Assembly: GCF_000517545.1 (NCBI RefSeq)
Contig: NZ_BAIV01000024.1
Location: 1-64,000 of the forward strand
Reading direction: 5' to 3'
From: Bacteroides reticulotermitis JCM 10512
Lineage (GTDB): Bacteria; Bacteroidota; Bacteroidia; Bacteroidales; Bacteroidaceae
Length of the DNA: 64,000 nt
The position numbers and the translations under genes were made by a program. Below, in pieces: positions 1 to 64,000 of the stretch (position 1 is its first letter; every line of letters begins with the position of its first letter). Under the pieces are notes generated by a model that was not told where the DNA came from, searched no databases, and was given only the letters and a program-made list of their open reading frames with translations.

Positions 1-318
1 TCATAATGCAAAGTTACTGGTAGCTGTTAATATCCGACAAAGGGATTATTAAGCTATAGGCCTATATTGGTCAGAGTAGGTCCGCCAAAGTTGGGAATTC
101 GTACGACGAAGGTTGGTTTTCCCAAAATTAGTAAACGTCCATTTGTCTATCGGGATTTGTACAAACGAGGTTATTTAGGTCCATTCGGAAGGGATTATAT
201 CATAACCGGGTGGAGAATTCAAGAAGAATAACAGCATATTCGAAAACAAACGTTGAATTATGTCGATTGCTCAACCAGTCAATAGATTCTACTCTCTCTC
301 TCTCTTTAATATAAAAAT
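1..318. other. gene-poor left edge with CT repeat and short open frame
   Basis: No convincing gene is seen here. On the + strand a frame stays open for about 65 codons and ends in TAA at about 229-231 (last residues G-W-R-I-Q-E-E). It has no start codon in the window and I do not recognise its family, so it may be a gene remnant or chance. A (CT)7 microsatellite lies at about 292-306. Confidence 0.3.
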
Positions 319-362
319 CCGGTTCTAATTGTGTCCGATGATAACGGTACGATTAGAACCGG
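319..362 (-). terminator. stem-loop after panB-like remnant
   Basis: A perfect 11-bp inverted repeat, CCGGTTCTAAT at 319-329 and ATTAGAACCGG at 352-362, encloses a 22-base loop. On the minus strand it follows the stop codon of the panB-like remnant and runs into an A/T-rich stretch, so it is probably that gene's old terminator. Weaker T-tract than a classical intrinsic terminator. Confidence 0.5.
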
Positions 363-369
363 AACCCTT

Positions 370-475
370 TCAATAGCTTTCAATCATTTGTGGGAACTTT
401 TCTTCTTTGACATCCTGAATATAGCTTTGTGTAGCTTCGGTCATTATGGTATGCAGGCCGGCGTATCGATAACAG
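370..475 (-). pseudogene. possible remnant of panB C-terminus
   Basis: Reading the minus strand into a TGA at 370-372 gives roughly 33 residues ending R-Y-A-G-L-H...M-T-E-A-T-Q-S-Y-I-Q-D-V-K, then E-E-K-F-P-Q-M-I-E-S-Y. This resembles the C-terminus of ketopantoate hydroxymethyltransferase (PanB; pantothenate synthesis), which typically ends with an RRYA motif, then a SY-DVK segment and an FP...E-Y tail. Upstream of about 470 the frame is lost and no longer resembles PanB, and no full gene is present. The stem-loop at 319-362 sits where its terminator would be. I infer a decayed fragment left by a deletion. The match is from memory of the family and is short. Confidence 0.4.
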
Positions 476-705
476 CTTCTTTCGTTGTTTAAAGTATTGA
501 AAACTATTTCGGTGCCTCAACAAATTCTTTTGCTTGAAGAAGTATCTCTGAATGGTGAGTTTGAGAAACTATAATATAGCGATTGTTCTTTTTATAGGGC
601 AAAAAGATTTAAAATCTATCAAAAAAGAAACTTTATTATATAAATGTGGCTTTAATTAGTAGGTTTTACTTCTCTTTTATTATTTTTGTCGAAACATTCG
701 CTAAA

Positions 706-2169
706 ATGCTAAAAAGATTATTCAAGAAGAAAGATATCACTGCCATACTCAATGAATCGGAGAACTCCACCGACGGGCTCAAACGTAGCCTTTCGGCTTT
801 CAACCTCGTAACACTCGGTATAGGCGCCATTGTAGGTACAGGAATATTTGTGATCACCGGTCAGGCAGCAGCCGCTTATGCAGGCCCTGCGCTGACCATT
901 TCCTTTTTCATATCCGCACTGGGCTGTGTGATGGCAGGTCTATGTTATGCTGAGTTTGCCGCCATGATTCCCGTGTCCGGTAGTGTGTATTCGTACAGCT
1001 ACACAACGATGGGGGAGATATTGGCTTGGTTTATCGGGTGGATTCTCATACTCGAATACCTCTTTGCTTGCTCGAGTGTGGCCGTTGGCTGGTCGGGGTA
1101 TATGCTCAGCCTGCTCCATGAGTGGGGGCTGGATCTACCTGCGCAACTATCTTACGCTACGTTCGATCATACCAAAGAAGGTTGGGTGTGGACAGGCAGC
1201 ATCATCAATTTTCCGGCAATCTTTATTGTGTCGGTCGTGTCGGCCTTCCTCATTGGAGGAATCAAGCAATCGGCCTGGGTGAACAATATCATTGTAATCA
1301 TCAAAGTGAGTGTGATTCTGCTATTTGTAGGCTTCGGACTTTCGTATGTCGATGTAGGTAACTGGACTCCTTACATTCCCGAAAACACCGGAACTGTAGG
1401 CGAATACGGTTGGACTGGAATCCTCCGTGGAGCCGCGGTCGTCTTTTACGCCTACCTCGGCTTCGACGCATTGTCGACCGCTGCCGGTGAGGCACGCAAT
1501 CCGCAGCGGGATATGCCCAAGGGAATATTAATCTCTTTGTCGATATGTGCGGTGCTTTACATTGCCGTAACCACGGTTCTCACCGGAATTGTACACTATA
1601 AAGAGTTGAATGTAGCGGCTCCTATCGCTGTGGCTGTTGATCAGGCAGGGGCGGGGCTTTCCTGGTTAAGCCCTTTCATCAAGTTGGGAGCGGTTGCGGG
1701 ACTTAGTTCGGTGATTCTGGTGATGATGCTCGGACAAGCCCGTATCTACTATTCCATATCGAAAGACGGACTCTTGCCCAAAGTCTTCTCCAAAGTGCAT
1801 AGCAAGCATGGCATACCGCGCAACGCTACGGTTTTCGCTAGCATTATTACCGGATTAATCGCCGGTCTCTTTCCGTTGCATGTTCTCAGCGAACTGGTGT
1901 CTATCGGTACGCTGATGGCGTTTACCATTGTTTGTATCTCTATCATGATATTGCGCAAAACACAACCCGGCCTCAAGCGTCCTTTCCGTACGCCTTGGGT
2001 GCCTTTTATTCCTTTGCTCGGAGCCGGAATCTGTATCGTACAGATGGTCTTTTTGCCATGGAGCACGTGGGAACGGATGATTGCATGGACAATTCTGGGA
2101 TTCATTATTTATTTCCTTTATGGCATCAAACACAGCAAGCTGAATGAGCCGGATAAAACCGGGAGATAG
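706..2169 (+). CDS. APC-family amino acid permease
   Basis: A 487-residue polytopic inner-membrane transporter of the amino acid-polyamine-organocation superfamily, closest in style to the cationic amino acid transporter (CAT/YfnA) group. The N-terminal signature L-G-I-G-A-I-V-G-T-G-I-F (about residues 37-48) is the conserved TM1 substrate/Na-site motif of APC carriers. At least twelve hydrophobic segments follow, and the tail is basic. The ATG at 706 is preferred over the in-frame ATG at 646 because the upstream 20 residues are unlike the family, while M-L-K-R-L-F-K-K-K fits a cytoplasmic N-terminus. It stands alone, with 170 bp to the next gene. The substrate cannot be fixed from sequence; amino acid uptake or exchange is the family role. 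Confidence 0.85.
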   Translation: MLKRLFKKKDITAILNESENSTDGLKRSLSAFNLVTLGIGAIVGTGIFVITGQAAAAYAGPALTISFFISALGCVMAGLCYAEFAAMIPVSGSVYSYSYTTMGEILAWFIGWILILEYLFACSSVAVGWSGYMLSLLHEWGLDLPAQLSYATFDHTKEGWVWTGSIINFPAIFIVSVVSAFLIGGIKQSAWVNNIIVIIKVSVILLFVGFGLSYVDVGNWTPYIPENTGTVGEYGWTGILRGAAVVFYAYLGFDALSTAAGEARNPQRDMPKGILISLSICAVLYIAVTTVLTGIVHYKELNVAAPIAVAVDQAGAGLSWLSPFIKLGAVAGLSSVILVMMLGQARIYYSISKDGLLPKVFSKVHSKHGIPRNATVFASIITGLIAGLFPLHVLSELVSIGTLMAFTIVCISIMILRKTQPGLKRPFRTPWVPFIPLLGAGICIVQMVFLPWSTWERMIAWTILGFIIYFLYGIKHSKLNEPDKTGR

Positions 2170-2303
2170 ATTGAAAGTAGTAGTAGATCAGTTACTTGGC
2201 TGTAGAAGTAACTCTGTATTACATCACACGGGCGGAAATGAATAGATTTCCCTGAAGTGCGAATTTAAGTGGTTGAAAATAGATCAACTTTATGTTTTAT
2301 TGC

Positions 2304-2311
2304 TACCTTTG
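2304..2311 (+). promoter_or_regulatory. -7 box TACCTTTG before ECF sigma gene
   Basis: Matches the Bacteroides primary-sigma consensus TAnnTTTG, 30 bp before the start codon at 2342. No clear -33 TTTG at the ideal spacing. Confidence 0.5.
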
Positions 2312-2341
2312 ATGTAAGTACTTTAGAATTAAACATGAAAC

Positions 2342-2923
2342 ATGACAGACTTAACTAAAGATAACTTGTTTATAAAGCGTTTCAATGCCGGTGAACAGCA
2401 TGCGTTTAAAGAGCTGTTTCACCGCTATTACAAACCCCTTTGCAGCTATGTTTATGCCATAATCAAAGACGTTGAAGCTACGGACGACATTGTACAGGAT
2501 CTGTTTCTGGTGCTATGGAATAGAAAGGCCGATTTTGATCATATAAACCGCATCGCTTCTTTCTTGTTTATTTCCGCGCGCCATGCCAGCTTCAATTTAT
2601 TGGATCATGAGGAAGTGAAGCTGAGGAAAATGAGCGAATACTTATCCGAATACCATAGCGAGGAGACGGAAGAACATCTGCTGATTGAAGAGTTTGACCA
2701 TATGCTCAATCGCTGGGTGGAATCTCTGCCTACCGAGTGTGGCAAAATCATGAAGCTAACTTTAGCCGGCAAAAAGAATAAAGAGATTGCTGACGAACTC
2801 GCTATCTCTGTCCAGACAGTTAAAAACCAGAAGGTAAAGGGCTTTAAAATTTTACGTACTTTATACAGACAAGACTATCTGCTGATCATCCTTTTCATTA
2901 ACTTGTTCAAATATTCGGGATAA
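2342..2923 (+). CDS. ECF RNA polymerase sigma factor (FecI-like)
   Basis: A 193-residue extracytoplasmic-function sigma-70 factor of the Bacteroidetes expansion type. Region 2 spans about residues 20-90 (F-H-R-Y-Y-K-P-L-C-S-Y-V then D-D-I-V-Q-D-L-F). Region 4 with its helix-turn-helix lies near residues 142-172 (N-K-E-I-A-D-E-L-A-I-S-V-Q-T-V-K-N). The hydrophobic C-terminal tail is common in this group. An ATG at 2335 is out of frame, so 2342 is the start. It is followed by a FecR anti-sigma gene and a SusC receptor carrying an STN domain. This is the classic trans-envelope cascade in which substrate binding at the outer membrane frees the sigma factor to transcribe the susCD operon. Confidence 0.92.
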   Translation: MTDLTKDNLFIKRFNAGEQHAFKELFHRYYKPLCSYVYAIIKDVEATDDIVQDLFLVLWNRKADFDHINRIASFLFISARHASFNLLDHEEVKLRKMSEYLSEYHSEETEEHLLIEEFDHMLNRWVESLPTECGKIMKLTLAGKKNKEIADELAISVQTVKNQKVKGFKILRTLYRQDYLLIILFINLFKYSG

Positions 2924-2986
2924 AAATTTAAAACCCGCATAGTACGTTCTTCCTTCTCGGCTGTTATACTGTAAAACGACAAGACG

Positions 2987-4117
2987 ATGAGGAGAGACAG
3001 GTTAACCTATTTATTATTTCAATACTATATACACGAACTTTCTGAACAGGAAATCAGAGAGCTACAACTGTGGTTGGATGAATCTCCTAAGCATCGGCTG
3101 TTGTTGGAGAAAGTAATGGATGCCGACAGGATAAATGAACAAAGAGACGTCGAAAGCCTTTTCGACGAACAGAAAGCCTGGCAAAAACTCTCTCCCCGTT
3201 TATCAATCAGAAAACAGAAAAAAAGGTTTCACCTTCGGTTGATTCGCTATGCGGTAGCCATATTGGCCGTGATCGCATTCGACTGTTTGTACTGGCTGAA
3301 CCGCTCCGACTCAACCTCGGAAGTTACACGGCCGTTGACCGAACAGCCCGACTTATGGGCAGCGAAGGAAAATGTGACACTCTCATACAATGGCAAAGAA
3401 AAAGTACTCAATAGCAACCAATATACGGTAAAAGACACGACAATTCTTTCTGAACGTGAGTTGAAAACTGCCGAGATACTCACAATTGATGTGGCTCGGG
3501 GGAATACCTTTAGTCTGATTCTGGACGACGGAACTCAAATCGTACTCAACTCGGCTACCAGAATTAGCTTCCCCCGGCACTTCAATTCTAATATGCGCGA
3601 AGTAACGTTGTGGTATGGTGAGGCCTATTTTCAAGTGGCTAAGTCTGCACAAAAACCGTTTGTTGTCCACAAAGGGCAGTCGCAAATCCGTGTGCTTGGA
3701 ACGAGTTTTAATATAAATGCGTATGCAAATGAAAATACGATAACTACGACATTGGTCGAAGGGGAAGTCTCTTTCTCCTCGGTAAACAAACAGAATTACT
3801 CACTCACCCCCGGTATGCAAAGCTGCATGAACACACAGACCGGCGAAACGGAGCTGAGGAGTGTGAATACAGCAGTTTACACAGCATGGATTGAAGGTAA
3901 GTTTATCTTCCAATCGATGGAACTGGAAGCGATCATGCGGCAGATAGAACGCTGGTATGCGGTGGATGTTGTCAATCGGGCCGGAGAATCGCAAAACTCT
4001 CACTTTCGGGGAACAATTAGCCGGGACCTGAGCCTGCAACAGGTACTGGACATACTACAACAAACGACGGACTTAACTTTTACTCTGGATGAACGCACGA
4101 TAACTATCACACAATAA
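2987..4117 (+). CDS. FecR-family anti-sigma factor
   Basis: A 376-residue inner-membrane anti-sigma factor. The cytoplasmic N-terminal part (about 1-80) would hold the ECF sigma factor. A single membrane helix lies near residues 86-103 (Y-A-V-A-I-L-A-V-I-A-F-D-C-L-Y-W-L). The periplasmic FecR domain is about 165-265, with the conserved L-D-D-G-T-x-I-V-L-N-S and G-E-A-Y-F-Q-V. A DUF4974 domain at about 305-372 is expected to contact the STN domain of the receptor. Gene order sigma, FecR, SusC and the 63-bp spacing from the sigma gene support one regulatory unit. Length is normal for the Bacteroides family. Confidence 0.92.
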   Translation: MRRDRLTYLLFQYYIHELSEQEIRELQLWLDESPKHRLLLEKVMDADRINEQRDVESLFDEQKAWQKLSPRLSIRKQKKRFHLRLIRYAVAILAVIAFDCLYWLNRSDSTSEVTRPLTEQPDLWAAKENVTLSYNGKEKVLNSNQYTVKDTTILSERELKTAEILTIDVARGNTFSLILDDGTQIVLNSATRISFPRHFNSNMREVTLWYGEAYFQVAKSAQKPFVVHKGQSQIRVLGTSFNINAYANENTITTTLVEGEVSFSSVNKQNYSLTPGMQSCMNTQTGETELRSVNTAVYTAWIEGKFIFQSMELEAIMRQIERWYAVDVVNRAGESQNSHFRGTISRDLSLQQVLDILQQTTDLTFTLDERTITITQ

Positions 4118-4181
4118 ATCGGAACTGACTTAATCTAAATAACCTTTTAAGAATATATTAATGTAACCTTATTGAAAAATT

Positions 4182-7100
4182 ATGATTATTAAACATGAAG
4201 ACATTCTCAAGCAAAAGTCTCGCAAGGTGACGGAGACTCTTTCCCCGAAAGGGGTAAAACGTATGGTCTGTTTGGCAATCGTTCTGTGCATTTGTTCCAT
4301 GCTGAATGTGCAGGCAACGGTCCAACAGCAACGAATCACAGTTTCTCTGAAAAACGTGACTATAGAAGCGGCAATGAGCAAAGTGGAGGCTTTATTGCAT
4401 CAAAGTTTTTTTGTTAACCGGGAATCGGTCAATATGAACCGCACCGTGAATCTGGAATTGAACAATGCTACTTTGGAGGTCTTGGTTGAGAAGCTGTTTG
4501 GCAAAGGCTTCAAATACGAATTGGTGAATAATATTATTGTTATCTCTAAAAGGAAGGAAGAAAGCAGTGCTTTGCAGCAGGCTCAACAGCCCAAACAAGC
4601 TCAGGAAACGGTGGTTACGGGAGTTGTGCTCGAAGAGTCGGGCGGGATGGTACCGGGAGCCTCTGTTATGCTCAAAGGGACAACAATTGGTGTGGCAACC
4701 GATATAAACGGTAACTTTTCCTTGAAAGTACCGGCTTCTCATAAGGGGAAGAAAATAATTGTATCGGTTTCGTTTGTGGGTATGAAGAAAGTCGAAAGGG
4801 AATACACCGGCAAACCGTTGACTTTTAAATTGGAAGAGGATATGGCCGTTATTGGCGATGTGGTGGTGAATGGCTACTTCCAACAGGCGAAAAATAGCTT
4901 TACGGGTGCTGCTCGTACCATCTTACAGGAGGATTTGCAGAAGGCGAGTAATCAAAACATACTGACAGCACTTCAGAATATCGACCCTTCTTTTATGAAA
5001 GTCGAAAACAATTTGATGGGTTCTAACCCGAATGTAATACCTGATTTCCAAATTCGAGGATCGAGCAGTATCTCGACCATGGAAAGCTCGTATACCGGTA
5101 ACCCGAATATGCCGGTGTTTATTGTCGACGGCTTTGAGGCGTCGGCAGAGAAGGTGTTTGATATGGACTTACCGGGTGGCTTCTATTACCCTGCTCAAGG
5201 ATGCGGCAGCAACTGCTATTTACGGTTCGCGAGCATCTAATGGTGTGGTTGTAATTACGACCAATGTACCGGCTAAAGGTAAGATCCAGTTGAGCTACAA
5301 TGCAGATGCTACTATCTATATGGCCGATCTGAGCGATTATGATTTATGTAACGCAACAGAAAAGCTGGAGATTGAACGCTTGGCAGGAATGTACACAGCC
5401 CGCGCTGTGGCCGATCAGATTAATCTGGATGAATCGTATAATACGAAATTGAGCAATATACAGAAAGGATATAATACATATTGGTTGGATAAACCGATTG
5501 ACAAATCGGCTATTGCCCAAAAACATTCACTTCGTTTGGATGGGGGGACTGATAATATCCGCTATGCCATGGAAGTGAACTATAGTGATACGCCGGGAGT
5601 TATGAAAGGCTCCGGACGTAAACGTATGGGAGTCGGTATGGATTTGCAGTATATCTATAAGAATATCACATTTAAGAATAGTCTGACGTATTCGGATGTA
5701 TCTGCTGTTGATTCACCTTACGGATCGTATAGCACGTATGGGACGTTAAACCCTTATGTACGTTATAAGAATGATGAGGGTCATTATATTTATAAAGTGG
5801 ATGAGTTTGCTCCAGTGGGTTATGCAACTACTTACCCTTCTTACAACCCCTTGTTTAACACAACACTGCATACTAAAAGTGAAAATGGCTATAGTGACCT
5901 GACTAACAACTTCGGTATTGATTGGACGGTGATGGAAGACTTACGCTTAAAAGGAAGCTTCGCTATTATACGTCAGAATACGGACTCAGATACCTTTAAA
6001 CCGGCTAAACATACGGATTTTGCCAACTATAGTATTGAGGACTTCGACCGTAGAGGTTCTTATGTCGCTTCTAGAGGCGAATCAACGATCTATAATGCTA
6101 ACTTGATTTTGACGTATTTCTGGCAAATGAACAAACATGTCTTAAACAGTAATCTTGGCTGGAACATACAGGAGAATGTCAATAAATCATTTAGCGTACA
6201 GGCAGAAGGATTCCCGAATGAAAAGCTGGACTATATCAGTTTTGCAACTCAATATCAAAAAAACGGGTCACCATCCGGTAGCGAATATACATCGCGCCTA
6301 GTTGGTTTTCTGGGGAATGTGAATTATAGCTATGACGAGAAATATTTGTTAGATCTCTCTTTCCGTGGAGATGCTTCCTCACGCTTTGGCTCAGACAATC
6401 GTTGGGCACCTTTCTGGTCGGTAGGCTTAGGTTGGAATATTCACAATGAGAAATTCTTGAAAAAGGTGGAGTGGATAGACCGCCTGAAGATTAGAGCCTC
6501 TTATGGGCTGACCGGTAGCCAGGATTATAACCCTTATCAGGCGATTACCACGTATCAGTATCTGTCGGGTTCGCGTTATCACAATTCGGTTGGAGCATCG
6601 GTAATAGCTATGGGGAATGAAGATCTGGGATGGCAGCGGACTACGCAGCAGAACTATGGGCTTGATTTGGACTTTTGGAAGAATCGGATAACGTTGACTG
6701 CAAACTTTTATGTGAAAGACTCGAAGGATGTGTTGACGGCCGTCACACTTCCCCCTTCTTTGGGCTTTGGTTCGTATATGGACAATCTGGGAGAGGTGCA
6801 GAACGTGGGTTATGAGGTTGATCTTCGTGTAGCGATTCTTGAGAATAAGCGTGATCGTTTGTTCTGGAGTGTCAACGCAACTGTTCTACATAATACAAAT
6901 AAACTGAAGAAAATCTCGAATGCACTGAAGGCTTATAACGAAAAGCAGGATAACGAGTCATCAGCCGGTTCTAACCGTCCGAAAGTACGCTATATTGAGG
7001 GACAATCAATGAACTCTATCTGGGTGAATGAGTCTTTGGGAATCGACCAGCCACGGGAAATGAACTCTTTCGCGCGAAGAATGGAGATGTCGTTTCTGAC

Positions 7101-7607
7101 TGGAGCCCCGATAATTACGTGATCGGAGGATGTGCTGACCCTACAATACAAGGTACATTCGGCACAAATTTCTCATGGAAAGGATTCCAGTTGAATATGA
7201 TTTTCAGGTATAGTTGTGGCGGGTATATTTATAACCAAACCTTGGTCGATAAAGTGCAAGATGCCGACTTACGCTACAATGTAGACCGTCGTGTATTCCT
7301 CGATCGTTGGCAGAAACCGGGTGACGAAGTGATGTTCGCTAAGTTTGGTGACGGATTCGGAGCTAATGTGGGTCATTCAACCAAGCCAACTTCCCGTTTT
7401 ATTGAGAAGAATAACTATTTGGATCTTGCGACTCTGAATATTGCGTATGATATTAATATGCCGTGGATGAAACGTATCGGATTGAAACGTCTGAAGGCTA
7501 CGTTCTACATGAATGATGTGTTTCATATCTCAACTGTAAAACAAGAGAGAGGAATAAGCTATCCATATGCTCGCAATTTCAGTGTCGGCTTGCAAGCCCG
7601 TTTCTAA
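4182..7607 (+). CDS. SusC/RagA-type TonB-dependent receptor with STN domain, two frameshifts
   Basis: Outer-membrane TonB-dependent transporter, about 1142 residues once two frameshifts are repaired. Domains in order: signal segment to about residue 45; STN signalling domain about 50-122; carboxypeptidase-regulatory-like domain about 140-220; plug with the family motif S-I-T-L-L-K-D-A-A-A-T-A-I-Y-G-S-R-A; then the beta barrel to a terminal G-L-Q-A-R-F. The reading frame breaks at about 5172, where D-L-x-R-V loses two bases (likely AAC reduced to C). It breaks again at 7048, where CCCA appears as CCA (D-P-A-T-G-N-E). The net loss is three bases and the frame is restored. With SusD it should import an unidentified oligomer. 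The STN domain ties it to the upstream sigma/FecR pair. Sequencing error is more likely than decay. Confidence 0.88.
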
Positions 7608-7629
7608 ACTTTATAAAAATAGATTGATT

Positions 7630-9045
7630 ATGAAAATACAAACGAATATGTATATCGTACTTTTAGGACTTTTGGTCCTCACTTCTTGCAGTGACTGGCT
7701 GGATGTAGATCCAAAGTCGCAAGTCAAAAAAGAAGTGTTGTTTGAAAGTGAATCCGGATATCGGGATGCTTTGATGGGCGTCTATACAATAATGGGACGA
7801 ACCGGACTTTACGGTGGCAATGAAACAATGGGTTTTTTGGATATTCTGGCACAAAGCTACTCGGAAATTGGTGCTGTTTTGGAAGAGATACCTAAATATA
7901 ATTATGAAAATAGTACGGCAGAGTCAACTATTAATTCGATTTGGTCGGGCAACTATAATGCCATTGCCAACTGCAACTATATATTGGAGGATATTGATAA
8001 GAAGCAGTCGATCTTTAGTAAAGGAACTTACGAAACCGTCAAGGGTGAAGCTTTGGCACTGAGAGCCTATCTGCATTTTGACTTGCTCCGTGCTTTCGCT
8101 CCTTCCTATAAAACGGGAGCTGATCGGGACGCTATTCCGTATGTTAATATAATTTCTAAGAAACCGATCCCTCAATCTACCGTGGCGGAGGTGTTGGACT
8201 ATGCGATTCGCGATGTAGAGGAAGCACGCACGTTGATTAAACCTTTTGATCCGCTAGGCCCTGCATACGAAACGTATGAGGAACTTAAGTATTCGAACGA
8301 GGAGTTTATTGAGGATGATGGATTTTGGTTGTATCGTAAGTCGCGTCTGAACTATTACGGGATGACTGGCCTACTTGCCCGCATGTATCTCTATCAAAAC
8401 AACAAAGCGAAAGCGCTTGAATGTGCCCGGGAAGTTATTGACTCTGAGAAATTCTCTTTGATCACGGAAGAGGAAATCAAGAAGAGTGAGTATTCACTGG
8501 CCGAACTGATGGAGAAAAAGGAGTACATATCTTCTATTTACGTATATAATATGGATGATGGACGCTCGAAACGGTACTTTAAAGACAAGGCAGATATGAT
8601 CTGTTTTATAGGATCCTCTCGTCGGTCTGATCTTTTTGGAGCATTAGGAGTCGATATTGACTGGCGGAACCAGAAAGGCTTTTCTATGAATAAAGGAGAA
8701 AGCAAGGCTTTTATTAATAAGTACATGATATCCAATCGCATCCCTTTGATCAAACTATCGGAAATGTACTTGATAGCCGCTGAAGCTTCGGGAGATAAAG
8801 AAGTATTGCAGGTGCTGCGTGACCATCGTGGCTATATGAACTATCCGTTGAGTGAAGCAAGCAGTTTGGGCGATGAAATTACGAAAGAGTACCGAAAAGA
8901 GTTCTTGGCAGAAGGACAACTCTTTTACTATTACAAACGACTGAATTTTGAGCGTATACCTTTCGCTACTTCTGTTGCGACTGAAAAGGTATATGTATTA
9001 CCGATGCCGGATAATGAATTAGAATTTGGAGACATAAAACAATAA
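7630..9045 (+). CDS. SusD/RagB family outer-membrane lipoprotein
   Basis: A 471-residue surface lipoprotein that forms the lid over the SusC transporter and binds its substrate. The lipobox L-V-L-T-S-C-S-D-W-L-D near residues 14-24 is typical, as is the TPR-rich N-terminal part (A-L-R-A-Y-L-H-F-D-L-L-R-A-F-A). The C-terminal P-L-I-K-L-S-E-M-Y-L-I-A-A-E motif is diagnostic of RagB/SusD. The ATG at 7630 is chosen because it starts a lipoprotein signal, while the open frame from 7567 overlaps the end of SusC. Length is at the short end of the family. It is co-transcribed with SusC (22 bp apart). No glycoside hydrolase is adjacent, so a glycan substrate should not be assumed. Confidence 0.92.
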   Translation: MKIQTNMYIVLLGLLVLTSCSDWLDVDPKSQVKKEVLFESESGYRDALMGVYTIMGRTGLYGGNETMGFLDILAQSYSEIGAVLEEIPKYNYENSTAESTINSIWSGNYNAIANCNYILEDIDKKQSIFSKGTYETVKGEALALRAYLHFDLLRAFAPSYKTGADRDAIPYVNIISKKPIPQSTVAEVLDYAIRDVEEARTLIKPFDPLGPAYETYEELKYSNEEFIEDDGFWLYRKSRLNYYGMTGLLARMYLYQNNKAKALECAREVIDSEKFSLITEEEIKKSEYSLAELMEKKEYISSIYVYNMDDGRSKRYFKDKADMICFIGSSRRSDLFGALGVDIDWRNQKGFSMNKGESKAFINKYMISNRIPLIKLSEMYLIAAEASGDKEVLQVLRDHRGYMNYPLSEASSLGDEITKEYRKEFLAEGQLFYYYKRLNFERIPFATSVATEKVYVLPMPDNELEFGDIKQ

Positions 9046-9051
9046 GCGTAT

Positions 9052-9755
9052 ATGAAAAAGATATTCATACTTAGTATACTGCTTGCCACGTTGTGTGCAA
9101 GTTGCAAAAACAATGAAAACTATCCATTTAAAGGAGCGGACGCTGTCTACTTTCAGGCAAATGGAGATTGGGCTGTGGTACAGGATAGTATAAACTATAG
9201 TTTTGCAGGAAAAGGCGTGGATGAGGCTGTTGTTGGGATCAGAATCAACCTGTTGGGTTATGCTAGTCCGCAGGATCGAAAGGTGCGTGTAGTAGTGGAT
9301 GAGGAGGAAACAACCGCTAAGGAAGGGGTACATTATCAGGCATTGAAAAATGAATATACGCTTCCGGCAGACTCTGTTTACCTCATGCTTCCTGTAATTG
9401 TGTACAATAAGGACGAAACGCTCGAAAACAGAAGTGTAACTTTAGACTTACAGTTGGAGGAAACCGAAGATCTCCAGCTGGGGATTGCCGGCCGTACGAA
9501 AGTTCGTTTGCTTATTAACAATATGCTCAAGAAACCTACGTATTGGGAGCAAGCGTTAAAATATAGTTTTGGTGTTTATTCCCGTACCAAGCATGAACTG
9601 TGCATCTTATTACTCGGTTTCGATTTTCCGGAGGACGTGAATGATTATGATGTTACTGACCAATTTGGGAGGTCTCTGGAATGTACATGAGCAATTATTT
9701 TGAAGAGAACTATCCTGTCTATGATGAGAACGATAACATCATCGAACCTTGGTAA
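9052..9755 (+). CDS. DUF4843-like lipoprotein, frameshift near the end
   Basis: About 234 residues, periplasm- or surface-facing lipoprotein (lipobox L-C-A-S-C-K about residue 18) with an all-beta body, resembling the DUF4843 proteins that follow many SusCD pairs. The typical features are the early A-V-Y-F-Q strand and the D-x-x-x-x-L-x-L-x-L strand pattern. The frame closes at 9690, but a shift at about 9683 (TGG reduced to TG) continues it as Y-M-S-N-Y-F-E-E-N-Y to TAA at 9753-9755. It starts 6 bp after susD. Role unknown; proteins of this class are thought to assist substrate capture. The family call rests on position and general sequence character. Confidence 0.65.
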
Positions 9756-9777
9756 AACAGCGTAAATATAGATGATT

Positions 9778-11277
9778 ATGAAAAAATATAAATTGGTTTT
9801 GCTGGCTTTCTTATCCGTATGCGTGTATTGTGCATGCGTAGAGGATAAAGGGAATTACGATTACATTGAATTGAACGATATGACGATTCAGCCGCTTGAG
9901 AAGAAATATACGGTTGAACTATTTTCTCAAGTAAAGATAGCTCCGGAAATAACGTTGAAAACGGGAACCTTCAATCCGGATAATTATACATATCTATGGA
10001 TGCTGTACACAATATTCAGTGATCCGTTTACTGCCGATACCCTGTCTCTGGAAAAAGATCTGGATATTGAAATAAGTGCTCTTCCTAGGGACTATCAGTT
10101 GCACTATCAAGTGAAGGACAAAGAAACCGGATTGATCTGTACGCAAACAACCGAATTTACAGTGATCAACTCTTTTTCAATGGGTTTGATGGCATTAAGC
10201 CGGGTGAATGATGACGCTAATCTGACTTTTATTAATGTATTGGATCAGATAACTGAGGACGCATACGAGAAAATAAACGGAGAAATTGCCGGTAAGAATC
10301 CGAAGGGTCTCCGTCTTATTGGCGACGGTATGTTATCGGACGCTAATCCAACGGTTGTGATCATGACAGATGACGAGCGTGGAGGAACCGTAATTAATTC
10401 GCGGGATTTGGTGTCTATTATGGATTTTAGTGAAATGTTCTATTTTAAACTGGAGACTGTTAAGCCACAGGTGTTTATGAAAAACGAGTTTGCAATTATT
10501 GAATTTGTAATCAATGACGGAGGTATTTATAAACGTGACGTAATGGGTAATGGATTCTATCCTAAATACGGGGTAAAGCTGAAAGGGGACTACGAGTACA
10601 TGGCTCCTTTTGAATTTCATGACATGTCTGTGGCTTACTTCTACGATCAGGTTAAGCAACGATTTATGTATATGCCAGGACCTATGCAAGGAAACTCTGT
10701 TATTGAGTTGAATGATATAGCTACTGAGGAACCCAATCCCGAAGATCCCGGTAAAGTTGTTATCGGAGCGTTTAACCCCAATGATGTCGGATTACACATG
10801 CTATGGGGCGGTTTGTTTGGACAGGACTATGCTAAAAAATATGGACGTGCTGTTATGGAGGATGAGGAAGGAGAACGATATCTGTTGTCATTTGAGGCTA
10901 TTCCCGGGCCTGATTTTATGCCGCTTCATAAATTCCATGTCTCAACTGAAGGGATTAAAGAAGCAAAGACGTTCACCACTTCGCAAAATGGAACGTTTTT
11001 GTATTATGCTTATAAGAATAAGATTGTATGCGTGAGCTTTAGTTCCGGCATGGTGGTTAATACCTATGAATTTGCCGACGGACAGCGGGTAGACTATGTA
11101 GAATGTGACCAGAAGAATAATATTAATCATCTCTGGGTAGGGGTGAGCGATGGATCGAAGGCTAAACAATCGGGTTCCATTGTAATTATGGACATGAGTA
11201 CGGATGGCTCTTTGAAGGAGGTTACACGCTATGAAAATGTATGTGGCCAGATCGTAGATTTTGAATACAAAGAATAG
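9778..11277 (+). CDS. PKD-like family lipoprotein
   Basis: A 499-residue lipoprotein with a signal peptide and lipobox (V-C-V-Y-C-A-C, then V-E-D-K-G-N-Y-D-Y). The K-G-N-Y-D-Y start of the mature protein and the immunoglobulin/PKD-like first 130 residues match the PKD-like lipoproteins found at the end of susCD-DUF4843 operons. The rest looks like a beta-propeller-style surface domain. Two in-frame ATGs (9772, 9778) are equivalent; 9778 gives the standard M-K-K-Y-K start. It is the last gene before the terminator at 11334. Likely a surface glycan- or peptide-binding accessory, substrate unknown. Confidence 0.75.
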   Translation: MKKYKLVLLAFLSVCVYCACVEDKGNYDYIELNDMTIQPLEKKYTVELFSQVKIAPEITLKTGTFNPDNYTYLWMLYTIFSDPFTADTLSLEKDLDIEISALPRDYQLHYQVKDKETGLICTQTTEFTVINSFSMGLMALSRVNDDANLTFINVLDQITEDAYEKINGEIAGKNPKGLRLIGDGMLSDANPTVVIMTDDERGGTVINSRDLVSIMDFSEMFYFKLETVKPQVFMKNEFAIIEFVINDGGIYKRDVMGNGFYPKYGVKLKGDYEYMAPFEFHDMSVAYFYDQVKQRFMYMPGPMQGNSVIELNDIATEEPNPEDPGKVVIGAFNPNDVGLHMLWGGLFGQDYAKKYGRAVMEDEEGERYLLSFEAIPGPDFMPLHKFHVSTEGIKEAKTFTTSQNGTFLYYAYKNKIVCVSFSSGMVVNTYEFADGQRVDYVECDQKNNINHLWVGVSDGSKAKQSGSIVIMDMSTDGSLKEVTRYENVCGQIVDFEYKE

Positions 11278-11333
11278 CTTATAACTCTATACAACTATCT
11301 CTCTTTTTAATTGGTTTATTTATGGTTTGAGCG

Positions 11334-11369
11334 AATCCCTCCTGTCCGATGTGTTGGACGGGAGGGATT
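11334..11369 (+). terminator. terminator of the susCD operon
   Basis: A 14-bp stem with one G-T wobble (AATCCCTCCTGTCC at 11334-11347, complement at 11356-11369) and an 8-base loop, 57 bp after the last operon gene and followed by a T/A-rich stretch. Confidence 0.8.
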
Positions 11370-11559
11370 TATAATTAGGAGGTGTGCTCACACGCTCCGA
11401 TTGGGCTGTTTGAACGTTCTTCGTCACTTCAGGTGCAAGCCTGTTTTCTCAAAGAGATAATTCCGTAGGATAACAAAAACCACCGGATATTTACAAGTAT
11501 AACCCCTATTTTCTATCGTTCTTCTCCGCTAGTTTTAGTCATTTCAGTAGCCAATGCGA

Positions 11560-11647
11560 TTTCGTTCGACCCGGGTGTTTGTTTCGTTCCACCCCGGTGT
11601 ACCTTTCGTTCGACCTGGGTGTTTGTTTCGTTCGACCCGGGTGGAAC
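11560..11647. repeat. tandem array of four 22-bp dyad units
   Basis: Four head-to-tail units of exactly 22 bp (11560-11581, 11582-11603, 11604-11625, 11626-11647). Each begins TTTCGTTC and carries a central dyad such as GACCCGGGTG or CACCCCGGTG. The last unit with its right flank is an almost perfect palindrome around CCCGGG. The array lies between the susCD operon terminator and the convergent lipoprotein gene. The rest of 11370-11784 shows nothing else recognisable. It has the same 22-bp period and YAC/CAY-N4-GTG core as arrays at 27073 and 48719. Confidence 0.85.
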
Positions 11648-11784
11648 GAATTGGAATTTGCAGTCCGCCTCATAGATACTGGCTGTTATTTTTTCTTTCC
11701 AACCCTATAATTAGCTAGATGTCTGATAACTACAGGACTAAACGAAAGCTAATTTGCGCGAAGAGCCTGTTTTAATCGGGCGGG

Positions 11785-12624
11785 TTATTTCTCTTGACTC
11801 TTCTCGAGGGCATTCCGTTCGGTCTTCTTATTCACAAAACCGATTTTCAAGTTGGCAGCTTCTTGTTCTTTTTTAATTTGCTCGATAGCGGAAAGTATCT
11901 GAGCCAGTTCGTATACACTGGCAGCTGCCAATCGGTCGGTTGGACTCATGGTTGTATTGAACTTACGTTCGCCAAGATATTCCACGCGAATGTTTTTATC
12001 TTTGTTGCTACTGATAAAGCTAATCACATTACCGTCTTCGCCCAGTTTATAATCGGCTTTCTCGATCTTCTCGCTTCCGTCGGTTGTCTCGTAGCTGTCT
12101 TTGGAAGCAGGTGTCTCGGCAAAGCTTCCGTCGGGAAGAATCACTTTCACGCTGGTATGATGAATGTTGCTTCCACCGCAGTAGACGGAGGTCATGCTCA
12201 TGATGCCTTGTTCGCTGACTTGGAAGCGGAGGTATGAGCGATGCATATTCTTTTCAATGGTTTGTGTAGGCCAGAGATAGTTACCTACGTTTTGGTATTC
12301 GGCATTTTTCTCTAACGTATACTTGCTTTTTATCGCTTCAAACTCTTGTTGTTTGGCTAGAAGTGCACTGTCGAGATAGGTCAATGTTTGCTGTTGAGCC
12401 TTCAACTCGACCTGTAACATCAACTCCTGACCGGCTTTGCGGGCTTCAAAAGCTTTGGGATACAGCGTCTTAATACTGTCTATTTGTAACTTTGCTTCAG
12501 CATAGTCGCCACGTTCATAAGCTGCGCGGGCAACATCCAGCTTTTCGCCGGCTTTCTTCTCGATGCTGTTTCCACAGGCTCCCAGCACCAGTGTGCCGCA
12601 AAGGAGGATAATCAGTCTTTTCAT
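11785..12624 (-). CDS. conserved lipoprotein, function unknown
   Basis: A 279-residue predicted lipoprotein: M-K-R-L-I-I-L-L-C-G-T-L-V-L-G-A-C-G gives a clear lipobox. The N-terminal quarter is helical and TPR-like (A-R-A-A-Y-E-R-G-D-Y-A-E-A-K), followed by a helical segment with coiled-coil character (about 80-115). A beta-rich middle and a helical, charged tail complete it. ATG at 12624 is chosen; ATG at 12630 (M-Q-M) is also possible, and the open frame further upstream is unlike a signal peptide. A -7 box TATTTTTG lies at 12672-12679 on this strand, divergent from the CCA-adding enzyme gene. I do not recognise a named family. Confidence 0.75.
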   Translation of the reverse strand: MKRLIILLCGTLVLGACGNSIEKKAGEKLDVARAAYERGDYAEAKLQIDSIKTLYPKAFEARKAGQELMLQVELKAQQQTLTYLDSALLAKQQEFEAIKSKYTLEKNAEYQNVGNYLWPTQTIEKNMHRSYLRFQVSEQGIMSMTSVYCGGSNIHHTSVKVILPDGSFAETPASKDSYETTDGSEKIEKADYKLGEDGNVISFISSNKDKNIRVEYLGERKFNTTMSPTDRLAAASVYELAQILSAIEQIKKEQEAANLKIGFVNKKTERNALEKSQEK

Positions 12625-12671
12625 CTGCATATTGTTCTTGTTGTTAAAGGGGTAAACCAAAATAACCTTGG

Positions 12672-12679
12672 CAAAAATA
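12672..12679 (-). promoter_or_regulatory. -7 box TATTTTTG for the lipoprotein gene
   Basis: TAnnTTTG match about 48 bp before the start at 12624, back to back with the promoter of the CCA-adding enzyme gene. Confidence 0.45.
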
Positions 12680-12699
12680 CAAATAATATCCCTTTTTTG

Positions 12700-12707
12700 T
12701 ACCTTTG
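12700..12707 (+). promoter_or_regulatory. -7 box TACCTTTG for the cca gene
   Basis: Exact TAnnTTTG match 29 bp before the ATG at 12736. It lies upstream of the chosen start but overlaps the longer open frame from 12697, which supports the shorter protein. Confidence 0.6.
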
Positions 12708-12735
12708 CCCCTTTAAAACTTCTAATTTGTACAGA

Positions 12736-14181
12736 ATGATTGAGTTGACTCAGGAGGAATTGAAGCAGCAATTTAGCGAACCGATCTTTACACAGATCTC
12801 CGAAACAGCCGATGCACTTGGACTAGAGTGCTATGTTGTAGGCGGTTATGTACGCGATATATTTCTGCAACGTCCCTCTAAAGATATAGATGTGGTGGTA
12901 GTCGGTAGTGGAATTGCGATGGCAGAAGCGTTGGGCAAGCGTCTCGGACGAGGAGCTAATGTTTCTGTTTTCAAGAACTTCGGCACGGCACAGGTCAAAT
13001 ATAAAGGAACGGAGGTTGAATTTGTTGGAGCTCGTAAAGAATCTTATCAACGGGACTCTCGTAAACCGATTGTGGAAGACGGAACGCTGGAAGATGATCA
13101 GAATCGCCGTGACTTCACCATCAACGCACTAGCCGTTTGTTTGAATAAAGCACGTTTCGGTGAGTTGATCGATCCGTTTAACGGGATGGCGGATATGAAA
13201 GAGAAGAACATCCGTACACCTCTCGATCCTGACATTACCTTTAGCGACGATCCATTGCGCATGATGCGTTGCATTCGGTTTGCTACGCAACTGGGATTCT
13301 ATATTGATGATGATACGTTCGATTCGCTCCGACGTAATGTGGAACGAATCAAGATCATTTCTCAAGAGCGCATTGCCGATGAACTGAATAAGATCATCCT
13401 TTCGCCTATTCCTTCAAAAGGCTTTGTTGAGCTTGAACGGAGTGGCTTGTTGCCGCTTATCTTTCCTGAATTGGCTGCTATGCAAGGGGTGGACACGCGT
13501 AACGGACGGGCGCATAAGGATAATTTCTATCATACGTTGGAGGTGCTCGACAATATCAGCAAACATACGGATAATCTTTGGTTGCGTTGGTCGGCATTGT
13601 TGCACGACATTGCCAAACCTGTGACGAAGCGCTGGGAACCCAGAGCGGGGTGGACCTTCCACAATCATAACTTTATCGGTGAACGGATGGTGCCTACTAT
13701 CTTCCGGAGTATGAAGCTTCCCATGAACGAGAAGATGAAGTATGTACAGAAGATGGTAGGGTTGCATATGCGCCCCATTGCCATTGCCGACGATGTGGTG
13801 ACTGATTCGGCCGTACGCAGGCTGCTTTTTGAAGCGGGTGATGATATTGATGACTTGATGACGCTTTGCGAAGCGGATATCACATCGAAGAATACTGAAC
13901 GCAAACAACGCTTCTTGAACAACTTCCAACTGGTTCGCCAGAAGTTGAAGGACTTGGAGGAGAAAGATCGTGTCCGTAACTTCCAACCTCCTGTGAGTGG
14001 AGAAGAAATAATGAAGGTTTTCGGCTTGCATCCCTGTCAGGAGGTGGGCTCGTTGAAGAGTGCGATAAAGGATGCGATCCTGGATGGTGTTATCCCCAAC
14101 GAATATGAGGCGGCTTATGCCTTTATGTTGGAGAGAGCGGCTAAGATGGGCTTGAAGCAGGTTGAGGAAACGAAAGAATAA
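12736..14181 (+). CDS. CCA tRNA nucleotidyltransferase with HD domain
   Basis: A 481-residue class II nucleotidyltransferase that adds or repairs the 3'-terminal CCA of tRNA in the cytoplasm. The head domain carries V-V-G-G-Y-V-R-D (about residues 36-43) and the metal-binding D-I-D-V-V of the polymerase-beta superfamily. The R-R-D-F-T-I-N-A-L and D-P-L-R-M-M-R motifs for nucleotide selection follow. The C-terminal half contains an HD phosphohydrolase-like domain (L-L-H-D-I-A-K-P, H-N-H at about 275-310). Poly(A) polymerases share the fold, but the HD-bearing Bacteroidetes form is normally annotated as the CCA enzyme. It is a single-gene unit between a divergent promoter and a bidirectional terminator. 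Confidence 0.9.
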   Translation: MIELTQEELKQQFSEPIFTQISETADALGLECYVVGGYVRDIFLQRPSKDIDVVVVGSGIAMAEALGKRLGRGANVSVFKNFGTAQVKYKGTEVEFVGARKESYQRDSRKPIVEDGTLEDDQNRRDFTINALAVCLNKARFGELIDPFNGMADMKEKNIRTPLDPDITFSDDPLRMMRCIRFATQLGFYIDDDTFDSLRRNVERIKIISQERIADELNKIILSPIPSKGFVELERSGLLPLIFPELAAMQGVDTRNGRAHKDNFYHTLEVLDNISKHTDNLWLRWSALLHDIAKPVTKRWEPRAGWTFHNHNFIGERMVPTIFRSMKLPMNEKMKYVQKMVGLHMRPIAIADDVVTDSAVRRLLFEAGDDIDDLMTLCEADITSKNTERKQRFLNNFQLVRQKLKDLEEKDRVRNFQPPVSGEEIMKVFGLHPCQEVGSLKSAIKDAILDGVIPNEYEAAYAFMLERAAKMGLKQVEETKE

Positions 14182-14228
14182 AGAGGTGCTTGACGCTGCC
14201 AATAGGCGTTGAAGTATGCCGAGAATAA

Positions 14229-14288
14229 AAGAAGTACTTATTGTTTGCTAACCAACTTCTGCTGGTAGGAAAACAATAAGTACTTCTT
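14229..14288. terminator. bidirectional terminator between convergent genes
   Basis: A perfect 18-bp inverted repeat: 14229-14246 (AAGAAGTACTTATTGTTT) and 14271-14288, with a 24-base loop. It lies between the convergent cca and M24 peptidase genes. Confidence 0.85.
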
Positions 14289-14314
14289 ATTTCTATACTT
14301 CTGTTAGCGAAGTG

Positions 14315-15478
14315 TTATGCCAGTTCGATAATCTCTTCTTCGCAGTGAGTTAGCTTTTCAGCACCTTCGTTGGTTACGACCCAGGTGTTTTCGATTCCCA
14401 CAGGGCCTACTCCCGGCAGTACGATCTTGGGTTCGAGAGCGAATACCATTCCCGGTTCCAGTTCTTGTTTGACGCGAGGGGCTAATACCGGTGCTTCATT
14501 GATTTCGAGACCGATACCGTGGCCGATAAATTTGGCTTGTTGTCCGATACCCATAAACTTATCGGCAAATCCGGCTTGTGTAGCTATTTCGATAGCTGCG
14601 TTGTAAAGTACTTCACAAGGAGTTCCGGGGTTAGCGAGCGAGGCTACCTTATCCTGTATGTCCAGACAGACTTGATGAGCCCTATAGGCTTCTTCACTCA
14701 GTTTGCCAATGGAGAATACGCGACTCATGTCACCCATATAGCCGTTGAAGTTACCTCCCAGATCGACCATTACACTTTGACCTTCTCTCAACGGAGTTTT
14801 ATTGGCTCCACCGGGTAGGGCAGGATCAAGTCCTTCGCCACCCAAAGCGAAGTCGTACGGAGAGGGATACGAGGCATTGTCACCCGTAAGTATGCTTCCC
14901 ATGAAGATCTCCATGCTGCGTCCAAATACACGGAAGATTCCTAAGTTGCCTTGCAGGCGCATTAAGCGTTCGACCTCAATCGAGAATTCAATATCGGACA
15001 TTCCCGGACGATAAACAGAGGGTATCTGCTCGTATGCTTTGGCGTGCGATACACTGGAGCGACGGAGCATTTCTACTTCAATATCTGTTTTCACGCTACG
15101 TGCCTGACGAATCAACGGAGTTCCGTTTACAACTTCTGTATCGGGGAATAATTGAGCCAAGCGGCAATATTCCGTATAAGGAAGTTCGTCACCTTCCAAC
15201 ATCAGTTTGGTTGGAACAGGCAGATCGTTCTCTTTCAGTAAATCAAGGATCTGTTCGGGTTTCCGAATGGGGAAAGCGCGTTCTCCGGTGATGTTATTGG
15301 GACGTTTGAAGAACAATACTGCCGGTGAGTGCAGGGGGAGATAAAGATATCCGCTGACTACTTGTCCATAGGTGTATATTAGGTTAGCATTACAAGTGAT
15401 GAGCGCGGCATCTATGCCCTGCGCAGACATCAGGCTGCGAATCTTGTCGCGGCGAAGCTTTAATTCGGGTTGTAACAT
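14315..15478 (-). CDS. M24 family metallopeptidase (Xaa-Pro peptidase-like)
   Basis: A 387-residue pita-bread-fold aminopeptidase. The N-terminal creatinase-type domain spans about 1-140 and the catalytic domain about 150-385. The five metal ligands are visible: two Asp in M-V-D-L-G-G and G-D-M-S-R, His in G-H-G-I-G, Glu in L-E-P-K-I, and Glu in G-I-E-N-T. This fits cleavage of N-terminal residues before proline. It has no signal peptide, so the enzyme is cytoplasmic. A -7 box lies at 15527-15534. Its neighbours (GDH and prolyl oligopeptidase) fit a peptide/amino acid catabolism cluster. Exact substrate preference is not determinable here. Confidence 0.9.
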   Translation of the reverse strand: MLQPELKLRRDKIRSLMSAQGIDAALITCNANLIYTYGQVVSGYLYLPLHSPAVLFFKRPNNITGERAFPIRKPEQILDLLKENDLPVPTKLMLEGDELPYTEYCRLAQLFPDTEVVNGTPLIRQARSVKTDIEVEMLRRSSVSHAKAYEQIPSVYRPGMSDIEFSIEVERLMRLQGNLGIFRVFGRSMEIFMGSILTGDNASYPSPYDFALGGEGLDPALPGGANKTPLREGQSVMVDLGGNFNGYMGDMSRVFSIGKLSEEAYRAHQVCLDIQDKVASLANPGTPCEVLYNAAIEIATQAGFADKFMGIGQQAKFIGHGIGLEINEAPVLAPRVKQELEPGMVFALEPKIVLPGVGPVGIENTWVVTNEGAEKLTHCEEEIIELA

Positions 15479-15526
15479 GAGCGTATTCGAGTTTTAATAG
15501 TTGCAATTGTTTTTATTTTCATCGTG

Positions 15527-15534
15527 CAAAGGTA
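15527..15534 (-). promoter_or_regulatory. -7 box TACCTTTG for the M24 peptidase gene
   Basis: Exact TAnnTTTG match on the minus strand, about 49 bp before the start codon at 15478. Confidence 0.55.
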
Positions 15535-15645
15535 ATTAATTGAACTGAAAATAAGACCAAACTAAAAAAAATAGCACCACCCGCGTCCTATCACAGGGAG
15601 CGAGTGATGCAAACCACAAATACAAATACAACTAAACAAAGTTAT

Positions 15646-16981
15646 TTAGATAATGCCTTGCCCGATCATAGCTTGAGCTACTTTCATGAATCCGGCTATA
15701 TTGGCACCTTTCACATAATTGATGTATCCATCGGGCTCTGTACCGTATTTGGCGCATTGTGCGTGGATACCGTGCATAATTGTGTGAAGCTTTTCATCTA
15801 CTTCGGCGGCAACCCAGCTCAGGTGCATGGCATTCTGAGACATTTCGAGGCCGGAAGTCGCAACGCCACCCGCATTGACTGCTTTACCCGGCGCATACAT
15901 TACTTTATGTTCGATAAAGAGGTCGATAGCTTCAGGGGTACATCCCATATTGGATATCTCTCCAACACAGAGAACGTTGTTCTTTATCAGGCTTTCGGCA
16001 TCTTTTCCATCCAACTCGTTTTGTGTGGCGCAAGGCAGAGCGATATCGGCCACTACTTCCCAAGGATGTTTGTTGGCTACGAAGGTTGCTTCCGGATATT
16101 TCTCGGCATAAGGGCAACAATATCATTGCCCGAAGCCCGAAGTTCGAGCATATAGTCGATTTTTTCACCGCTAACGCCTTTCGGATCGTAGATATATCCG
16201 TCGGGACCGGAAATCGTAATGACCTTGGCACCTAGTTCAGTTGCTTTGGTCGCAGCTCCCCAAGCGACATTGCCGAAGCCGGAGAGGGCAACTGTCTTTC
16301 CTTTAATATCAATGCCTTTTGCTTGCAACATCTGATTGACAAAGTAGAGTCCTCCGAAACCGGTTGCTTCCGGACGGATAAGGGAACCGCCAAATTCCAA
16401 TCCCTTGCCTGTGAAGGTACCTGTGAATTCGCGTGTGAGCTTTTTGTACATACCGAACATATAACCGACTTCACGGCCACCTACTCCGATATCACCGGCA
16501 GGAATGTCCATGTCCGGTCCCAAATGACGCCACAGTTCGAGCATGAACGCTTGGCAGAAACGCATAATTTCAGCTTCGCTCTTACCACGGGGTGAGAAGT
16601 CGGAACCACCTTTTCCACCACCCATGGTAGGGTAGTCAATGCATTCTTGAATGTTTGCTCGAAACCGAGGAATTTAAGAATGGACAGGTTGACTGATGCG
16701 TGAAGACGGATACCGCCTTTGTAGGGGCCAATAGCGTTGTTGAACTGAACCCGATACCCAAGGTTGGTTTGTACTTCGCCTCGGTCGTCTACCCAGGTTA
16801 CCCGAAAGGTGAAGATGCGGTCGGGTTCTACCAGTCTTTCAATGATCTTGGCTTTCTCAAACTCAGGATGTTGATTGTATATGTCTTCGATTGAAAGAAG
16901 TACTTCTTTTACGGCTTGAAGGTACTCAGATTCGCCGGGGTGCTTAGCCTCTAGAGAGGTCATAATCTTTTGGATGTTCAT
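15646..16981 (-). CDS. gdhB: glutamate dehydrogenase, NAD-type, two frameshifts
   Basis: Hexameric glutamate dehydrogenase of about 445 residues after repair; it interconverts glutamate with 2-oxoglutarate plus ammonia. Family motifs include N-A-I-G-P-Y-K-G-G-I-R, the catalytic-Lys region P-M-G-G-G-K-G-G-S-D-F, and P-A-G-D-I-G-V-G-G-R-E. The nucleotide-binding loop reads G-F-G-N-V-A-W-G-A-A with T-I-S-G-P-D-G-Y-I-Y-D after the second strand, as in NAD-specific clostridial GDH, suggesting a catabolic NAD enzyme. Single-base losses break the frame at about 16626-16627 (GGG to GG before the M-G-G-G-K motif) and at 16112-16114 (GGGG to GGG). Both repair cleanly to family sequence. A -7 box is at 17033-17040. 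The gdhB symbol follows Bacteroides usage. Confidence 0.88.
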
Positions 16982-17032
16982 AATACGATGTGTTTAAAGG
17001 TTAGTTTTGATAAAACGTAAACTATCGTGCAG

Positions 17033-17040
17033 CAAATATA
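17033..17040 (-). promoter_or_regulatory. -7 box TATATTTG for the NAD-type GDH gene
   Basis: TAnnTTTG match on the minus strand about 52 bp before the start at 16981. Confidence 0.5.
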
Positions 17041-17125
17041 GGAAAAAATAATAAGAGCTATAATTTTTTATGCTTTTATTTTGCGGGAAAAGTGATAAAA
17101 TGTTAGCGAATGTTCGAGGAAAAGG

Positions 17126-17168
17126 AAGTCCCATCTTCCTTTGATCTGTCAAAAGGAGGATGGGACTT
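17126..17168 (-). terminator. terminator of the prolyl oligopeptidase gene
   Basis: A 17-bp stem (AAGTCCCATCTTCCTTT at 17126-17142 and AAAGGAGGATGGGACTT at 17152-17168, near perfect) lies 35 bp beyond the stop codon at 17203. Confidence 0.8.
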
Positions 17169-17202
17169 ATAATCGATTACAAAAAGTCAAAGTGGACTTC
17201 TC

Positions 17203-19314
17203 TTAGAATTTCGGTTTCATACCTAGGTTATACATGATGAATCCGTAGATGTCGGCTTGTTCTTCCAGTACTTTCGCCATCGGTTTACCGGCTCCGTGTC
17301 CGGCCTTGCTGTCTATGCGAATAAGCGTGGGGTAAGTTCCGTCGTTAGCTGCCTGTAGGGTTGCCGCAAACTTAAAAGAGTGGGCGGGTACTACGCGGTC
17401 GTCATGGTCGGCGGTTGTAACAAGTGTAGCGGGGTAGGTAGTGCCCGGCTTCAGATTATGTATCGGAGAGTAGGCTTTGAGATACTCGAACATCTCTTTG
17501 CTGTCTTCACTGGTTCCGTAATCGCTTGCCCAGTTCCATCCAATGGTGAATTTATGGTAGCGAAGCATATCCATAACACCTACCTGAGGGATGGCTACGC
17601 GGAATAGATCGGGGCGTTGTATCATACAGGCTCCTACAAGTAAGCCTCCGTTGGAACCTCCTACAATGGCAATCTTGTCTTTATCCGTATATTTCTGATC
17701 GATCAGGTATTCGGCAGCAGCGATGAAGTCGTCAAATACATTTTGTTTCTGCATCTTGGTTCCGGCTACGTGCCATTCTTCGCCATATTCGTTACCTCCA
17801 CGCAGGTTGACTTGTACATAGATTCCTCCGTTTTCGAGGAAAGGAATACGGGCGGCACTAAAACCTGGGTTTAAGCTGATACCAAAGCCACCGTAACCGT
17901 AAAGGAATACCGGGTTCTTGCCATCTTTCTTCAAGTCTTTCTTATAGGTGAGGAACATCGGCACTTTTACACCGTCTTTGCTGGGGAAGAAGATCTGTTC
18001 GGTCACGAAATCATCGGAATTGAACTCTACTTTCGGAGCACGGTATAGTTCATAGGTGTTCTGATCCATATCGTACTTGTAAGTTGCTCCGGGAATGGTA
18101 AACGAAGTGAATCCGAAGAAGCATTCTTTATCGTCTTTATCACCTCTGAATCCTACCGAACCGAGTGAGGGCAGTTTGATCTCCTGCAATTGTTTTCCAT
18201 CGAGATCGTATACGTAGGCATGGTTAGAGGCGTCCTTGTCGTAGGTAAGGAATAACTTGCCGCCAATTATCTCCGCGTCCGAAAGAACGGATTCCGATTC
18301 AGGAACAAGTTCCTTCCAATCGGCAAGCTTAGGACGGTTGATGTCGGCTACCATTATTTTATTCTTCGGCGCATTGTAATTGGTGGTAAGGTAAATCTTC
18401 TCGCCGATAACTTCGATCGGACTGTATTGATAGTCAAGATCGGTGGTTAGCTGCACAAAGGGTGCATTCGGTTTACTTAGATCGCGTATGGATAGATTGT
18501 TACCTCTACCTGCTCCCGACTCGAATAAGAAGAGTATCCGTTCGTCCTGACTGGTTGAAACGGTGTAGAAACGTTTCGGGTAAGCCGTATTCTGGTAGAT
18601 CAGCTTGTCTTTCGACTGTGGTTCGCCTATCTTGTGGTAATACACCTTATGATTCTCATTTACGTTAGAGAACTCTTTGCCTTTGGTGGGAGCGTCATAC
18701 GCACTGTAATAGAAGCCATCTCCCTGCCAGGCTGCACCCGCAAACTTAGCCCATTCAATATGGTCTTCCAATAGTTTGCCGGTTGCCGTATCCATCACAT
18801 AGATTTCGGACCAGTCTGAGCCGCTACGTGAAATGCTATAAGCGGTATATTTCCCATTGTTGGAGAAGTAAAGCCCGGTCAGCGCAACGGTGCCGTCTTC
18901 CGAGAGTTTATTGGGATCGAGGAATACACGAGGTTCGCTGTCCAACGCATCTTGCACATAGAACACACTCTGATTCTGCAAACCGTCGTTCTTGCTGAAG
19001 TAGTATTTACCATGCTTCTTCATGGGTGCGCTGATCTTCTCATAGTCGGCTAGTTGGGTGAGCCGCTTCAGTAGGTTTTCCCGGAAAGGGATCTGGCTAA
19101 GATACTCATTTGTCACTTTGTTTTCTGCTTCTACCCATGCGGTAGTGGCAGCACTCGTATCGTTTTCCAACCAGCGATAGGGATCGGGAACTTGTGTACC
19201 GAAATACACGTCAACAGTATCTACCTTGGCTGTTTCGGGATAAACCAGCTTCTTTTGCTGGGGTGCACATGACATGACCATGATTCCACTCATTAATAAG
19301 GATGCTTTTTTCAT
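17203..19314 (-). CDS. prolyl oligopeptidase family lipoprotein (S9A)
   Basis: A 703-residue serine peptidase that cleaves short peptides after proline. The N-terminal segment M-K-K-A-S-L-L-M...V-M-S-C-A-P is a lipobox, so the enzyme is probably exported to the periplasm or membrane. The family start D-P-Y-R-W-L-E-N-D is at about residues 44-52, followed by the seven-bladed propeller that limits substrate size. The C-terminal alpha/beta-hydrolase domain has the nucleophile in G-G-S-N-G-G-L-L, the Asp in D-H-D-D-R-V-V-P, and His in K-A-G-H-G-A-G. It sits between a GDH and the receiver/PPDK fusion. An own promoter box (19351-19358) and a terminator make it monocistronic. Confidence 0.93.
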   Translation of the reverse strand: MKKASLLMSGIMVMSCAPQQKKLVYPETAKVDTVDVYFGTQVPDPYRWLENDTSAATTAWVEAENKVTNEYLSQIPFRENLLKRLTQLADYEKISAPMKKHGKYYFSKNDGLQNQSVFYVQDALDSEPRVFLDPNKLSEDGTVALTGLYFSNNGKYTAYSISRSGSDWSEIYVMDTATGKLLEDHIEWAKFAGAAWQGDGFYYSAYDAPTKGKEFSNVNENHKVYYHKIGEPQSKDKLIYQNTAYPKRFYTVSTSQDERILFLFESGAGRGNNLSIRDLSKPNAPFVQLTTDLDYQYSPIEVIGEKIYLTTNYNAPKNKIMVADINRPKLADWKELVPESESVLSDAEIIGGKLFLTYDKDASNHAYVYDLDGKQLQEIKLPSLGSVGFRGDKDDKECFFGFTSFTIPGATYKYDMDQNTYELYRAPKVEFNSDDFVTEQIFFPSKDGVKVPMFLTYKKDLKKDGKNPVFLYGYGGFGISLNPGFSAARIPFLENGGIYVQVNLRGGNEYGEEWHVAGTKMQKQNVFDDFIAAAEYLIDQKYTDKDKIAIVGGSNGGLLVGACMIQRPDLFRVAIPQVGVMDMLRYHKFTIGWNWASDYGTSEDSKEMFEYLKAYSPIHNLKPGTTYPATLVTTADHDDRVVPAHSFKFAATLQAANDGTYPTLIRIDSKAGHGAGKPMAKVLEEQADIYGFIMYNLGMKPKF

Positions 19315-19350
19315 GTAGTTAATCTCGTTTATAAATAGAACTTCGAGTCA

Positions 19351-19358
19351 CAAACTTA
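19351..19358 (-). promoter_or_regulatory. -7 box TAAGTTTG for the prolyl oligopeptidase gene
   Basis: TAnnTTTG match on the minus strand about 37 bp before the start at 19314. Confidence 0.45.
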
Positions 19359-19423
19359 CAAAATAATTGAGGAATTGCAACTAATCTTTGTCAGAAGATA
19401 GTAGAAAATGATATATAAAGAAT

Positions 19424-19431
19424 TAACTTTG
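19424..19431 (+). promoter_or_regulatory. -7 box TAACTTTG for the receiver/PPDK-N gene
   Basis: TAnnTTTG match 56 bp before the ATG at 19487, divergent from the peptidase promoter. Confidence 0.5.
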
Positions 19432-19486
19432 CGAAATAGACAAGCCTTACTTCGAACAATTTGATATATAAAAAGAGAAAGACTTT

Positions 19487-22464
19487 ATGCTCAGCAAATA
19501 TAAATTAAACCAACTCTACTTCAAAGATACACAGTTTGCCAACCTCATGACCCGGCGTATCTTTAATATTCTGTTGATCGCCAATCCGTACGATGCTTTC
19601 ATGTTGGAAGATGACGGACGGATAGACGAGAAAATCTTTAATGAATATACGTCACTTTCCTTGCGATATCCACCTCGGTTCTCGCAGGTGTCTACCGAAG
19701 AAGAGGCGTTTGCCCAATTGGAAAGTATGCCGTTCGACTTGGTTCTCTGTATGCCGAGTACGGGTGACAATGATAGTTTTGATATCGGACGCCAGATCAA
19801 GGAGAAATACGAACATATACCGATTGTTATTCTGACACCTTTCAGTCACGGTATTACCAAACGAATCAGTAACGAGGATTTGAGTGCGTTTGAGTATGTG
19901 TTTTGCTGGCTCGGAAATACGGATTTACTGGTTTCCATCATCAAGCTGATCGAAGATAAGATGAATCTGGAGCACGATGTGCAAGAGGTAGGTGTGCAGC
20001 TTATCCTGTTGGTTGAGGATGGAGTACGTTTCTACTCGTCGATCCTTCCCAATCTGTATAAGTTTGTATTGAAGCAGAGTCAGGAGTTCTCCACCGAAGC
20101 CTTGAACGCGCATCAGCGTACGCTGCGAATGCGTGGACGTCCTAAAATTGTATTGGCACGTACGTATCAGGAAGCGTCGGAGATTTATCATAAATACCAA
20201 AATAATATACTGGGCGTTATTACCGACGTACGTTTCCCGAAAGTGGAACGAGGCGAGAAAGATGGATTGGCGGGCATCAAACTTTGTGCTGAGATACGAA
20301 AGGACAATCCTTTCATTCCGCTTATTATCCAGTCCTCCGAGTCGGAGAATTCTTTGTATGCGGCCAAGTATGGTGCCAGCTTCATTGACAAGAACTCCAA
20401 GAAGATGGATGTCGACCTGCGTCGCATTGTTTCGGACAACTTTGGCTTTGGCGATTTTATCTTCCGCAATCCGGAGACCGGTGAGGAGATTGCCCGTGTA
20501 CGAAATCTGAAGGAGTTGCAGAACATTCTGTTTGCTGTACCTGCCGAGTCTTTTCTTTATCACATCAGTCGTAATCACGTTTCCCGTTGGCTGTATTCGC
20601 GGGCGATGTTCCCCATTGCCGAATTTCTGCGACCGATAACCTGGAATAGCTTGCAGGATGTGGATGCTCATCGCAAGATCATATTCGAAGCCATTGTGAA
20701 ATACCGTAAGATGAAGAACCAGGGTGTGGTTGCTGTCTTCAAACGCGATCGATTCGACCGTTACTCTAACTTTGCACGTATCGGCGACGGGTCGTTGGGC
20801 GGTAAAGGACGCGGTCTGGCGTTTATCGACAACATGGTGAAGCAATATCCAGAGTTTGACGAGTTTGAAAACGCAAGCGTAGCTATTCCTAAAACTGTAG
20901 TGCTGTGTACGGATGTGTTCGATGAGTTTATGGAATCGAACAATCTCTATCAGATCGGACTTTCGGAGGTTGATGATGATACCATACTACGCTATTTCCT
21001 GAAGGCGAAGCTGCCCGACCGACTGGTAGAGGACTTCTTTACCTTCTTTGATGTAGTGAAATCACCGATAGCTATCCGTTCGTCTTCTTTGTTGGAAGAC
21101 TCGCATTATCAGCCATTCGCGGGGATTTACAGTACCTATATGATTCCTTACCTGGATGATAAATATGAAATGTTGCGTATGCTTTCCGATGCGATTAAAG
21201 GTGTGTATGCTTCGGTCTACTTTCGCGATAGCAAAGCCTATATGCAGGCTACTTCCAATGTGATCGATCAGGAGAAAATGGCGGTTATCTTGCAGGAGGT
21301 TGTCGGTAATCAGTATGGCGATCATTACTATCCGTCTATGTCGGGTGTGGCGCGTTCGCTCAATTATTATCCGATAGGGGACGAGAAAGCGGAAGAAGGA
21401 ACGGTTAATCTCGCTTTAGGGTTGGGTAAATACATTGTAGATGGTGGCATGACACTTCGCTTTTCTCCCTATCATCCGCATCAGGTGTTGCAAACCAGTG
21501 AATTGGATATTGCGTTGAAGGAGACTCAGACTCGTTTCTATGCATTAGACTTGAAGAATGTGGGCGAAGAGTTTTCCATCGACGACGGTTTTAACCTGTT
21601 GAAACTTCATGTGAAGGAAGCCGAGAACGACGGTTCTCTGCACTACATCGCTTCTACATACGATCCACACGACCAAGTGATACGTGACGGACTTTACCCC
21701 GGTGGGCGCAAAGTAATCACATTCGCTAATATCCTACAGCATGACGTTTTCCCGCTGGCACGTATCCTGCAATTGGTGTTGAAGAATAGTGAACAGGAAA
21801 TGCGACGTCCGGTAGAAATCGAATTCGCTGCTAGTCTGAGTCGGGACAAAGATAGGCAGGTACGTTCTACCTCTTGCAGATCCGTCCGATTGTGGACAGC
21901 AAAGAGATGCTTGATGAGGACCTGGCTCAAGTACCGGATGCGAGTGTGGTCTTACGTTCCGACAATTCATTGGGGCATGGCGTGATGAATGACATTTGTG
22001 ACATTGTGTATGTAAAGACCGATAATTACAGTGCTTCCAACAATCAGGCCATTGCCTGGGAGATTGAGAAGATCAACCAACAGTTTCTGGCGGATGGTAA
22101 GAATTATATTCTGGTTGGACCGGGACGTTGGGGAAGTAGTGACTCTTGGTTGGGCATTCCTGTGAAGTGGCCGCATATCTCCGCTGCCCGTGTCATTGTG
22201 GAAGCCGGATTGACCAACTACCGCGTAGATCCCAGTCAGGGGACACATTTCTTTCAGAACCTGACTTCTTTCGGCGTGGGTTATTTCACGATCAATGCTT
22301 TTATTAACGATGGTGTATACAACCAGGAATTTCTGAATGCGCAGCCTGCTGTGGAAGAGACCAAGTTTCTGCGCCACGTCCGTTTTGAACACCCGGTTGT
22401 GGTGAAGATGGATGGAAAGAAGAAGTTGGGTGTTGTGCTGTTGCCGAAGGATGACGCACGGTAA
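19487..22464 (+). CDS. receiver-like / PEP-pyruvate-binding (PPDK-N) fusion protein, one frameshift
   Basis: About 992 residues after repair. Residues about 20-155 form a degenerate response-regulator fold. Residues about 170-335 form a second one with a canonical acceptor-like segment (G-V-I-T-D-V-R-F-P) and conserved Lys near K-Y-G-A-S-F-I-D-K. From about 430 to the end lies a complete pyruvate-phosphate-dikinase N-terminal ATP-grasp domain: G-S-L-G-G-K-G-R-G-L, A-I-R-S-S-S-L-L-E-D, F-A-G-I-Y-S-T-Y and L-L-Q-I-R-P-I-V. The swivelling phosphohistidine and PEP-utilising TIM-barrel domains of true PEP synthase or PPDK are missing, so it should not be called a PEP synthase. A one-base loss at about 21865 (TTT to TT) breaks the frame. 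It is cytoplasmic and flanked by the two GDH genes. A regulatory or kinase role is inference. Confidence 0.78.
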
Positions 22465-22483
22465 GAGCAGTTAGTATATAAAA

Positions 22484-22518
22484 ATACTCCCGCCTTCTCT
22501 TTCGAAAGACGGGAGTAT
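22484..22518. terminator. bidirectional terminator
   Basis: A 13-bp stem (ATACTCCCGCCTT at 22484-22496 with AAGACGGGAGTAT at 22506-22518, one wobble pair) lies between the convergent PPDK-N fusion and gdhA genes. Confidence 0.8.
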
Positions 22519-22545
22519 AAACTATAGCTTACTATATAGGGCTGA

Positions 22546-23880
22546 TTATAAGACTCCTTGTGCCATCATCGCTTTGGCAACCTTCATAAATCCGGCTACG
22601 TTAGCTCCTTTTACATAGTTTACATATCCGTCAGCTTCCGTACCGTACTGTACACAAGCTTCGTGGATGCTCTTCATGATGCTTTTCAGTTTATCGTCTA
22701 CTTCTTCGGAACTCCAGCTTAGTTTGATTGAGTTCTGAGTCATTTCCAAACCGGATACCGATACACCACCGGCATTAGCTGCCTTACCCGGTGCATACAA
22801 TATTTTTGCTTCCTGGAAGATACGAACCGCTTCCGGAGTAGAAGGCATATTAGCACCTTCGGCAACAGCGATCACGCCATTAGCAACCAATTTCTTGGCA
22901 TCGTCACCATTAATCTCGTTCTGAGTAGCAGAAGGCAGAGCGATATCTCCCTTTTCTCCCCATGGGCGAGCTCCTTCTACGTATTTGCATCCGTATGTTT
23001 CGGCATATTCGCGGATACGACCCCGATACAAGCCTTTCAGTTCCATGATGTAATTCAGTTTTTCGCGGTCGATACCTGCGGGATCATAGATGTAACCATC
23101 CGAATCGGAGCAAGTTACTACTTTACCACCTAGTTCGAGAACTTTCTCAATGGTGTATTGAGCAACGTTACCGGAACCGGAAACCAGACAGGTTTTACCT
23201 TTCAGGTCGGTACCTTTAGTTTGCAGCATTTCCATCAGGAAGTAGATGTTACCGTAACCGGTTGCTTCCGGACGAATGAGTGAGCCTCCGAATTCGCGCC
23301 CTTTACCAGTGAATGTTCCGGTAAATTCATGAGTCAGCTTCTTATACATACCGAACATGAAGCCTACTTCACGACCTCCTACACCAATATCACCGGCTGG
23401 AACGTCTGTCTCAGGACCGATATGACGCCACAGTTCCAACATGAACGACTGTACAAAACGCATTACTTCAGCGTTTGATTTGCCACGTGGAGAGAAGTCC
23501 GATCCTCCTTTACCACCACCCATAGGCAGTGTGGTGAGTGAGTTTTTGAATGTTTGTTCAAAAGCCAAGAACTTCAGAATTGAAAGATTTACGGATGAGT
23601 GGAAACGGATACCGCCTTTGTAAGGGCCGATCGCGTTGTTGTGCTGTATACGGTAACCCATGTTTGTTTGGATATTGCCTTTATCGTCCATCCAAGTAAC
23701 ACGGAACTGGTATACTCTATCGGGAATACACAAACGTTCAATCAGGTTTGCTTTATCAAATTCCGGGTGTTTGTTGTATTCTTCTTCAATGGTAGAAAGA
23801 ACTTCTTCCACTGCTTGATGATACTCTGGTTCGTTGGGGAACCGTCTTTTCAAATCGTCTAAGACCTTAGCTGCATTCAT
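22546..23880 (-). CDS. gdhA: glutamate dehydrogenase, NADP-type
   Basis: Intact 444-residue glutamate dehydrogenase paralogous to the gene at 15646. Catalytic motifs are conserved (P-M-G-G-G-K-G-G-S-D-F, P-A-G-D-I-G-V-G-G-R-E). The cofactor loop reads S-G-S-G-N-V-A-Q-Y-T-I-E-K with T-C-S-D-S-D-G after the second strand. This matches the NADP-specific E. coli GdhA pattern and points to the ammonium-assimilating enzyme. A -7 box TACTTTTG (23940-23947) lies 60 bp upstream. The hairpin at 22484-22518 terminates it. The pairing of NAD- and NADP-type enzymes around the peptidase and fusion gene resembles the arrangement I recall in Bacteroides genomes. Confidence 0.95.
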   Translation of the reverse strand: MNAAKVLDDLKRRFPNEPEYHQAVEEVLSTIEEEYNKHPEFDKANLIERLCIPDRVYQFRVTWMDDKGNIQTNMGYRIQHNNAIGPYKGGIRFHSSVNLSILKFLAFEQTFKNSLTTLPMGGGKGGSDFSPRGKSNAEVMRFVQSFMLELWRHIGPETDVPAGDIGVGGREVGFMFGMYKKLTHEFTGTFTGKGREFGGSLIRPEATGYGNIYFLMEMLQTKGTDLKGKTCLVSGSGNVAQYTIEKVLELGGKVVTCSDSDGYIYDPAGIDREKLNYIMELKGLYRGRIREYAETYGCKYVEGARPWGEKGDIALPSATQNEINGDDAKKLVANGVIAVAEGANMPSTPEAVRIFQEAKILYAPGKAANAGGVSVSGLEMTQNSIKLSWSSEEVDDKLKSIMKSIHEACVQYGTEADGYVNYVKGANVAGFMKVAKAMMAQGVL

Positions 23881-23939
23881 AATCTTTTTCTTTTATTGGT
23901 TGTTGTAAATTCGCTTATCCACTTCTTTTAATGCGGTTG

Positions 23940-23947
23940 CAAAAGTA
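23940..23947 (-). promoter_or_regulatory. -7 box TACTTTTG for gdhA
   Basis: TAnnTTTG match on the minus strand, 60 bp before the gdhA start. Confidence 0.5.
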
Positions 23948-23985
23948 AAGATAAAAATTGTACTTTCAAACATATTATAAATAAA

Positions 23986-24023
23986 AGTGCGATAAAATAT
24001 TAAATATGATATTTTATCGCACT
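23986..24023 (-). terminator. terminator of the malic enzyme unit
   Basis: A perfect 15-bp inverted repeat (AGTGCGATAAAATAT at 23986-24000, complement at 24009-24023). It overlaps the last codons of the small membrane protein gene and separates it from gdhA. Confidence 0.75.
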
Positions 24024-24218
24024 GAAAGTGGAAAAAAAGATATTATTTCTTTCTTTTGATTGCTTTGTATATAGGGATGCCTGCCAAGCTCCGGAGAGGA
24101 TGATCATACCGATAGTCATTCCATTGATCTGCTTCGCTTTGGACAGTATTAAATAGCAAAGCGCCAGCCAAAAGAGGCTGACGCATACTATTTGTGATTT
24201 ACTTAACGGACGTTTCAC
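24000..24218 (-). CDS. small membrane protein, GTG start, coupled to malic enzyme
   Basis: A 72-residue basic protein with two likely membrane helices (about residues 10-25 and 33-48) separated by a short K-A-K-Q-I-N loop. It begins with GTG at 24216-24218 that overlaps the TGA of the malic enzyme gene in the sequence GTGA, which suggests translational coupling. The last codons form part of the terminator hairpin. I do not recognise a family. Hydrophobic pattern and the overlap favour a real gene, though the alternative is a chance open frame in the leader between genes. Confidence 0.5.
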   Translation of the reverse strand: MKRPLSKSQIVCVSLFWLALCYLILSKAKQINGMTIGMIILSGAWQASLYTKQSKERNNIFFSTFSAIKYHI

Positions 24219-26503
24219 TTATTTCTTCTCTTCTTGTCTACGATGGCGTCAATCACAGCAACCGCAGTGATGTTGACAATGTCGCGAACCGAACTTTCGG
24301 AATCGGTGAAATGAATAGGTTTATTCAGTCCCATCTGGATCGGGCCAATAAGTTGAATGTCATGATTCATAGCCTGCAACAACTTATAACTGGCATTGGC
24401 AGAACTTAGATTCGGGAATATCAATGTATTGACATCCTTACCGTTCAGGCGAGTGAATGGGTACTTAGCATCACGTAGTTCGCGGTTGAATGCGAAGTTC
24501 ACCTGCATTTCGCCATCAATAGCCAGATCCGGGTTCTGTTCCTGTATCGTAGCTACTGCCTGATGTACTTTCATCGGGCTACCGGATTGATCGGAACCGA
24601 AGTTCGAGTAACTAATCATGGCCATAACCGGCGTATGATTGAAGAAACGTACGGTCTTCTCGGCCAACTGAGCGATGTCTGTCAGCGTAGTTGTATCCGG
24701 ATGACGGTTGATTAATGTATCCGCCAGGAAGTAAGTTCCTTTCTTCGTATTTAAGATGTGCATGGTACCGAAGTGTTTGTAGCCGGGCTGTATGCCGATT
24801 ACCTCTTTGGCAACCTTAATCGTATTGCTATATTTGGTATAGAGTCCGGTAATGAAAGCATCGGCTTCACCTGTTTCCACCATCATCATACCGAAATAAT
24901 TGCGTTCGAACAACTTATCGTTGGCTTCTTCGAAAGAGAAACCTTCGCGGGCACGCTTTTCTGCCAGAATATGTGCATAGCGTTCGCGGCGTTCAGTTTC
25001 GCGGTCGTGACGCATATTGACGATCTCAATACCTTCAAGGCACAATTCCATTTCCTTAGCTAGCTTTTCGATGCGTTCCTCATTGCCCAGCAATATGGGG
25101 TGACAGATGCCTTCCGACTTAGCTTCTACGGCAGCTTTCAGCATATTGGGGTGAATACCTTCGGCAAAGACTACGCGTTGCGGATTGCAACGAGCCGTAT
25201 CAAACAGTTGACGAGTCATTTTGGATTCATATCCCATCAATTCGCGCAATTGGATCTTGTACGCGTCCCAGTCTGTAATTTCGTTGCGTGCCACACCGCT
25301 TTCCATAGCTGCTTTTGCCACAGCGCAAGAAACCTCGGTGATAAGACGTGGATCGACCGGCTTGGGAATAAAGTATTCGGGGCCGAAAGTGAAGTTATTT
25401 ACGTGGTATGCCTCGTTCACTACATCGGGTACAGGCTGTTTGGCCAGATTAGCGATAGCGTGTACGGCGGCAATCTTCATCTCTTCGTTGATCGCTTTGG
25501 CGTGTGTATCCAATGCACCACGGAAGATATATGGGAATCCAATTACATTATTGATTTGATTCGGATAGTCGGAGCGTCCGGTAGCCATTAGCACATCGGG
25601 ACGTGCCTCCATCGCTTCTTCGTACGAAATCTCGGGCGTTGGGTTAGCCAGTGCGAATACGATTGGCATGGGAGCCATGCTACGTACCATGTCTTGCGAC
25701 AATACGTTACCTTTAGACAAGCCTAGGAATACATCGGCACCTTTTATCGCTTCTGCCAGCGTGTGAATATCAGTCCGATCCGTAGCGAAATATCTCTTCT
25801 GCTCATTCAGGTCGGTACGTATCTTATTGATAACGCCTTTACTGTCGAGCATGACGATGTTTTCGAGACGGGCTCCTAATGATACATACAATTTGGTACA
25901 TGATACAGCGGAAGCACCGGCACCATTCACGACGATTTTTACCTCTTCGATCTTCTTGCCTGCTACCTGTAAAGCGTTCACCAGTCCGGCACTGGAAATA
26001 ATGGCCGTACCGTGTTGGTCGTCGTGCATGACGGGAATATCTAATTCTTCCTTCAGCCGGCGTTCTATTTCAAAACACTCCGGGGCTTTGATATCTTCCA
26101 GATTGATACCTCCAAAGGTCGGTGCGATGGCTTTAACTGCTTGGATAAATTTCTCAGGATCTTTTTCGTCCAGTTCGATGTCAAACACATCTATCCCTGC
26201 GTAAATTTTGAAAAGCAATCCTTTTCCTTCCATTACCGGCTTGCCACTTAGTGCACCGATATCACCTAATCCAAGTACGGCTGTTCCATTTGAAATAACA
26301 GCGACAAGATTACCTTTGGCTGTATACTTATAAGCATCCAACGGATTCTTCTCAATTTCAAGACATGGTTCTGCTACACCGGGAGAATATGCTAGTGATA
26401 AGTCGGTTTGTGTACTGTACGGTTTGGTAGGAACTACCTCAATCTTACCGGGTTTGCCCTGTGAATGGTAGAGCAAAGCGGCTTCTTTGGTTATTTTACC
26501 CAT
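24215..26503 (-). CDS. maeB: NADP-dependent malic enzyme fused to phosphotransacetylase domain
   Basis: A 762-residue MaeB-type enzyme converting malate to pyruvate plus CO2 and NADPH. The N-terminal malic domain has the [12 protein letters not shown] signature, and the NAD(P)-binding part has V-V-N-G-A-G-A-S-A. The C-terminal half (about 430-760) is a phosphate acetyl/butyryltransferase-like domain (R-V-V-F-A-E-G to the end), which in MaeB proteins is regulatory and catalytically silent. ATG at 26503 is chosen because the longer frame to 26545 would begin before the predicted transcription start (-7 box TAAATTTG at 26543-26550). It is followed by an overlapping small membrane-protein gene. 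It feeds pyruvate and NADPH near the GDH pair. Confidence 0.93.
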
Positions 26504-26542
26504 AGTATTTAAGTATTTATATGTGAGTTTTTCGAGTGATCG

Positions 26543-26550
26543 CAAATTTA
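26543..26550 (-). promoter_or_regulatory. -7 box TAAATTTG for the malic enzyme gene
   Basis: TAnnTTTG match on the minus strand 40 bp before the ATG at 26503. It argues against the longer open frame starting at 26545. Confidence 0.45.
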
Positions 26551-27072
26551 GGAATAAAAGTTAGAATTCGTCGCCCTACGGATATAAATTCTATTAAATT
26601 TATAGCAAAATGACTAAAAAAATGAGAATATTTGTTAGTTTAATCGGCTTGTATCTTAAAATCCTGAAATTGTTTATTTTATTGCTAAGCGGGTTAGTGG
26701 GAAACCTCAACAAGGCTTTCGGAATAAAGCGTTGTACACACGGGTGCTTTATTTAGGGCCTGCCTTTTTCGGAAACTTGCTTTGAGGAACTCATTCTGCC
26801 AAAAAACTTTGAAAAATAACTCTTTTTCGGCAAGACTCGCATCGGAGCAGTTAGTCAACGATCAACGATGCGTGGAAATCGCTCTTAAAAAGTAAACCGG
26901 ATGCAGGGATAAGGAATAGATGCGTCCGTGCCGGAGGAGAAGATGTAGAGAAGGAACGCTGCTAAAAACAGGGATCAGGGAAAGGCTTGGCAATTGGTTA
27001 GAGCGAGAAGCGTAGACGAAGCCGGATAAAAGGGGAAGACGTAGGTGACCGGACAAAAGGTTACGGCGTTTG
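26551..27072. other. gene-free interval upstream of malic enzyme
   Basis: No gene is supported in these 520 bases. A weak 8-bp inverted repeat AATAAAGC/GCTTTATT lies at 26723-26730/26746-26753. A purine-rich tract occupies about 26880-27060 with only a shadow open frame on the minus strand. The interval leads into the tandem array at 27073. Confidence 0.5.
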
Positions 27073-27226
27073 GTTATTCTCATGCCTATGAAACTTTATT
27101 CTCATGCGGAGGAAACAGTTGTTTCATGCCTGTGAAACACTTTTCTCATGCCTATGAAACAACTTTCTCATGCTTGTGAAACACTTTTCTCATGCCTGTG
27201 AAACAAAAGCTTCACCTATATGAAAC
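27073..27226. repeat. tandem array of seven 22-bp dyad units
   Basis: Seven contiguous units of exactly 22 bp (27073, 27095, 27117, 27139, 27161, 27183 and 27205), each ending in GAAAC. The consensus centre is TTTCTCATGCCTGTGAAAC, an imperfect palindrome. Units 4 and 6 differ by one base, while units 2 and 7 are the most divergent. The core CAT-N4-GTG sits at the same unit position as GAC/CAC-N4-GTG in the array at 11560. It lies between the GH30 gene end and the malic enzyme promoter. There are no spacers, so it is not a CRISPR array. Confidence 0.88.
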
Positions 27227-27280
27227 AACTGATATGCAATGTTCTTCTGTGGCTACACTTCGGTTGTGTTTACCTTTGAT

Positions 27281-27310
27281 CTCTCTATACACATTGCTGT
27301 GCATAGAGAG
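27281..27310 (-). terminator. hairpin after GH30 gene
   Basis: CTCTCTAT at 27281-27288 pairs with ATAGAGAG at 27303-27310, just beyond the GH30 stop at 27318. No clear T-tract, so termination is inferred from position. Confidence 0.5.
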
Positions 27311-27317
27311 AATCTGG

Positions 27318-28801
27318 TTAGTTTTCGACAAACGTATTGAGCGAATGCGGTTGCAATGTGGCGTTTAAATAGCGTTTACCCAGTTTGAGGGTTATTTCTT
27401 TGACTTCATGATTGAAGTTGCCGACTGTAATCACCTGCTTTTGTTGCGGAGTCATTACCACTAGAATCGGTGTTTTATCATTCTCGCCGGCTTTGTAAGA
27501 CACGATCTTCGAGTCGGGCAGGATGTAATGACTATAATGTTTTACCGCGTAATACTCCGGGGTGAATGTGGCGGTTCCGGCTTTGGAATCGACGTGAATC
27601 AGCGAGTTTTGCTTCCAACCCCATCCGCTGAAGCTCCGTCGGCCAGTATCGCATTCCAGAACGTGTACTCCTCACAGCCATTCCCTAAGTAATGGTTCAT
27701 CAGTTCAAAGGTATGTTCGGCCGCTTTCCAGTCGAAACTGCCCCATCCACATTCGCTTTCCGACTGCACATATTTATATTCCGGATATTTGGCGCGCAGC
27801 TTGGCTAATATCTGTCTGCCTTCCCACTGAAGACCGATGCCTTGAACGCTGGCACGCATCCGAGGATCCGAGAGCACCTGATCGATGAAGTCGAATCGGT
27901 TGGTATTGATGGTACCGAAGTACAAAGCCACTTCCGGATGGCGCTTCTTTAATGTCGGTTGTAGATACTCCGTGTGGAAACGGATGATACCCTCCGGTGT
28001 CCAGGCGCAACCGGGATAATTGGTGTAGCTCCAGGCTTCGTTCTGAAACATCACCATCGATACGGGGATTCCCTGTTCCTTATACGCGTCGACGAACTTG
28101 CAGAAATAGTCGGCATACGTTTGCAAATAGCGCGGGTCTTGTATCAAGTAATCGTTCACGGCGAGTTGTTGCGGAAACACCTTCGCATTCTTCTCCGTTT
28201 GATTCTCGAACAAGGCCACGTCCGACAAAGGAGCCATCTCATTCTGATTCCGGTCGCTGCGTACCGAGTAGTAGTGATTGATCTTCAACCAGGATGGGGG
28301 AGACCATGGAGAGGTCCAGAAAGTCATGTTCGGATTGTATTGCTGCGCCGCTTTGATGAAAGGAATTAGCGTCGTTTGGTCTCGTTTGATGTTGAAGTGC
28401 TTCAACTGGAAATCGCCCGATACCTCATCACAGCTGTACCAGTCGCGGGCGTAGTCGTTGGCATTCATCGAGAAGCGTCCCAGGGTGAATTTCAGATCTC
28501 CATCGGGAGCAAACAACTTTCGCAGAATCGATTCCTGTTCGTTTCGGGGAAGCATGTTGAGCGCGTCCCAACCCAATTCATTGAAGCACGTCCCCCATGC
28601 TTTGAATGTCGTTCCCTCTTCCGCTCCGTTGACTGTGAGTAGCGGCGTTTGTTCGGCATTTGTCTGCAATTTCACCTTGACCGATTGCCACACACGGCCT
28701 TCGGTACTGCTGATCCACTCGAAAGATTGGGCATGAACGCCTGCGGATAGTGCTACCACCAGTCCGCTTAGTAGTATGATTCTTTTTGTTACGTTTTTCA
28801 T
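27318..28801 (-). CDS. glycoside hydrolase family 30, one frameshift
   Basis: About 494 residues after repair; a secreted retaining beta-glycosidase (signal peptide M-K-N-V-T-K-R...S-A-G-V-H-A). The (beta/alpha)8 barrel carries the acid/base Glu in M-F-Q-N-E-A-W and the nucleophile Glu in Y-V-Q-S-E-S-E-C-G-W. The family segments A-W-G-T-C-F-N-E-L-G-W and T-F-W-T-S-P-W-S-P-P-S-W-L-K are also visible. A beta-sandwich follows the barrel and ends S-L-N-T-F-V-E-N. The frame is broken at 27619-27622, where a C/G run has lost one base (restored reading D-G-G-W-K-Q-N-S-L-I). GH30 covers glucosylceramidase, beta-1,6-glucanase and xylanase activities, and the substrate is not resolved. It starts 10 bp after the GH2 gene, so the two are one operon. 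Confidence 0.87.
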
Positions 28802-28811
28802 GTCTTTACGC

Positions 28812-31282
28812 TTATTGATGTGTTTTAATTGAAATCGTTGCTTCCGGTAAACCCTTCGCCGACACGGTGAGCGAGATCACACCTGTTTCTGTGTCCGGCT
28901 GAACGATCGCGATTGCTTTTCCGCGGAACACTTTCGGTTGCAGCTGCGAAAACTTGCCATGTCGTCGGCACTCGCGTTACCGGCAGCAAGCACGCGGCCC
29001 GCTCCACTCTGTTTAATCTCCACAGGCAGGGAGCAGTCGGGAACCACATTCCCTTCGGCATCCACAACCTCGATCTGTACAAAAGAGAGGTCGTTTTTAT
29101 CGGCCCGTATTTCCGAACGGTCGGCAGTCAGGCGGACGCTTGCCGGGCTACCCGCTGTGCGAAGTTCGGCTGAGGCTGTTTCTTTCTTCCCTTTCACGTT
29201 AACCGCTTTGAGCAGTCCCGGTTCGTAGCCGACCTCGAATGAAGCCGTGTAAGAGTCCGCAGACGTTGCCTTTTCACCTATCAGCCGGTTGTTCAGGTAC
29301 AATCTTACCTTCGGAGAACGGCTATACACATGTACCGTCATTGTTTGGCCTTCCATCCCTTGCCAGTTCCAGCTTAGTAGTTCGTTTTTCCATCCCCAGT
29401 AGTTGATGTCTTCCTTTTTCCCTTCGGCCACAGGAGGTTGAACCGCCAGTGAAATATCCCGTCGATTCCAAAGAATGTCGCGATAATACGACTGGGGCTT
29501 TTTATCTCCGCAGAAGTCAATATCCCCGCACCAGGCATTGTACCAGGGCCATCCCATGAATTGCGGACTGCGTTCTCCCGGAGCGAGTTCGAGCGTATGG
29601 GCGAGCCCTGCTTCTCCGAGGTAGTCGACTGCCGTCCACACAAAATCACCTATTAAATAAGGATGCTTGTCAATCAGGTTCCAGTTCTGAGCAGCCTCTT
29701 TGGGCACGGATTCGCTGCCGTACATCACCCGTTCGGGGAATCCGGCATGATCTTCCTCGTACTTCGTCCATTGATAATTGTAACCCGCAACGTCCAAATG
29801 GCGGAAAGCTCTTTCCGAATCCTTCTCCCAAGTGAACTGCCGCCTGTCCCAGAAAGCGTTGACTCCGGCGGTTGTGAAGCGTGTGGTGTCGTATTGCTCG
29901 ATGGTGGCGATCAGCTTTTTGGCTATATCCACTCCGGTGGGGTCGTCGGCACGCTCGGCTATCTCATTGCCGATGCTCCATAGGATGATGGACGGATGGT
30001 TTCTGTCCCGGCGAACCATCGTAGCCATGTCGTGTTCACTCCACTCATCGAAGTATTGGTGATAGTCCTGCGGTCGTTTCGCTTGTTGCCATTGGTCGAA
30101 CACCTCGTCGATCACGAGCAGTCCGAGGCGGTCGCATGCTTGCAGGAAATATTCCGAAGGCAGGTTGTGCGCGCATCTGACGGCATTGAATCCATTGGCT
30201 TTCATCAGTTCCACTTTGCGTTCTTCGGCTCGGTCGATGGCTACGGCACCCAGCAGACCGTTGTCGTGGTGCAGACATCCGCCTTTAAGCTTCAGCGGTT
30301 TCCCATTGAGCAAGAATCCTTCGCGGGCATTGAACTCGATCGTCCGTATGCCGAAAGGGATTGCGATCTCATCCCGTTCTTGCGTGTTCGTTTCCCCACC
30401 GTCTGTCGATACGGATAGGTAAGCGGTGTATAAGTTGGGCGTATCTACCGACCACAACATCGGCTTGGGTACATCGAGCGCGAATGAAAGCGGCTGCGAA
30501 CTGTCCTTCTGAACGGCGACTTCTTTGATTGTTGAGCAGACCTCGGCTCTTGTGGGCGAGAGGATTCGTATATGCAGCTTGCCACTCTTCTCTTTGAGAG
30601 CGGAATTGTGTACGAGGGTGTGTATGTTCACGATGGCTTTCTTGCCTTCCAACTTAGAGGCGTCTATGAATGTGTCCCATTCGTCGAGATGCACCTTAGC
30701 GGTTTTAATGAGCCACACGTGCCGATAAATGCCCGAGCCGGCGTACCAACGGCTGTTCAACCCTTCGTTGATCACTTTAACGGCCACGGTGTTTGGCGTG
30801 CCGGGAGCCTTGCAAAAGGGCGTGATGTTGATGCGAAACGGCATGTAGCCATACGGGGTGAAGCAAACCTTTTGTCCGTTGATCCACACTTCGGACTGAT
30901 TATATGCTCCTTCAAAATAGAGCGACAGGTTTTTATCGGCATCTTCCGGAAGGAGAGTGAACTCTTTCCGATACCATCCTTCGCCACCTACGGTTTGTCC
31001 CGTGTCGGCGCCACCGATACTTAAACGTGAGAAGGGACCGAGGGTGATTCCTTCACGTTGTACCGGTACAGCTTCCACACTCCAATCGTGCGGTAGGTCG
31101 ATCACTTTCCATTGGGAATCGTTAAAGGCGGGTTGTTCGGCGTTTGCCATACACCCGCGATGGAATTTCCAGTTGGCGTTCATGTTTACTTTGCGCTCCG
31201 AAGCAAATCCGACGGTCGCGATACTTAGCATGAAAAAAGAGAGAATCCATGCGCTACCTGAGAACATTGAATGTTTATTCAT
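28812..31282 (-). CDS. glycoside hydrolase family 2 (beta-galactosidase-like), one frameshift
   Basis: About 823 residues after repair; an exported GH2 enzyme with signal segment W-I-L-S-F-F-M-L-S-I-A. Domains: sugar-binding jelly roll about 30-210, immunoglobulin-like domain about 215-320, and catalytic barrel about 325-600. The acid/base Glu is in I-L-W-S-I-G-N-E-I-A and the nucleophile Glu is in M-Y-G-S-E-S. C-terminal beta domains of the DUF4982 and Ig type follow. The frame is lost at about 28945 near the end. One added base restores L-Q-P-K-V-F-R-G-K-A and runs to TAA at 28812-28814. The upstream in-frame start at 31300 is TTG, so ATG at 31282 is preferred. It is controlled by a -7 box at 31314 and probably by the adjacent hybrid two-component regulator. 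Confidence 0.87.
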
Positions 31283-31313
31283 AGCTTTCGAATTATTCAA
31301 TTAGTAATACAGG

Positions 31314-31321
31314 CAAAGATA
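31314..31321 (-). promoter_or_regulatory. -7 box TATCTTTG for the GH2-GH30 operon
   Basis: TAnnTTTG match on the minus strand 32 bp before the GH2 start. Confidence 0.5.
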
Positions 31322-31431
31322 GGGTGGAAGAGGGGCGTTTGCTGAACAACCATGTAACAAAAGCCTGCAATAAATGTATCAAAACACCGATGCAAGAGTC
31401 TTAAACTTGATAGTGGTACTTCCACCGGGTT

Positions 31432-34400
31432 TTATCCTTTATATTGCGTGGGCAGTACGCCGAACATCTCTTTGAAACATTTGCTGAAATAACTTGGAGT
31501 GGCGAAGCCAACCCTTTCGGAAATTTCAACAATAGACAGTTCGCTGTTTCTTATCAGTCGTGCCGCTTTCTTTAAACGGATGCTTCGGATGAACTCGGTC
31601 GGTTTCTGTCCCGTAATCGATTGAAGTTTGCGGTAGAGGTTCATCCGGCTCATACACATATCGTCGCTGAAAAGCTCCACACTGTAGTCGCTATTATCCA
31701 GATTCTTCTCCACCAGCGCCACCGCTTTCCGCAGAAACTCTTCGTCCACCTTAGACGATGTGAGGTCTTCCGAACGCACTTCAATCTCGGACAGGAATAT
31801 CTGCTTGCGTTTCTGTTGCAATGCCAGCAAGTGGTGGATGCGGTTGTTCAGTATATCCATGTTGAAAGGTTTGGTGAGGTAGCAATCGGCTCCTGCCTGA
31901 TAACCTTCCAGTGTGCTTTCGTCGCCTGTGCGGGCTGTGAGTAGGATAACGAAGAGATGTGAGGTCTTTACGTTTTGTTTCAAGCGCTGACAGAGTTCGA
32001 AGCCCGTCATTCCCGGCATCATCACATCACTCACCACGATGTCCACCTCTTTTTCGAGAGCGATCGTTTCCGCCTCTTCACCGTTGGACGCTTCCCATAC
32101 GTTGTACGCCTGCGAGAGTTGTTGGTACATGAACTGCCGGAACTCGCTATTGTCTTCTACGAGCAGAATCGTTCTCCGGCTTCCCGTTTCGAGCGAAGGC
32201 GCTTTCCCGGCCAACTCCTCGCTTTCCGGCAATAACTGAGGTGCTGCCAACTTGGTGGGAAGGTAAACCCGGAATTCACTACCCTCGTTCAATTGACTAT
32301 CTACCTCTATGAATCCTTGGTGCAGATTGATGTATGTTTTCACAAGATGCAAGCCTATGCCACTTCCGGTTGTTTCCTGTCGCCCGTCATGCGCGCTCAT
32401 TTGGTAGTAGCGGTCGAATATGTGTGGAAGATCTATCGGATCGATTCCTTTTCCCGTATCCCGAATACCTATATATATATAAGGTATATCGTTTATGGTA
32501 ACGTTCTCCATCGACACCTCAATGCAACCACCGGCATCGGTAAACTTGAAAGCGTTGTTTAGCAGGTTGTAGAGTACGCGGTGCACCTTCTCCCGATCGA
32601 AGTACATATAAAGCGGTGCTTCGGGTGGCGAGACTGAGAACCGAATCTCCCGGTTGGCGGCATAAGGCTGAAACGCTTCGCAGGTGGAGGAGACGAACTC
32701 GTGGATATCTCCGTTCATCAGGTGTAGCTTTTCGCCTTTCATCTCCAGCTTGCGGAAGTCCAGTAGCTGGTTGACCAACTGCAAAAGTTCTTGGGCGTTG
32801 TGGTAAATGCCGGATAACTGTTGTTTCAATCGGCTGTCCTGAATGCTCGGGAGCAGACTGTTTAAGGGCGTGATAATCAGTGTCAGGGGCGTGCGAAGCT
32901 CATGACTGATGTTGGTAAAGAAGCGGAACTTCATTTGAGTCAACTGCTCTTCCAACTGCGCATGCTGCTTGCGGTGCAGACGCTTGAAGTAGAACCGGAG
33001 CGATCCGCCCACCATCAACGTAGCCAATACTATATATAAGGTATAGGCCCACCAAGTTTCGTACCACGCCGGCAGCCGGTTGATGTGCAGACAAGATACC
33101 GGTTGCGCCCAACAGCCGTGAATGTCGGTCGCTTTGATTTCCAGCGTGTAGTTGCCTTTCGGGAGCTTGGTAAAGTACGCGATATTGATGCCCGGCGGAA
33201 GATAATTCCAATTCGTGTCCCATCCGCTGAGCCGGTATGCATAGCAGATCTGTTTGGCGTGCAAGTGCTCCAGTGTGGAGAATGCCACTTCGATGTTGGT
33301 GCTGTAAGGAGATAGCTCCAGTTGGTGCGTGTCCATACCGGTGAGACTCGTTTCCCCGTCGATCTTTACCGAAGAGACAACCGGAATAACATGGTCGGGA
33401 GACTGATCCAATTCAACCGAGGGCGTAACTTGACAAAACGCACCGATCCCTCCCAGGCAGATTGTTCCGTCAGCTTCCGGATGGATGGAAAGGAAATAGT
33501 CTACCTGAATGAATCGGTCGGAGTTATAGAGCAACCTGAACGACTGATTCTTCGGATTATACTCCTTTACATACTGATCGGCCAACACCCAGATATGCCC
33601 CAGATGGTCGACGGACATCGCTTTAACTGCGTCACCGTTGGCATTGGACGCACTGCCTTCTTGCGTCAACTCTCCCGTTTGCGGGTGATAGCTGTATACT
33701 TTGCCTTCGAGCGTTCCCACCCAGAGCCTGCCATCCGGAGCAAGAATTGCCGATGAGTAGTTTTCTCCTTTACAGATAACGTTCATGCGCCCGTTGGGTG
33801 TGATGTGTAAAAGCTCACTGCCTTCCGTAATGCAGTAGATATGCTTGTCTGGTGTGAGCACGATCTCTTTCACGGGCGCGGTGGTGGAGTAGACCTTCGT
33901 GATCTTATCCGTAGAAACCTCCTGGCAATAAATGGCGTTTTCGGTTCCGATCCATAGGTTCCCAAGTTGGTCTTCTCGCAATACCTGAATCTGTCGGGTT
34001 GCTGGCAGAGAAATCTCTTTCACCAGTTGCATACGCATGCCTTCGTGTTGTAGATGCAGTATGCGAGCGTTGTTGCACGCTGCCCATATGCCCGGTTGCG
34101 TGCGACAAGGTTCGATGCATTTCGTGACATAGCTATTCCCCGTTACGTTGGGGAAGTCCGAGGCAAAGGTCAGTTGTTCGGAAGCGGGGTGATACAGCGA
34201 TAATCCCGTCCGTCCCTGCCATATCCAGTAATAGTCTTTCTCCTGAATCGTTCGGTCGGCCATGACCGGATAGCCCGTACTTGAAGACATAGCCGATACG
34301 GGATAGCGTTTGATCTTATTCGAATCGAACGAAAGAATGAAAGAGTGTGGCGAGTAGGCGGGTACCCATAGGTTGCCCGTGCGGTCGGCAAGCAGTCGGT

Positions 34401-35343
34401 CTAATATCTTCTTGTTTTGCGGAAGGAACGAGGCTGTGGAGATGCGTTGCAGTTTGTTGTTTTCGATTCGATATGCGTAGAGATCGTCCATAGCCGACAC
34501 CCAGAGGATGTTTTGCCGAGGGTCTTTCAGAACGCTTAATAGCTGAGTCGTATGAGAACTTTGCGCGGTTGCTTCCAGCGTGGCGGGTTGGAGTTCGCAA
34601 ACGGCATCCTTCGACAGGTCCGACGTGCCCGGAATGAAACGTACGACTCCCTTGCCCCAGGTTGCCACCCAGTAACAATTGTTCGCTACATCTTCAACCA
34701 TCTGAGTCGGAGAAGCGTCACACGGCCATTGGCAAGGTGAGAAGTGCTCCGTTGCCGGGTCGTAATGCAGTAAACCACCTCCCCATTGCATGACCCAAAG
34801 CGTATGCCGACTGTCTTCATAGAAGTCGGTTACCGTGAATCGGCCTTGATTCCATACGGACGGATGAATGTCCAATAAACGTCCCGCAGGGGAATAATGG
34901 TAGATCATACCTTCGGATGCTACCCAAGTTGTCCCGTCGTGAACGGACAAAGCGGCATCGATTCGCTGCTTTCCGAGTTTCCGATCTGTGATCTCCGTTA
35001 TCTGATAGTTGGCTTTATCCAGCTTGTACAATCCGCGATCGGTTCCGAACCATATCTGATTGTTCTTATCTTCCGTTATGCAGGTTATGTCGTTGCTCGT
35101 TAGTAAATGCGGCGTATGCAAATCCGAACGGAAAACATCGATCTGATAACCATTGTCACGGCATAAACCACCTCCTTCTGTTCCGTACCACATATAGCCT
35201 TCACGGTCTTGAAACATACGGTGGATGTGGGCTACCGGCAACAGTTTCTGGGTCGGAAGTTCGGTCATGACTATCTGCTGCGCCGCAATGGACAGCGTAG
35301 TCAAGAAACTAATGATAAGGATTATACAGCGTTTTGGGTACAT
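31432..35343 (-). CDS. hybrid two-component system regulator (one-protein HTCS)
   Basis: A 1303-residue membrane sensor-regulator. After a signal segment (M-Y-P-K-R-C-I-I-L-I-I-S-F-L-T-T-L-S) come two-component beta-propeller repeats (about 25-650; recurring L-W-V/I-G-T units), a Y-Y-Y domain (about 680-755) and one membrane helix near 765-790. A histidine kinase core with F-F-T-N-I-S-H-E-L-R-T-P and G-S-G-I-G-L-H-L-V-K follows. A receiver domain has its acceptor Asp in V-V-S-D-V-M-M-P-G, and a C-terminal AraC-type DNA-binding domain closes the protein. Such proteins bind periplasmic oligosaccharides and switch on adjacent carbohydrate-use genes, here GH2 and GH30. ATG at 35343 follows a -7 box at 35386. 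Confidence 0.95.
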   Translation of the reverse strand: MYPKRCIILIISFLTTLSIAAQQIVMTELPTQKLLPVAHIHRMFQDREGYMWYGTEGGGLCRDNGYQIDVFRSDLHTPHLLTSNDITCITEDKNNQIWFGTDRGLYKLDKANYQITEITDRKLGKQRIDAALSVHDGTTWVASEGMIYHYSPAGRLLDIHPSVWNQGRFTVTDFYEDSRHTLWVMQWGGGLLHYDPATEHFSPCQWPCDASPTQMVEDVANNCYWVATWGKGVVRFIPGTSDLSKDAVCELQPATLEATAQSSHTTQLLSVLKDPRQNILWVSAMDDLYAYRIENNKLQRISTASFLPQNKKILDRLLADRTGNLWVPAYSPHSFILSFDSNKIKRYPVSAMSSSTGYPVMADRTIQEKDYYWIWQGRTGLSLYHPASEQLTFASDFPNVTGNSYVTKCIEPCRTQPGIWAACNNARILHLQHEGMRMQLVKEISLPATRQIQVLREDQLGNLWIGTENAIYCQEVSTDKITKVYSTTAPVKEIVLTPDKHIYCITEGSELLHITPNGRMNVICKGENYSSAILAPDGRLWVGTLEGKVYSYHPQTGELTQEGSASNANGDAVKAMSVDHLGHIWVLADQYVKEYNPKNQSFRLLYNSDRFIQVDYFLSIHPEADGTICLGGIGAFCQVTPSVELDQSPDHVIPVVSSVKIDGETSLTGMDTHQLELSPYSTNIEVAFSTLEHLHAKQICYAYRLSGWDTNWNYLPPGINIAYFTKLPKGNYTLEIKATDIHGCWAQPVSCLHINRLPAWYETWWAYTLYIVLATLMVGGSLRFYFKRLHRKQHAQLEEQLTQMKFRFFTNISHELRTPLTLIITPLNSLLPSIQDSRLKQQLSGIYHNAQELLQLVNQLLDFRKLEMKGEKLHLMNGDIHEFVSSTCEAFQPYAANREIRFSVSPPEAPLYMYFDREKVHRVLYNLLNNAFKFTDAGGCIEVSMENVTINDIPYIYIGIRDTGKGIDPIDLPHIFDRYYQMSAHDGRQETTGSGIGLHLVKTYINLHQGFIEVDSQLNEGSEFRVYLPTKLAAPQLLPESEELAGKAPSLETGSRRTILLVEDNSEFRQFMYQQLSQAYNVWEASNGEEAETIALEKEVDIVVSDVMMPGMTGFELCQRLKQNVKTSHLFVILLTARTGDESTLEGYQAGADCYLTKPFNMDILNNRIHHLLALQQKRKQIFLSEIEVRSEDLTSSKVDEEFLRKAVALVEKNLDNSDYSVELFSDDMCMSRMNLYRKLQSITGQKPTEFIRSIRLKKAARLIRNSELSIVEISERVGFATPSYFSKCFKEMFGVLPTQYKG

Positions 35344-35385
35344 GCTTTTTGTCTTACTATCGAGCATTTGGTAATGATCGTTTAG

Positions 35386-35393
35386 CAAAGATA
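35386..35393 (-). promoter_or_regulatory. -7 box TATCTTTG for the HTCS gene
   Basis: TAnnTTTG match on the minus strand 43 bp before the ATG at 35343. Confidence 0.5.
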
Positions 35394-35496
35394 CCTTTTT
35401 TTATTCAAGCTGCGATTGCTTGCCTGAAACTACATCCTTTTGGAACATTTTTGTGGCAGTATGATGCCCGCATCGTGGATCGGGATAAAGACTACC

Positions 35497-36264
35497 TTAT
35501 TGCAGCGCACGTATGCGGACGTCGATATTCGGGGTATCTTTCAGCCCTGTTTTTACTTTGTCGATCTCTGTATTTCCGTAATGGTAAGGATATAAAATAG
35601 ATGGGCGAACCACTTTGGCTGCTTTTATGGCTTGTTCCGGCGTCATGGTATAAGGCTGGTTAACCGGCAAGAAAGCGATATCGATATGCTTGATCTGTTT
35701 CATCTCGGGAATATCCTCCGTATCTCCGGCAATGTAAATGCGGGTTCCGCCTAAGGTCAGAATGTATCCGTTGTCTCGCTCTTTGGGGTGAAACTGTTCC
35801 CGGCCGGGAGTTGTGTTATAGGCAGGCACTGCTTCCAGTTTAAACTCCGCTTCCAATTGGAGCACATCGCCATTCTTCATTGCTTTTCCTTTCTTGAGTG
35901 CTTTTTGGCAGTTGGGATTGGCTATTATCTGCGTGCGCGCTGCTGTAATGGCGGCAATAGCTTTTGTGTCGAAATGGTCCTGATGCTCATGGGTAATCAG
36001 GATGTAGTCGGCTTTCGGCTGTTGGGTATAGTCGGCATAGTCAGATACCGGATCGATGAAAATGGTTTTACCCGCATATTCTATCAATAGGCTGGCATGT
36101 TTGAAGAAGGTAATCTTCAGGCTCTTTCCGTTCTTGGCCGAAAATGAATCGCTCTCGAAATTCGGGCTTGCTACGGATGTATCAGCTGCTTTAACAAAAG
36201 AACGGGCGTATGAGAAGTTGTACGAAAAGCATAGTACAAATGCGATGAATAGGATCTTTTTCAT
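35497..36264 (-). CDS. exported MBL-fold metal-dependent hydrolase (UlaG-like)
   Basis: A 255-residue metallo-beta-lactamase-fold protein. The zinc motif T-H-E-H-Q-D-H-F-D is at about residues 89-97, a later ligand is in Y-I-A-G-D-T-E, and the last His is in Y-P-Y-H-Y-G-N. The pattern with K-H-A-S-L-L-I-E-Y near the start matches the UlaG/YtnP-like branch, which is not beta-lactamase. A signal peptide (M-K-K-I-L-F-I-A-F-V-L-C-F-S) implies periplasmic location. ATG at 36264 has a -7 box at 36289-36296. It is a separate unit from the HTCS gene downstream. The substrate is unknown. Confidence 0.85.
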   Translation of the reverse strand: MKKILFIAFVLCFSYNFSYARSFVKAADTSVASPNFESDSFSAKNGKSLKITFFKHASLLIEYAGKTIFIDPVSDYADYTQQPKADYILITHEHQDHFDTKAIAAITAARTQIIANPNCQKALKKGKAMKNGDVLQLEAEFKLEAVPAYNTTPGREQFHPKERDNGYILTLGGTRIYIAGDTEDIPEMKQIKHIDIAFLPVNQPYTMTPEQAIKAAKVVRPSILYPYHYGNTEIDKVKTGLKDTPNIDVRIRALQ

Positions 36265-36288
36265 GTCTATACGGGATTTAGTTCCCCA

Positions 36289-36296
36289 CAAAGATA
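36289..36296 (-). promoter_or_regulatory. -7 box TATCTTTG for the MBL hydrolase gene
   Basis: TAnnTTTG match on the minus strand, 25 bp before the ATG at 36264. Confidence 0.45.
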
Positions 36297-36376
36297 AAAG
36301 AAGTCTGGTTCTTTCGAATTAATATTCAACTGATTCTGTGCGATATTAACTTTCTTTTTGTGTAAAAGGTCGTGAA

Positions 36377-36405
36377 AAAAGGCATCGATTTACTCGATGC
36401 CTTTT
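36377..36405 (-). terminator. terminator after the sulfhydrylase gene
   Basis: A perfect 12-bp stem AAAAGGCATCGA (36377-36388) / TCGATGCCTTTT (36394-36405) with a 5-base loop. It lies 27 bp beyond the stop codon at 36432 and is flanked by A/T runs. Confidence 0.85.
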
Positions 36406-36431
36406 CTCTATCTTATTTTAAAACGTCTGTT

Positions 36432-37712
36432 CTATGCGTTCAATGCCTGTTCGATATCCGCTATCAGGTCATCCGCATTTTCAATACCTACGGACATACG
36501 GATCAGATCCGGACGTACGCCGGCTTCGAGCAGTTGTTCGTCCGACATCTGGCGGTGTGTGTGGCTGGCTGGGTGAAGCACACAACTACGTGCATCCGCT
36601 ACATGCGTCACGATGGCGATGATTTCCAAAGCATCCATAAACTTGATGGAAACATCACGTCCGCCTTTCAACCCGAAAGATATAACGCCGCAAGAACCAT
36701 TCGGCATATACTTCTGTGCAAGCGCATAATATTTATTATCCGGCAGTCCGCAATAGTTCACCCAAGCTACTTTTTCATTCTTCAACAGATATTCGGCAAT
36801 TTGCTGTGCGTTGCGACAGTGTTGAGGCATCCGTAAATGCAAAGTCTCGAGTCCGAGATTCAGTAAGAACGAATTCTGAGGGCTCGGGATGCTACCTAAG
36901 TCGCGCATCAGTTGGGCAGTGGCTTTGGTGATATACGCACCTTTACCGAACGCTTTGGTATACGTCAGTCCGTGATAAGATTCGTCGGGTGTACAGAGAC
37001 CGGGGTATTTGTCGGCATACGCATCCCAATCGAAGTTACCGCTGTCCACAATGCAACCTCCTACACTCGTGGCGTGGCCATCCATATATTTAGTGGTAGA
37101 GTGAACTACAATGTCCGCTCCCCATTCAAAAGGGCGGCAGTTGATCGGTGTCGGGAATGTGTTATCTAGAATTAAAGGTACTCCATGGCTGTGAGCAACG
37201 CGGGCAAACTTTTCAATATCCAACACTTCGAGCGAAGGGTTCGAGATGGTTTCGCCGAACAATGCTTTCGTATTGGGACGGAAAGCTGCGGACAGTTCCT
37301 CTTCACTGGCATCGGGGCTGACAAAGGTTACTTCGATACCGAGCTTCTTCATGGTTACGCCAAACAGGTTGAACGTTCCGCCATAAATTGCCGATGAACA
37401 AACAAAGTGATCGCCTGCCTGACAAATATTAAAGATCGCGTAGAAGTTAGCCGCTTGTCCGCTGGATGTCAGCATGGCGGCAACACCTCCTTCGAGTGCG
37501 GCTATCTTAGCGGCCACAGCATCATTGGTCGGGTTTTGAAGACGTGTGTAAAAGTAACCGCTATCTTCCAGATCGAAGAGTCGGGCCATCTGTTCGCTTG
37601 TGTCGTATTTAAAGGTTGTACTTTGATAGATTGGAAGAACGCGAGGTTCACCTTTTTTGGGAGTCCACCCGGCTTGTACACACAAAGTTTCAGGCTTGAG
37701 TTGTTTTGCCAT
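36432..37712 (-). CDS. metY: O-acetylhomoserine sulfhydrylase (Cys/Met PLP family)
   Basis: A 426-residue PLP enzyme that makes homocysteine from O-acetylhomoserine and sulfide in methionine synthesis. Visible are Y-x-R-L-Q-N-P-T-N, S-S-G-Q-A-A, and E-T-I-S-N-P-S. The PLP region reads L-I-L-D-N-T-F-P-T-P, with the Schiff-base lysine in V-H-S-T-T-K-Y-M-D-G-H. Length matches MetY-type enzymes rather than the shorter cystathionine synthases/lyases. The start at 37712 gives the family N-terminus M-A-K-Q-L-K-P-E-T and sits 50 bp after a -7 box (37763-37770). Transcription is divergent from the amidase gene. Confidence 0.92.
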   Translation of the reverse strand: MAKQLKPETLCVQAGWTPKKGEPRVLPIYQSTTFKYDTSEQMARLFDLEDSGYFYTRLQNPTNDAVAAKIAALEGGVAAMLTSSGQAANFYAIFNICQAGDHFVCSSAIYGGTFNLFGVTMKKLGIEVTFVSPDASEEELSAAFRPNTKALFGETISNPSLEVLDIEKFARVAHSHGVPLILDNTFPTPINCRPFEWGADIVVHSTTKYMDGHATSVGGCIVDSGNFDWDAYADKYPGLCTPDESYHGLTYTKAFGKGAYITKATAQLMRDLGSIPSPQNSFLLNLGLETLHLRMPQHCRNAQQIAEYLLKNEKVAWVNYCGLPDNKYYALAQKYMPNGSCGVISFGLKGGRDVSIKFMDALEIIAIVTHVADARSCVLHPASHTHRQMSDEQLLEAGVRPDLIRMSVGIENADDLIADIEQALNA

Positions 37713-37762
37713 AATACTATTGAGATTTATATGATTAATTGTCAAAAAAAGCTTTAATGGCG

Positions 37763-37770
37763 CAAAAGTA
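37763..37770 (-). promoter_or_regulatory. -7 box TACTTTTG for the sulfhydrylase gene
   Basis: TAnnTTTG match on the minus strand about 50 bp before the ATG at 37712, 12 bp from the divergent amidase promoter box. Confidence 0.5.
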
Positions 37771-37782
37771 GGAAAAAAAATG

Positions 37783-37790
37783 TATTTTTG
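37783..37790 (+). promoter_or_regulatory. -7 box TATTTTTG for the amidase gene
   Basis: TAnnTTTG match 49 bp before the ATG at 37840. Confidence 0.45.
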
Positions 37791-37839
37791 TCACCTTTAT
37801 AATTGAAATGATCTTGATAAAGCGACATAAGGTGACTAT

Positions 37840-38916
37840 ATGAAAATAAAACTCTACACATTTTTCTTGTTATTCTCTCTTTTAATGAGTTCTTCCGTTT
37901 TGTGGGCACAACAAAAAGCTACTCCCAAAGCAGGAGAGGGGATATCTTCTTTTCTACTTAGATATAACCGCTCTCCAAAGAAGTATTACGACGACTTTAT
38001 CGAACTGAACAAAAAGCAATTGGGAGGCAAGCACGTGATAAAGATGGGAGTCACCTATGTAATACCTCCGGTGAAGAAGTCAACACCTTACTCCGCTACA
38101 ACTTCGAAGAGTGATGAGAAAAAAGGTACAAAAGATACGAAAGAGGCCCCAAATAAAGCAACGGCAACTTCCAGAACCCGAGTCAATGAACCTCTGTTCG
38201 GCCCGAAACTGGCTGAAGTGAAAGTCACTTCCAAGCGTTTGGCAGGTGCTTGCTTCTATGTAGTCTGCGGACACGGTGGTCCCGATCCCGGTGCTATCGG
38301 TCGAGTGGGTAAGTATGAGTTGCATGAAGACGAATACGCTTATGACATTGCTTTGCGTCTGGCACGTAGTCTCCTGCAAGAAGGAGCTGAGGTGCGTATT
38401 ATTATTCAGGATGCCAAAGATGGTATTCGCGACGAACCTTATCTGTCGAACAGTAAGCGGGAGACCTGCATGGGCGATCCGATTCCGCTGAATCAAGTGC
38501 AGCGTTTGCGACAGCGATGTGATAAAATAAACTATCTCTACCGGAAAGATCGGAAAAACTATACGTATTGCCGTTCTATCTTTATCCATGTCGATAGTCG
38601 TGGGAAAGGGAATCAGACTGATGTCTTTTTTTATCATTCGACTAAAAAGGTCGACAGTAAGCGATTGGCTAACAATATGAAAGATACTTTTGAGTCGAAA
38701 TACGGCAAGCACCAACCCAATCGCGGATTTACCGGAACGGTAAGCGGACGGAATTTGTTTGTGCTGGCAAATGCCACTCCCACTTCTGTTTTTGTGGAAT
38801 TGGGGAATATTCAGAACTCGCTCGATCAGCGTAGACTGATTATGAGCTCTAACCGTCAGGCTCTTGCTAACTGGTTAATGGAAGGTTTTCTGAAAGATTT
38901 CAGAGCCTCGAAGTAA
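37840..38916 (+). CDS. exported N-acetylmuramoyl-L-alanine amidase
   Basis: A 358-residue cell-wall hydrolase with a signal peptide (M-K-I-K-L-Y-T-F-F...L-W-A-Q). A short LysM-like segment (about 30-75, G-E-G-I-S-S-F-L-L-R-Y-N to T-Y-V-I-P) is followed by a Ser/Thr/Lys-rich linker and an amidase_3 domain (about 130-355). Zinc ligands are visible as His in V-C-G-H-G-G, Glu in L-H-E-D-E-Y and His in F-I-H-V-D-S, and the catalytic Glu in V-F-V-E-L-G-N. It cleaves the bond between MurNAc and the peptide stem. It is monocistronic, with a promoter box at 37783. Confidence 0.9.
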   Translation: MKIKLYTFFLLFSLLMSSSVLWAQQKATPKAGEGISSFLLRYNRSPKKYYDDFIELNKKQLGGKHVIKMGVTYVIPPVKKSTPYSATTSKSDEKKGTKDTKEAPNKATATSRTRVNEPLFGPKLAEVKVTSKRLAGACFYVVCGHGGPDPGAIGRVGKYELHEDEYAYDIALRLARSLLQEGAEVRIIIQDAKDGIRDEPYLSNSKRETCMGDPIPLNQVQRLRQRCDKINYLYRKDRKNYTYCRSIFIHVDSRGKGNQTDVFFYHSTKKVDSKRLANNMKDTFESKYGKHQPNRGFTGTVSGRNLFVLANATPTSVFVELGNIQNSLDQRRLIMSSNRQALANWLMEGFLKDFRASK

Positions 38917-39310
38917 GAATATTGTTTTTTTTAGAAAAAAAATATTAGATACTTGAACAAAACAGATTGCTATCTGTTATATATGTGTAAATCGACCTGG
39001 AATACTATTTATAGGTATGAGAATATAGATGAATAGTAGGTATGCCTCTCAGGCATCGCAGGTAAGATTGCATAGTAGTTTTGTCGTGTTTTATTTTGTG
39101 TTTGTGTTGTGACGGTGCTGCGATGTGAATCGAAGTACCGTTTTTTTTGTTTTTTTTAATATGTTTTTCATAACTTTTTCTCGCATAAAAGAAGAAGGTG
39201 AAGAAAATAAATTACTACCTTTGAAATCCCAAAGCTAATGAGCTCAGCAGGGATGATTGATCCCTGTAATCTTTGAATACTAATAAAAAAAAGAAAAGGC
39301 ACTGTAAATC
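38917..39310. other. intergenic region with promoter boxes and a weak hairpin
   Basis: No gene is seen. A very A/T-rich stretch follows the amidase stop. A TAGTTTTG box lies at 39076-39083 on the + strand. About 30 bases on, an imperfect stem (about 39111-39143, CGGTGCTGCG region against CGAAGTACCG) runs into a T-rich tract, which could be the amidase terminator or a short transcript. The sensor-kinase promoter TACCTTTG is at 39216-39223. Confidence 0.4.
39216..39223 (+). promoter_or_regulatory. -7 box TACCTTTG for the PAS kinase gene
   Basis: Exact TAnnTTTG match 88 bp before the ATG at 39311, implying a leader of about 80 bases. Confidence 0.5.
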
Positions 39311-42300
39311 ATGTATTCTGTTTCCAAAAAAACTCACCAACCCCCTAAAATAGCTGTTTCTGCGTGGTCTAACCTTATTTTAGATCACAATTTAGTTGTG
39401 CAGGATGTTTTCAATTATGTTCCGGAATTGTTGTTTTTGTTTCAAGAAGAACATATAAGAGGGGTTCCTATAAGCCAATGGACAGAATATGCAACAGAGC
39501 TGAATCGAGAATCGTTTTCTTCGTGGATAAAATCTCTGCACGAAGTACAGCAAAGTACCGAGAATACAGCGTTTGAGTACACATCTTACCGACTTAACGG
39601 TGAACCACTCAGCGTAAATTGCCGCGTTCATTTTTCTTCTACCGGCAACATCTCTTGCTACTTATACACTGAAGAAATATCGATGTCACCTGACGAGGCT
39701 AAAGACGTGCTATGTTATTCGGATATAGCAAGCACGAGCAATGCAGTTGATCGGGCTATGGAGTCAGTCAATATTATAACTTGGGAATATGATTTAGAAA
39801 AACAGCGCTACACAACGTTGATTGACGATGGTAACTATCTGAATGATTCCAATATTGAAAGCCTCTTGCTTCCGGAAGACCGGGATAAATACAATCGTCA
39901 TATACAGATTATTAAGGATGGACAAAGAGAACAAGATTCCTTAGTTGTGCGACTTAAGCGAGATCAAGACCATGTTTGTCAGTTCTTTGAGAGTACGATT
40001 AAGGTTCGAAAGGATGAGCGTGGAAACACCACTCATTGATGGTGTGCTGAAAGATATAACCGCATTGATATTCAAAGAAGAAGAACTTCAGAAACAAAAA
40101 GAGTACATGAAATTGGCACTTAATGCCGGTAATATCTCTGTTTGGGTATATGAAGTGTCGGCTCAAGTCTTTTCTTCGTTTGAGGGAGACGCTTTATCGG
40201 GCGAGGGAATGACTATGCAACAAATGCTCGAACTGATGCACCCCGAAGATGCTATCTCTTATCCCGCGAGTATTCAGTCCTTAGTTACGGGAGAAGTCTC
40301 TAAATTAGTTCTGGTTACCCGATTCAAAGATGAATCTGTTCGGGGAGGATACCGGTATTATGAAGCTTCCATCATGCCGATGCATAAAGAAGATGGTAGA
40401 ATAACTCAGATAATCGGTACGCAGAAAGATGTTACCGACCATTACTTTCAACAAAAAGAGCAGGGAGCCAGTATACAGAAAACTGATCTTGCCATTCAGA
40501 ATGCCGATTTGGTGTTGTGGGAGTATGATAGCCAGGCTGAAGAGTTTACTTGTTATAATGAACCCCTCAATGGATATGACCGAACGCAAAAACTGCCCCC
40601 CTCGGCTTATTATTCTGCTGCACATCCCGATGATATAGCAGAAATGAAACGAGTAATCTCTATTATGAAAGATGGAGAAGATGAAGATGTAAAACTAGAT
40701 ATTCGCATTAAATACTCCTTTGATGAAGATGCGGAGTGGCAATACTGCACGCTTAGTGGTTCTCCATTTGAACGGAACGAATTAGGAAAAGTCACTAAGT
40801 ATATTGGTTTTCGCAAGAATAATACGGCTATTATCAAGGAGAATACGTTGCTCAATATCATTTTGAACTCAATTCCTATGCCTATCTACATTATAGATAT
40901 GGAGAAAAGTAGCAATTTCCTTTTTAGGAATGATGAGAGTAAGAAAATGTTTGGAGTTCCGGAAGCCAAAGATATGAGTGAACTCATTGGACTTGAAGCC
41001 GCGAATGAACTCAGTAAGGTAGATCAACAGGTGTTTGATTCGGAAATTCCCTATTGGGAGAAGAGACTGTTCATACATTGGAAGGACGAAGATACGATAC
41101 AACCACGCGAAAGAGTACATTCTATGTAGGAAATAAGAAGTTGTTGTTGTGTGTGCGTTGGGATACGAGCCTGCGAAATGAACTTCAGCGAAAGTCGAAA
41201 GTCTTGAATATCTCGATGGATGCTTTCAAAGCCTTTACCTGGTATTACGATACGTATAGCGAGAAGTTCGTCTTTGGTGATGGCTTTGACAAAACCAGTG
41301 GTGAGCAAAGTGATATGAATAATTCGATTAAGCTATTGCGAAAGATACATCCGGAAGATCGGCACCTTGTTTCCACCGCAGTAAAGAGTCTGTTGCTGGA
41401 AGACAAAGGAGAACTGTTTCTGGAATTCAGATTTGACTTTCTCGAACAGGGTGTATATGAATGGTGGGAGTGTAGAGGGATTATGGAAACGAAGATGGTA
41501 AACAATCAACCCTATAAGTACTTCTATGGGATGGATTTCAATATCGATCGCCACAAAAAAAATCAGCAGACTCTTTTGCGAAATAAAATAGATTTGGCAG
41601 AACTGAATCGGCAGAATCAGCTTATCTTGAATAATGCAATATCCGGCTTAGCTTATATTTCGTCTGACTTTACAGTGCAATGGGAGAACGTAAATGCTTG
41701 TTTTCCCGATCTGGTTTTTGCGCGGTATGAGCAGGGTAAATTGTGTTACCAAACCGCCTATGGGCGCAATACTCCATGTGAGAATTGTGTCATGAAGCGT
41801 GCTTTCTCCTCCAAACAAACAGAAAGTGTTGTTCTGAAATTGGAAAATGGAAAGATCGTTGAACTATTTGCAACTCCTGTGTGGGATAAGGTGAGTGGCG
41901 AACTCGATGGAGCAGTCATGCGGGTAGATGATATTACAGACCGTGAATATATGATCCGTGAATTGCAACGGGCTAAACAGCAAGCTGAAAAGTCGGATAA
42001 GTTGAAGTCGGCCTTTCTAGCAATATGAGTCATGAAATACGGACCCCATTAAACGCTATCATTGGTTTTTCTGAGTTGTTGGCTACTGTTGCGGAGCCTG
42101 AGGAAAGGGACGAGTATGTTAAGATCATAATGACGAACAACGAACTGCTTCTGAAATTGATTAATGATATATTGGACTTATCTAAGATAGAAGCAGGTTT
42201 CGTAGAATTAAACCCTCAGTTGTTTGACTTGCACGAAGTCTTTGCTGAGATAGGATTAGCTATGCAATATCGGATAACTCATCCCAATATCAATTTCGTT

Positions 42301-42672
42301 TGCATCAATCCGTATAAGAAATGTCTGGTGACGCTCGATAAGAACCGTTTGATACAGATCTTGACGAATTATATAACGAATGCGATAAAATATACCGTTA
42401 GGGGCTTTATTGAGATGGGCTATGAATATGTGAACCACGGTATCCGATTGTACGTGAAAGATAGTGGCATCGGTATTGCAGACGGAAAGAAAGAAAAAGT
42501 ATTCAAACGTTTCGAGAAGCTGGATGAGTTTGCTCAAGGTAGTGGGCTGGGATTGTCGATTTGTAAAGCGATAGCCGAAGCTTGTGGCGGCTGCACGGGC
42601 TTTGAGTCGCATCAGGGTGAAGGCTCTGTCTTCTGGGCTTGGTTGCCTTGTGAAGCGGAAATTCTGGAATAG
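39311..42672 (+). CDS. multi-PAS sensor histidine kinase, three frameshifts
   Basis: About 1121 residues after repair. There is no membrane segment or signal peptide, so it is probably cytoplasmic. At least three or four PAS/PAC modules fill the first 800 residues (for example around M-K-L-A-L-N-A-G-N-I-S-V-W and the repeated H-P-E-D or H-P-D-D turn). A C-rich PAS-like segment follows (C-Y-Q-T-A-Y-G-R-N-T-P-C-E-N-C). The kinase core has the phospho-acceptor His in N-M-S-H-E-I-R-T-P-L-N-A and the ATP lid in G-S-G-L-G-L-S-I-C-K. The frame breaks at about 40036 (loss of two bases, or gain of one), 41101 (AAA to AA) and 42022 (AAA to AA, restoring A-N-M-S-H-E). No cognate regulator is adjacent. 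The input signal is unknown. Confidence 0.85.
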
Positions 42673-42690
42673 TTTGATGCATTGAATATA

Positions 42691-42732
42691 AAAAGGTCGG
42701 AAGAAATCAATATTATGTTCTTCCGACCTTTT
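42691..42732. terminator. bidirectional terminator
   Basis: A perfect 15-bp stem AAAAGGTCGGAAGAA (42691-42705) with its complement at 42718-42732 and a 12-base loop, between the convergent kinase and carboxyltransferase genes. Confidence 0.88.
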
Positions 42733-42772
42733 TTATATGGGATCTATTCTATTTAGAAGTAGCATGTGTTCC

Positions 42773-44308
42773 TTACAGCGGCATATTGCCGTGCTTCTTA
42801 GGCGGATTGGTTAGCATTTTATTCTCAGTCATTTCTAACGCCTGAATCAAACGCTTGCGAGTTTGTTTCGGTAAGATAATCTCATCGATAAAACCTAATT
42901 CAGCAGCCTGATAAGGGGTAGCGAACTTTTCTTTGTAAGCTTCCAGCTCTTTGGCCTTTGTTTCCGCATCTGCTTTGCGGAAAAGTACATTGATCGCTCC
43001 TTCAGCTCCCATTACGGCAATTTCCGCACTTGGGTAAGCAAAGTTAACGTCGGCACCGGTTTGTTTCGAGTTCATCACAATATAGGCTCCACCGTATGCC
43101 TTACGGGTGATAACCGTAATCTTAGGTACAGTAGCTTCGGCAAACGCGTATACAATCTTAGCACCGTGGCGGATAATACCATTGTTCTCTTGTGTATAGC
43201 CCGGCAAGAATCCCGGCACATCTTCGAACGTAATTAGTGGAATATTGAAGCAATCGCAGAAACGTACAAAACGACTTGCTTTATCGCTGGCGTCAATGTC
43301 GAGCACTCCAGCTAGATAAGCCGGTTGATTGGCGACAATACCTACCGAACGTCCTCCCAAACGAGCAAATCCAATGATGATGTTTTTAGCGAAATACGGC
43401 ATCACTTCATAGAAATAGCCTTCGTCTACAACCCGTTCGATAATGTCTTTCATATCGTAAGGCATGTTTGGGTCGGACGGAATGATTGTATTAAGTGTAG
43501 GATCTTCGCGATTGCTTTCATCGGAGAAACTTTGTTTTTGCGGTTCATCCATATTGTTTTGCGGCAAGAAGGAGAGCAGTTCGCGAATGCTCATCAGCAA
43601 TTCCTCTTCGGTATTGCACATAAAGTGAGCGACACCGCTTTTGGTGCTGTGAGTCAAAGCACCGCCCAGTTCTTCTTTGCTTACTTCTTCATGGATCACG
43701 GTTTTAACCACGTCCGGGCCAGTCACAAACATATGACTTTTTTCTTTAACCATGAAAATAAAGTCGGTCAGGGCAGGAGAGTAGCAAGCACCGCCTGCAC
43801 ATGGACCCAGAATGGCTGATATTTGCGGAATAACTCCGCTTGCCATTGTATTTTGGTAGAAGATGTCGGCATATCCCGAGAGACTTTCGATACCTTCTTG
43901 TATACGTGCGCCACCCGAATCGTTCAATGCGATAATAGGAGCACCGTTTTTGAGAGCCAGTTGTTGGACTTTTACAATCTTTTTCGCGTTGGAAGCCGAC
44001 AAAGAACCACCATATACGGTGAAGTCGTAGGCGTAGACAAATACTTGACGCCCGTCTATCTTACCGTAACCGGAAACAACTCCATCACCGGGAATCTTGT
44101 TCTTATCCATGCCGTAATTGGTGCAGCGATGTACCATCAGCTTATCCAATTCTACAAATGTGCCTTTATCGAGCAGCATATCAATGCGTTCGCGTGCGGT
44201 CATTTTGCCGCTTTCATGCTGTATCTCTATTTTACTAGCACCACCACCCAGAGAAGCTACACGATCGCGTTCTTCAAATGTAGCAAAGGCTTTATTCATT
44301 TCTTCCAT
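42773..44308 (-). CDS. acyl-CoA carboxyltransferase subunit (propionyl-CoA / methylmalonyl-CoA type)
   Basis: A 511-residue crotonase-superfamily carboxyltransferase that transfers CO2 between biotin and an acyl-CoA. Both halves are present: the N-terminal half has G-A-P-I-I-A-L-N-D-S-G-G-A-R-I-Q-E-G and the C-terminal half has F-E-D-V-P-G-F-L-P-G and A-Y-G-G-A-Y-I-V-M-N-S. Size and motifs fit PccB/MmdA. With a biotin carboxylase in the same operon an ATP-dependent propionyl-CoA carboxylase is more likely than the Na+-pumping decarboxylase. The membrane subunits of the latter are not present in the window. The longer frame to 44326 would use TTG, so ATG at 44308 is preferred, 1 bp after the stop codon of the biotin protein gene. 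Confidence 0.9.
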   Translation of the reverse strand: MEEMNKAFATFEERDRVASLGGGASKIEIQHESGKMTARERIDMLLDKGTFVELDKLMVHRCTNYGMDKNKIPGDGVVSGYGKIDGRQVFVYAYDFTVYGGSLSASNAKKIVKVQQLALKNGAPIIALNDSGGARIQEGIESLSGYADIFYQNTMASGVIPQISAILGPCAGGACYSPALTDFIFMVKEKSHMFVTGPDVVKTVIHEEVSKEELGGALTHSTKSGVAHFMCNTEEELLMSIRELLSFLPQNNMDEPQKQSFSDESNREDPTLNTIIPSDPNMPYDMKDIIERVVDEGYFYEVMPYFAKNIIIGFARLGGRSVGIVANQPAYLAGVLDIDASDKASRFVRFCDCFNIPLITFEDVPGFLPGYTQENNGIIRHGAKIVYAFAEATVPKITVITRKAYGGAYIVMNSKQTGADVNFAYPSAEIAVMGAEGAINVLFRKADAETKAKELEAYKEKFATPYQAAELGFIDEIILPKQTRKRLIQALEMTENKMLTNPPKKHGNMPL

Positions 44309-44309
44309 T

Positions 44310-44819
44310 TTATTCGATTGTTTCAAGGGTTATCAATGTTTGGTCACCGGTAATGCTGTCGCCTTCCTTGACCAATATTTCTTTGATACGGCAATCCGTA
44401 CTTACTTTGTAATTGCTTTGCATTTTCATGGCTTCAATCACAATAACCGTATCGCCTGCTTTCACCTCTTGCCCGGCTACAACAGGTATTTTGACTACTT
44501 TTCCAGGCATTGGAGATGTGATACTGTCGTTCTGTCCTTCTTCTCCTTTCTTGCGCATACGCAGGTACTTGGCTTGGCTGTCTACAATCTCGACATTGAA
44601 GCTGCTGTAGTGAGTGTTTACTTTATAGCTTTTACCGTTTTCACGGCGAATCAGCTGTGCGTTCGAGCTGCGTCCGTCCATGAGGATGTTGCAAGTTCCA
44701 TTTTCCGCCATAACAACGTCGGCTTCGAATGTTTGCCCGTCTATGGTAAGTACTACTTTATTGTCTTCTTTGCTGACCAATTCTACTTCGGCCACTCGGT
44801 TTCCTATATGAATTTCCAT
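44310..44819 (-). CDS. biotin carboxyl carrier protein
   Basis: A 169-residue biotinyl domain protein. The C-terminal 70 residues form the lipoyl/biotinyl barrel with the attachment lysine in V-I-E-A-M-K-M-Q. The N-terminal part resembles the linker of fused carboxylases. It carries carboxybiotin between the biotin carboxylase (upstream, 20 bp gap) and the carboxyltransferase (downstream, 1 bp gap). The three genes form a complete soluble biotin-dependent carboxylase operon. Confidence 0.93.
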
Positions 44820-44838
44820 AATTGAATACTTTTTTAAG

Positions 44839-46353
44839 TTAGATGCGAAGTACGCCTTTTTGAAGTCCGAAAGCCTTCCACTTACTGATGGGGCGGGCGT
44901 CAGCAGCCAGTCCGCTGTTGTTTTCCTCCAGATTCATCAAGTAGTCGATATAGGCGGCAATCAGGGCGATGCTTTCTGCCCGTTCACTCGTGCGCATGAT
45001 GTACGCTTTCAAGTATTCTGCATTCTTGGTAATGAAGCCTGTGTCATAATGTCCTTCTACAAAATCGGGCGTTTCCATAATGGCACGCAGGTAGCTGATG
45101 TTATTCTTGATACCGGTAATCTTGTATTCGTGAAGAACGCGACGCATACGTTCGATCGCATAATCGCGGGTAGTGGCCCATACGATTAGCTTGCCGATCA
45201 TCGGGTCGTAGTAAATCGGAATTTCGTAGCCTTCATATACATAACTGTCGATGCGAACTCCGATTCCGTTTGGCTCGGTGATCTGTTTGATGACTCCCGG
45301 GCTGGGCATGAAGTTCATTTCAGTATCTTCGGCGCAGATACGACATTCGATGGCGTGTCCGCGTTGTTGAATATCTTCTTGTTTGAGTTGGAGGACCTCC
45401 CCGCCGGCTACCTTGATTTGTTCTTTCACCAAGTCTACGCCGATCACTTCTTCGGTGATGGGATGTTCCACTTGTAAGCGGGTATTCATTTCGAGGAAGT
45501 AGTAGTTGCGGTATTTGTCCACTAGAAATTCGATGGTCCCTGCGCCAACGTAGTTGACGGCTTTAGCGGCAGCTACGGCTTTCTCGCCCATGTCTTTTCT
45601 CAGTTCCGGCGTAATAAATGCCGATGGAGTCTCTTCTACGATTTTCTGGTTACGACGTTGTACGGAGCATTCGCGTTCGCAGAGGTGGATTACGTTGCCA
45701 TGCTTATCGCCGAGGATCTGAAATTCGATATGATGGGGTTCTTCTACGAACTTTTCCAAGTAAACGGTGTCGTCACCGAACGAAGAGAGTGATTCGCTTT
45801 TGGCTGTGGTATAGGCTTCTTCTACTTCATCTGCGTTATGGATGAGGCGCATGCCTTTTCCACCACCTCCCATCGAAGCTTTCAGCATTACCGGATAACC
45901 GATCTGGTTGCAGAGCTCTACCGCTTCTTCAACGCTTTTCAAGTTTTCCTGTGTGCCGGGTACTACGGGTACTCCTGCTTCAATCATTCGGATGCGGGCA
46001 GCTATTTTATCACCCATCGCTTCCATTGTTTCCGCGTTCGGACCTATAAAAATAATACCTTCTTCCTGACAACGTCTGGTGAAGGTAGCATTTTCGGATA
46101 GGAAACCATATCCGGGATGAATAGCATCGGCCTGGCTGATTTTAGCCACTTCAATGATTTTTTCTATATTCAGATAACTTTCTTTAGACGCTGCCGGACC
46201 TACGCAATATGCTTCATCAGCATAGAGCACATGTTTTGCGGTTCGATCTGCTTCAGAGAATATGGCTATACTTTTAATCTCCATTTCTCGGCAGGAGCGC
46301 ATTACCCTCACAGCTATTTCACCGCGATTGGCTACTAAGATTTTTTTTATCAT
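44839..46353 (-). CDS. accC: biotin carboxylase subunit
   Basis: A 504-residue ATP-grasp biotin carboxylase. Seen are the start [10 protein letters not shown], the [10 protein letters not shown] segment, the glycine-rich loop [11 protein letters not shown], the bicarbonate/biotin site [10 protein letters not shown], and N-T-R-L-Q-V-E-H. It charges biotin with bicarbonate and ATP. ATG at 46353 gives the family start [13 protein letters not shown] at 46374 is an alternative. It is the first gene of the operon, and 150 bases of leader separate it from a cobalamin riboswitch (46507-46680), so cobalamin probably represses the operon. accC is the closest family symbol. A dedicated propionyl-CoA carboxylase subunit is equally possible. 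Confidence 0.9.
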
Positions 46354-46506
46354 ACTTTTCTCTATTAAGTGCATACATATTCATACCTTCTCTTTCATCC
46401 TGCAGATACTCCGCCTGATGAAAATTCAGTAATTCTTCGATTTTGAGCTTAACAAACGATGTTTTTCCTCCTAGTCCACGAAGAGGAATAACGTCTAACT
46501 TGAATT

Positions 46507-46680
46507 GGCAGGTCTTCTGACTGACTCCTATCTTATGTGTCTTCCCGATTCTGCATCAGTGACGTGTTATTAGTTTATTCATAAGATATTGCATAGAGTT
46601 TCACAGCAGCGGGACTGTCCGGGATTTACACCCGATTCCCTTTTAATCACCATCTGTTGGATACAGGCGATGAACCAAAT
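46507..46680 (-). promoter_or_regulatory. cobalamin riboswitch upstream of the carboxylase operon
   Basis: On the minus strand the RNA reads from a T-T-C-A-T-C-G start through GGGAATCGGGTGTAAATCCC, then GGACAGTCCCGC and TGCTGTGA. It ends in the 3' element GTCAGAAGACCTGCC at about 46507-46521. These are the conserved core elements of the AdoCbl-type riboswitch, including the B12-box region. The -7 box TATCTTTG is at 46686-46693, so transcription would begin a few bases before the aptamer. The next gene on this strand is the biotin carboxylase gene at 46353. Cobalamin binding normally lowers expression of the gene behind it. Confidence 0.9.
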
Positions 46681-46685
46681 CGCGG

Positions 46686-46693
46686 CAAAGATA
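46686..46693 (-). promoter_or_regulatory. -7 box TATCTTTG for the riboswitch-carboxylase transcript
   Basis: TAnnTTTG match on the minus strand immediately before the aptamer, giving a predicted start of transcription near 46680. Confidence 0.6.
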
Positions 46694-46753
46694 AATAATT
46701 CTTGAATAGAAACCCCTTTTTTTGAGCGAAAGTTTTATTTATGTATATTGTTT

Positions 46754-47926
46754 TCATGTAATGGGGAGTCGTAATTCACGTAAGCATGCCTGCACTTCTT
46801 CCGGCGTACCGGTGTGTTTGCCTTCATCATCGGACAGCTTGATGCATTGTCTCCATTCTTGGTTGATATTCATCTTGCATTGAGAAAGCTTCATGACTAT
46901 ATTCGACGGATCAAAGCCTGTGTCGTTGGTTAGGTTCGTGCCAATGCCGAACGAACACCTTATTCGTCCCTTGCAGTATGCTTGTATCTTTAGTGCTTTT
47001 TTGAAGTCGAGTCCATTGCTAAAGACAACTGTTTTGGTGGTTGAATCAATCCCTAGTTCTTTATACCTGAAGGTAAGTTTGTCAATAAACTCAAACTCGT
47101 TGCCGGAGTCGCATCGAACCCCGTCAAATAATTTTGCTTGCTTACGGCTAATGTTGGTAAGAAAAATATCCGAGGTATAGGTGTCAGATAAGGCTATGCC
47201 CAAATCGCCGTCGTACACATTAACCCAATTTTCAAGTGCCATGTAGTTCGCGTGTTTGTATCCGAACTGGGCCCCGTGAAACATAAACCACTCGTGTGGA
47301 TGAGTTCCCATCATCTTCGTGTTGTACTTCATGGCGAAATAGCAATTGGATGTTCCGGTGCAATAACGTGACGTTTCTTTGAGCTCTTTGATCACTGCGT
47401 CTTGTACATCGAATGAGAATCGTCTGCGGGTTCCGAACTCTGAGAAAAGAAGCTTTTCCCGATTCGATAGTCTGATTTTCTCCGATAGTTTGTCGAGAAT
47501 CTGATTTTTATCGGGTACGTATCCAAAGAAGCGGTTTTTTATTTCGGATACGATAGCGAGTAAAGGCACTTCATACAGAGTTACTTTATAGAGTAGGTCG
47601 GTAACTTCCATGTGGAGTTGGTGATTCGCATCCAGATAAATATTTATTTTTCTCGGATCAAACCGAAAAGAAGATAACCACTCCCAATAGACTCTTGGAA
47701 GAAAGCGACAATTATTTGCCATATATTCCAATTCTTCTTCCGTCAGTCGTAGGCGTCTCAACTTCTCAATCTCCGTTTTGAGTGTTTGCAGAAACTCCTC
47801 CGTGTAGTGCGTTTCGTTTCTGTCGTTGAAACTAAAAGTCCCTATGGCGTATGGGAATAGTTTGATATAGGCATACGATGTGGTAAACTTATACAAATCG
47901 GTGTCAAGTAGCGTTTTTATAATCAT
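46754..47926 (-). CDS. pncB: nicotinate phosphoribosyltransferase
   Basis: A 390-residue NAD-salvage enzyme making nicotinate mononucleotide from nicotinate, PRPP and ATP. Family signatures: start L-L-D-T-D-L-Y-K-F-T, S-E-F-G-T-R-R-R-F, the acceptor-site H-P-H-E-W-F-M, L-S-D-T-Y-T-S, D-G-V-R-C-D-S-G, and F-G-I-G-T-N-L-T-N-D. ATG at 47926 matches the normal N-terminus. The frame stays open upstream to 48235, but that part (about 103 residues) has no family similarity and overlaps the small-RNA cassette on the other strand, so I exclude it. No -7 box of the usual type was found directly upstream. Confidence 0.93.
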   Translation of the reverse strand: MIIKTLLDTDLYKFTTSYAYIKLFPYAIGTFSFNDRNETHYTEEFLQTLKTEIEKLRRLRLTEEELEYMANNCRFLPRVYWEWLSSFRFDPRKINIYLDANHQLHMEVTDLLYKVTLYEVPLLAIVSEIKNRFFGYVPDKNQILDKLSEKIRLSNREKLLFSEFGTRRRFSFDVQDAVIKELKETSRYCTGTSNCYFAMKYNTKMMGTHPHEWFMFHGAQFGYKHANYMALENWVNVYDGDLGIALSDTYTSDIFLTNISRKQAKLFDGVRCDSGNEFEFIDKLTFRYKELGIDSTTKTVVFSNGLDFKKALKIQAYCKGRIRCSFGIGTNLTNDTGFDPSNIVMKLSQCKMNINQEWRQCIKLSDDEGKHTGTPEEVQACLRELRLPIT

Positions 47927-48212
47927 TCTTACAGTCTTTTTAAATGAAAACACCGCAAGACTCACAATTGTTGGATAGAATCGTTTAATAATCTTTTGGG
48001 CGGCCTTGGTTAATCTTCTAGCTGCATACCTAGCATGCTTTTTGAAGAATAGATTTGAAGACTTAGGATGGATGAATTGCTCGAAATATTTAAGAAAGCT
48101 ACGGTATGTTAACGCACACGGTCGGTTTGTTAACAGGATAGGTGATCTTGTTAAACCATGTTGTAAAACAGATCTATTTATACGAAATATTTGGAGAAAA
48201 GCGGAAAGTCCG

Positions 48213-48291
48213 TATCTTTGCAATGTGTTTTTCATAGTATTAGATTTAAGGTTAACAAAGATTGGCTGTCTGGGATAGATAGCCTTTTTTT
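48213..48291 (+). ncRNA. putative small RNA cassette, copy 1
   Basis: A -7 box TATCTTTG (48213-48220) is followed by CAATGTGTTTTTCATAGT and the shared block GTATTAGATTTAAGGTTAA, then AACAAAGATTGG. A hairpin GGCTGTCT-GGGAT-AGATAGCC (48264-48284) follows and ends in a run of seven T. A transcript from about 48227 would be about 65 nt. No open frame fits. Two more copies lie at 49512 and 50050. Conservation of promoter, leader and terminator with divergent flanks is what a paralogous small-RNA family would show. Confidence 0.65.
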
Positions 48292-48300
48292 ATGCCCGTA

Positions 48301-48718
48301 AGTTTCGACTCTCGAACCCCTTTGGGGCGGCACAAAATATTAATAGGGGTTATCTGCAAAAGTTTGTGGGCTTACGGTTCACCAGTGAAAATGGGAAGTA
48401 ACAGCATCGGTTTGCTGCAAAATGCGCTGTTTCCTTCTTGCTGACTCTTAAGAGTTTTTTTGGGTTCTTCGGCACTATACGTGCAAATAATCCCGCTTCA
48501 TCCCATCATTTATTACTCCCTTCAGGCTGTTTCTCCACATTCGTTTTAGCATTGACTATCGGATTTGTTGCCGAAATCCTCCTTTTGTGCACCAACATGC
48601 TAAAAGAGCAAAGCATATTACGGTGTATTACGTGTAATGCTGCTTGCTTTTATCTTATTACTGCCAACTATTTAGGTTTAATAATCGGTTTATAATAATA
48701 TTTAATCCGATTAATTAG
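48301..48718. other. gene-free interval
   Basis: No supported gene. An 85-codon open frame at 48438-48695 on the + strand is Leu/Cys-rich and hydrophobic but has no recognisable family, no promoter box and no ribosome-site context, so I do not call it. Nothing else is recognised here. Confidence 0.4.
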
Positions 48719-48806
48719 GCGTCTCACCTGGCTGAGACGATCTGCGCACTTGGGTACTTTAAGTCTGCTCACTAGGGTGCAACGATCTACGCACTCCAGT
48801 GCGCAG
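48719..48806. repeat. degenerate array of four about 22-bp dyad units
   Basis: Four units anchored on CAC at 48725, 48747, 48770 and 48792 (spacing 22, 23, 22). Cores are CACTTGGGTA, CACTAGGGTG and CACTCCAGTG, with flanking bases that are partly self-complementary (GTCTCACCTGGCTGAGAC, CGCACTCCAGTGCG). The CAC-N4-GTG core and 22-bp period match the arrays at 11560 and 27073, although the arm sequences differ. Confidence 0.6.
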
Positions 48807-49029
48807 CTAAAAATAGGTACTTCTTACGGAATGAATTGGCTTGTTTTTACTATTAATAAGATGACTATTTAAGATACTTCCGGTGATATGTTCAATATAC
48901 AACGAGCTTGCGCAGACTTAAGAGAATAAAAATCGAGTATGCGTTTCCCTACCTTTCTATTAACTAGTCTGCAAATAGCCGGATTTTTGAGGCTTATATC
49001 GGTTTAACCGCAGTCAATAATGGCTTAAA

Positions 49030-49192
49030 TTTATGAGAGATACCTAAAAAATGATGAGAGATAAGCCTTTTTTGATGGCAAATAGCGATAAAATGATGAG
49101 AGATAGGCTTCTTTTGAAAGTATCTCTCATTCGGCAATTGATTGATTTATATATGGTTATGTCTAAAATGATGAGACCATGAGAGATGAATT
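49030..49192. repeat. ATGAGAGATA repeat cluster
   Basis: ATGAGAGATA-type words occur in direct orientation at about 49033, 49054, 49096 and (diverged) 49171 and 49180. Two share a longer block, ATGATGAGAGATA-GGC, 42 bp apart. One inverted copy, TATCTCTCAT, is at 49121-49130. The inverted copy could pair with the preceding direct copy to form a stem. No gene overlaps it. Confidence 0.6.
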
Positions 49193-49395
49193 TTTTTATT
49201 TATTTAGGGGGGAGTATGTTTAGGGAAATGGGCTCGCACCCTTTTTCGGTACTTGACTCAGTTCATTGTTGCGCATGCTTTCCGTAGCTCTTATATTCGC
49301 TTCAACGTGTGAATCTGAATTGCGTTTCTTTCTTCTTTGACCTCAATCGTTATCCGTGCCAATCAATGCTACTATTTAATTTGAAGTGTGAATGA

Positions 49396-49590
49396 ATATG
49401 TTAAATGTTAACGTATGAATCTTTAATTGTTAATGCGCGGTCTTTACTCTTAAACCGTGTTATTTTATGACTCGATTTGAACTGCAAATTTGCTATTTTC
49501 CGGAAAGATCGTACCTTTGTAATGTGTTTTTCATAGTATTAGATTTAAGGTTAATAAGGATTGGCTGTCTGGGATAGATAGCCTTTTTTT
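49396..49590 (+). ncRNA. putative small RNA cassette, copy 2, with conserved upstream region
   Basis: The -7 box TACCTTTG (49512-49519) precedes TAATGTGTTTTTCATAGT and the same GTATTAGATTTAAGGTTAA block, then hairpin GGCTGTCT/AGATAGCC (49563-49583) and seven T. The predicted RNA is about 49525-49590. The upstream 115 bases also resemble copy 3: TTAAATGTTAACGT against TTAAACGTTAACAT, TTAAACCGTGTTA in both, and TTTGCTAT-TTCCGG in both. The duplicated unit is therefore about 195 bp. Confidence 0.65.
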
Positions 49591-49935
49591 ATGCCTATAA
49601 TTCTGCTATCGGTTGTAGACCGTTTCGATGCTAATCCAAACTCTCGAACGATTCAATACTTCCCAAATTCTGCAATCTACTTGCTTTAATGTTATCTATG
49701 TTCGACTGTTTATTCTAAGAGATTACTAATAAAGACTCTTGTGCATTCTCCATGACTTTTCTAGCCATCCTCTGAGTACGTTGTATGGACTCAATAAGAA
49801 TTTAAACTCATAAGTCATACTATCAGTAGGTTAAGTCCTGGTGTTTTTGTCTGTTTAAACTTGTATACCTTCTTGAAAGAGCCGAATACTCGCTTGTAAT
49901 CGATTTTATTGCCTAAAAGAAACGCATTAGCGTAT

Positions 49936-50135
49936 ATGTTAAACGTTAACATCTAAAGTCTGAATTGTTAATGTGAATAGACTGGTATTAAACCGTGTTA
50001 TATTATCGTTCGATTTGGACTGTAAATTTGCTATCTTCCGGGAAGATCATACCTTTGTAATGTGTTTTTTCATAAGTATTAGATTTAAGGTTAACAAAGA
50101 TTGGTTGCTCGTGATGAGTAGCCAATCTTTGTTTT
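49936..50135 (+). ncRNA. putative small RNA cassette, copy 3
   Basis: The -7 box TACCTTTG (50050-50057), TAATGTG leader and GTATTAGATTTAAGGTTAA block are conserved. The terminator stem is longer and different: AAAGATTGGTTGCTC (50096-50110) pairs with GAGTAGCCAATCTTT (50116-50130) around GTGAT, followed by a short T-rich tail. The predicted RNA is about 50063-50135. Stem sequence changes while pairing is kept, supporting an RNA product. It ends about 65 bp before the promoter box of the AraC gene and does not obviously extend into it. Confidence 0.62.
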
Positions 50136-50199
50136 AGTACGTAACGGTTCTTATTGGCAGAATGTCTCTTTTCTACTATCAGCTGTCTAACTTAGCTTC

Positions 50200-50207
50200 T
50201 ACCTTTG
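50200..50207 (+). promoter_or_regulatory. -7 box TACCTTTG for the AraC-family gene
   Basis: Exact TAnnTTTG match 34 bp before the ATG at 50241. Confidence 0.55.
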
Positions 50208-50240
50208 TGTTCAATTTGAAAAAGTGATTATATTTGTTGC

Positions 50241-51044
50241 ATGCAGTCGTTTGAAATCATAAAGCCTACTCCGGCATTGTCTTCGTATATCCGCTACTAC
50301 TGGATATTGCGGGACGATGCTTTGCGTGCTGTAACCGAGCGTACGCTTCCTGTTGGCTGCATACAACTGGTATTTCATAGGGGACAAAGGCTGTTTATGC
50401 AAAATGAACGAATGCTTCAGCCTTCTTCTTTTATCTCCGGACAGTTCATTGGCTATGCGGATGTTGTATCTACAGGGCGACTGGAGATGATTGTGGTTGT
50501 CTTCCAACCTCAGGCGGCAAAGACTTTCCTGCGCATTCCCAGCCGTCTGTTCTATGGACAGCATATATCGACGGATGATGTAGGCGATATTGAACTCACA
50601 GATTTGGCTAAACAAGTGGCTGATACTCCTGAATGCGAACTCTGCATTCGGCTGATCGAAGAATTTCTCTTCCGGCGGCTACATGCTTTGACTGATTTTC
50701 ACCTGAAACGAATCACGGCGGTTCTTCATGAAATTGATTCTCGTCCGCAGATTCAGTTGCTCCAGCTTGCCGACGTGGCTTGCCTGAGTAGCAAACAACT
50801 TGGGCGAGTATTTGCCGATTATATTGGGGCCACTCCGAAAGAGTTTATTCGCATTGTACGTATGCAACGAGCCTTGTCGATCCTCCAGCGGGACGCGAAT
50901 ATCTCTTTTGCCCAAATAGCCTATGAATGTGGATTTGCCGACCAGTCTCATATGATTAAAGAGTTCAAACTCTTCTCTGGATATACTCCTGCTGAATATC
51001 TTTCTGCTTGCGCACCTTATTCGGATTATTTCTCGGATTACTAA
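50241..51044 (+). CDS. AraC-family transcriptional regulator
   Basis: A 267-residue cytoplasmic regulator. The N-terminal part (about 1-150) begins P-A-L-S-S-Y-I-R-Y-Y-W, the pattern of the DUF6597-type sensory domain common in this family. The C-terminal AraC/XylS DNA-binding domain (about 165-258) contains two helix-turn-helix motifs; the second reads F-A-Q-I-A-Y-E-C-G-F-A-D-Q-S-H-M-I-K-E-F-K. It is followed in the same direction by a VOC-family gene that has its own promoter box, so a regulator-target relation is possible but unproven. Confidence 0.9.
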   Translation: MQSFEIIKPTPALSSYIRYYWILRDDALRAVTERTLPVGCIQLVFHRGQRLFMQNERMLQPSSFISGQFIGYADVVSTGRLEMIVVVFQPQAAKTFLRIPSRLFYGQHISTDDVGDIELTDLAKQVADTPECELCIRLIEEFLFRRLHALTDFHLKRITAVLHEIDSRPQIQLLQLADVACLSSKQLGRVFADYIGATPKEFIRIVRMQRALSILQRDANISFAQIAYECGFADQSHMIKEFKLFSGYTPAEYLSACAPYSDYFSDY

Positions 51045-51084
51045 AGATGTCTTTTTTCTTCTATCAGGGGGCGTGTCTCTGCCT

Positions 51085-51092
51085 TACCTTTG
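51085..51092 (+). promoter_or_regulatory. -7 box TACCTTTG for the VOC gene
   Basis: Exact TAnnTTTG match 46 bp before the ATG at 51138. It also rules out the longer frame starting at 51090. Confidence 0.55.
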
Positions 51093-51137
51093 CCGTGTCT
51101 TTGCAAAGATAAAGTAGTAACTATAAAAGAGAACAGA

Positions 51138-51503
51138 ATGAAAAAACTAATTGCTTTTTTTGAGATTCCCTCTACTGACTTTCGTCGGGCAGTCGATTTT
51201 TACGAATTTGTGTTAGGTGTACGCCTCGATGTTTTGGAATGTGAGACGGAAAAGATGGCTTTCTTTACGGAAGAAGGTGAAGCGATCGGGGCCGTATCTT
51301 ATGCAGCCGACTTTCTACCTTCTGAAAAAGGCGTACTGATTCATTTCAATTGTGCAGATATTGCCGAAACACTTGAGAAAGTACTTCGCAAAGGTGGAAA
51401 AATAGCGATCCCGAAAACGAAGATTGAAGCGGAGGGTAAAGGCTGGTTTGCCGTATTTGCTGATAGCGAAGGCAACAAAGTCGGCATCTATGCGCAAGCT
51501 TGA
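51138..51503 (+). CDS. VOC superfamily (glyoxalase-like) protein
   Basis: A 121-residue vicinal-oxygen-chelate fold protein. The two beta-alpha-beta-beta-beta halves are visible (F-F-E-I-P-S-T-D-F-R-R-A-V-D-F-Y at the start, V-L-I-H-F-N-C-A-D-I-A-E-T-L near the middle, A-V-F-A-D-S-E-G-N-K-V-G-I-Y at the end). The terminal D-S-E-G-N motif is typical of glyoxalase/bleomycin-resistance relatives. The substrate is unknown. It follows an AraC regulator gene. Confidence 0.82.
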   Translation: MKKLIAFFEIPSTDFRRAVDFYEFVLGVRLDVLECETEKMAFFTEEGEAIGAVSYAADFLPSEKGVLIHFNCADIAETLEKVLRKGGKIAIPKTKIEAEGKGWFAVFADSEGNKVGIYAQA

Positions 51504-51542
51504 TATGCGCGTTGAATAGGGTCTAAAGATCTTTTAAACTGA

Positions 51543-51596
51543 ATCTTAACTTTTACATACGTACATCTTGGCATGAACGTATGTAAAAGTCAAGAT
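51543..51596. terminator. bidirectional terminator
   Basis: A 20-bp stem with one wobble (ATCTTAACTTTTACATACGT at 51543-51562, complement at 51577-51596) and a 14-base loop, between the convergent VOC and AraC genes. Confidence 0.85.
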
Positions 51597-51606
51597 CTGG
51601 TTTTGG

Positions 51607-52466
51607 TTACTCTACCGGTATGTAAATTTCCGTAAGTAAGTCTTCGGGTGCAGTATCACGCGGATTGTTCAGATAGCGTTCGGCACTGGCCTCATCGCGT
51701 AGTGTGCATTCCATTTCCGGCAGATATTTCCCATAAATCGTATCATACACCGCTTGCAGATTTTCATACGTACCTTTATAGAGAAATATAGCATAGCGTC
51801 CTGCGGGCAGCTGTTTGTATCCAATCTCACCTTTAGGCGTAGCGTTACAGGGTAGCACCATGCAAACATCCGTGCGCAGTTTGTCGGTAGGGGTCACTTT
51901 CGGGTCATCGTGGTAGATACATAAAGGGCTACATTCTCCCATCGGAAGTTCCTGTTCCATGACGAATTGATACAACCGTCCCCAAGTGCCGGCATAATCA
52001 TTTAGTTTGTAGTCGCCCGTCAAGCGGATATAAATCAAGTCTCTTGCAGGGACGTTTCTAACTTCTTTTTCTAGTTTCAAGTCCGGTCTGATAATTGCTG
52101 GTCTCATAATTACAAAGTTTTTATTGTTTCTATATGCTAACGGTGAAATACCATAAAATTGTCTGAATACTTTCGACAAGGATGAGGGAGAGGAGTAACC
52201 GATGCGATACGCGATATCGGCTATCGGAAGGTCGGAGTAGCGCAACAAACGTGCAGCTGCTTCAGTCCGCGTCCGGACAATAAACGTTCCGACAGGTTCA
52301 CCCAGAAATGCTTCATGATTCGGTGGAAGTAGAAAGGAGAGAAGTTTGAGATGCCGGCCAGCGATTTCAAATCGATTTCTTCTCCCAAGTGCAAGTTGAT
52401 ATAATCCACCACCTTATTCACGCATTTCTGATACTCTTCCTGGGTTGTCTTTTTTTGTTTCATCAT
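51607..52466 (-). CDS. AraC regulator with GyrI-like effector domain, one frameshift
   Basis: About 286 residues after repair. The N-terminal AraC DNA-binding domain (about 10-110) has N-F-S-P-F-Y-F-H-R-I-M-K and I-A-Y-R-I-G-Y-S-S-P-S-S-L-S-K-V-F. A GyrI-like small-molecule-binding domain (about 125-285) starts V-R-N-V-P-A-R-D-L-I-Y-I-R and contains G-R-Y-A-I-F-L-Y-K-G-T-Y. This Rob/SbmC-like layout often senses hydrophobic compounds. The frame is broken at about 52306-52308, where an A-run on the + strand has lost one base (restored F-L-G-E-P-V-G-T-F-I-V-R-T-R). A -7 box TATATTTG is at 52490-52497. Confidence 0.87.
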
Positions 52467-52489
52467 TTCATTGTTTATATTTCACTATG

Positions 52490-52497
52490 CAAATATA
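52490..52497 (-). promoter_or_regulatory. -7 box TATATTTG for the AraC/GyrI gene
   Basis: TAnnTTTG match on the minus strand 24 bp before the start at 52466. Confidence 0.45.
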
Positions 52498-52541
52498 GAG
52501 GTAAAAAAGAGGAGGGACTTTTCCTATGTTGCTAAAATGCT

Positions 52542-52549
52542 TACTTTTG
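52542..52549 (+). promoter_or_regulatory. -7 box TACTTTTG for the TIGR02757 gene
   Basis: TAnnTTTG match 28 bp before the ATG at 52577. The alternative start at 52526 would lie upstream of it. Confidence 0.5.
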
Positions 52550-52576
52550 TGGTATAAAGATCGAAATATATTCGGA

Positions 52577-53287
52577 ATGACGGAAGAGATAAAGAATAAA
52601 CTACTCGAAAGTGCGGAAACTTACCATTGCGCGCACTTTATAACTAATGATCCTGTACAGTTTCCACATCGTTATCGGGTGAAGCAAGATATAGAAATTA
52701 GCGGCTTGCTAACGGCTATCATGAGTTTCGGTAACCGGAAGCAGATTGTGAAGAAAGCAAACGAACTACACGATCGAATGGGAGAGTCGCCTTATCAATA
52801 TGTATTGTCGCGCCGTTGGGAGCGTGAGTTTCCCGCCGAAGATTCCCGTAGCTTCTACCGGATGCTTTCGTTTGCCGACTTTCACGGATATTTCCAACGC
52901 TTGTATGCTGCTTATCGCGAGTTCGACAGTTTGGAAGATGCATTGAATACCTTTGAAGGTGTACCGATGGAGAAATTATGTACTTTTCTGGGAGTCTCTG
53001 CCAAAAGTCCGCAGAAGAAGCTGAACATGTTCTTGCGCTGGATGGTGCGTGGCAATTCAGCTGTCGATTTCGGATTGTGGCAAACGATGGATTGTCGCGA
53101 ACTGATTGTCCCCTTGGATACCCATGTTTGCCGGGTAGCCCATACGTTGGGACTGACCGAAACTAATTCGTTTACGCTGACGAATGCCCGTTGCATTACG
53201 AATGCGCTAGCGCAAATATTCCCGGATGATCCTTGTTTAGGCGATTTTGCTCTCTTTGGGATTGGAGTCAACCGGGAACCGTTGTAG
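52577..53287 (+). CDS. TIGR02757 family (DUF2400) protein
   Basis: A 236-residue helical protein of the TIGR02757/DUF2400 family. This family has a helix-hairpin-helix-like architecture reminiscent of DNA glycosylases, but no demonstrated reaction that I know of. Visible are I-M-S-F-G-N-R-K-Q-I, a conserved middle R-M-L-S-F-A-D-F-H-G-Y-F, the N-M-F-L-R-W-M-V-R motif, P-L-D-T-H-V-C-R-V-A, and the C-terminal D-F-A-L-F-G-I-G-V-N. It is monocistronic. Function unknown; a link to nucleic acid repair is family-level inference only. Confidence 0.85.
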   Translation: MTEEIKNKLLESAETYHCAHFITNDPVQFPHRYRVKQDIEISGLLTAIMSFGNRKQIVKKANELHDRMGESPYQYVLSRRWEREFPAEDSRSFYRMLSFADFHGYFQRLYAAYREFDSLEDALNTFEGVPMEKLCTFLGVSAKSPQKKLNMFLRWMVRGNSAVDFGLWQTMDCRELIVPLDTHVCRVAHTLGLTETNSFTLTNARCITNALAQIFPDDPCLGDFALFGIGVNREPL

Positions 53288-53360
53288 AGTGACTCCGACT
53301 ATGATCTAGCATATGAAAGGGCAGTCTATGGAATCAAGCTACTGGTATAAAGAATCATAA

Positions 53361-54917
53361 TTATTCTTGCAGTACGTTCTCGAGCAGTGCCTGCATCTTT
53401 TTAATACCAGGAAATCCGATGGATTTATCTTTCAGGCTTCCTTTGGAATTATAAATCAGATAAGTTGGGATTGTGTTGAACTCAAACTGCTCTGTTATAA
53501 AGGACCATTCATCTGCCGTGAGATAATAATGCTCTCCACCAATTATCTTAATTTGGTTTTCCCAGACTTTCTTGGGGGAGGATGGATTGGCTATATAGAC
53601 GAAAACTACATCTTTTTCTTTCAATGCTTCTTTCAGTCCTCTTATTTTTTTTATTGCGTCTGCACATGGAGTACACCATGTAGCCCAGAAGTCAACTAAT
53701 ACCACTTTCCCTTTATAGCCGGCAATGAGGGTGTCCATGAGTTTTTCTTTAGCAACATTAGGCGTGTTCTTTACTTTTAGGTCTTGGCTGCTCTTAAGCT
53801 TTTCAATTAGTTGGCTATTTTGATTCAGCAAAACAGTTGCGATAGCTGAATTTTGAGTACTGTAATAATTGGTGATGTTTGCAATCTGAGTCTTTGTCAG
53901 CGGCTTGTTTTCGTAAGAGAGTTGCAGATCAAAAGAGTTAGCGGCGAGTAAGTCGTAAAATAATTCCGAATCGATTTTCAGCACCTTCTTAATTCTACCT
54001 TTTACTTCGTCTATCCAGACTTTTATAGAAGTGTTGCCGACTGTGGGAATATCGAATGCTTTGATTGATAAGAAAGCTTTTATAAAGCCGGAGTAGGAGA
54101 AGCAGTACAAATGTTGAGGTGTCAACTCATACTGATTTAAGAAAGAGTAGTATGAAGCATCGGGTTCTGAAGCCACATAATTCGATTCTACTTTATCGGT
54201 TGTGTTTCGATAACTGCGTTCGGCTTCTTCTTTATATTGAAAAAGCTTTCCGTTGAAAAAGAGTAGTTCTAGTGAGTTTCTTAAGTAATTATTGATTCGT
54301 TCAGACTGATTGTAAACATTGAAAGCAGCTTTCATCCTTTCTTTCAAATTGAAATTTAACTCTTGATTGACAAACTCTTCGGGAGTCATGCGATAATATT
54401 TGTCTGGTGAGTGGAATTCTTCAAATGCCATTATTGCTCCGCCGAAAGATACGGTTTCATTGGATGTTAGCCCAAGCCCGCCTTTCGACTCTGTGATTAT
54501 CATGCTGTTTTCATTCTTGTTGAATTTAATATCCAGATTTAATTTTTCTTTTTGACTCAATCCAACAATAAAGAAACCGTAATATTCCGTATCAGAAGAT
54601 ATTCGAAGACTTCCTATTGCAGTGGTGCAATCGAGCGGAATATTCAGATGAAATGTTTGGTCTTGCTCAAGAACTGTCCTATACTCATGCTGGCCAGTAA
54701 TGGGGCTATATACAATAGCATCTACGTAAACTGACAATTCTTTTGGCAAAAGAGTGAAATTCTCAATGCGTCCTGATAACTTGGCATTGCCAATTCTTAA
54801 TACTGGATCAGCTAGTTTACGACTAGCAGACATGTGGCATGGAAATCCGAAGCAATATATTATGGTAATGCAAAGGAAAAAAAAGACATAGTAATATCTC
54901 TTTATAATGTTTGTCAT
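53361..54917 (-). CDS. TlpA-like thioredoxin-fold protein, exported
   Basis: A 518-residue protein with an N-terminal export segment (Y-Y-Y-V-F-F-F-L-C-I-T-I-I-Y). The N-terminal 370 residues are typical of Bacteroides DUF4369/TlpA proteins, and the C-terminal thioredoxin domain (about 385-518) has the redox motif W-A-T-W-C-T-P-C and a cis-proline segment T-I-P-T-Y-L-I-Y. It probably works in periplasmic disulphide exchange, with partner unknown. It begins 29 bp after the mesaconase beta gene on the same strand, so it may be read through from the glutamate mutase operon, though nothing else links it to that pathway. Confidence 0.85.
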   Translation of the reverse strand: MTNIIKRYYYVFFFLCITIIYCFGFPCHMSASRKLADPVLRIGNAKLSGRIENFTLLPKELSVYVDAIVYSPITGQHEYRTVLEQDQTFHLNIPLDCTTAIGSLRISSDTEYYGFFIVGLSQKEKLNLDIKFNKNENSMIITESKGGLGLTSNETVSFGGAIMAFEEFHSPDKYYRMTPEEFVNQELNFNLKERMKAAFNVYNQSERINNYLRNSLELLFFNGKLFQYKEEAERSYRNTTDKVESNYVASEPDASYYSFLNQYELTPQHLYCFSYSGFIKAFLSIKAFDIPTVGNTSIKVWIDEVKGRIKKVLKIDSELFYDLLAANSFDLQLSYENKPLTKTQIANITNYYSTQNSAIATVLLNQNSQLIEKLKSSQDLKVKNTPNVAKEKLMDTLIAGYKGKVVLVDFWATWCTPCADAIKKIRGLKEALKEKDVVFVYIANPSSPKKVWENQIKIIGGEHYYLTADEWSFITEQFEFNTIPTYLIYNSKGSLKDKSIGFPGIKKMQALLENVLQE

Positions 54918-54946
54918 AAAGAATATGTATTCTTATTTTTGATAAG

Positions 54947-55503
54947 TTACTTTGTTGCGTATTGTTTTCTTCCTTCGGTATACATATCATTGCCCATGGA
55001 GTCGATGGCTACAATGACGGGCAGTTCCTTGACCACCAATCGCCGAACAGCTTCCGTTCCTAAATCTTCATAGGCAATGACTTCGGCACTTTCTACACAT
55101 TTACCCATCAGGCAGCGGCACCACCGATAGCGGCAAAGTAGATGCCTCCATGTTTTACGATGGAATTCTTTACTTCCGTATCTCTCAAACCTTTGCCTAT
55201 CATGACCTTGAGTCCTTTATCCATAAGCGCAGGCGCATATAAATCCATGCGGCCGCTAGTTGTCGGACCGACCGATCCGATTGGCTTACCCGGTTTGGGC
55301 GGACAAGGCCCGGCATAATATATGGCGGCTCCCTGAAAGTCGAAAGGCATTGGCATACCCGCTTTCAATGATTCGCACATCCGTTTGTGAGCTGCATCCC
55401 GTCCGGTATACACAACTCCTGAAAGATAGACCATTTCGCCTGCTTTCAGCGATTTGATTGTGTCGTCGTGGAAAGGAGATGTTATTATTTTCTTTTCATT
55501 CAT
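54947..55503 (-). CDS. class I hydro-lyase beta subunit (probable mesaconase), one frameshift
   Basis: About 185 residues after repair; the C-terminal-type subunit of class I (iron-sulfur) fumarase/tartrate dehydratase/mesaconase. The motif G-P-C-P-P-K-P-G-K-P-I-G-S-V-G-P-T-T-S-G-R-M-D is diagnostic. The frame fails at 55111-55112, where GGG appears as GG. One added base gives A-A-L-M-G-K-C-V-E-S and continues through I-D-S-M-G-N-D-M-Y to TAA at 54947-54949. In this operon the enzyme most likely hydrates mesaconate to (S)-citramalate rather than acting as a housekeeping fumarase. Confidence 0.85.
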
Positions 55504-55514
55504 ACCTGTCTGAT

Positions 55515-56360
55515 TTATAAATAGCCTTCAGCGTGGCGAGTGGCATGACAGCCAATATTCACCGACACCGGAAGTCCGGCTATGTGTGTGGCATACGTTA
55601 ATATATTTACACTTAGAGCTGTGGTCGTTCCTCCGAAACCTGCCGGACCAATACCTAGCTTGTTGATGGAACCGAGCAATTCGTCTTCCAATTCTGCCAA
55701 AGCAGGGTTCGTATTCTTTTCATGGATAGGGCGGAGCAACGCTTTTTTGCTTAACAAGGCACTCTTTTCCATCGTACCACCTATCCCAACACCTACGATA
55801 ATGGGTGGGCAAGGGTTTGATCCCGCAGCGGATATTGTTTGGATGACGAAGTCTTTCACGCCTTCCAGCCCTTGGCTTGGCTTAAGCATGCACAACCGGC
55901 TCATGTTTTCACTTCCGAAGCCTTTCGGAGCGACCACAATATGCAAGTCTTTTCCCGGAACGATTTCATAATGAATCACCGCCGGTGTGTTGTCTTGGGT
56001 ATTGATCCGATCGATCGGATCTCTGACAACTGATTTACGTAAGTAGCCTTTCTCATACCCACGGCGTACACCTTCATTGATTGCATCTTCTATACTTCCT
56101 CCCGCAATGTGTACGTCCTGTCCTATGGTGACAAAGACAACAGTCAGGCCGGTGTCTTGGCAGATCGGGCTGTTTTCCTCACGAGCGATTGTCGCGTTTT
56201 CGAGCAAGGTATGCAGGATATCTTTGCCTAATGTCGATTTCTCAACAGGCTGTGAGGTTTTCAAGGCATCGCAAATATCGCCGGGAAGTTGGCAATTGGC
56301 TTCGATGCAGAGCTTTTCGACCAGATTTGTAATCCGATCGATTGTTATTTCTTTGATCAT
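55515..56360 (-). CDS. class I hydro-lyase alpha subunit (probable mesaconase)
   Basis: A 281-residue iron-sulfur subunit. The three cluster cysteines are seen in S-P-I-C-Q-D-T-G, G-S-N-P-C-P-P and N-I-G-C-H-A-T-R-H. The G-V-G-I-G-G-T segment is also conserved. Class I fumarase, tartrate dehydratase and mesaconase cannot be separated by motif. The position directly behind glutamate mutase and methylaspartate ammonia-lyase argues for mesaconate hydration, the next step of the methylaspartate pathway. The 11-bp gap to the beta subunit supports a heterodimer. It would be oxygen-sensitive and cytoplasmic. Confidence 0.88.
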   Translation of the reverse strand: MIKEITIDRITNLVEKLCIEANCQLPGDICDALKTSQPVEKSTLGKDILHTLLENATIAREENSPICQDTGLTVVFVTIGQDVHIAGGSIEDAINEGVRRGYEKGYLRKSVVRDPIDRINTQDNTPAVIHYEIVPGKDLHIVVAPKGFGSENMSRLCMLKPSQGLEGVKDFVIQTISAAGSNPCPPIIVGVGIGGTMEKSALLSKKALLRPIHEKNTNPALAELEDELLGSINKLGIGPAGFGGTTTALSVNILTYATHIAGLPVSVNIGCHATRHAEGYL

Positions 56361-56365
56361 AATTA

Positions 56366-57306
56366 TCAGTCTCCTCTTTTCAGAAAATGAACCGTATTTA
56401 AATTTGATATATCGATGTTATCATCTTCACTCAGTAAACCGACAATGCAGTAAGTGTCTGTTCGCGGGTCAGGAATAAACCGTTTGATAATGGTGAATTT
56501 CTTGACCTCCGATGTATTGTGAATGTGAAGTCTGGGGAAACTACACTCCACCTTTCTATCACCGATCATGATGTGGTCTTCATCGCAGCAACATACGGTC
56601 AGCTCTTTGGCGACCTCTTCTCTTACTCGATCGGTGAGCTTATAAAAGTCGAGCTCAAATTTCTCTCGCGAATGAATAATGAATCCATTCCGCATATCCG
56701 AAGCGAATACCTGTTTGCGATCAACTCCGAATTCAGTAGACAGAATAAGGAGTGTGATGTCCTCAAGGGTATGCGCTACTTTACGGAAATGCAGTGATTG
56801 GGAAACTATTTCGTAGATACTTTGTGGCAGAGGCCCGAATATATTCGGTCGAGTAACGATGATCTCTTCGCCGATGCGACAATCATATCGGCGTTGACGC
56901 CCAGTGCCGGATAGAGGAGGTCGAAATGCTCGATAACGACCCTGCGTCCATGTGCCAGTACTGTCTTAACGAACTCTACCACTTCATACATCTGAGTGAA
57001 GGCGATTTGAAACCGCATATCGATGTGATAGGTTGTCGTGTCCTGGATATTATCAAACAGGTCACGTACCTGCATAATTTTGCGCGAACTGAGCATGTCA
57101 TCGTCATTGGACAACTCTAACCCCGGAAACATACCTCGGATTAGAGAAGATTTGCCTGAACCTGCGTCACCCACTACCCCGATCAAACGATCGGTGTAGG
57201 TGAGGTGGCGTTGTGAGATTTGCTCACCCAGAAACAAAAGTCTCTCTCTGCCGTGTGGCGCAAAATATTGAGAGATAACCGAATATTCCCGTATCAAGTC
57301 GCGCAT
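56366..57306 (-). CDS. P-loop ATP-binding protein of the methylaspartate operon, one frameshift
   Basis: About 313 residues after repair. A Walker A motif G-D-A-G-S-G-K-S-S lies near residues 46-54, and V-V-I-E-H-F-D could be the Walker B strand. The C-terminal part has a C-C-C-D-E-D cluster and a H-I-H-N-T-S-E segment. The frame closes early because of a one-base loss at about 56844 (A-run on the coding strand). Repair gives N-I-F-G-P-L-P-Q-S-I-Y and joins the downstream 109 residues. The gene lies between DUF4387 (3 bp gap) and the mesaconase alpha gene (5 bp gap). I do not recognise a characterised family. A kinase- or chaperone-like role for the mutase/mesaconase system is speculation. 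Confidence 0.7.
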
Positions 57307-57309
57307 AGC

Positions 57310-57627
57310 TTATAGTTTAAATGTGAAACCTAGTAACGGTGAGTGTTGTTGCGCGCCGTACACATCTGTCTCGCCTAACGCTCCCGAAGGAATTGGGCGT
57401 ACAATCGTGATCTTAACTGCTTTGGCCGGGTCGAAATAGACTAGCTTGATGATGTCCGATTCCGGAATGTTGTACAACGAAGCGAATACCTTCTCGTTGA
57501 TAGCGTTGGCAGCTTTCACTTTATTGAACATTTCAAACTCCTTGAATATGACATCGAAAGTCAGTTCGTAAGGCCCTGAGTTCTTGCTTCTGATAACCGA
57601 AGCTACGTCTCTTAAGTTATATTCCAT
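57310..57627 (-). CDS. DUF4387 protein
   Basis: A 105-residue protein of the DUF4387 family: start L-R-D-V-A-S-V-I-R-S-K-N-S-G-P-Y, middle L-Y-N-I-P-E-S-D-I, then V-Y-F-D-P-A-K-A-V-K-I-T and the ending D-V-Y-G-A-Q-Q-H-S-P-L-L. Members are usually next to, or fused with, AtuA/DUF1446 proteins, as here (17 bp gap). No biochemical activity is known to me. Cytoplasmic, no cofactor motif visible. Confidence 0.88.
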   Translation of the reverse strand: MEYNLRDVASVIRSKNSGPYELTFDVIFKEFEMFNKVKAANAINEKVFASLYNIPESDIIKLVYFDPAKAVKITIVRPIPSGALGETDVYGAQQHSPLLGFTFKL

Positions 57628-57644
57628 ATTTGTTCCTCCTCTTT

Positions 57645-59021
57645 TTAATGGCTACCGTTAGTAAACTGCATATAGGTGATGGGGAAGTATTCCGACGGAT
57701 CGGCTACTCGCATCAAGTGATATATGCTAAATTCGTATACTTCTCCTACTTTACAATCGGAAGGGGAGAAGGGGAAAGCCAGATTACCCGCAGTCGATAT
57801 GCGGCCTTCGTAACCAAAGTGAAGCATGGTGCTGCGGGCAAAACCGCAGATTGTATCAGCCTGTTCCTGAGTCGGTGCTACTGCTTCGATGACCAAAGCC
57901 AGTTCGTGTCCGATACGTTGATCGATGCCGGGGAAGAATCCCATCACACCATTCTTGCCATATATTTTAAAGTCGAGGAAGAAGTCTTTGATTCCGTAGC
58001 TTTCGAAGTTGTTTTGTACCCGTTCTTTCACGCTTTGCACCACTTCGTCGATCTTTTCAATCATAACGGGGTCTTTCACGCCTGCGATGGATATCGTACG
58101 GTAACCAACTTTCTTAACTCCTTCCAACTTAACAAAGTACTCCTCTGTGGGTACAAAGGTACTGCCTGTCACCTTCACCGTGTTTTCCGTGAGTTGGGTG
58201 AATTGAGTGTTGTGCAGATTGATTGCACCTCCGGGACCGGGTAGCATATACGGATTGGTTTTCTCGTATAATGTGTGCGCAGCTACCGAAAGTGTTGTGC
58301 ATTTGCGTAAAGGAGACAATGGTTCTAACACAAAGTCATCTTGATGTAGATAGCCCATCATGCAATCGCTACCACTTCCGGGGATAGCGGCAATAGCTGC
58401 ACATTCCAGAATCTTGCCTAAATGAATAGCCAAGCCCTTGTTGAATCCTTCTTTGATAGCTAAAGCGGCAAAGACCGAAGGGTCGTAAGCACGTCCTGCG
58501 AGAATGACGTTAGCACCTCCTTCTAAAGCCTTGATGAAGGGATCTTCTCCAATCTGAGCAACAATGCGGACACAGTTGTCTACATCTTCGGCCGTAATTT
58601 GCTTAGCGGGGAATAGGGGTTCGATATCACCACCTGCCAACTTCTCTTTAATCAGTTCTTTGTCCAGTTCCGATTGTATGACTGCCAGTTTGAAAGAGAG
58701 TTTCTTTGCGGCTGCAATCTGTTGGATGATCTCTAGGTTGAAAGCAACATGAGGATATCCACCACATCCGCCGGCAGTTCCGATTATAACCGGGATACCG
58801 GCTTCCAGTGCTGCGGGGATCATGATCTCCAAGTCTCTTTTGACTGAATTGAAGTCCGTAAATGATTCGCCTGCTCCTAAGTAGTAAGGCCCCGGATCAG
58901 TAGATCCGGCATCTACTGCTATGACGTGCGGCTTCCGTTTCATCCCTTCCGTAAAAGATTCCATCGGAAACCCATAGCCCAGAATAGCAGTAGGTGAGAG
59001 TATTCTTAATTCTTGCATCAT
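57645..59021 (-). CDS. AtuA/DUF1446 family protein
   Basis: A 458-residue protein of the acyclic-terpene-utilisation AtuA (DUF1446) family. Signatures are I-A-V-D-A-G-S-T-D-P-G-P, I-I-G-T-A-G-G-C-G-G, A-G-R-A-Y-D-P-S-V-F-A-A and the long G-x-x-G-P-G-G-A-I-N-L segment. In Pseudomonas AtuA belongs to a geranyl-CoA pathway but has no assigned step. Here it lies between methylaspartate ammonia-lyase and DUF4387 within the glutamate-fermentation operon. A role in handling methylaspartate, mesaconate, citramalate or their CoA esters is inference. Start at 59021 (M-M-Q-E-L) or one codon later. Confidence 0.87.
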   Translation of the reverse strand: MMQELRILSPTAILGYGFPMESFTEGMKRKPHVIAVDAGSTDPGPYYLGAGESFTDFNSVKRDLEIMIPAALEAGIPVIIGTAGGCGGYPHVAFNLEIIQQIAAAKKLSFKLAVIQSELDKELIKEKLAGGDIEPLFPAKQITAEDVDNCVRIVAQIGEDPFIKALEGGANVILAGRAYDPSVFAALAIKEGFNKGLAIHLGKILECAAIAAIPGSGSDCMMGYLHQDDFVLEPLSPLRKCTTLSVAAHTLYEKTNPYMLPGPGGAINLHNTQFTQLTENTVKVTGSTFVPTEEYFVKLEGVKKVGYRTISIAGVKDPVMIEKIDEVVQSVKERVQNNFESYGIKDFFLDFKIYGKNGVMGFFPGIDQRIGHELALVIEAVAPTQEQADTICGFARSTMLHFGYEGRISTAGNLAFPFSPSDCKVGEVYEFSIYHLMRVADPSEYFPITYMQFTNGSH

Positions 59022-59033
59022 ATCATCTTAACT

Positions 59034-60277
59034 TTATAATTTATCTTTTAATGCCAATATACGTTGCATCTCGTTGAAGGCGATCATATACCCTTCGTCT
59101 ACTCCCATACCCGGTTTGGCAAGACATTGTAGGGGAGAGGTAGCCATTGCGATGTGAGCGCATACTTCAGCCGAACGAGAAGTCTCGTTGCATGTTCCAC
59201 CCAGATAAGCTTCCATAGCATTGTTTTTGCAGAAGAGAACTGCTTCAATGGAGTTGTTTATGCCTCCTAAATCGGGTGTCTTGATCTGAATCATATGACC
59301 GGCTTTGTGCAGGGTGAAGTCTTTAATATCTTCTAGCGTATTGCACCATTCGTCGGCTACGATCTCTGTTTTAGAGCCTTTCTTTTCCAATAGTTCGCGC
59401 AGCGTACGCAACGCTTCTATCTGCGACTTTTTATCACCCATATCTACCGGGCCTTCAATGCGGAGTTTGAAAGGAGCAGCCTTCTTTTCCAACTGACTCA
59501 TGTATTCGGCTATCTTTTCGAGATCATTGTTGAATACGATTCCCAGTGTACCGTATACGTCGATATGCATGATTGGATTATAACGATCGTTTGTTCTAAA
59601 CTGGAGAATGCGATCGCGTAGCCATTCCACATAGGCCGCTAGCTTTTCCCCTTGGAGTCCGGTTTTCTCCTCCGGATGATTAAACAAGGCATGCGGCAGA
59701 ACTTCCGCTTCTTTCATAATCATCTTATCGGCATTGTTGTAACGGTCGTCACCCGACTGGGTAAAGATCGCAATGGAGTGGTTGGACACCTGCGTGCCGT
59801 ACTCTTCGGCAATGATTTGTGCCATGAGCTTATGCTTGCTTTTTGCTACCGCATCCAAACAGGCTTGCGTTACCCCGTAGCGGATAGCCGTGTGATAGTG
59901 TTTACCGGTCGATGGATTTTTAGCCTGATCGACGAGAGCGGCCAACTCCTTGAAAGAGTTAATTTCTTTACCTTTATATAAAGGAGCGATCTCTTTCTCG
60001 ATTAATGGAATAAAATCTTTGGCGAGGAACAACGGGTCGCGTCCGCCGGCTCCTGAATATTGCACAGCAGCACAATCGCCGTGCGCAATGGCTCCGTTGT
60101 CAAGTATGAACAAGACAGAGATTGATTCGCCTGCCTGACGGACGGCTGTGAAGCCTCAGTCATTGGTTCGCCTATATAAAATGCACCGTCGTGTCCGGCG
60201 CCTGCCTTAATCGCTTTCTGATCGTCAAAGTAGAAACCTGTCTTACCTTGCGCACATACAACATCTATAATCTTCAT
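59034..60277 (-). CDS. mal: methylaspartate ammonia-lyase, one frameshift
   Basis: About 414 residues after repair, the normal length of the family. It deaminates (2S,3S)-3-methylaspartate to mesaconate. Diagnostic are A-G-A-G-H-D-G-A-F, the metal/substrate region A-H-G-D-C-A-A-V-Q-Y-S-G-A-G-G-R-D, V-A-D-E-W-C-N-T, Q-I-K-T-P-D-L-G-G with the catalytic lysine, and L-G-G-T-C-N-E-T. A single-base loss at about 60154-60155 (GGG to GG on the coding strand) breaks E-G-F-T-A-V-R-Q-A-G-E-S-I-S-V-L-F-I-L. The enolase-superfamily enzyme needs Mg2+ and is cytoplasmic. It follows glmE by 24 bp. Confidence 0.93.
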
Positions 60278-60301
60278 AGCTTTTGTTTTTAAGTTTACAT
60301 A

Positions 60302-61759
60302 TTAATGGGGCCTGCCTACTAAGAACCCTTTACCTATCGCATATACATCGTCTACTACCATCTGGAAGTTGATCGGACGTTTTTCAAAGTCGGCTCTTTC
60401 CTGCAGCTTCTGTTTATGGAAGTCTTTTAAATCCTGCGTCAACGGAATGTTACCCGCATCCAGCAAGCGAACTGCTCCCAGATTGTCTCGGGCAGGCATT
60501 ACCTTACCTGCATTGTAGCGGCTTGGTGCAAACGGTACATCGAGCACCCCGGCTTGAAACGCTGCAATTGTTCCCAACGCATAATCGCCCTTACCGAGTT
60601 CTTCGATTTTGTCGAGGATGCATTCCATCTCCCGCATGATAATATCACTTTCCATAATAACCGCCGGAATATCGATGAAGCTTTGGTCTTTCAGCATGGA
60701 AGTAAGCTGTTTGGTTGCCTTTAAGCCGGCAGCATTTGCTTCTTTAGTCGGTACCCCCATCGCCTCGTGTGGGGTCTTGACAATTACTTTAGTTGCTTTG
60801 GCGAGTACGGCAGCGGCCGCTCCCCATGAGATAACAGCAAATGATTTAGCTTCATCTTGTGGGAAACCTCCCATCCATTGGTGGAATACGGTTGTCACCC
60901 GAACATCTGAAAAACCGAACTTATCGAGGTATTTGCGGGTAACATACTCCAGCGAACGAATAGCTGCTACGTCCTGTATCAGATTTCCGCATTGTCCGTA
61001 ACCAACGGTGAGATCTTTCACGCCTTGTGTGGCTGCCAGCAAAGATTCTACCACTGCTACCGCATTGGAGATACAGGGCGGAACAAGGGTTCCGGTTAGT
61101 GGGCCGAAAGGTTCGCGGTTAATCGAAATACCGGCTTCCTCGTATAGGCCGATCAATCGGTCGGTGTACTGCCAGTGGGCAATCGTTTTTTCTAAAGAAT
61201 GATTCTTAGAATAAGGAATGTTGTAAGAAATGCCTCCTCCTTCATAAGAGGTAAAGCCACCGGCTATGGTGATTTCGGTGAGCAAGCGGGCGTCCGGAGT
61301 TCCATGACGTACTTGTACAGGCTTTTTTAAAACCGAAGTTACTTCACGACAAATGTCCACTCCATAGTTCACAGCCGGAAATCCGTTCAACATCGAACGT
61401 CCGGTCTCTTTACTCTTTGCGATTCCGTCTTCTGCTTCTTTGTAACGATTCAGACGGGTATAGCTGTCGATTGTGGTAGGCAGTAAGTCGGCCTCTCCCT
61501 CAGTCTCCAGGTATTGCAACAACTGGATATGCTCAGACGGTAGGGCGACTCCCGCCCGTGGCTGAATGAGTGTCACCTTCTCGGCTTTCGCTTTTGATAG
61601 TTTTTCACCGAAACGTTTTTCAGGCAAGATAGCCCGTTGATATTCTACGGCCTCGTCAAAGTTTACTGCTTTGCCGGTAGGCCATTGTTGAAGTACCTCT
61701 TCACGTTCTTTGAAGAAAGCATCCTTAGACAGTTTTTCATTTTTTAGAGTCATATTCAC
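60302..61759 (-). CDS. glmE: glutamate mutase (methylaspartate mutase) epsilon subunit
   Basis: A 485-residue large subunit of the adenosylcobalamin-dependent glutamate mutase, which rearranges L-glutamate to threo-3-methylaspartate. Length equals clostridial GlmE. Characteristic are Q-P-R-A-G-V-A-L-P, the glutamate-binding V-R-H-G-T-P-D-A-R and [11 protein letters not shown], and [12 protein letters not shown]. It works with GlmS, which supplies B12 binding, and is 6 bp downstream of glmL. ATG at 61759 or 61753. Requires anaerobic radical chemistry, fitting an anaerobic host. Confidence 0.95.
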
Positions 61760-61765
61760 TTGGTT

Positions 61766-63151
61766 TTATTGTATTAGTTTAATTTCTTCTTTCATAAAAT
61801 GCAGGGCGAGCTCAGGATCAACTGTACTGAGCAGTCCCATCGATGCGAAAATATATTTCTTATCCAGATAATATCGTGGCTTTTTGGGTTTCATCGAATG
61901 AAACTTCTGCGGATTGTATTTGGCTCCGTCCAATATAGCTTCGGGGTGTTTGCTGTTGACCAGGCTACCTCCGATGCCGATTATACGGTCTACATCGGAT
62001 AAGTCTTTTCCGGTCATGACATAGATTTCACCCATAGGCGTGAACGAACGTTCGATAGAACCGCAATGTCGTTCGACAGCAATCTCGATTGCTTTCTTTG
62101 CCAGGAGTTCTTCTAACTGCTCCTCGGCACTGCCTGCCGCAGCTAGAGCGGAAGGATGCGCTATGCAGTGGGTCAACCAGTGCTGTATTTCTTCCTGCGA
62201 AAGTCCGCTTTCGGCTTCCAAGACTTGCGTTCCTGCCTCTTCGGACAATGCTTTCAAACTGTAACGCATGCCTAAGTCACCTTCTACCGTCCGTTTGCTG
62301 AACGGCTCGGGCAAACCTTTTATCAAAACGTTCTCTAATGTCGGGCTTCCTTCGGCCATCGAGTAAATATCGGTAGTTGCTCCTCCCAGGTCCGCGGCCA
62401 TGAAATCGCCTATTCCCGGAGTCTTCGCTGTGCCTTTACTGAGTAATTCGCATGCGTTCATAACTGCGAGCGGAGTTGGAATTATATCATTGAATGACAT
62501 CTTTTGTATGCCCGACAAGCCTTTCGCATCAATTATCTTCCGAATAAACACCTCTCGGATGCTTTGTTTGGCCGATGCTATGTTGAGCTTGTTGAATGTG
62601 GGCATTACATTGTCTGTCAGTACGTAATCTTTGCCTGAGTGAGCGAATATTTCCTCCAACTCGTGAGACGCGCTTTTATTGCCTGCTATTACTACAGTGA
62701 AATCCCAATCGATGGCACATAGTCGGCGGGCATTGGCAATGATTACCTCTTTATTTCCTCCGTCGGTACCTCCGCAAAGCAAAACAAGATCCGGCCGGAT
62801 AGCGTAGATCTCATCTTGTTCTTGCTTGGAAATCTCAAAGGCATAGGTTTTTATTACTTTGGCTCCTGCACTGGAAGCAGCCATGCGTGCTGCTTTTGCC
62901 GTTAACTCCGGCACTAGGCCCAGAGCAACCATCTTTAAACCTCCTCCGGCACTGCTGCAACAAAGTAATTGGTCGTATCGGAATGTACCGATGCTAGCTT
63001 CCAACTGCGCCAAAGCTGTCCGGAAACCATGGATAATATCTGTATCGATGGTGGTAAACGCATTGGCGGTACCCAGAATGGTTGCGTGTTGCGTATCAAT
63101 GGCCGTGAGCTTCGTATATGTACTGCCGAAGTCCGCAGTCAGAATTTTCAT
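61766..63151 (-). CDS. glmL: glutamate mutase-associated protein MutL/GlmL
   Basis: A 461-residue protein of the ASKHA (actin/Hsp70-like ATPase) fold. Visible are the phosphate-1 loop A-D-F-G-S-T-Y-T-K at the start, D-L-G-G-A-T-T-D in the second half and G-I-G-G-S-L-V near the adenosine site. GlmL lies between the two glutamate mutase subunits in most operons and is thought to protect or reactivate the cobalamin enzyme, though this is not firmly shown. Spacing of 2 bp from glmS and 6 bp from glmE indicates tight co-translation. Confidence 0.93.
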   Translation of the reverse strand: MKILTADFGSTYTKLTAIDTQHATILGTANAFTTIDTDIIHGFRTALAQLEASIGTFRYDQLLCCSSAGGGLKMVALGLVPELTAKAARMAASSAGAKVIKTYAFEISKQEQDEIYAIRPDLVLLCGGTDGGNKEVIIANARRLCAIDWDFTVVIAGNKSASHELEEIFAHSGKDYVLTDNVMPTFNKLNIASAKQSIREVFIRKIIDAKGLSGIQKMSFNDIIPTPLAVMNACELLSKGTAKTPGIGDFMAADLGGATTDIYSMAEGSPTLENVLIKGLPEPFSKRTVEGDLGMRYSLKALSEEAGTQVLEAESGLSQEEIQHWLTHCIAHPSALAAAGSAEEQLEELLAKKAIEIAVERHCGSIERSFTPMGEIYVMTGKDLSDVDRIIGIGGSLVNSKHPEAILDGAKYNPQKFHSMKPKKPRYYLDKKYIFASMGLLSTVDPELALHFMKEEIKLIQ

Positions 63152-63153
63152 AA

Positions 63154-63567
63154 TCAGGATAGAGCTAATATTTCTTTTAAATCGGCTATAGTTGTTTCGA
63201 TAGCTGTTCCGGGTGGATATGCTTTGGTGAATCCCATTGCTAGAAAGCGTTTCTCTACATCAACGAAGTCTTGCTTACCAACTACTAGGTTGCCACCAAC
63301 TAAAAGTGGAATGCTTTTTAAGCCCGCTTCGTCGCATTTCTCGCGAAGGCCGTTGCAGTCAATCTCGCCATGTCCATACAGCGAAGAAACGAGAATCACG
63401 TCTGCGTTTGTTTCGATTGCAGCTGCAATGTATTCTTCTTGTGAAACCATCACACCGAGATTTACAACATTGAAACCTTCTTTCTCTAATGCGTATGTGA
63501 TAATTTTATTACCTACCGCATGCACGTCGGCACCAATTACGCCTGTTACAATCGTTTTCTTTTCCAT
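63154..63567 (-). CDS. glmS: glutamate mutase sigma (B12-binding) subunit
   Basis: A 137-residue cobalamin-binding subunit, the exact length of clostridial MutS/GlmS. The base-off/His-on motif D-x-H-x-x-G is present as [11 protein letters not shown] near residues 13-23. The conserved S-S-L-Y-G-H-G and V-G-G-N-L-V-V-G strands complete the Rossmann-like fold. It is the first gene of the methylaspartate operon, preceded by a -7 box TACATTTG (63705-63712). No cobalamin riboswitch is visible upstream in 63568-64000. Confidence 0.95.
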
Positions 63568-64000
63568 GTGTTTTCTTTCTAAATTTAGTTAACTTTTTCC
63601 GAAACAGACAGCGTGTTCTGAAAGTATCGGATTAAGGTCGGAATTTAGAATAATGTCTGTGAATTTGAATTACATTATTTCCTTCCATAGCCTTGTTCGT
63701 ACTACAAATGTAGGCCAAAATTTGAATTAAACATATTTATCCGTCGGAAAAAAGATCGATCGAGGTGTCGTTTTATTATTATCTGACTTTCAGTTAGTAA
63801 GGTAAATCTTAGACAAAATGTACTTTTGATTTTAACCTCTGGTTTTCTGTTTCACAAACTTCGTTTTATTGGTTTTTATGCATATTTATTCTATTTGCTT
63901 AAAAAGACCGAAAATAGATTGTTTTTAAACTATTTGTCGATCTTTTTATGAGATTTATGAGGATTGATCTAGTAATTAGGCTGCAATAAATAATTTATAT
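63568..64000. other. upstream region of the methylaspartate operon
   Basis: No gene is seen in this A/T-rich interval. It contains the operon's likely promoter (TACATTTG at 63705-63712). I looked for cobalamin riboswitch core elements and found none, so B12 control of this operon at the leader is not supported by the visible sequence. Confidence 0.5.
63705..63712 (-). promoter_or_regulatory. -7 box TACATTTG for the methylaspartate operon
   Basis: TAnnTTTG match on the minus strand about 138 bp before the glmS start, implying a leader of about 130 bases. Confidence 0.45.

Follow-up and report, generated by a model that had tools for sequence, protein, structure and literature searches.

The window (the whole stretch of DNA that was analysed: 64,000 nucleotides of Bacteroides reticulotermitis JCM 10512, contig NZ_BAIV01000024.1) carries a run of genes for the methylaspartate route of glutamate breakdown (Table 1). 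The original prediction had singled out a trio in this run, comprising an AtuA-family (DUF1446) gene, a DUF4387 gene and a P-loop gene, and had placed it between mal and the mesaconase genes. The coordinates and the Pfam matches bear out this position, next to genes for a two-subunit fumarase or mesaconase, and put the trio on the minus strand. From the coordinates, gaps of 12 bp (mal–AtuA), 17 bp (AtuA–DUF4387), 3 bp (DUF4387–P-loop) and 5 bp (P-loop–mesaconase alpha) separate the genes. The gene order recurs beyond chance. The arrangement glmS-L-E-mal-cmlA-cmlB-PL-mesA-mesB is found in Bacteroidota loci and in Treponema (L048, L090), and a Synergistaceae locus (L049) has the same order from glmL onward. 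Methylaspartate ammonia-lyase (MAL) itself is rare among the relatives of the window, occurring in 1 of 296 genomes of the phylum, which is the window's own, and in 4 of 201 genomes of the family.

Table 1. Genes of the methylaspartate operon in the window, with the match on which each assignment rests.
Feature	Position	Strand	Evidence
glmS, glutamate (methylaspartate) mutase subunit S	63154..63567	-	NCBIfam PRK02261.1, 210 bits (cut-off 110)
glmL, mutase accessory protein	61766..63151	-	NF040745.1, 624 bits (cut-off 475)
glmE, mutase subunit E	60302..61759	-	TIGR01503.1, 750.5 bits (cut-off 390.1)
mal, methylaspartate ammonia-lyase, two frames	59034..60277	-	TIGR01502.1, 482.5 bits on the large piece; intact relatives in alignment A1
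cmlA, AtuA-family (DUF1446) putative citramalate lyase subunit A, 458 aa	57645..59021	-	phmmer to PDB 9erq_A, E 3.6e-150
cmlB, DUF4387 putative citramalate lyase subunit B, 105 aa	57310..57627	-	phmmer to PDB 9erq_B, E 2.3e-28; PF14330, 140 bits
P-loop gene (PL), N-terminal piece	56806..57306	-	PL family profile (A3), 243.8 bits at 56875-57306; signal ends near 56875
P-loop gene (PL), C-terminal piece, other frame, AlaX/SAD-like domain	56366..56875	-	A3 profile, 196.4 bits at 56387-56875
mesaconase (class I fumarase type) alpha subunit	55515..56360	-	PF05681, 394.6 bits
mesaconase beta subunit, two frames (55108-55503 and a 57-aa piece)	54953..55503	-	PF05683, 133.6 bits

Several of these genes are interrupted. 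The P-loop gene, previously taken as one intact gene, starts at 57306 and is frameshifted, as its family profile matches in two different frames. Similarly, the pieces of mal (60002-60277 and 59034-60113) lie in separate frames, and the mesaconase beta subunit yields profile matches of 131 and 57 aa in two pieces. The splitting of all three genes could reflect decay of the pathway in the JCM 10512 strain, and an E. coli O145 record does annotate glmL and mal as frameshifted. However, AlaRS and ThrRS are also split in the same assembly (C-terminal parts identified by SAD match, N-terminal parts by eye). Two further genes of the window, for a glutamate dehydrogenase and a SusC-like protein, read by eye as split too, and indel errors account for all of these breaks. 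Because AlaRS and ThrRS are needed by the cell, real decay of the pathway was rejected as very unlikely, and the breaks in the three operon genes are probably assembly errors.

The AtuA and DUF4387 proteins align by phmmer with PDB chains 9erq_A (query residues 3-443 of 458) and 9erq_B (residues 2-103 of 105), and the depositors of 9erq/9evf named these chains cmlA and cmlB, the A and B subunits of citramalate lyase. Both proteins also lie well above the Pfam cut-offs, at 76.7 bits for PF07287 (cut-off 22.8) in the AtuA protein and with a cut-off of 27 for the PF14330 match. The solved chain and one E. coli CmlA are very closely related (966.8 bits across the full 456 residues); the window CmlA shares 53.5% identity with an E. 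coli relative. The window CmlA falls within the MAL-linked CmlA proteins in a tree that leaves the E. coli, Klebsiella and Neorhizobium rows unresolved and has several long end branches. The activity, cleavage of citramalate into pyruvate and acetate, is taken from the names given by the PDB depositors, and the window CmlAB would be expected to act on the same substrate. Among the open-licence PMC papers listed in literature searches, none was on CmlAB, on 9ERQ/9EVF or on DUF4387.

It is proposed that the pair supplies the last step of the pathway, since it matches the deposited citramalate lyase chains over nearly their full length. Glutamate would be converted into 3-methylaspartate by GlmS/E, kept active by GlmL; MAL would then produce mesaconate, mesaconase would convert this into (S)-citramalate, and CmlAB would cleave (S)-citramalate into pyruvate and acetate. 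CmlAB would thereby take the role ascribed in clostridial clusters to CitDEF, an enzyme from other protein families. The original prediction rightly linked the trio genes to the methylaspartate pathway, and its suggestion of an alternative exit from the pathway came near the truth for AtuA/DUF4387, whose relatives bear the deposited name citramalate lyase. The trio had also been considered an undescribed module; the AtuA/DUF4387 part of it was already described, in 9erq/9evf.

The distribution of the two lyase types is consistent with this assignment. The best 80 of at least 560 MAL relatives were kept, and their loci carry cmlAB in 48 cases, CitDEF in 20, both in none and neither, in the stretch examined, in 12 (Fisher p 6e-11 for exclusion, with rows that are not independent and kinship ignored). 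Locus typing, from which short duplicates (L001-L006) were left out, relied on profiles made from ORF clusters in those loci themselves; citD, citE and citF were named by eye, and PF04223 matches upheld the naming of CitF in each of the 11 searched genomes with a cit-type locus. Whole-genome searches drew on 50 of the 80 loci and covered the genomes of 49, with L036 left out; CmlA was searched in 25 of them, the other 24 carrying cmlA in the locus itself. Exactly one kind of lyase was found in 46 of the 49 genomes (cmlA only, 28; CitF only, 18; both, 2; neither, 1). The window's cmlAB sits in the methylaspartate cluster of a genome with no CitF above cut-off, the best match reaching 24.5 bits (cut-off 27) over profile positions 312-403 of 466 only.

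An alternative role for the AtuA/DUF4387 pair would be that of a mesaconase helper in Fe–S assembly, or of an alternative hydratase, rather than a lyase. Mesaconase genes do lie a short distance downstream in many loci, and in two plasmid loci that lack MAL the gene run also includes a class I fumarase, as the immediate neighbour in L012 and a few genes further along in L011. Against this, the pair bears the name citramalate lyase in the PDB, and in the 80 best-ranked MAL loci cmlAB excludes CitDEF but not mesaconase, whose genes occur in 29 of 48 cml and 15 of 20 cit loci; a helper or hydratase role is therefore highly improbable. Maturation of the hydro-lyase, an earlier proposal for the trio, likewise fits poorly, because a mesaconase gene is missing from the stretch examined in 11 of the 38 loci that combine cmlAB with the P-loop gene. 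A CoA-ester route for mesaconate or citramalate was rejected, as Pfam matches reveal neither a CoA-transferase nor a CoA-lyase gene in the operon. Elsewhere in the window's genome there is a CoA-transferase-like gene (L119, read by eye).

Among plasmid-collection records, of which 9 of 49 matching ones were read, the AtuA and DUF4387 pair occurs without MAL at 7 of 9 loci (L011, L012, L014-L018), so the family is not bound to citramalate. No relative of AtuA was found among 32 pattern matches in viral contigs.

The P-loop gene follows a different rule. Within the same best 80 of at least 560 MAL loci it is present in 38 of 48 cmlAB loci and 14 of 20 CitDEF loci; of the 10 cmlAB loci that lack it, 6 end about 1.6 kb or less from the last gene found, and in three others (L020, L057, L078) it is missing from the whole genome. 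It was not found in two E. coli loci, in Porphyromonas uenonis or in L007/G309. The trio was accordingly rejected as a single unit, the P-loop gene going with either lyase and cmlAB going without the P-loop gene. Across 299 Bacillota genomes, which include one picked because it has the genes (G511), 59 of 61 carriers of the P-loop gene have GlmE and 49 of 61 have MAL, and a pure link to MAL was rejected because GlmE fits better. Among GlmE genomes the P-loop gene shows no significant dependence on MAL (p 0.26, Fisher, kinship ignored).

In 6 of 12 genomes without MAL, the P-loop gene follows a GlmE-like gene at a distance of about 3-51 bp. Divergent E-like genes are also among its neighbours, and there the stretch examined contains neither an S nor an L gene. 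As judged from gene content, the P-loop gene tracks glutamate mutase subunit E and is not tied to either lyase type. The expectation that the trio keeps company with glutamate mutase is thus upheld for the P-loop gene, whereas AtuA and DUF4387 pairs also occur without the mutase, at 7 of the 9 plasmid loci read. Taken together, it is very probable that AtuA/DUF4387 is CmlAB, a two-subunit citramalate lyase ending the methylaspartate route, and that the P-loop gene is a separate element tied to GlmE.

Intact relatives of the P-loop protein are approximately 310 aa long and reach no curated cut-off. The predicted fold joins a TsaE-like P-loop domain to an AlaX-like domain of the tRNA-editing type in one chain. 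The N-terminal half of relatives resembles TsaE structures (1htw, Z 10.0, rmsd 3.5 over 129, and 5np9, Z 10.0, by VIA-align; 1htw, E 3.7e-5, by Foldseek), and against the Pfam TsaE model the piece from the window and two relatives score 17.6-20.4 bits, below the cut-off of 26.6. The C-terminal half matches 9iuw, of the AlaX/ThrRS editing fold (Z 14.7, rmsd 2.6 over 123, VIA-align), with 13.5-15.7 bits for Pfam tRNA_SAD in the corresponding window piece and in two relatives (cut-off 24). By hhalign, the C-terminal domain matches an AlaX-like protein of the same genome, L122 (E 5.4e-8, probability 95), and the matches to the AlaRS and ThrRS of that genome are weak (probability 5 and 2).

Walker A residues are invariant across 57 family members. 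The metal motifs of AlaX and tRNA-SAD domains are HxxxH and CxxxH, and L122 shows both. The P-loop family instead has HxxxD/E, with D/E at position 183 where L122 has H, and a C/H pair with two residues inserted between. The putative metal-ligand positions are kept in part (H179 in 57/57, C255 in 57/57 and H261 in 55/57). None of the open-licence PMC papers listed in literature searches deals with this family.

The P-loop protein probably serves the mutase or senses amino acids of the pathway. A fuller reading, which is offered tentatively and at somewhat less than even chances, is that an undescribed family combining a TsaE-like ATPase with a tRNA-editing-type domain acts as a dedicated partner of GlmE and of those divergent E-like proteins that have no neighbouring S gene. 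It would either use ATP to look after the mutase or work on tRNA, where it would clear or sense 3-methylaspartate. Its two arms can also be considered as separate explanations. By analogy with MeaB/MMAA and methylmalonyl-CoA mutase, the protein might be an ATP-driven partner of GlmE for cofactor loading, gating or repair; this is possible though rather doubtful. The invariant Walker A motif and the close spacing to GlmE-like genes in MAL-less genomes point towards such a role, and P-loop G-protein chaperones of B12 mutases are described in the available portion of PMC10481361. GlmL, however, is already a reactivator of the mutase according to the accessible text of PMC4682846, the fold resembles TsaE with MeaB absent among the VIA-align and Foldseek matches listed, and E-like partners lacking a nearby S gene suggest a role beyond B12 catalysis.

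Alternatively, the protein could be a trans-editing factor that clears tRNA mischarged with 3-methylaspartate. Such a factor would follow the mutase under either lyase, because the mutase makes 3-methylaspartate, and the P-loop gene does follow GlmE; the C-terminal editing fold, with its match to L122 and its partly kept metal-ligand positions, is also consistent with editing. Yet the gene is absent from E. coli loci and from 13 of the 72 GlmE genomes among the 299 Bacillota, and it also stands beside divergent E-like genes without nearby S or L, where methylaspartate need not be made. As the ligand pattern is moreover unlike that of AlaX and the hhalign matches to AlaRS and ThrRS are weak, trans-editing is considered unlikely.

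With these assignments, a last step can be proposed for methylaspartate glutamate breakdown in Bacteroidota, Treponema, a Synergistaceae bacterium and many Bacillota. A deposited enzyme, with a chain close to that of E. coli, is extended by sequence far beyond that species, and the lyase type can be read from sequence in 46 of the 49 genomes searched. In addition, a widespread protein family without a curated model is picked out and tied to a B12-dependent mutase.

Both parts of the operon can be set against known systems. E. coli CmlAB, the close relative of the solved chain, shares gene order and pathway context with the window; the E. coli operon has a symporter, a one-piece fumarase and cobO, where the Bacteroidota operon often has the P-loop gene and a two-subunit mesaconase. 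The available sections of PMC4682846 (2015) note that enterobacteria carry a DUF1446 gene downstream of mal, and leave the fate of citramalate open. They report that E. coli ATCC 700728 grown on citrate, acetate or propionate had no measured citramalate lyase activity; because the glutamate genes could not be brought to expression, the missing activity argues neither for nor against CmlAB. The CitDEF-type citramalate lyase of clostridial methylaspartate clusters holds the same pathway place in that text, but belongs to other Pfam families and does not occur together with CmlAB in any of the 80 loci (best 80 of at least 560).

AtuA, of acyclic terpene utilisation, is a member of the same Pfam family, and its assigned reaction is also a cleavage that frees acetate; its substrate and operon differ from those of the window. 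DUF4387 may be the detached C-terminal domain of long AtuA proteins. A single chain of approximately 600 aa is not what the window encodes: it has 458 aa plus a separate 105-aa gene, whereas AtuA of Thauera is apparently one chain of 615 aa in the portion of PMC4847356 available.

MeaB/MMAA, as presented in the accessible part of PMC10481361, is likewise a P-loop NTPase tied to a B12 mutase; with no MeaB match among those listed for the P-loop protein, any similarity would be one of role. The halves of the P-loop protein share their predicted folds with TsaE, the ATPase of t6A synthesis, and with the AlaX/ThrRS editing domain. Unlike either, the P-loop protein appears to fuse both, each scoring below its Pfam cut-off, and has a genomic link to glutamate mutase.

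The trio lies where the original prediction placed it, between mal, the gene for methylaspartate ammonia-lyase (MAL), and the mesaconase genes. The P-loop gene is matched by its family profile in two frames instead of a single open one, and the genes for MAL and mesaconase beta are also split. These three breaks are taken to be assembly errors, because AlaRS (G000:C86:131500-135500, locus L123) and ThrRS (G000:C67:71000-76000, locus L124), which any cell needs, each occupy two frames in the window's own assembly, which therefore contains indel errors. In its relatives the P-loop gene runs unbroken for about 310 aa.

Table. Coordinates of the operon-like run, the trio and other genes with split or intact frames
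Feature	Position	Strand	Remarks
glm, mal, trio and mesaconase genes	54953-63567	minus	single operon-like run; order glmS, glmL, glmE, mal, AtuA/DUF1446, DUF4387, P-loop gene, two mesaconase subunits
AtuA gene	57645-59021	minus	intact frame
DUF4387 gene	57310-57627	minus	intact frame
P-loop gene	56875-57306 + 56387-56875	minus	family profile matches in two frames
Mesaconase subunits	3' end of run	minus	class I fumarase type, two genes
SusC-like gene	4182-7607		apparently split, overlapping frames (by eye)
Glutamate dehydrogenase gene	16077-16981		apparently split, overlapping frames (by eye)
Second glutamate dehydrogenase	22546-23880		intact
AraC-type regulator with GyrI-like part	51607-52466		apparently two frames (by eye)

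Elsewhere, the annotation marks glmL and mal as frameshifted in E. coli O145 RM9872 (L010) and as whole in L013. A query spanning mal and glmE matched 1081 of 5426 complete E. coli genomes. In three further loci (L041, L042 and L044), another mesaconase-type gene pair lies divergently upstream of glmS.

The AtuA and DUF4387 proteins each gave one strong match among PDB sequences: 9erq_A (E 3.6e-150, residues 3-443), deposited as an AtuA family protein, "Citramalate lyase, subunit A (cmlA)", and 9erq_B (E 2.3e-28, residues 2-103), deposited as a DUF4387 protein, "Citramalate lyase, subunit B (cmlB)". The window's AtuA gene, the only one in its genome, and its DUF4387 partner are thus homologous in sequence to a known kind of enzyme, and the proposal that they form an undescribed module falls away. 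One E. coli CmlA stands very close to the solved 9erq chain (966.8 bits, 456/456 residues) and shares 53.5% identity with the window's CmlA; the E. coli run reads glmS-glmL-glmE-mal-cmlA-cmlB-symporter-fumarase-cobO. Among the papers listed in a literature search of open-licence PMC, none describes the CmlAB enzyme, so its activity is the depositors' statement, carried by the PDB name. The window's pair would be expected to act on the same substrate. In the most likely course, glutamate becomes (S)-citramalate by rearrangement, loss of ammonia and hydration, and CmlAB then cleaves it to pyruvate and acetate. The step assigned to AtuA of acyclic terpene utilisation also frees acetate, which would fit a chemistry common to AtuA and CmlAB.

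PMC4682846 notes that a DUF1446 gene lies downstream of mal, both in enterobacteria and in Dictyoglomus thermophilum, calls the fate of citramalate unclear, and reports no citramalate lyase activity in E. coli ATCC 700728 on citrate, acetate or propionate. This negative is neutral on CmlAB, because the glutamate genes could not be brought to expression in that study. In PMC10434189, mal and AtuA-annotated genes of Prevotella intermedia (PIOMA14_II_0010 to 0012) are apparently raised under low iron, at 2.2-2.5 fold in a table that lists hmu at 21-238 fold.

If CmlAB is the lyase, it should stand in for CitDEF, the citramalate lyase of other protein families in clostridial clusters. Loci were fetched by MAL without regard to neighbours (best 80 of 560 relatives) and typed with profiles built in this analysis, run on six-frame translations. 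Among these 80, 48 carried cmlA/B, 20 CitDEF, none both and 12 neither (Fisher p 6e-11, the rows not being independent). CitF, the alpha subunit of CitDEF, was found in 20 of the 49 genomes searched from these loci. CmlA was searched in 25 of the 49 (the other 24 carry cmlA in the MAL locus) and found in six, four of them without CitF. The 49 genomes thus comprised 28 with cmlA only, 18 with CitF only, two with both (G511 and G512) and one with neither (G542, whose locus L068 sits on a contig that ends within mal). For the 12 lyase-less loci, cmlA lay elsewhere in the genome in four, CitF in seven and neither in one. No CitF exceeded the cut-off in the window's genome (best 24.5 bits vs 27). 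By sequence and by exclusion of CitDEF, the lyase pair is recognised in Bacteroidota and others.

The AtuA+DUF4387 family probably serves further substrates besides citramalate, because the pair also occurs without MAL amid other genes, in seven of nine plasmid-collection loci read from 49 matching records (L011, L012 and L014-L018). Fumarase, RraA, MmgE/PrpD or flavin oxidoreductase genes are near six of the seven: class I fumarase within the pair's own run in Klebsiella and Neorhizobium, RraA in Variovorax, MmgE/PrpD with a flavin oxidoreductase in Diaphorobacter, and flavin oxidoreductases in Methylobacterium and Halomarina; Terrarubrum has transporter genes nearby. In the CmlA tree, a MAL-linked set of 22 rows (95/95) takes in the window's protein, whose nearest neighbours are from Bacteroides sp. 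51 and Parabacteroides sp. A 34-row set contains every MAL-linked row, with the E. coli, Klebsiella and Neorhizobium rows unresolved at its base.

Among the window's relatives the cluster is rare. Across 296 genomes from its phylum, MAL turned up in a single one, that of the window; in the family, four of 201 have MAL and three have the P-loop gene. One of the four with MAL, G309, has cmlAB; the 19 kb read there shows neither the P-loop gene nor mesaconase.

Within the trio, the novelty lies in the P-loop/AlaX-like family, which is specific to neither lyase type: among the best 80 of 560 MAL loci it accompanies 38 of 48 cmlAB, 14 of 20 CitDEF and two of 12 loci with neither, and 39 of the 49 genomes have a single match each (a short fragment in G517). 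Its co-occurrence with glutamate mutase shows in the phylum of G511 (Petroclostridium; Bacillota), of which 299 genomes were searched. There the P-loop gene, MAL and GlmE occur in 61, 61 and 72 genomes, and the P-loop gene is found with GlmE in 59/61 and with MAL in 49/61. Among GlmE genomes of this sample, its dependence on MAL was not significant (p 0.26). It lies within 20 kb of MAL on the same contig in 41 of the 49 genomes with both.

Twelve genomes have the P-loop gene and no MAL, and ten of them have a GlmE gene. In six of the 12 (L099, L102, L105, L106, L108 and L109; Bacillota), the P-loop gene is preceded, at about 3-51 bp, by a divergent GlmE-like gene that matches the GlmE profile only from position 107-118 onward (148 in L109, whose contig starts inside the GlmE-like gene, leaving upstream outside view). 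No S or L gene stands beside it in the stretches fetched. Three others have GlmE no more than about 3 kb from the P-loop gene, and one has it about 14 kb away; in the remaining two the P-loop gene is broken (G547) or on a short contig (G802). RNase PH, RdgB and a YfcE-type phosphodiesterase are the next genes in many MAL-less P-loop loci. At the six loci, a GntR-type regulator precedes the GlmE-like gene in five, and RNase PH and RdgB follow the P-loop gene in four. Locus L116 (G659:C23) has two tandem P-loop gene copies upstream of RNase PH, with MAL on another contig.

None of the P-loop copies scanned matched a Pfam or NCBIfam family above its cut-off, and in Prevotella nigrescens the 314-aa gene in the same position carries the annotation "hypothetical protein". 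In a structure model (mean pLDDT 86) based on an alignment of 39 relatives, residues 9-159 resemble TsaE/YjeE (1htw, Z 10.0, rmsd 3.5 over 129) and residues 168-293 resemble AlaX/ThrRS/AlaRS editing domains (9iuw, Z 14.7, rmsd 2.6 over 123). Comparison by hhalign with the AlaX-like protein of the same genome gave E 5.4e-8 (probability 95), vs probabilities of only 5 and 2 for its AlaRS and ThrRS.

The protein most likely serves glutamate mutase, as its company with GlmE suggests. Walker A residues G46, G49, G51, K52 and S53 are invariant across 57 members, as are H179, E182 and C255, with H261 in 55; both sites thus look functionally conserved. One possible, if doubtful, form of this service is that of an ATP-driven GlmE partner; the Walker A site and the adjacent GlmE-like genes are consistent with it. 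A putative sensing role is another option. That the protein is an editing factor against methylaspartate on tRNA would suit the AlaX-like domain and is distinctly improbable: the family has D or E at position 183, vs H in the AlaX-like sequence, and its metal pattern is unlike that of AlaX.
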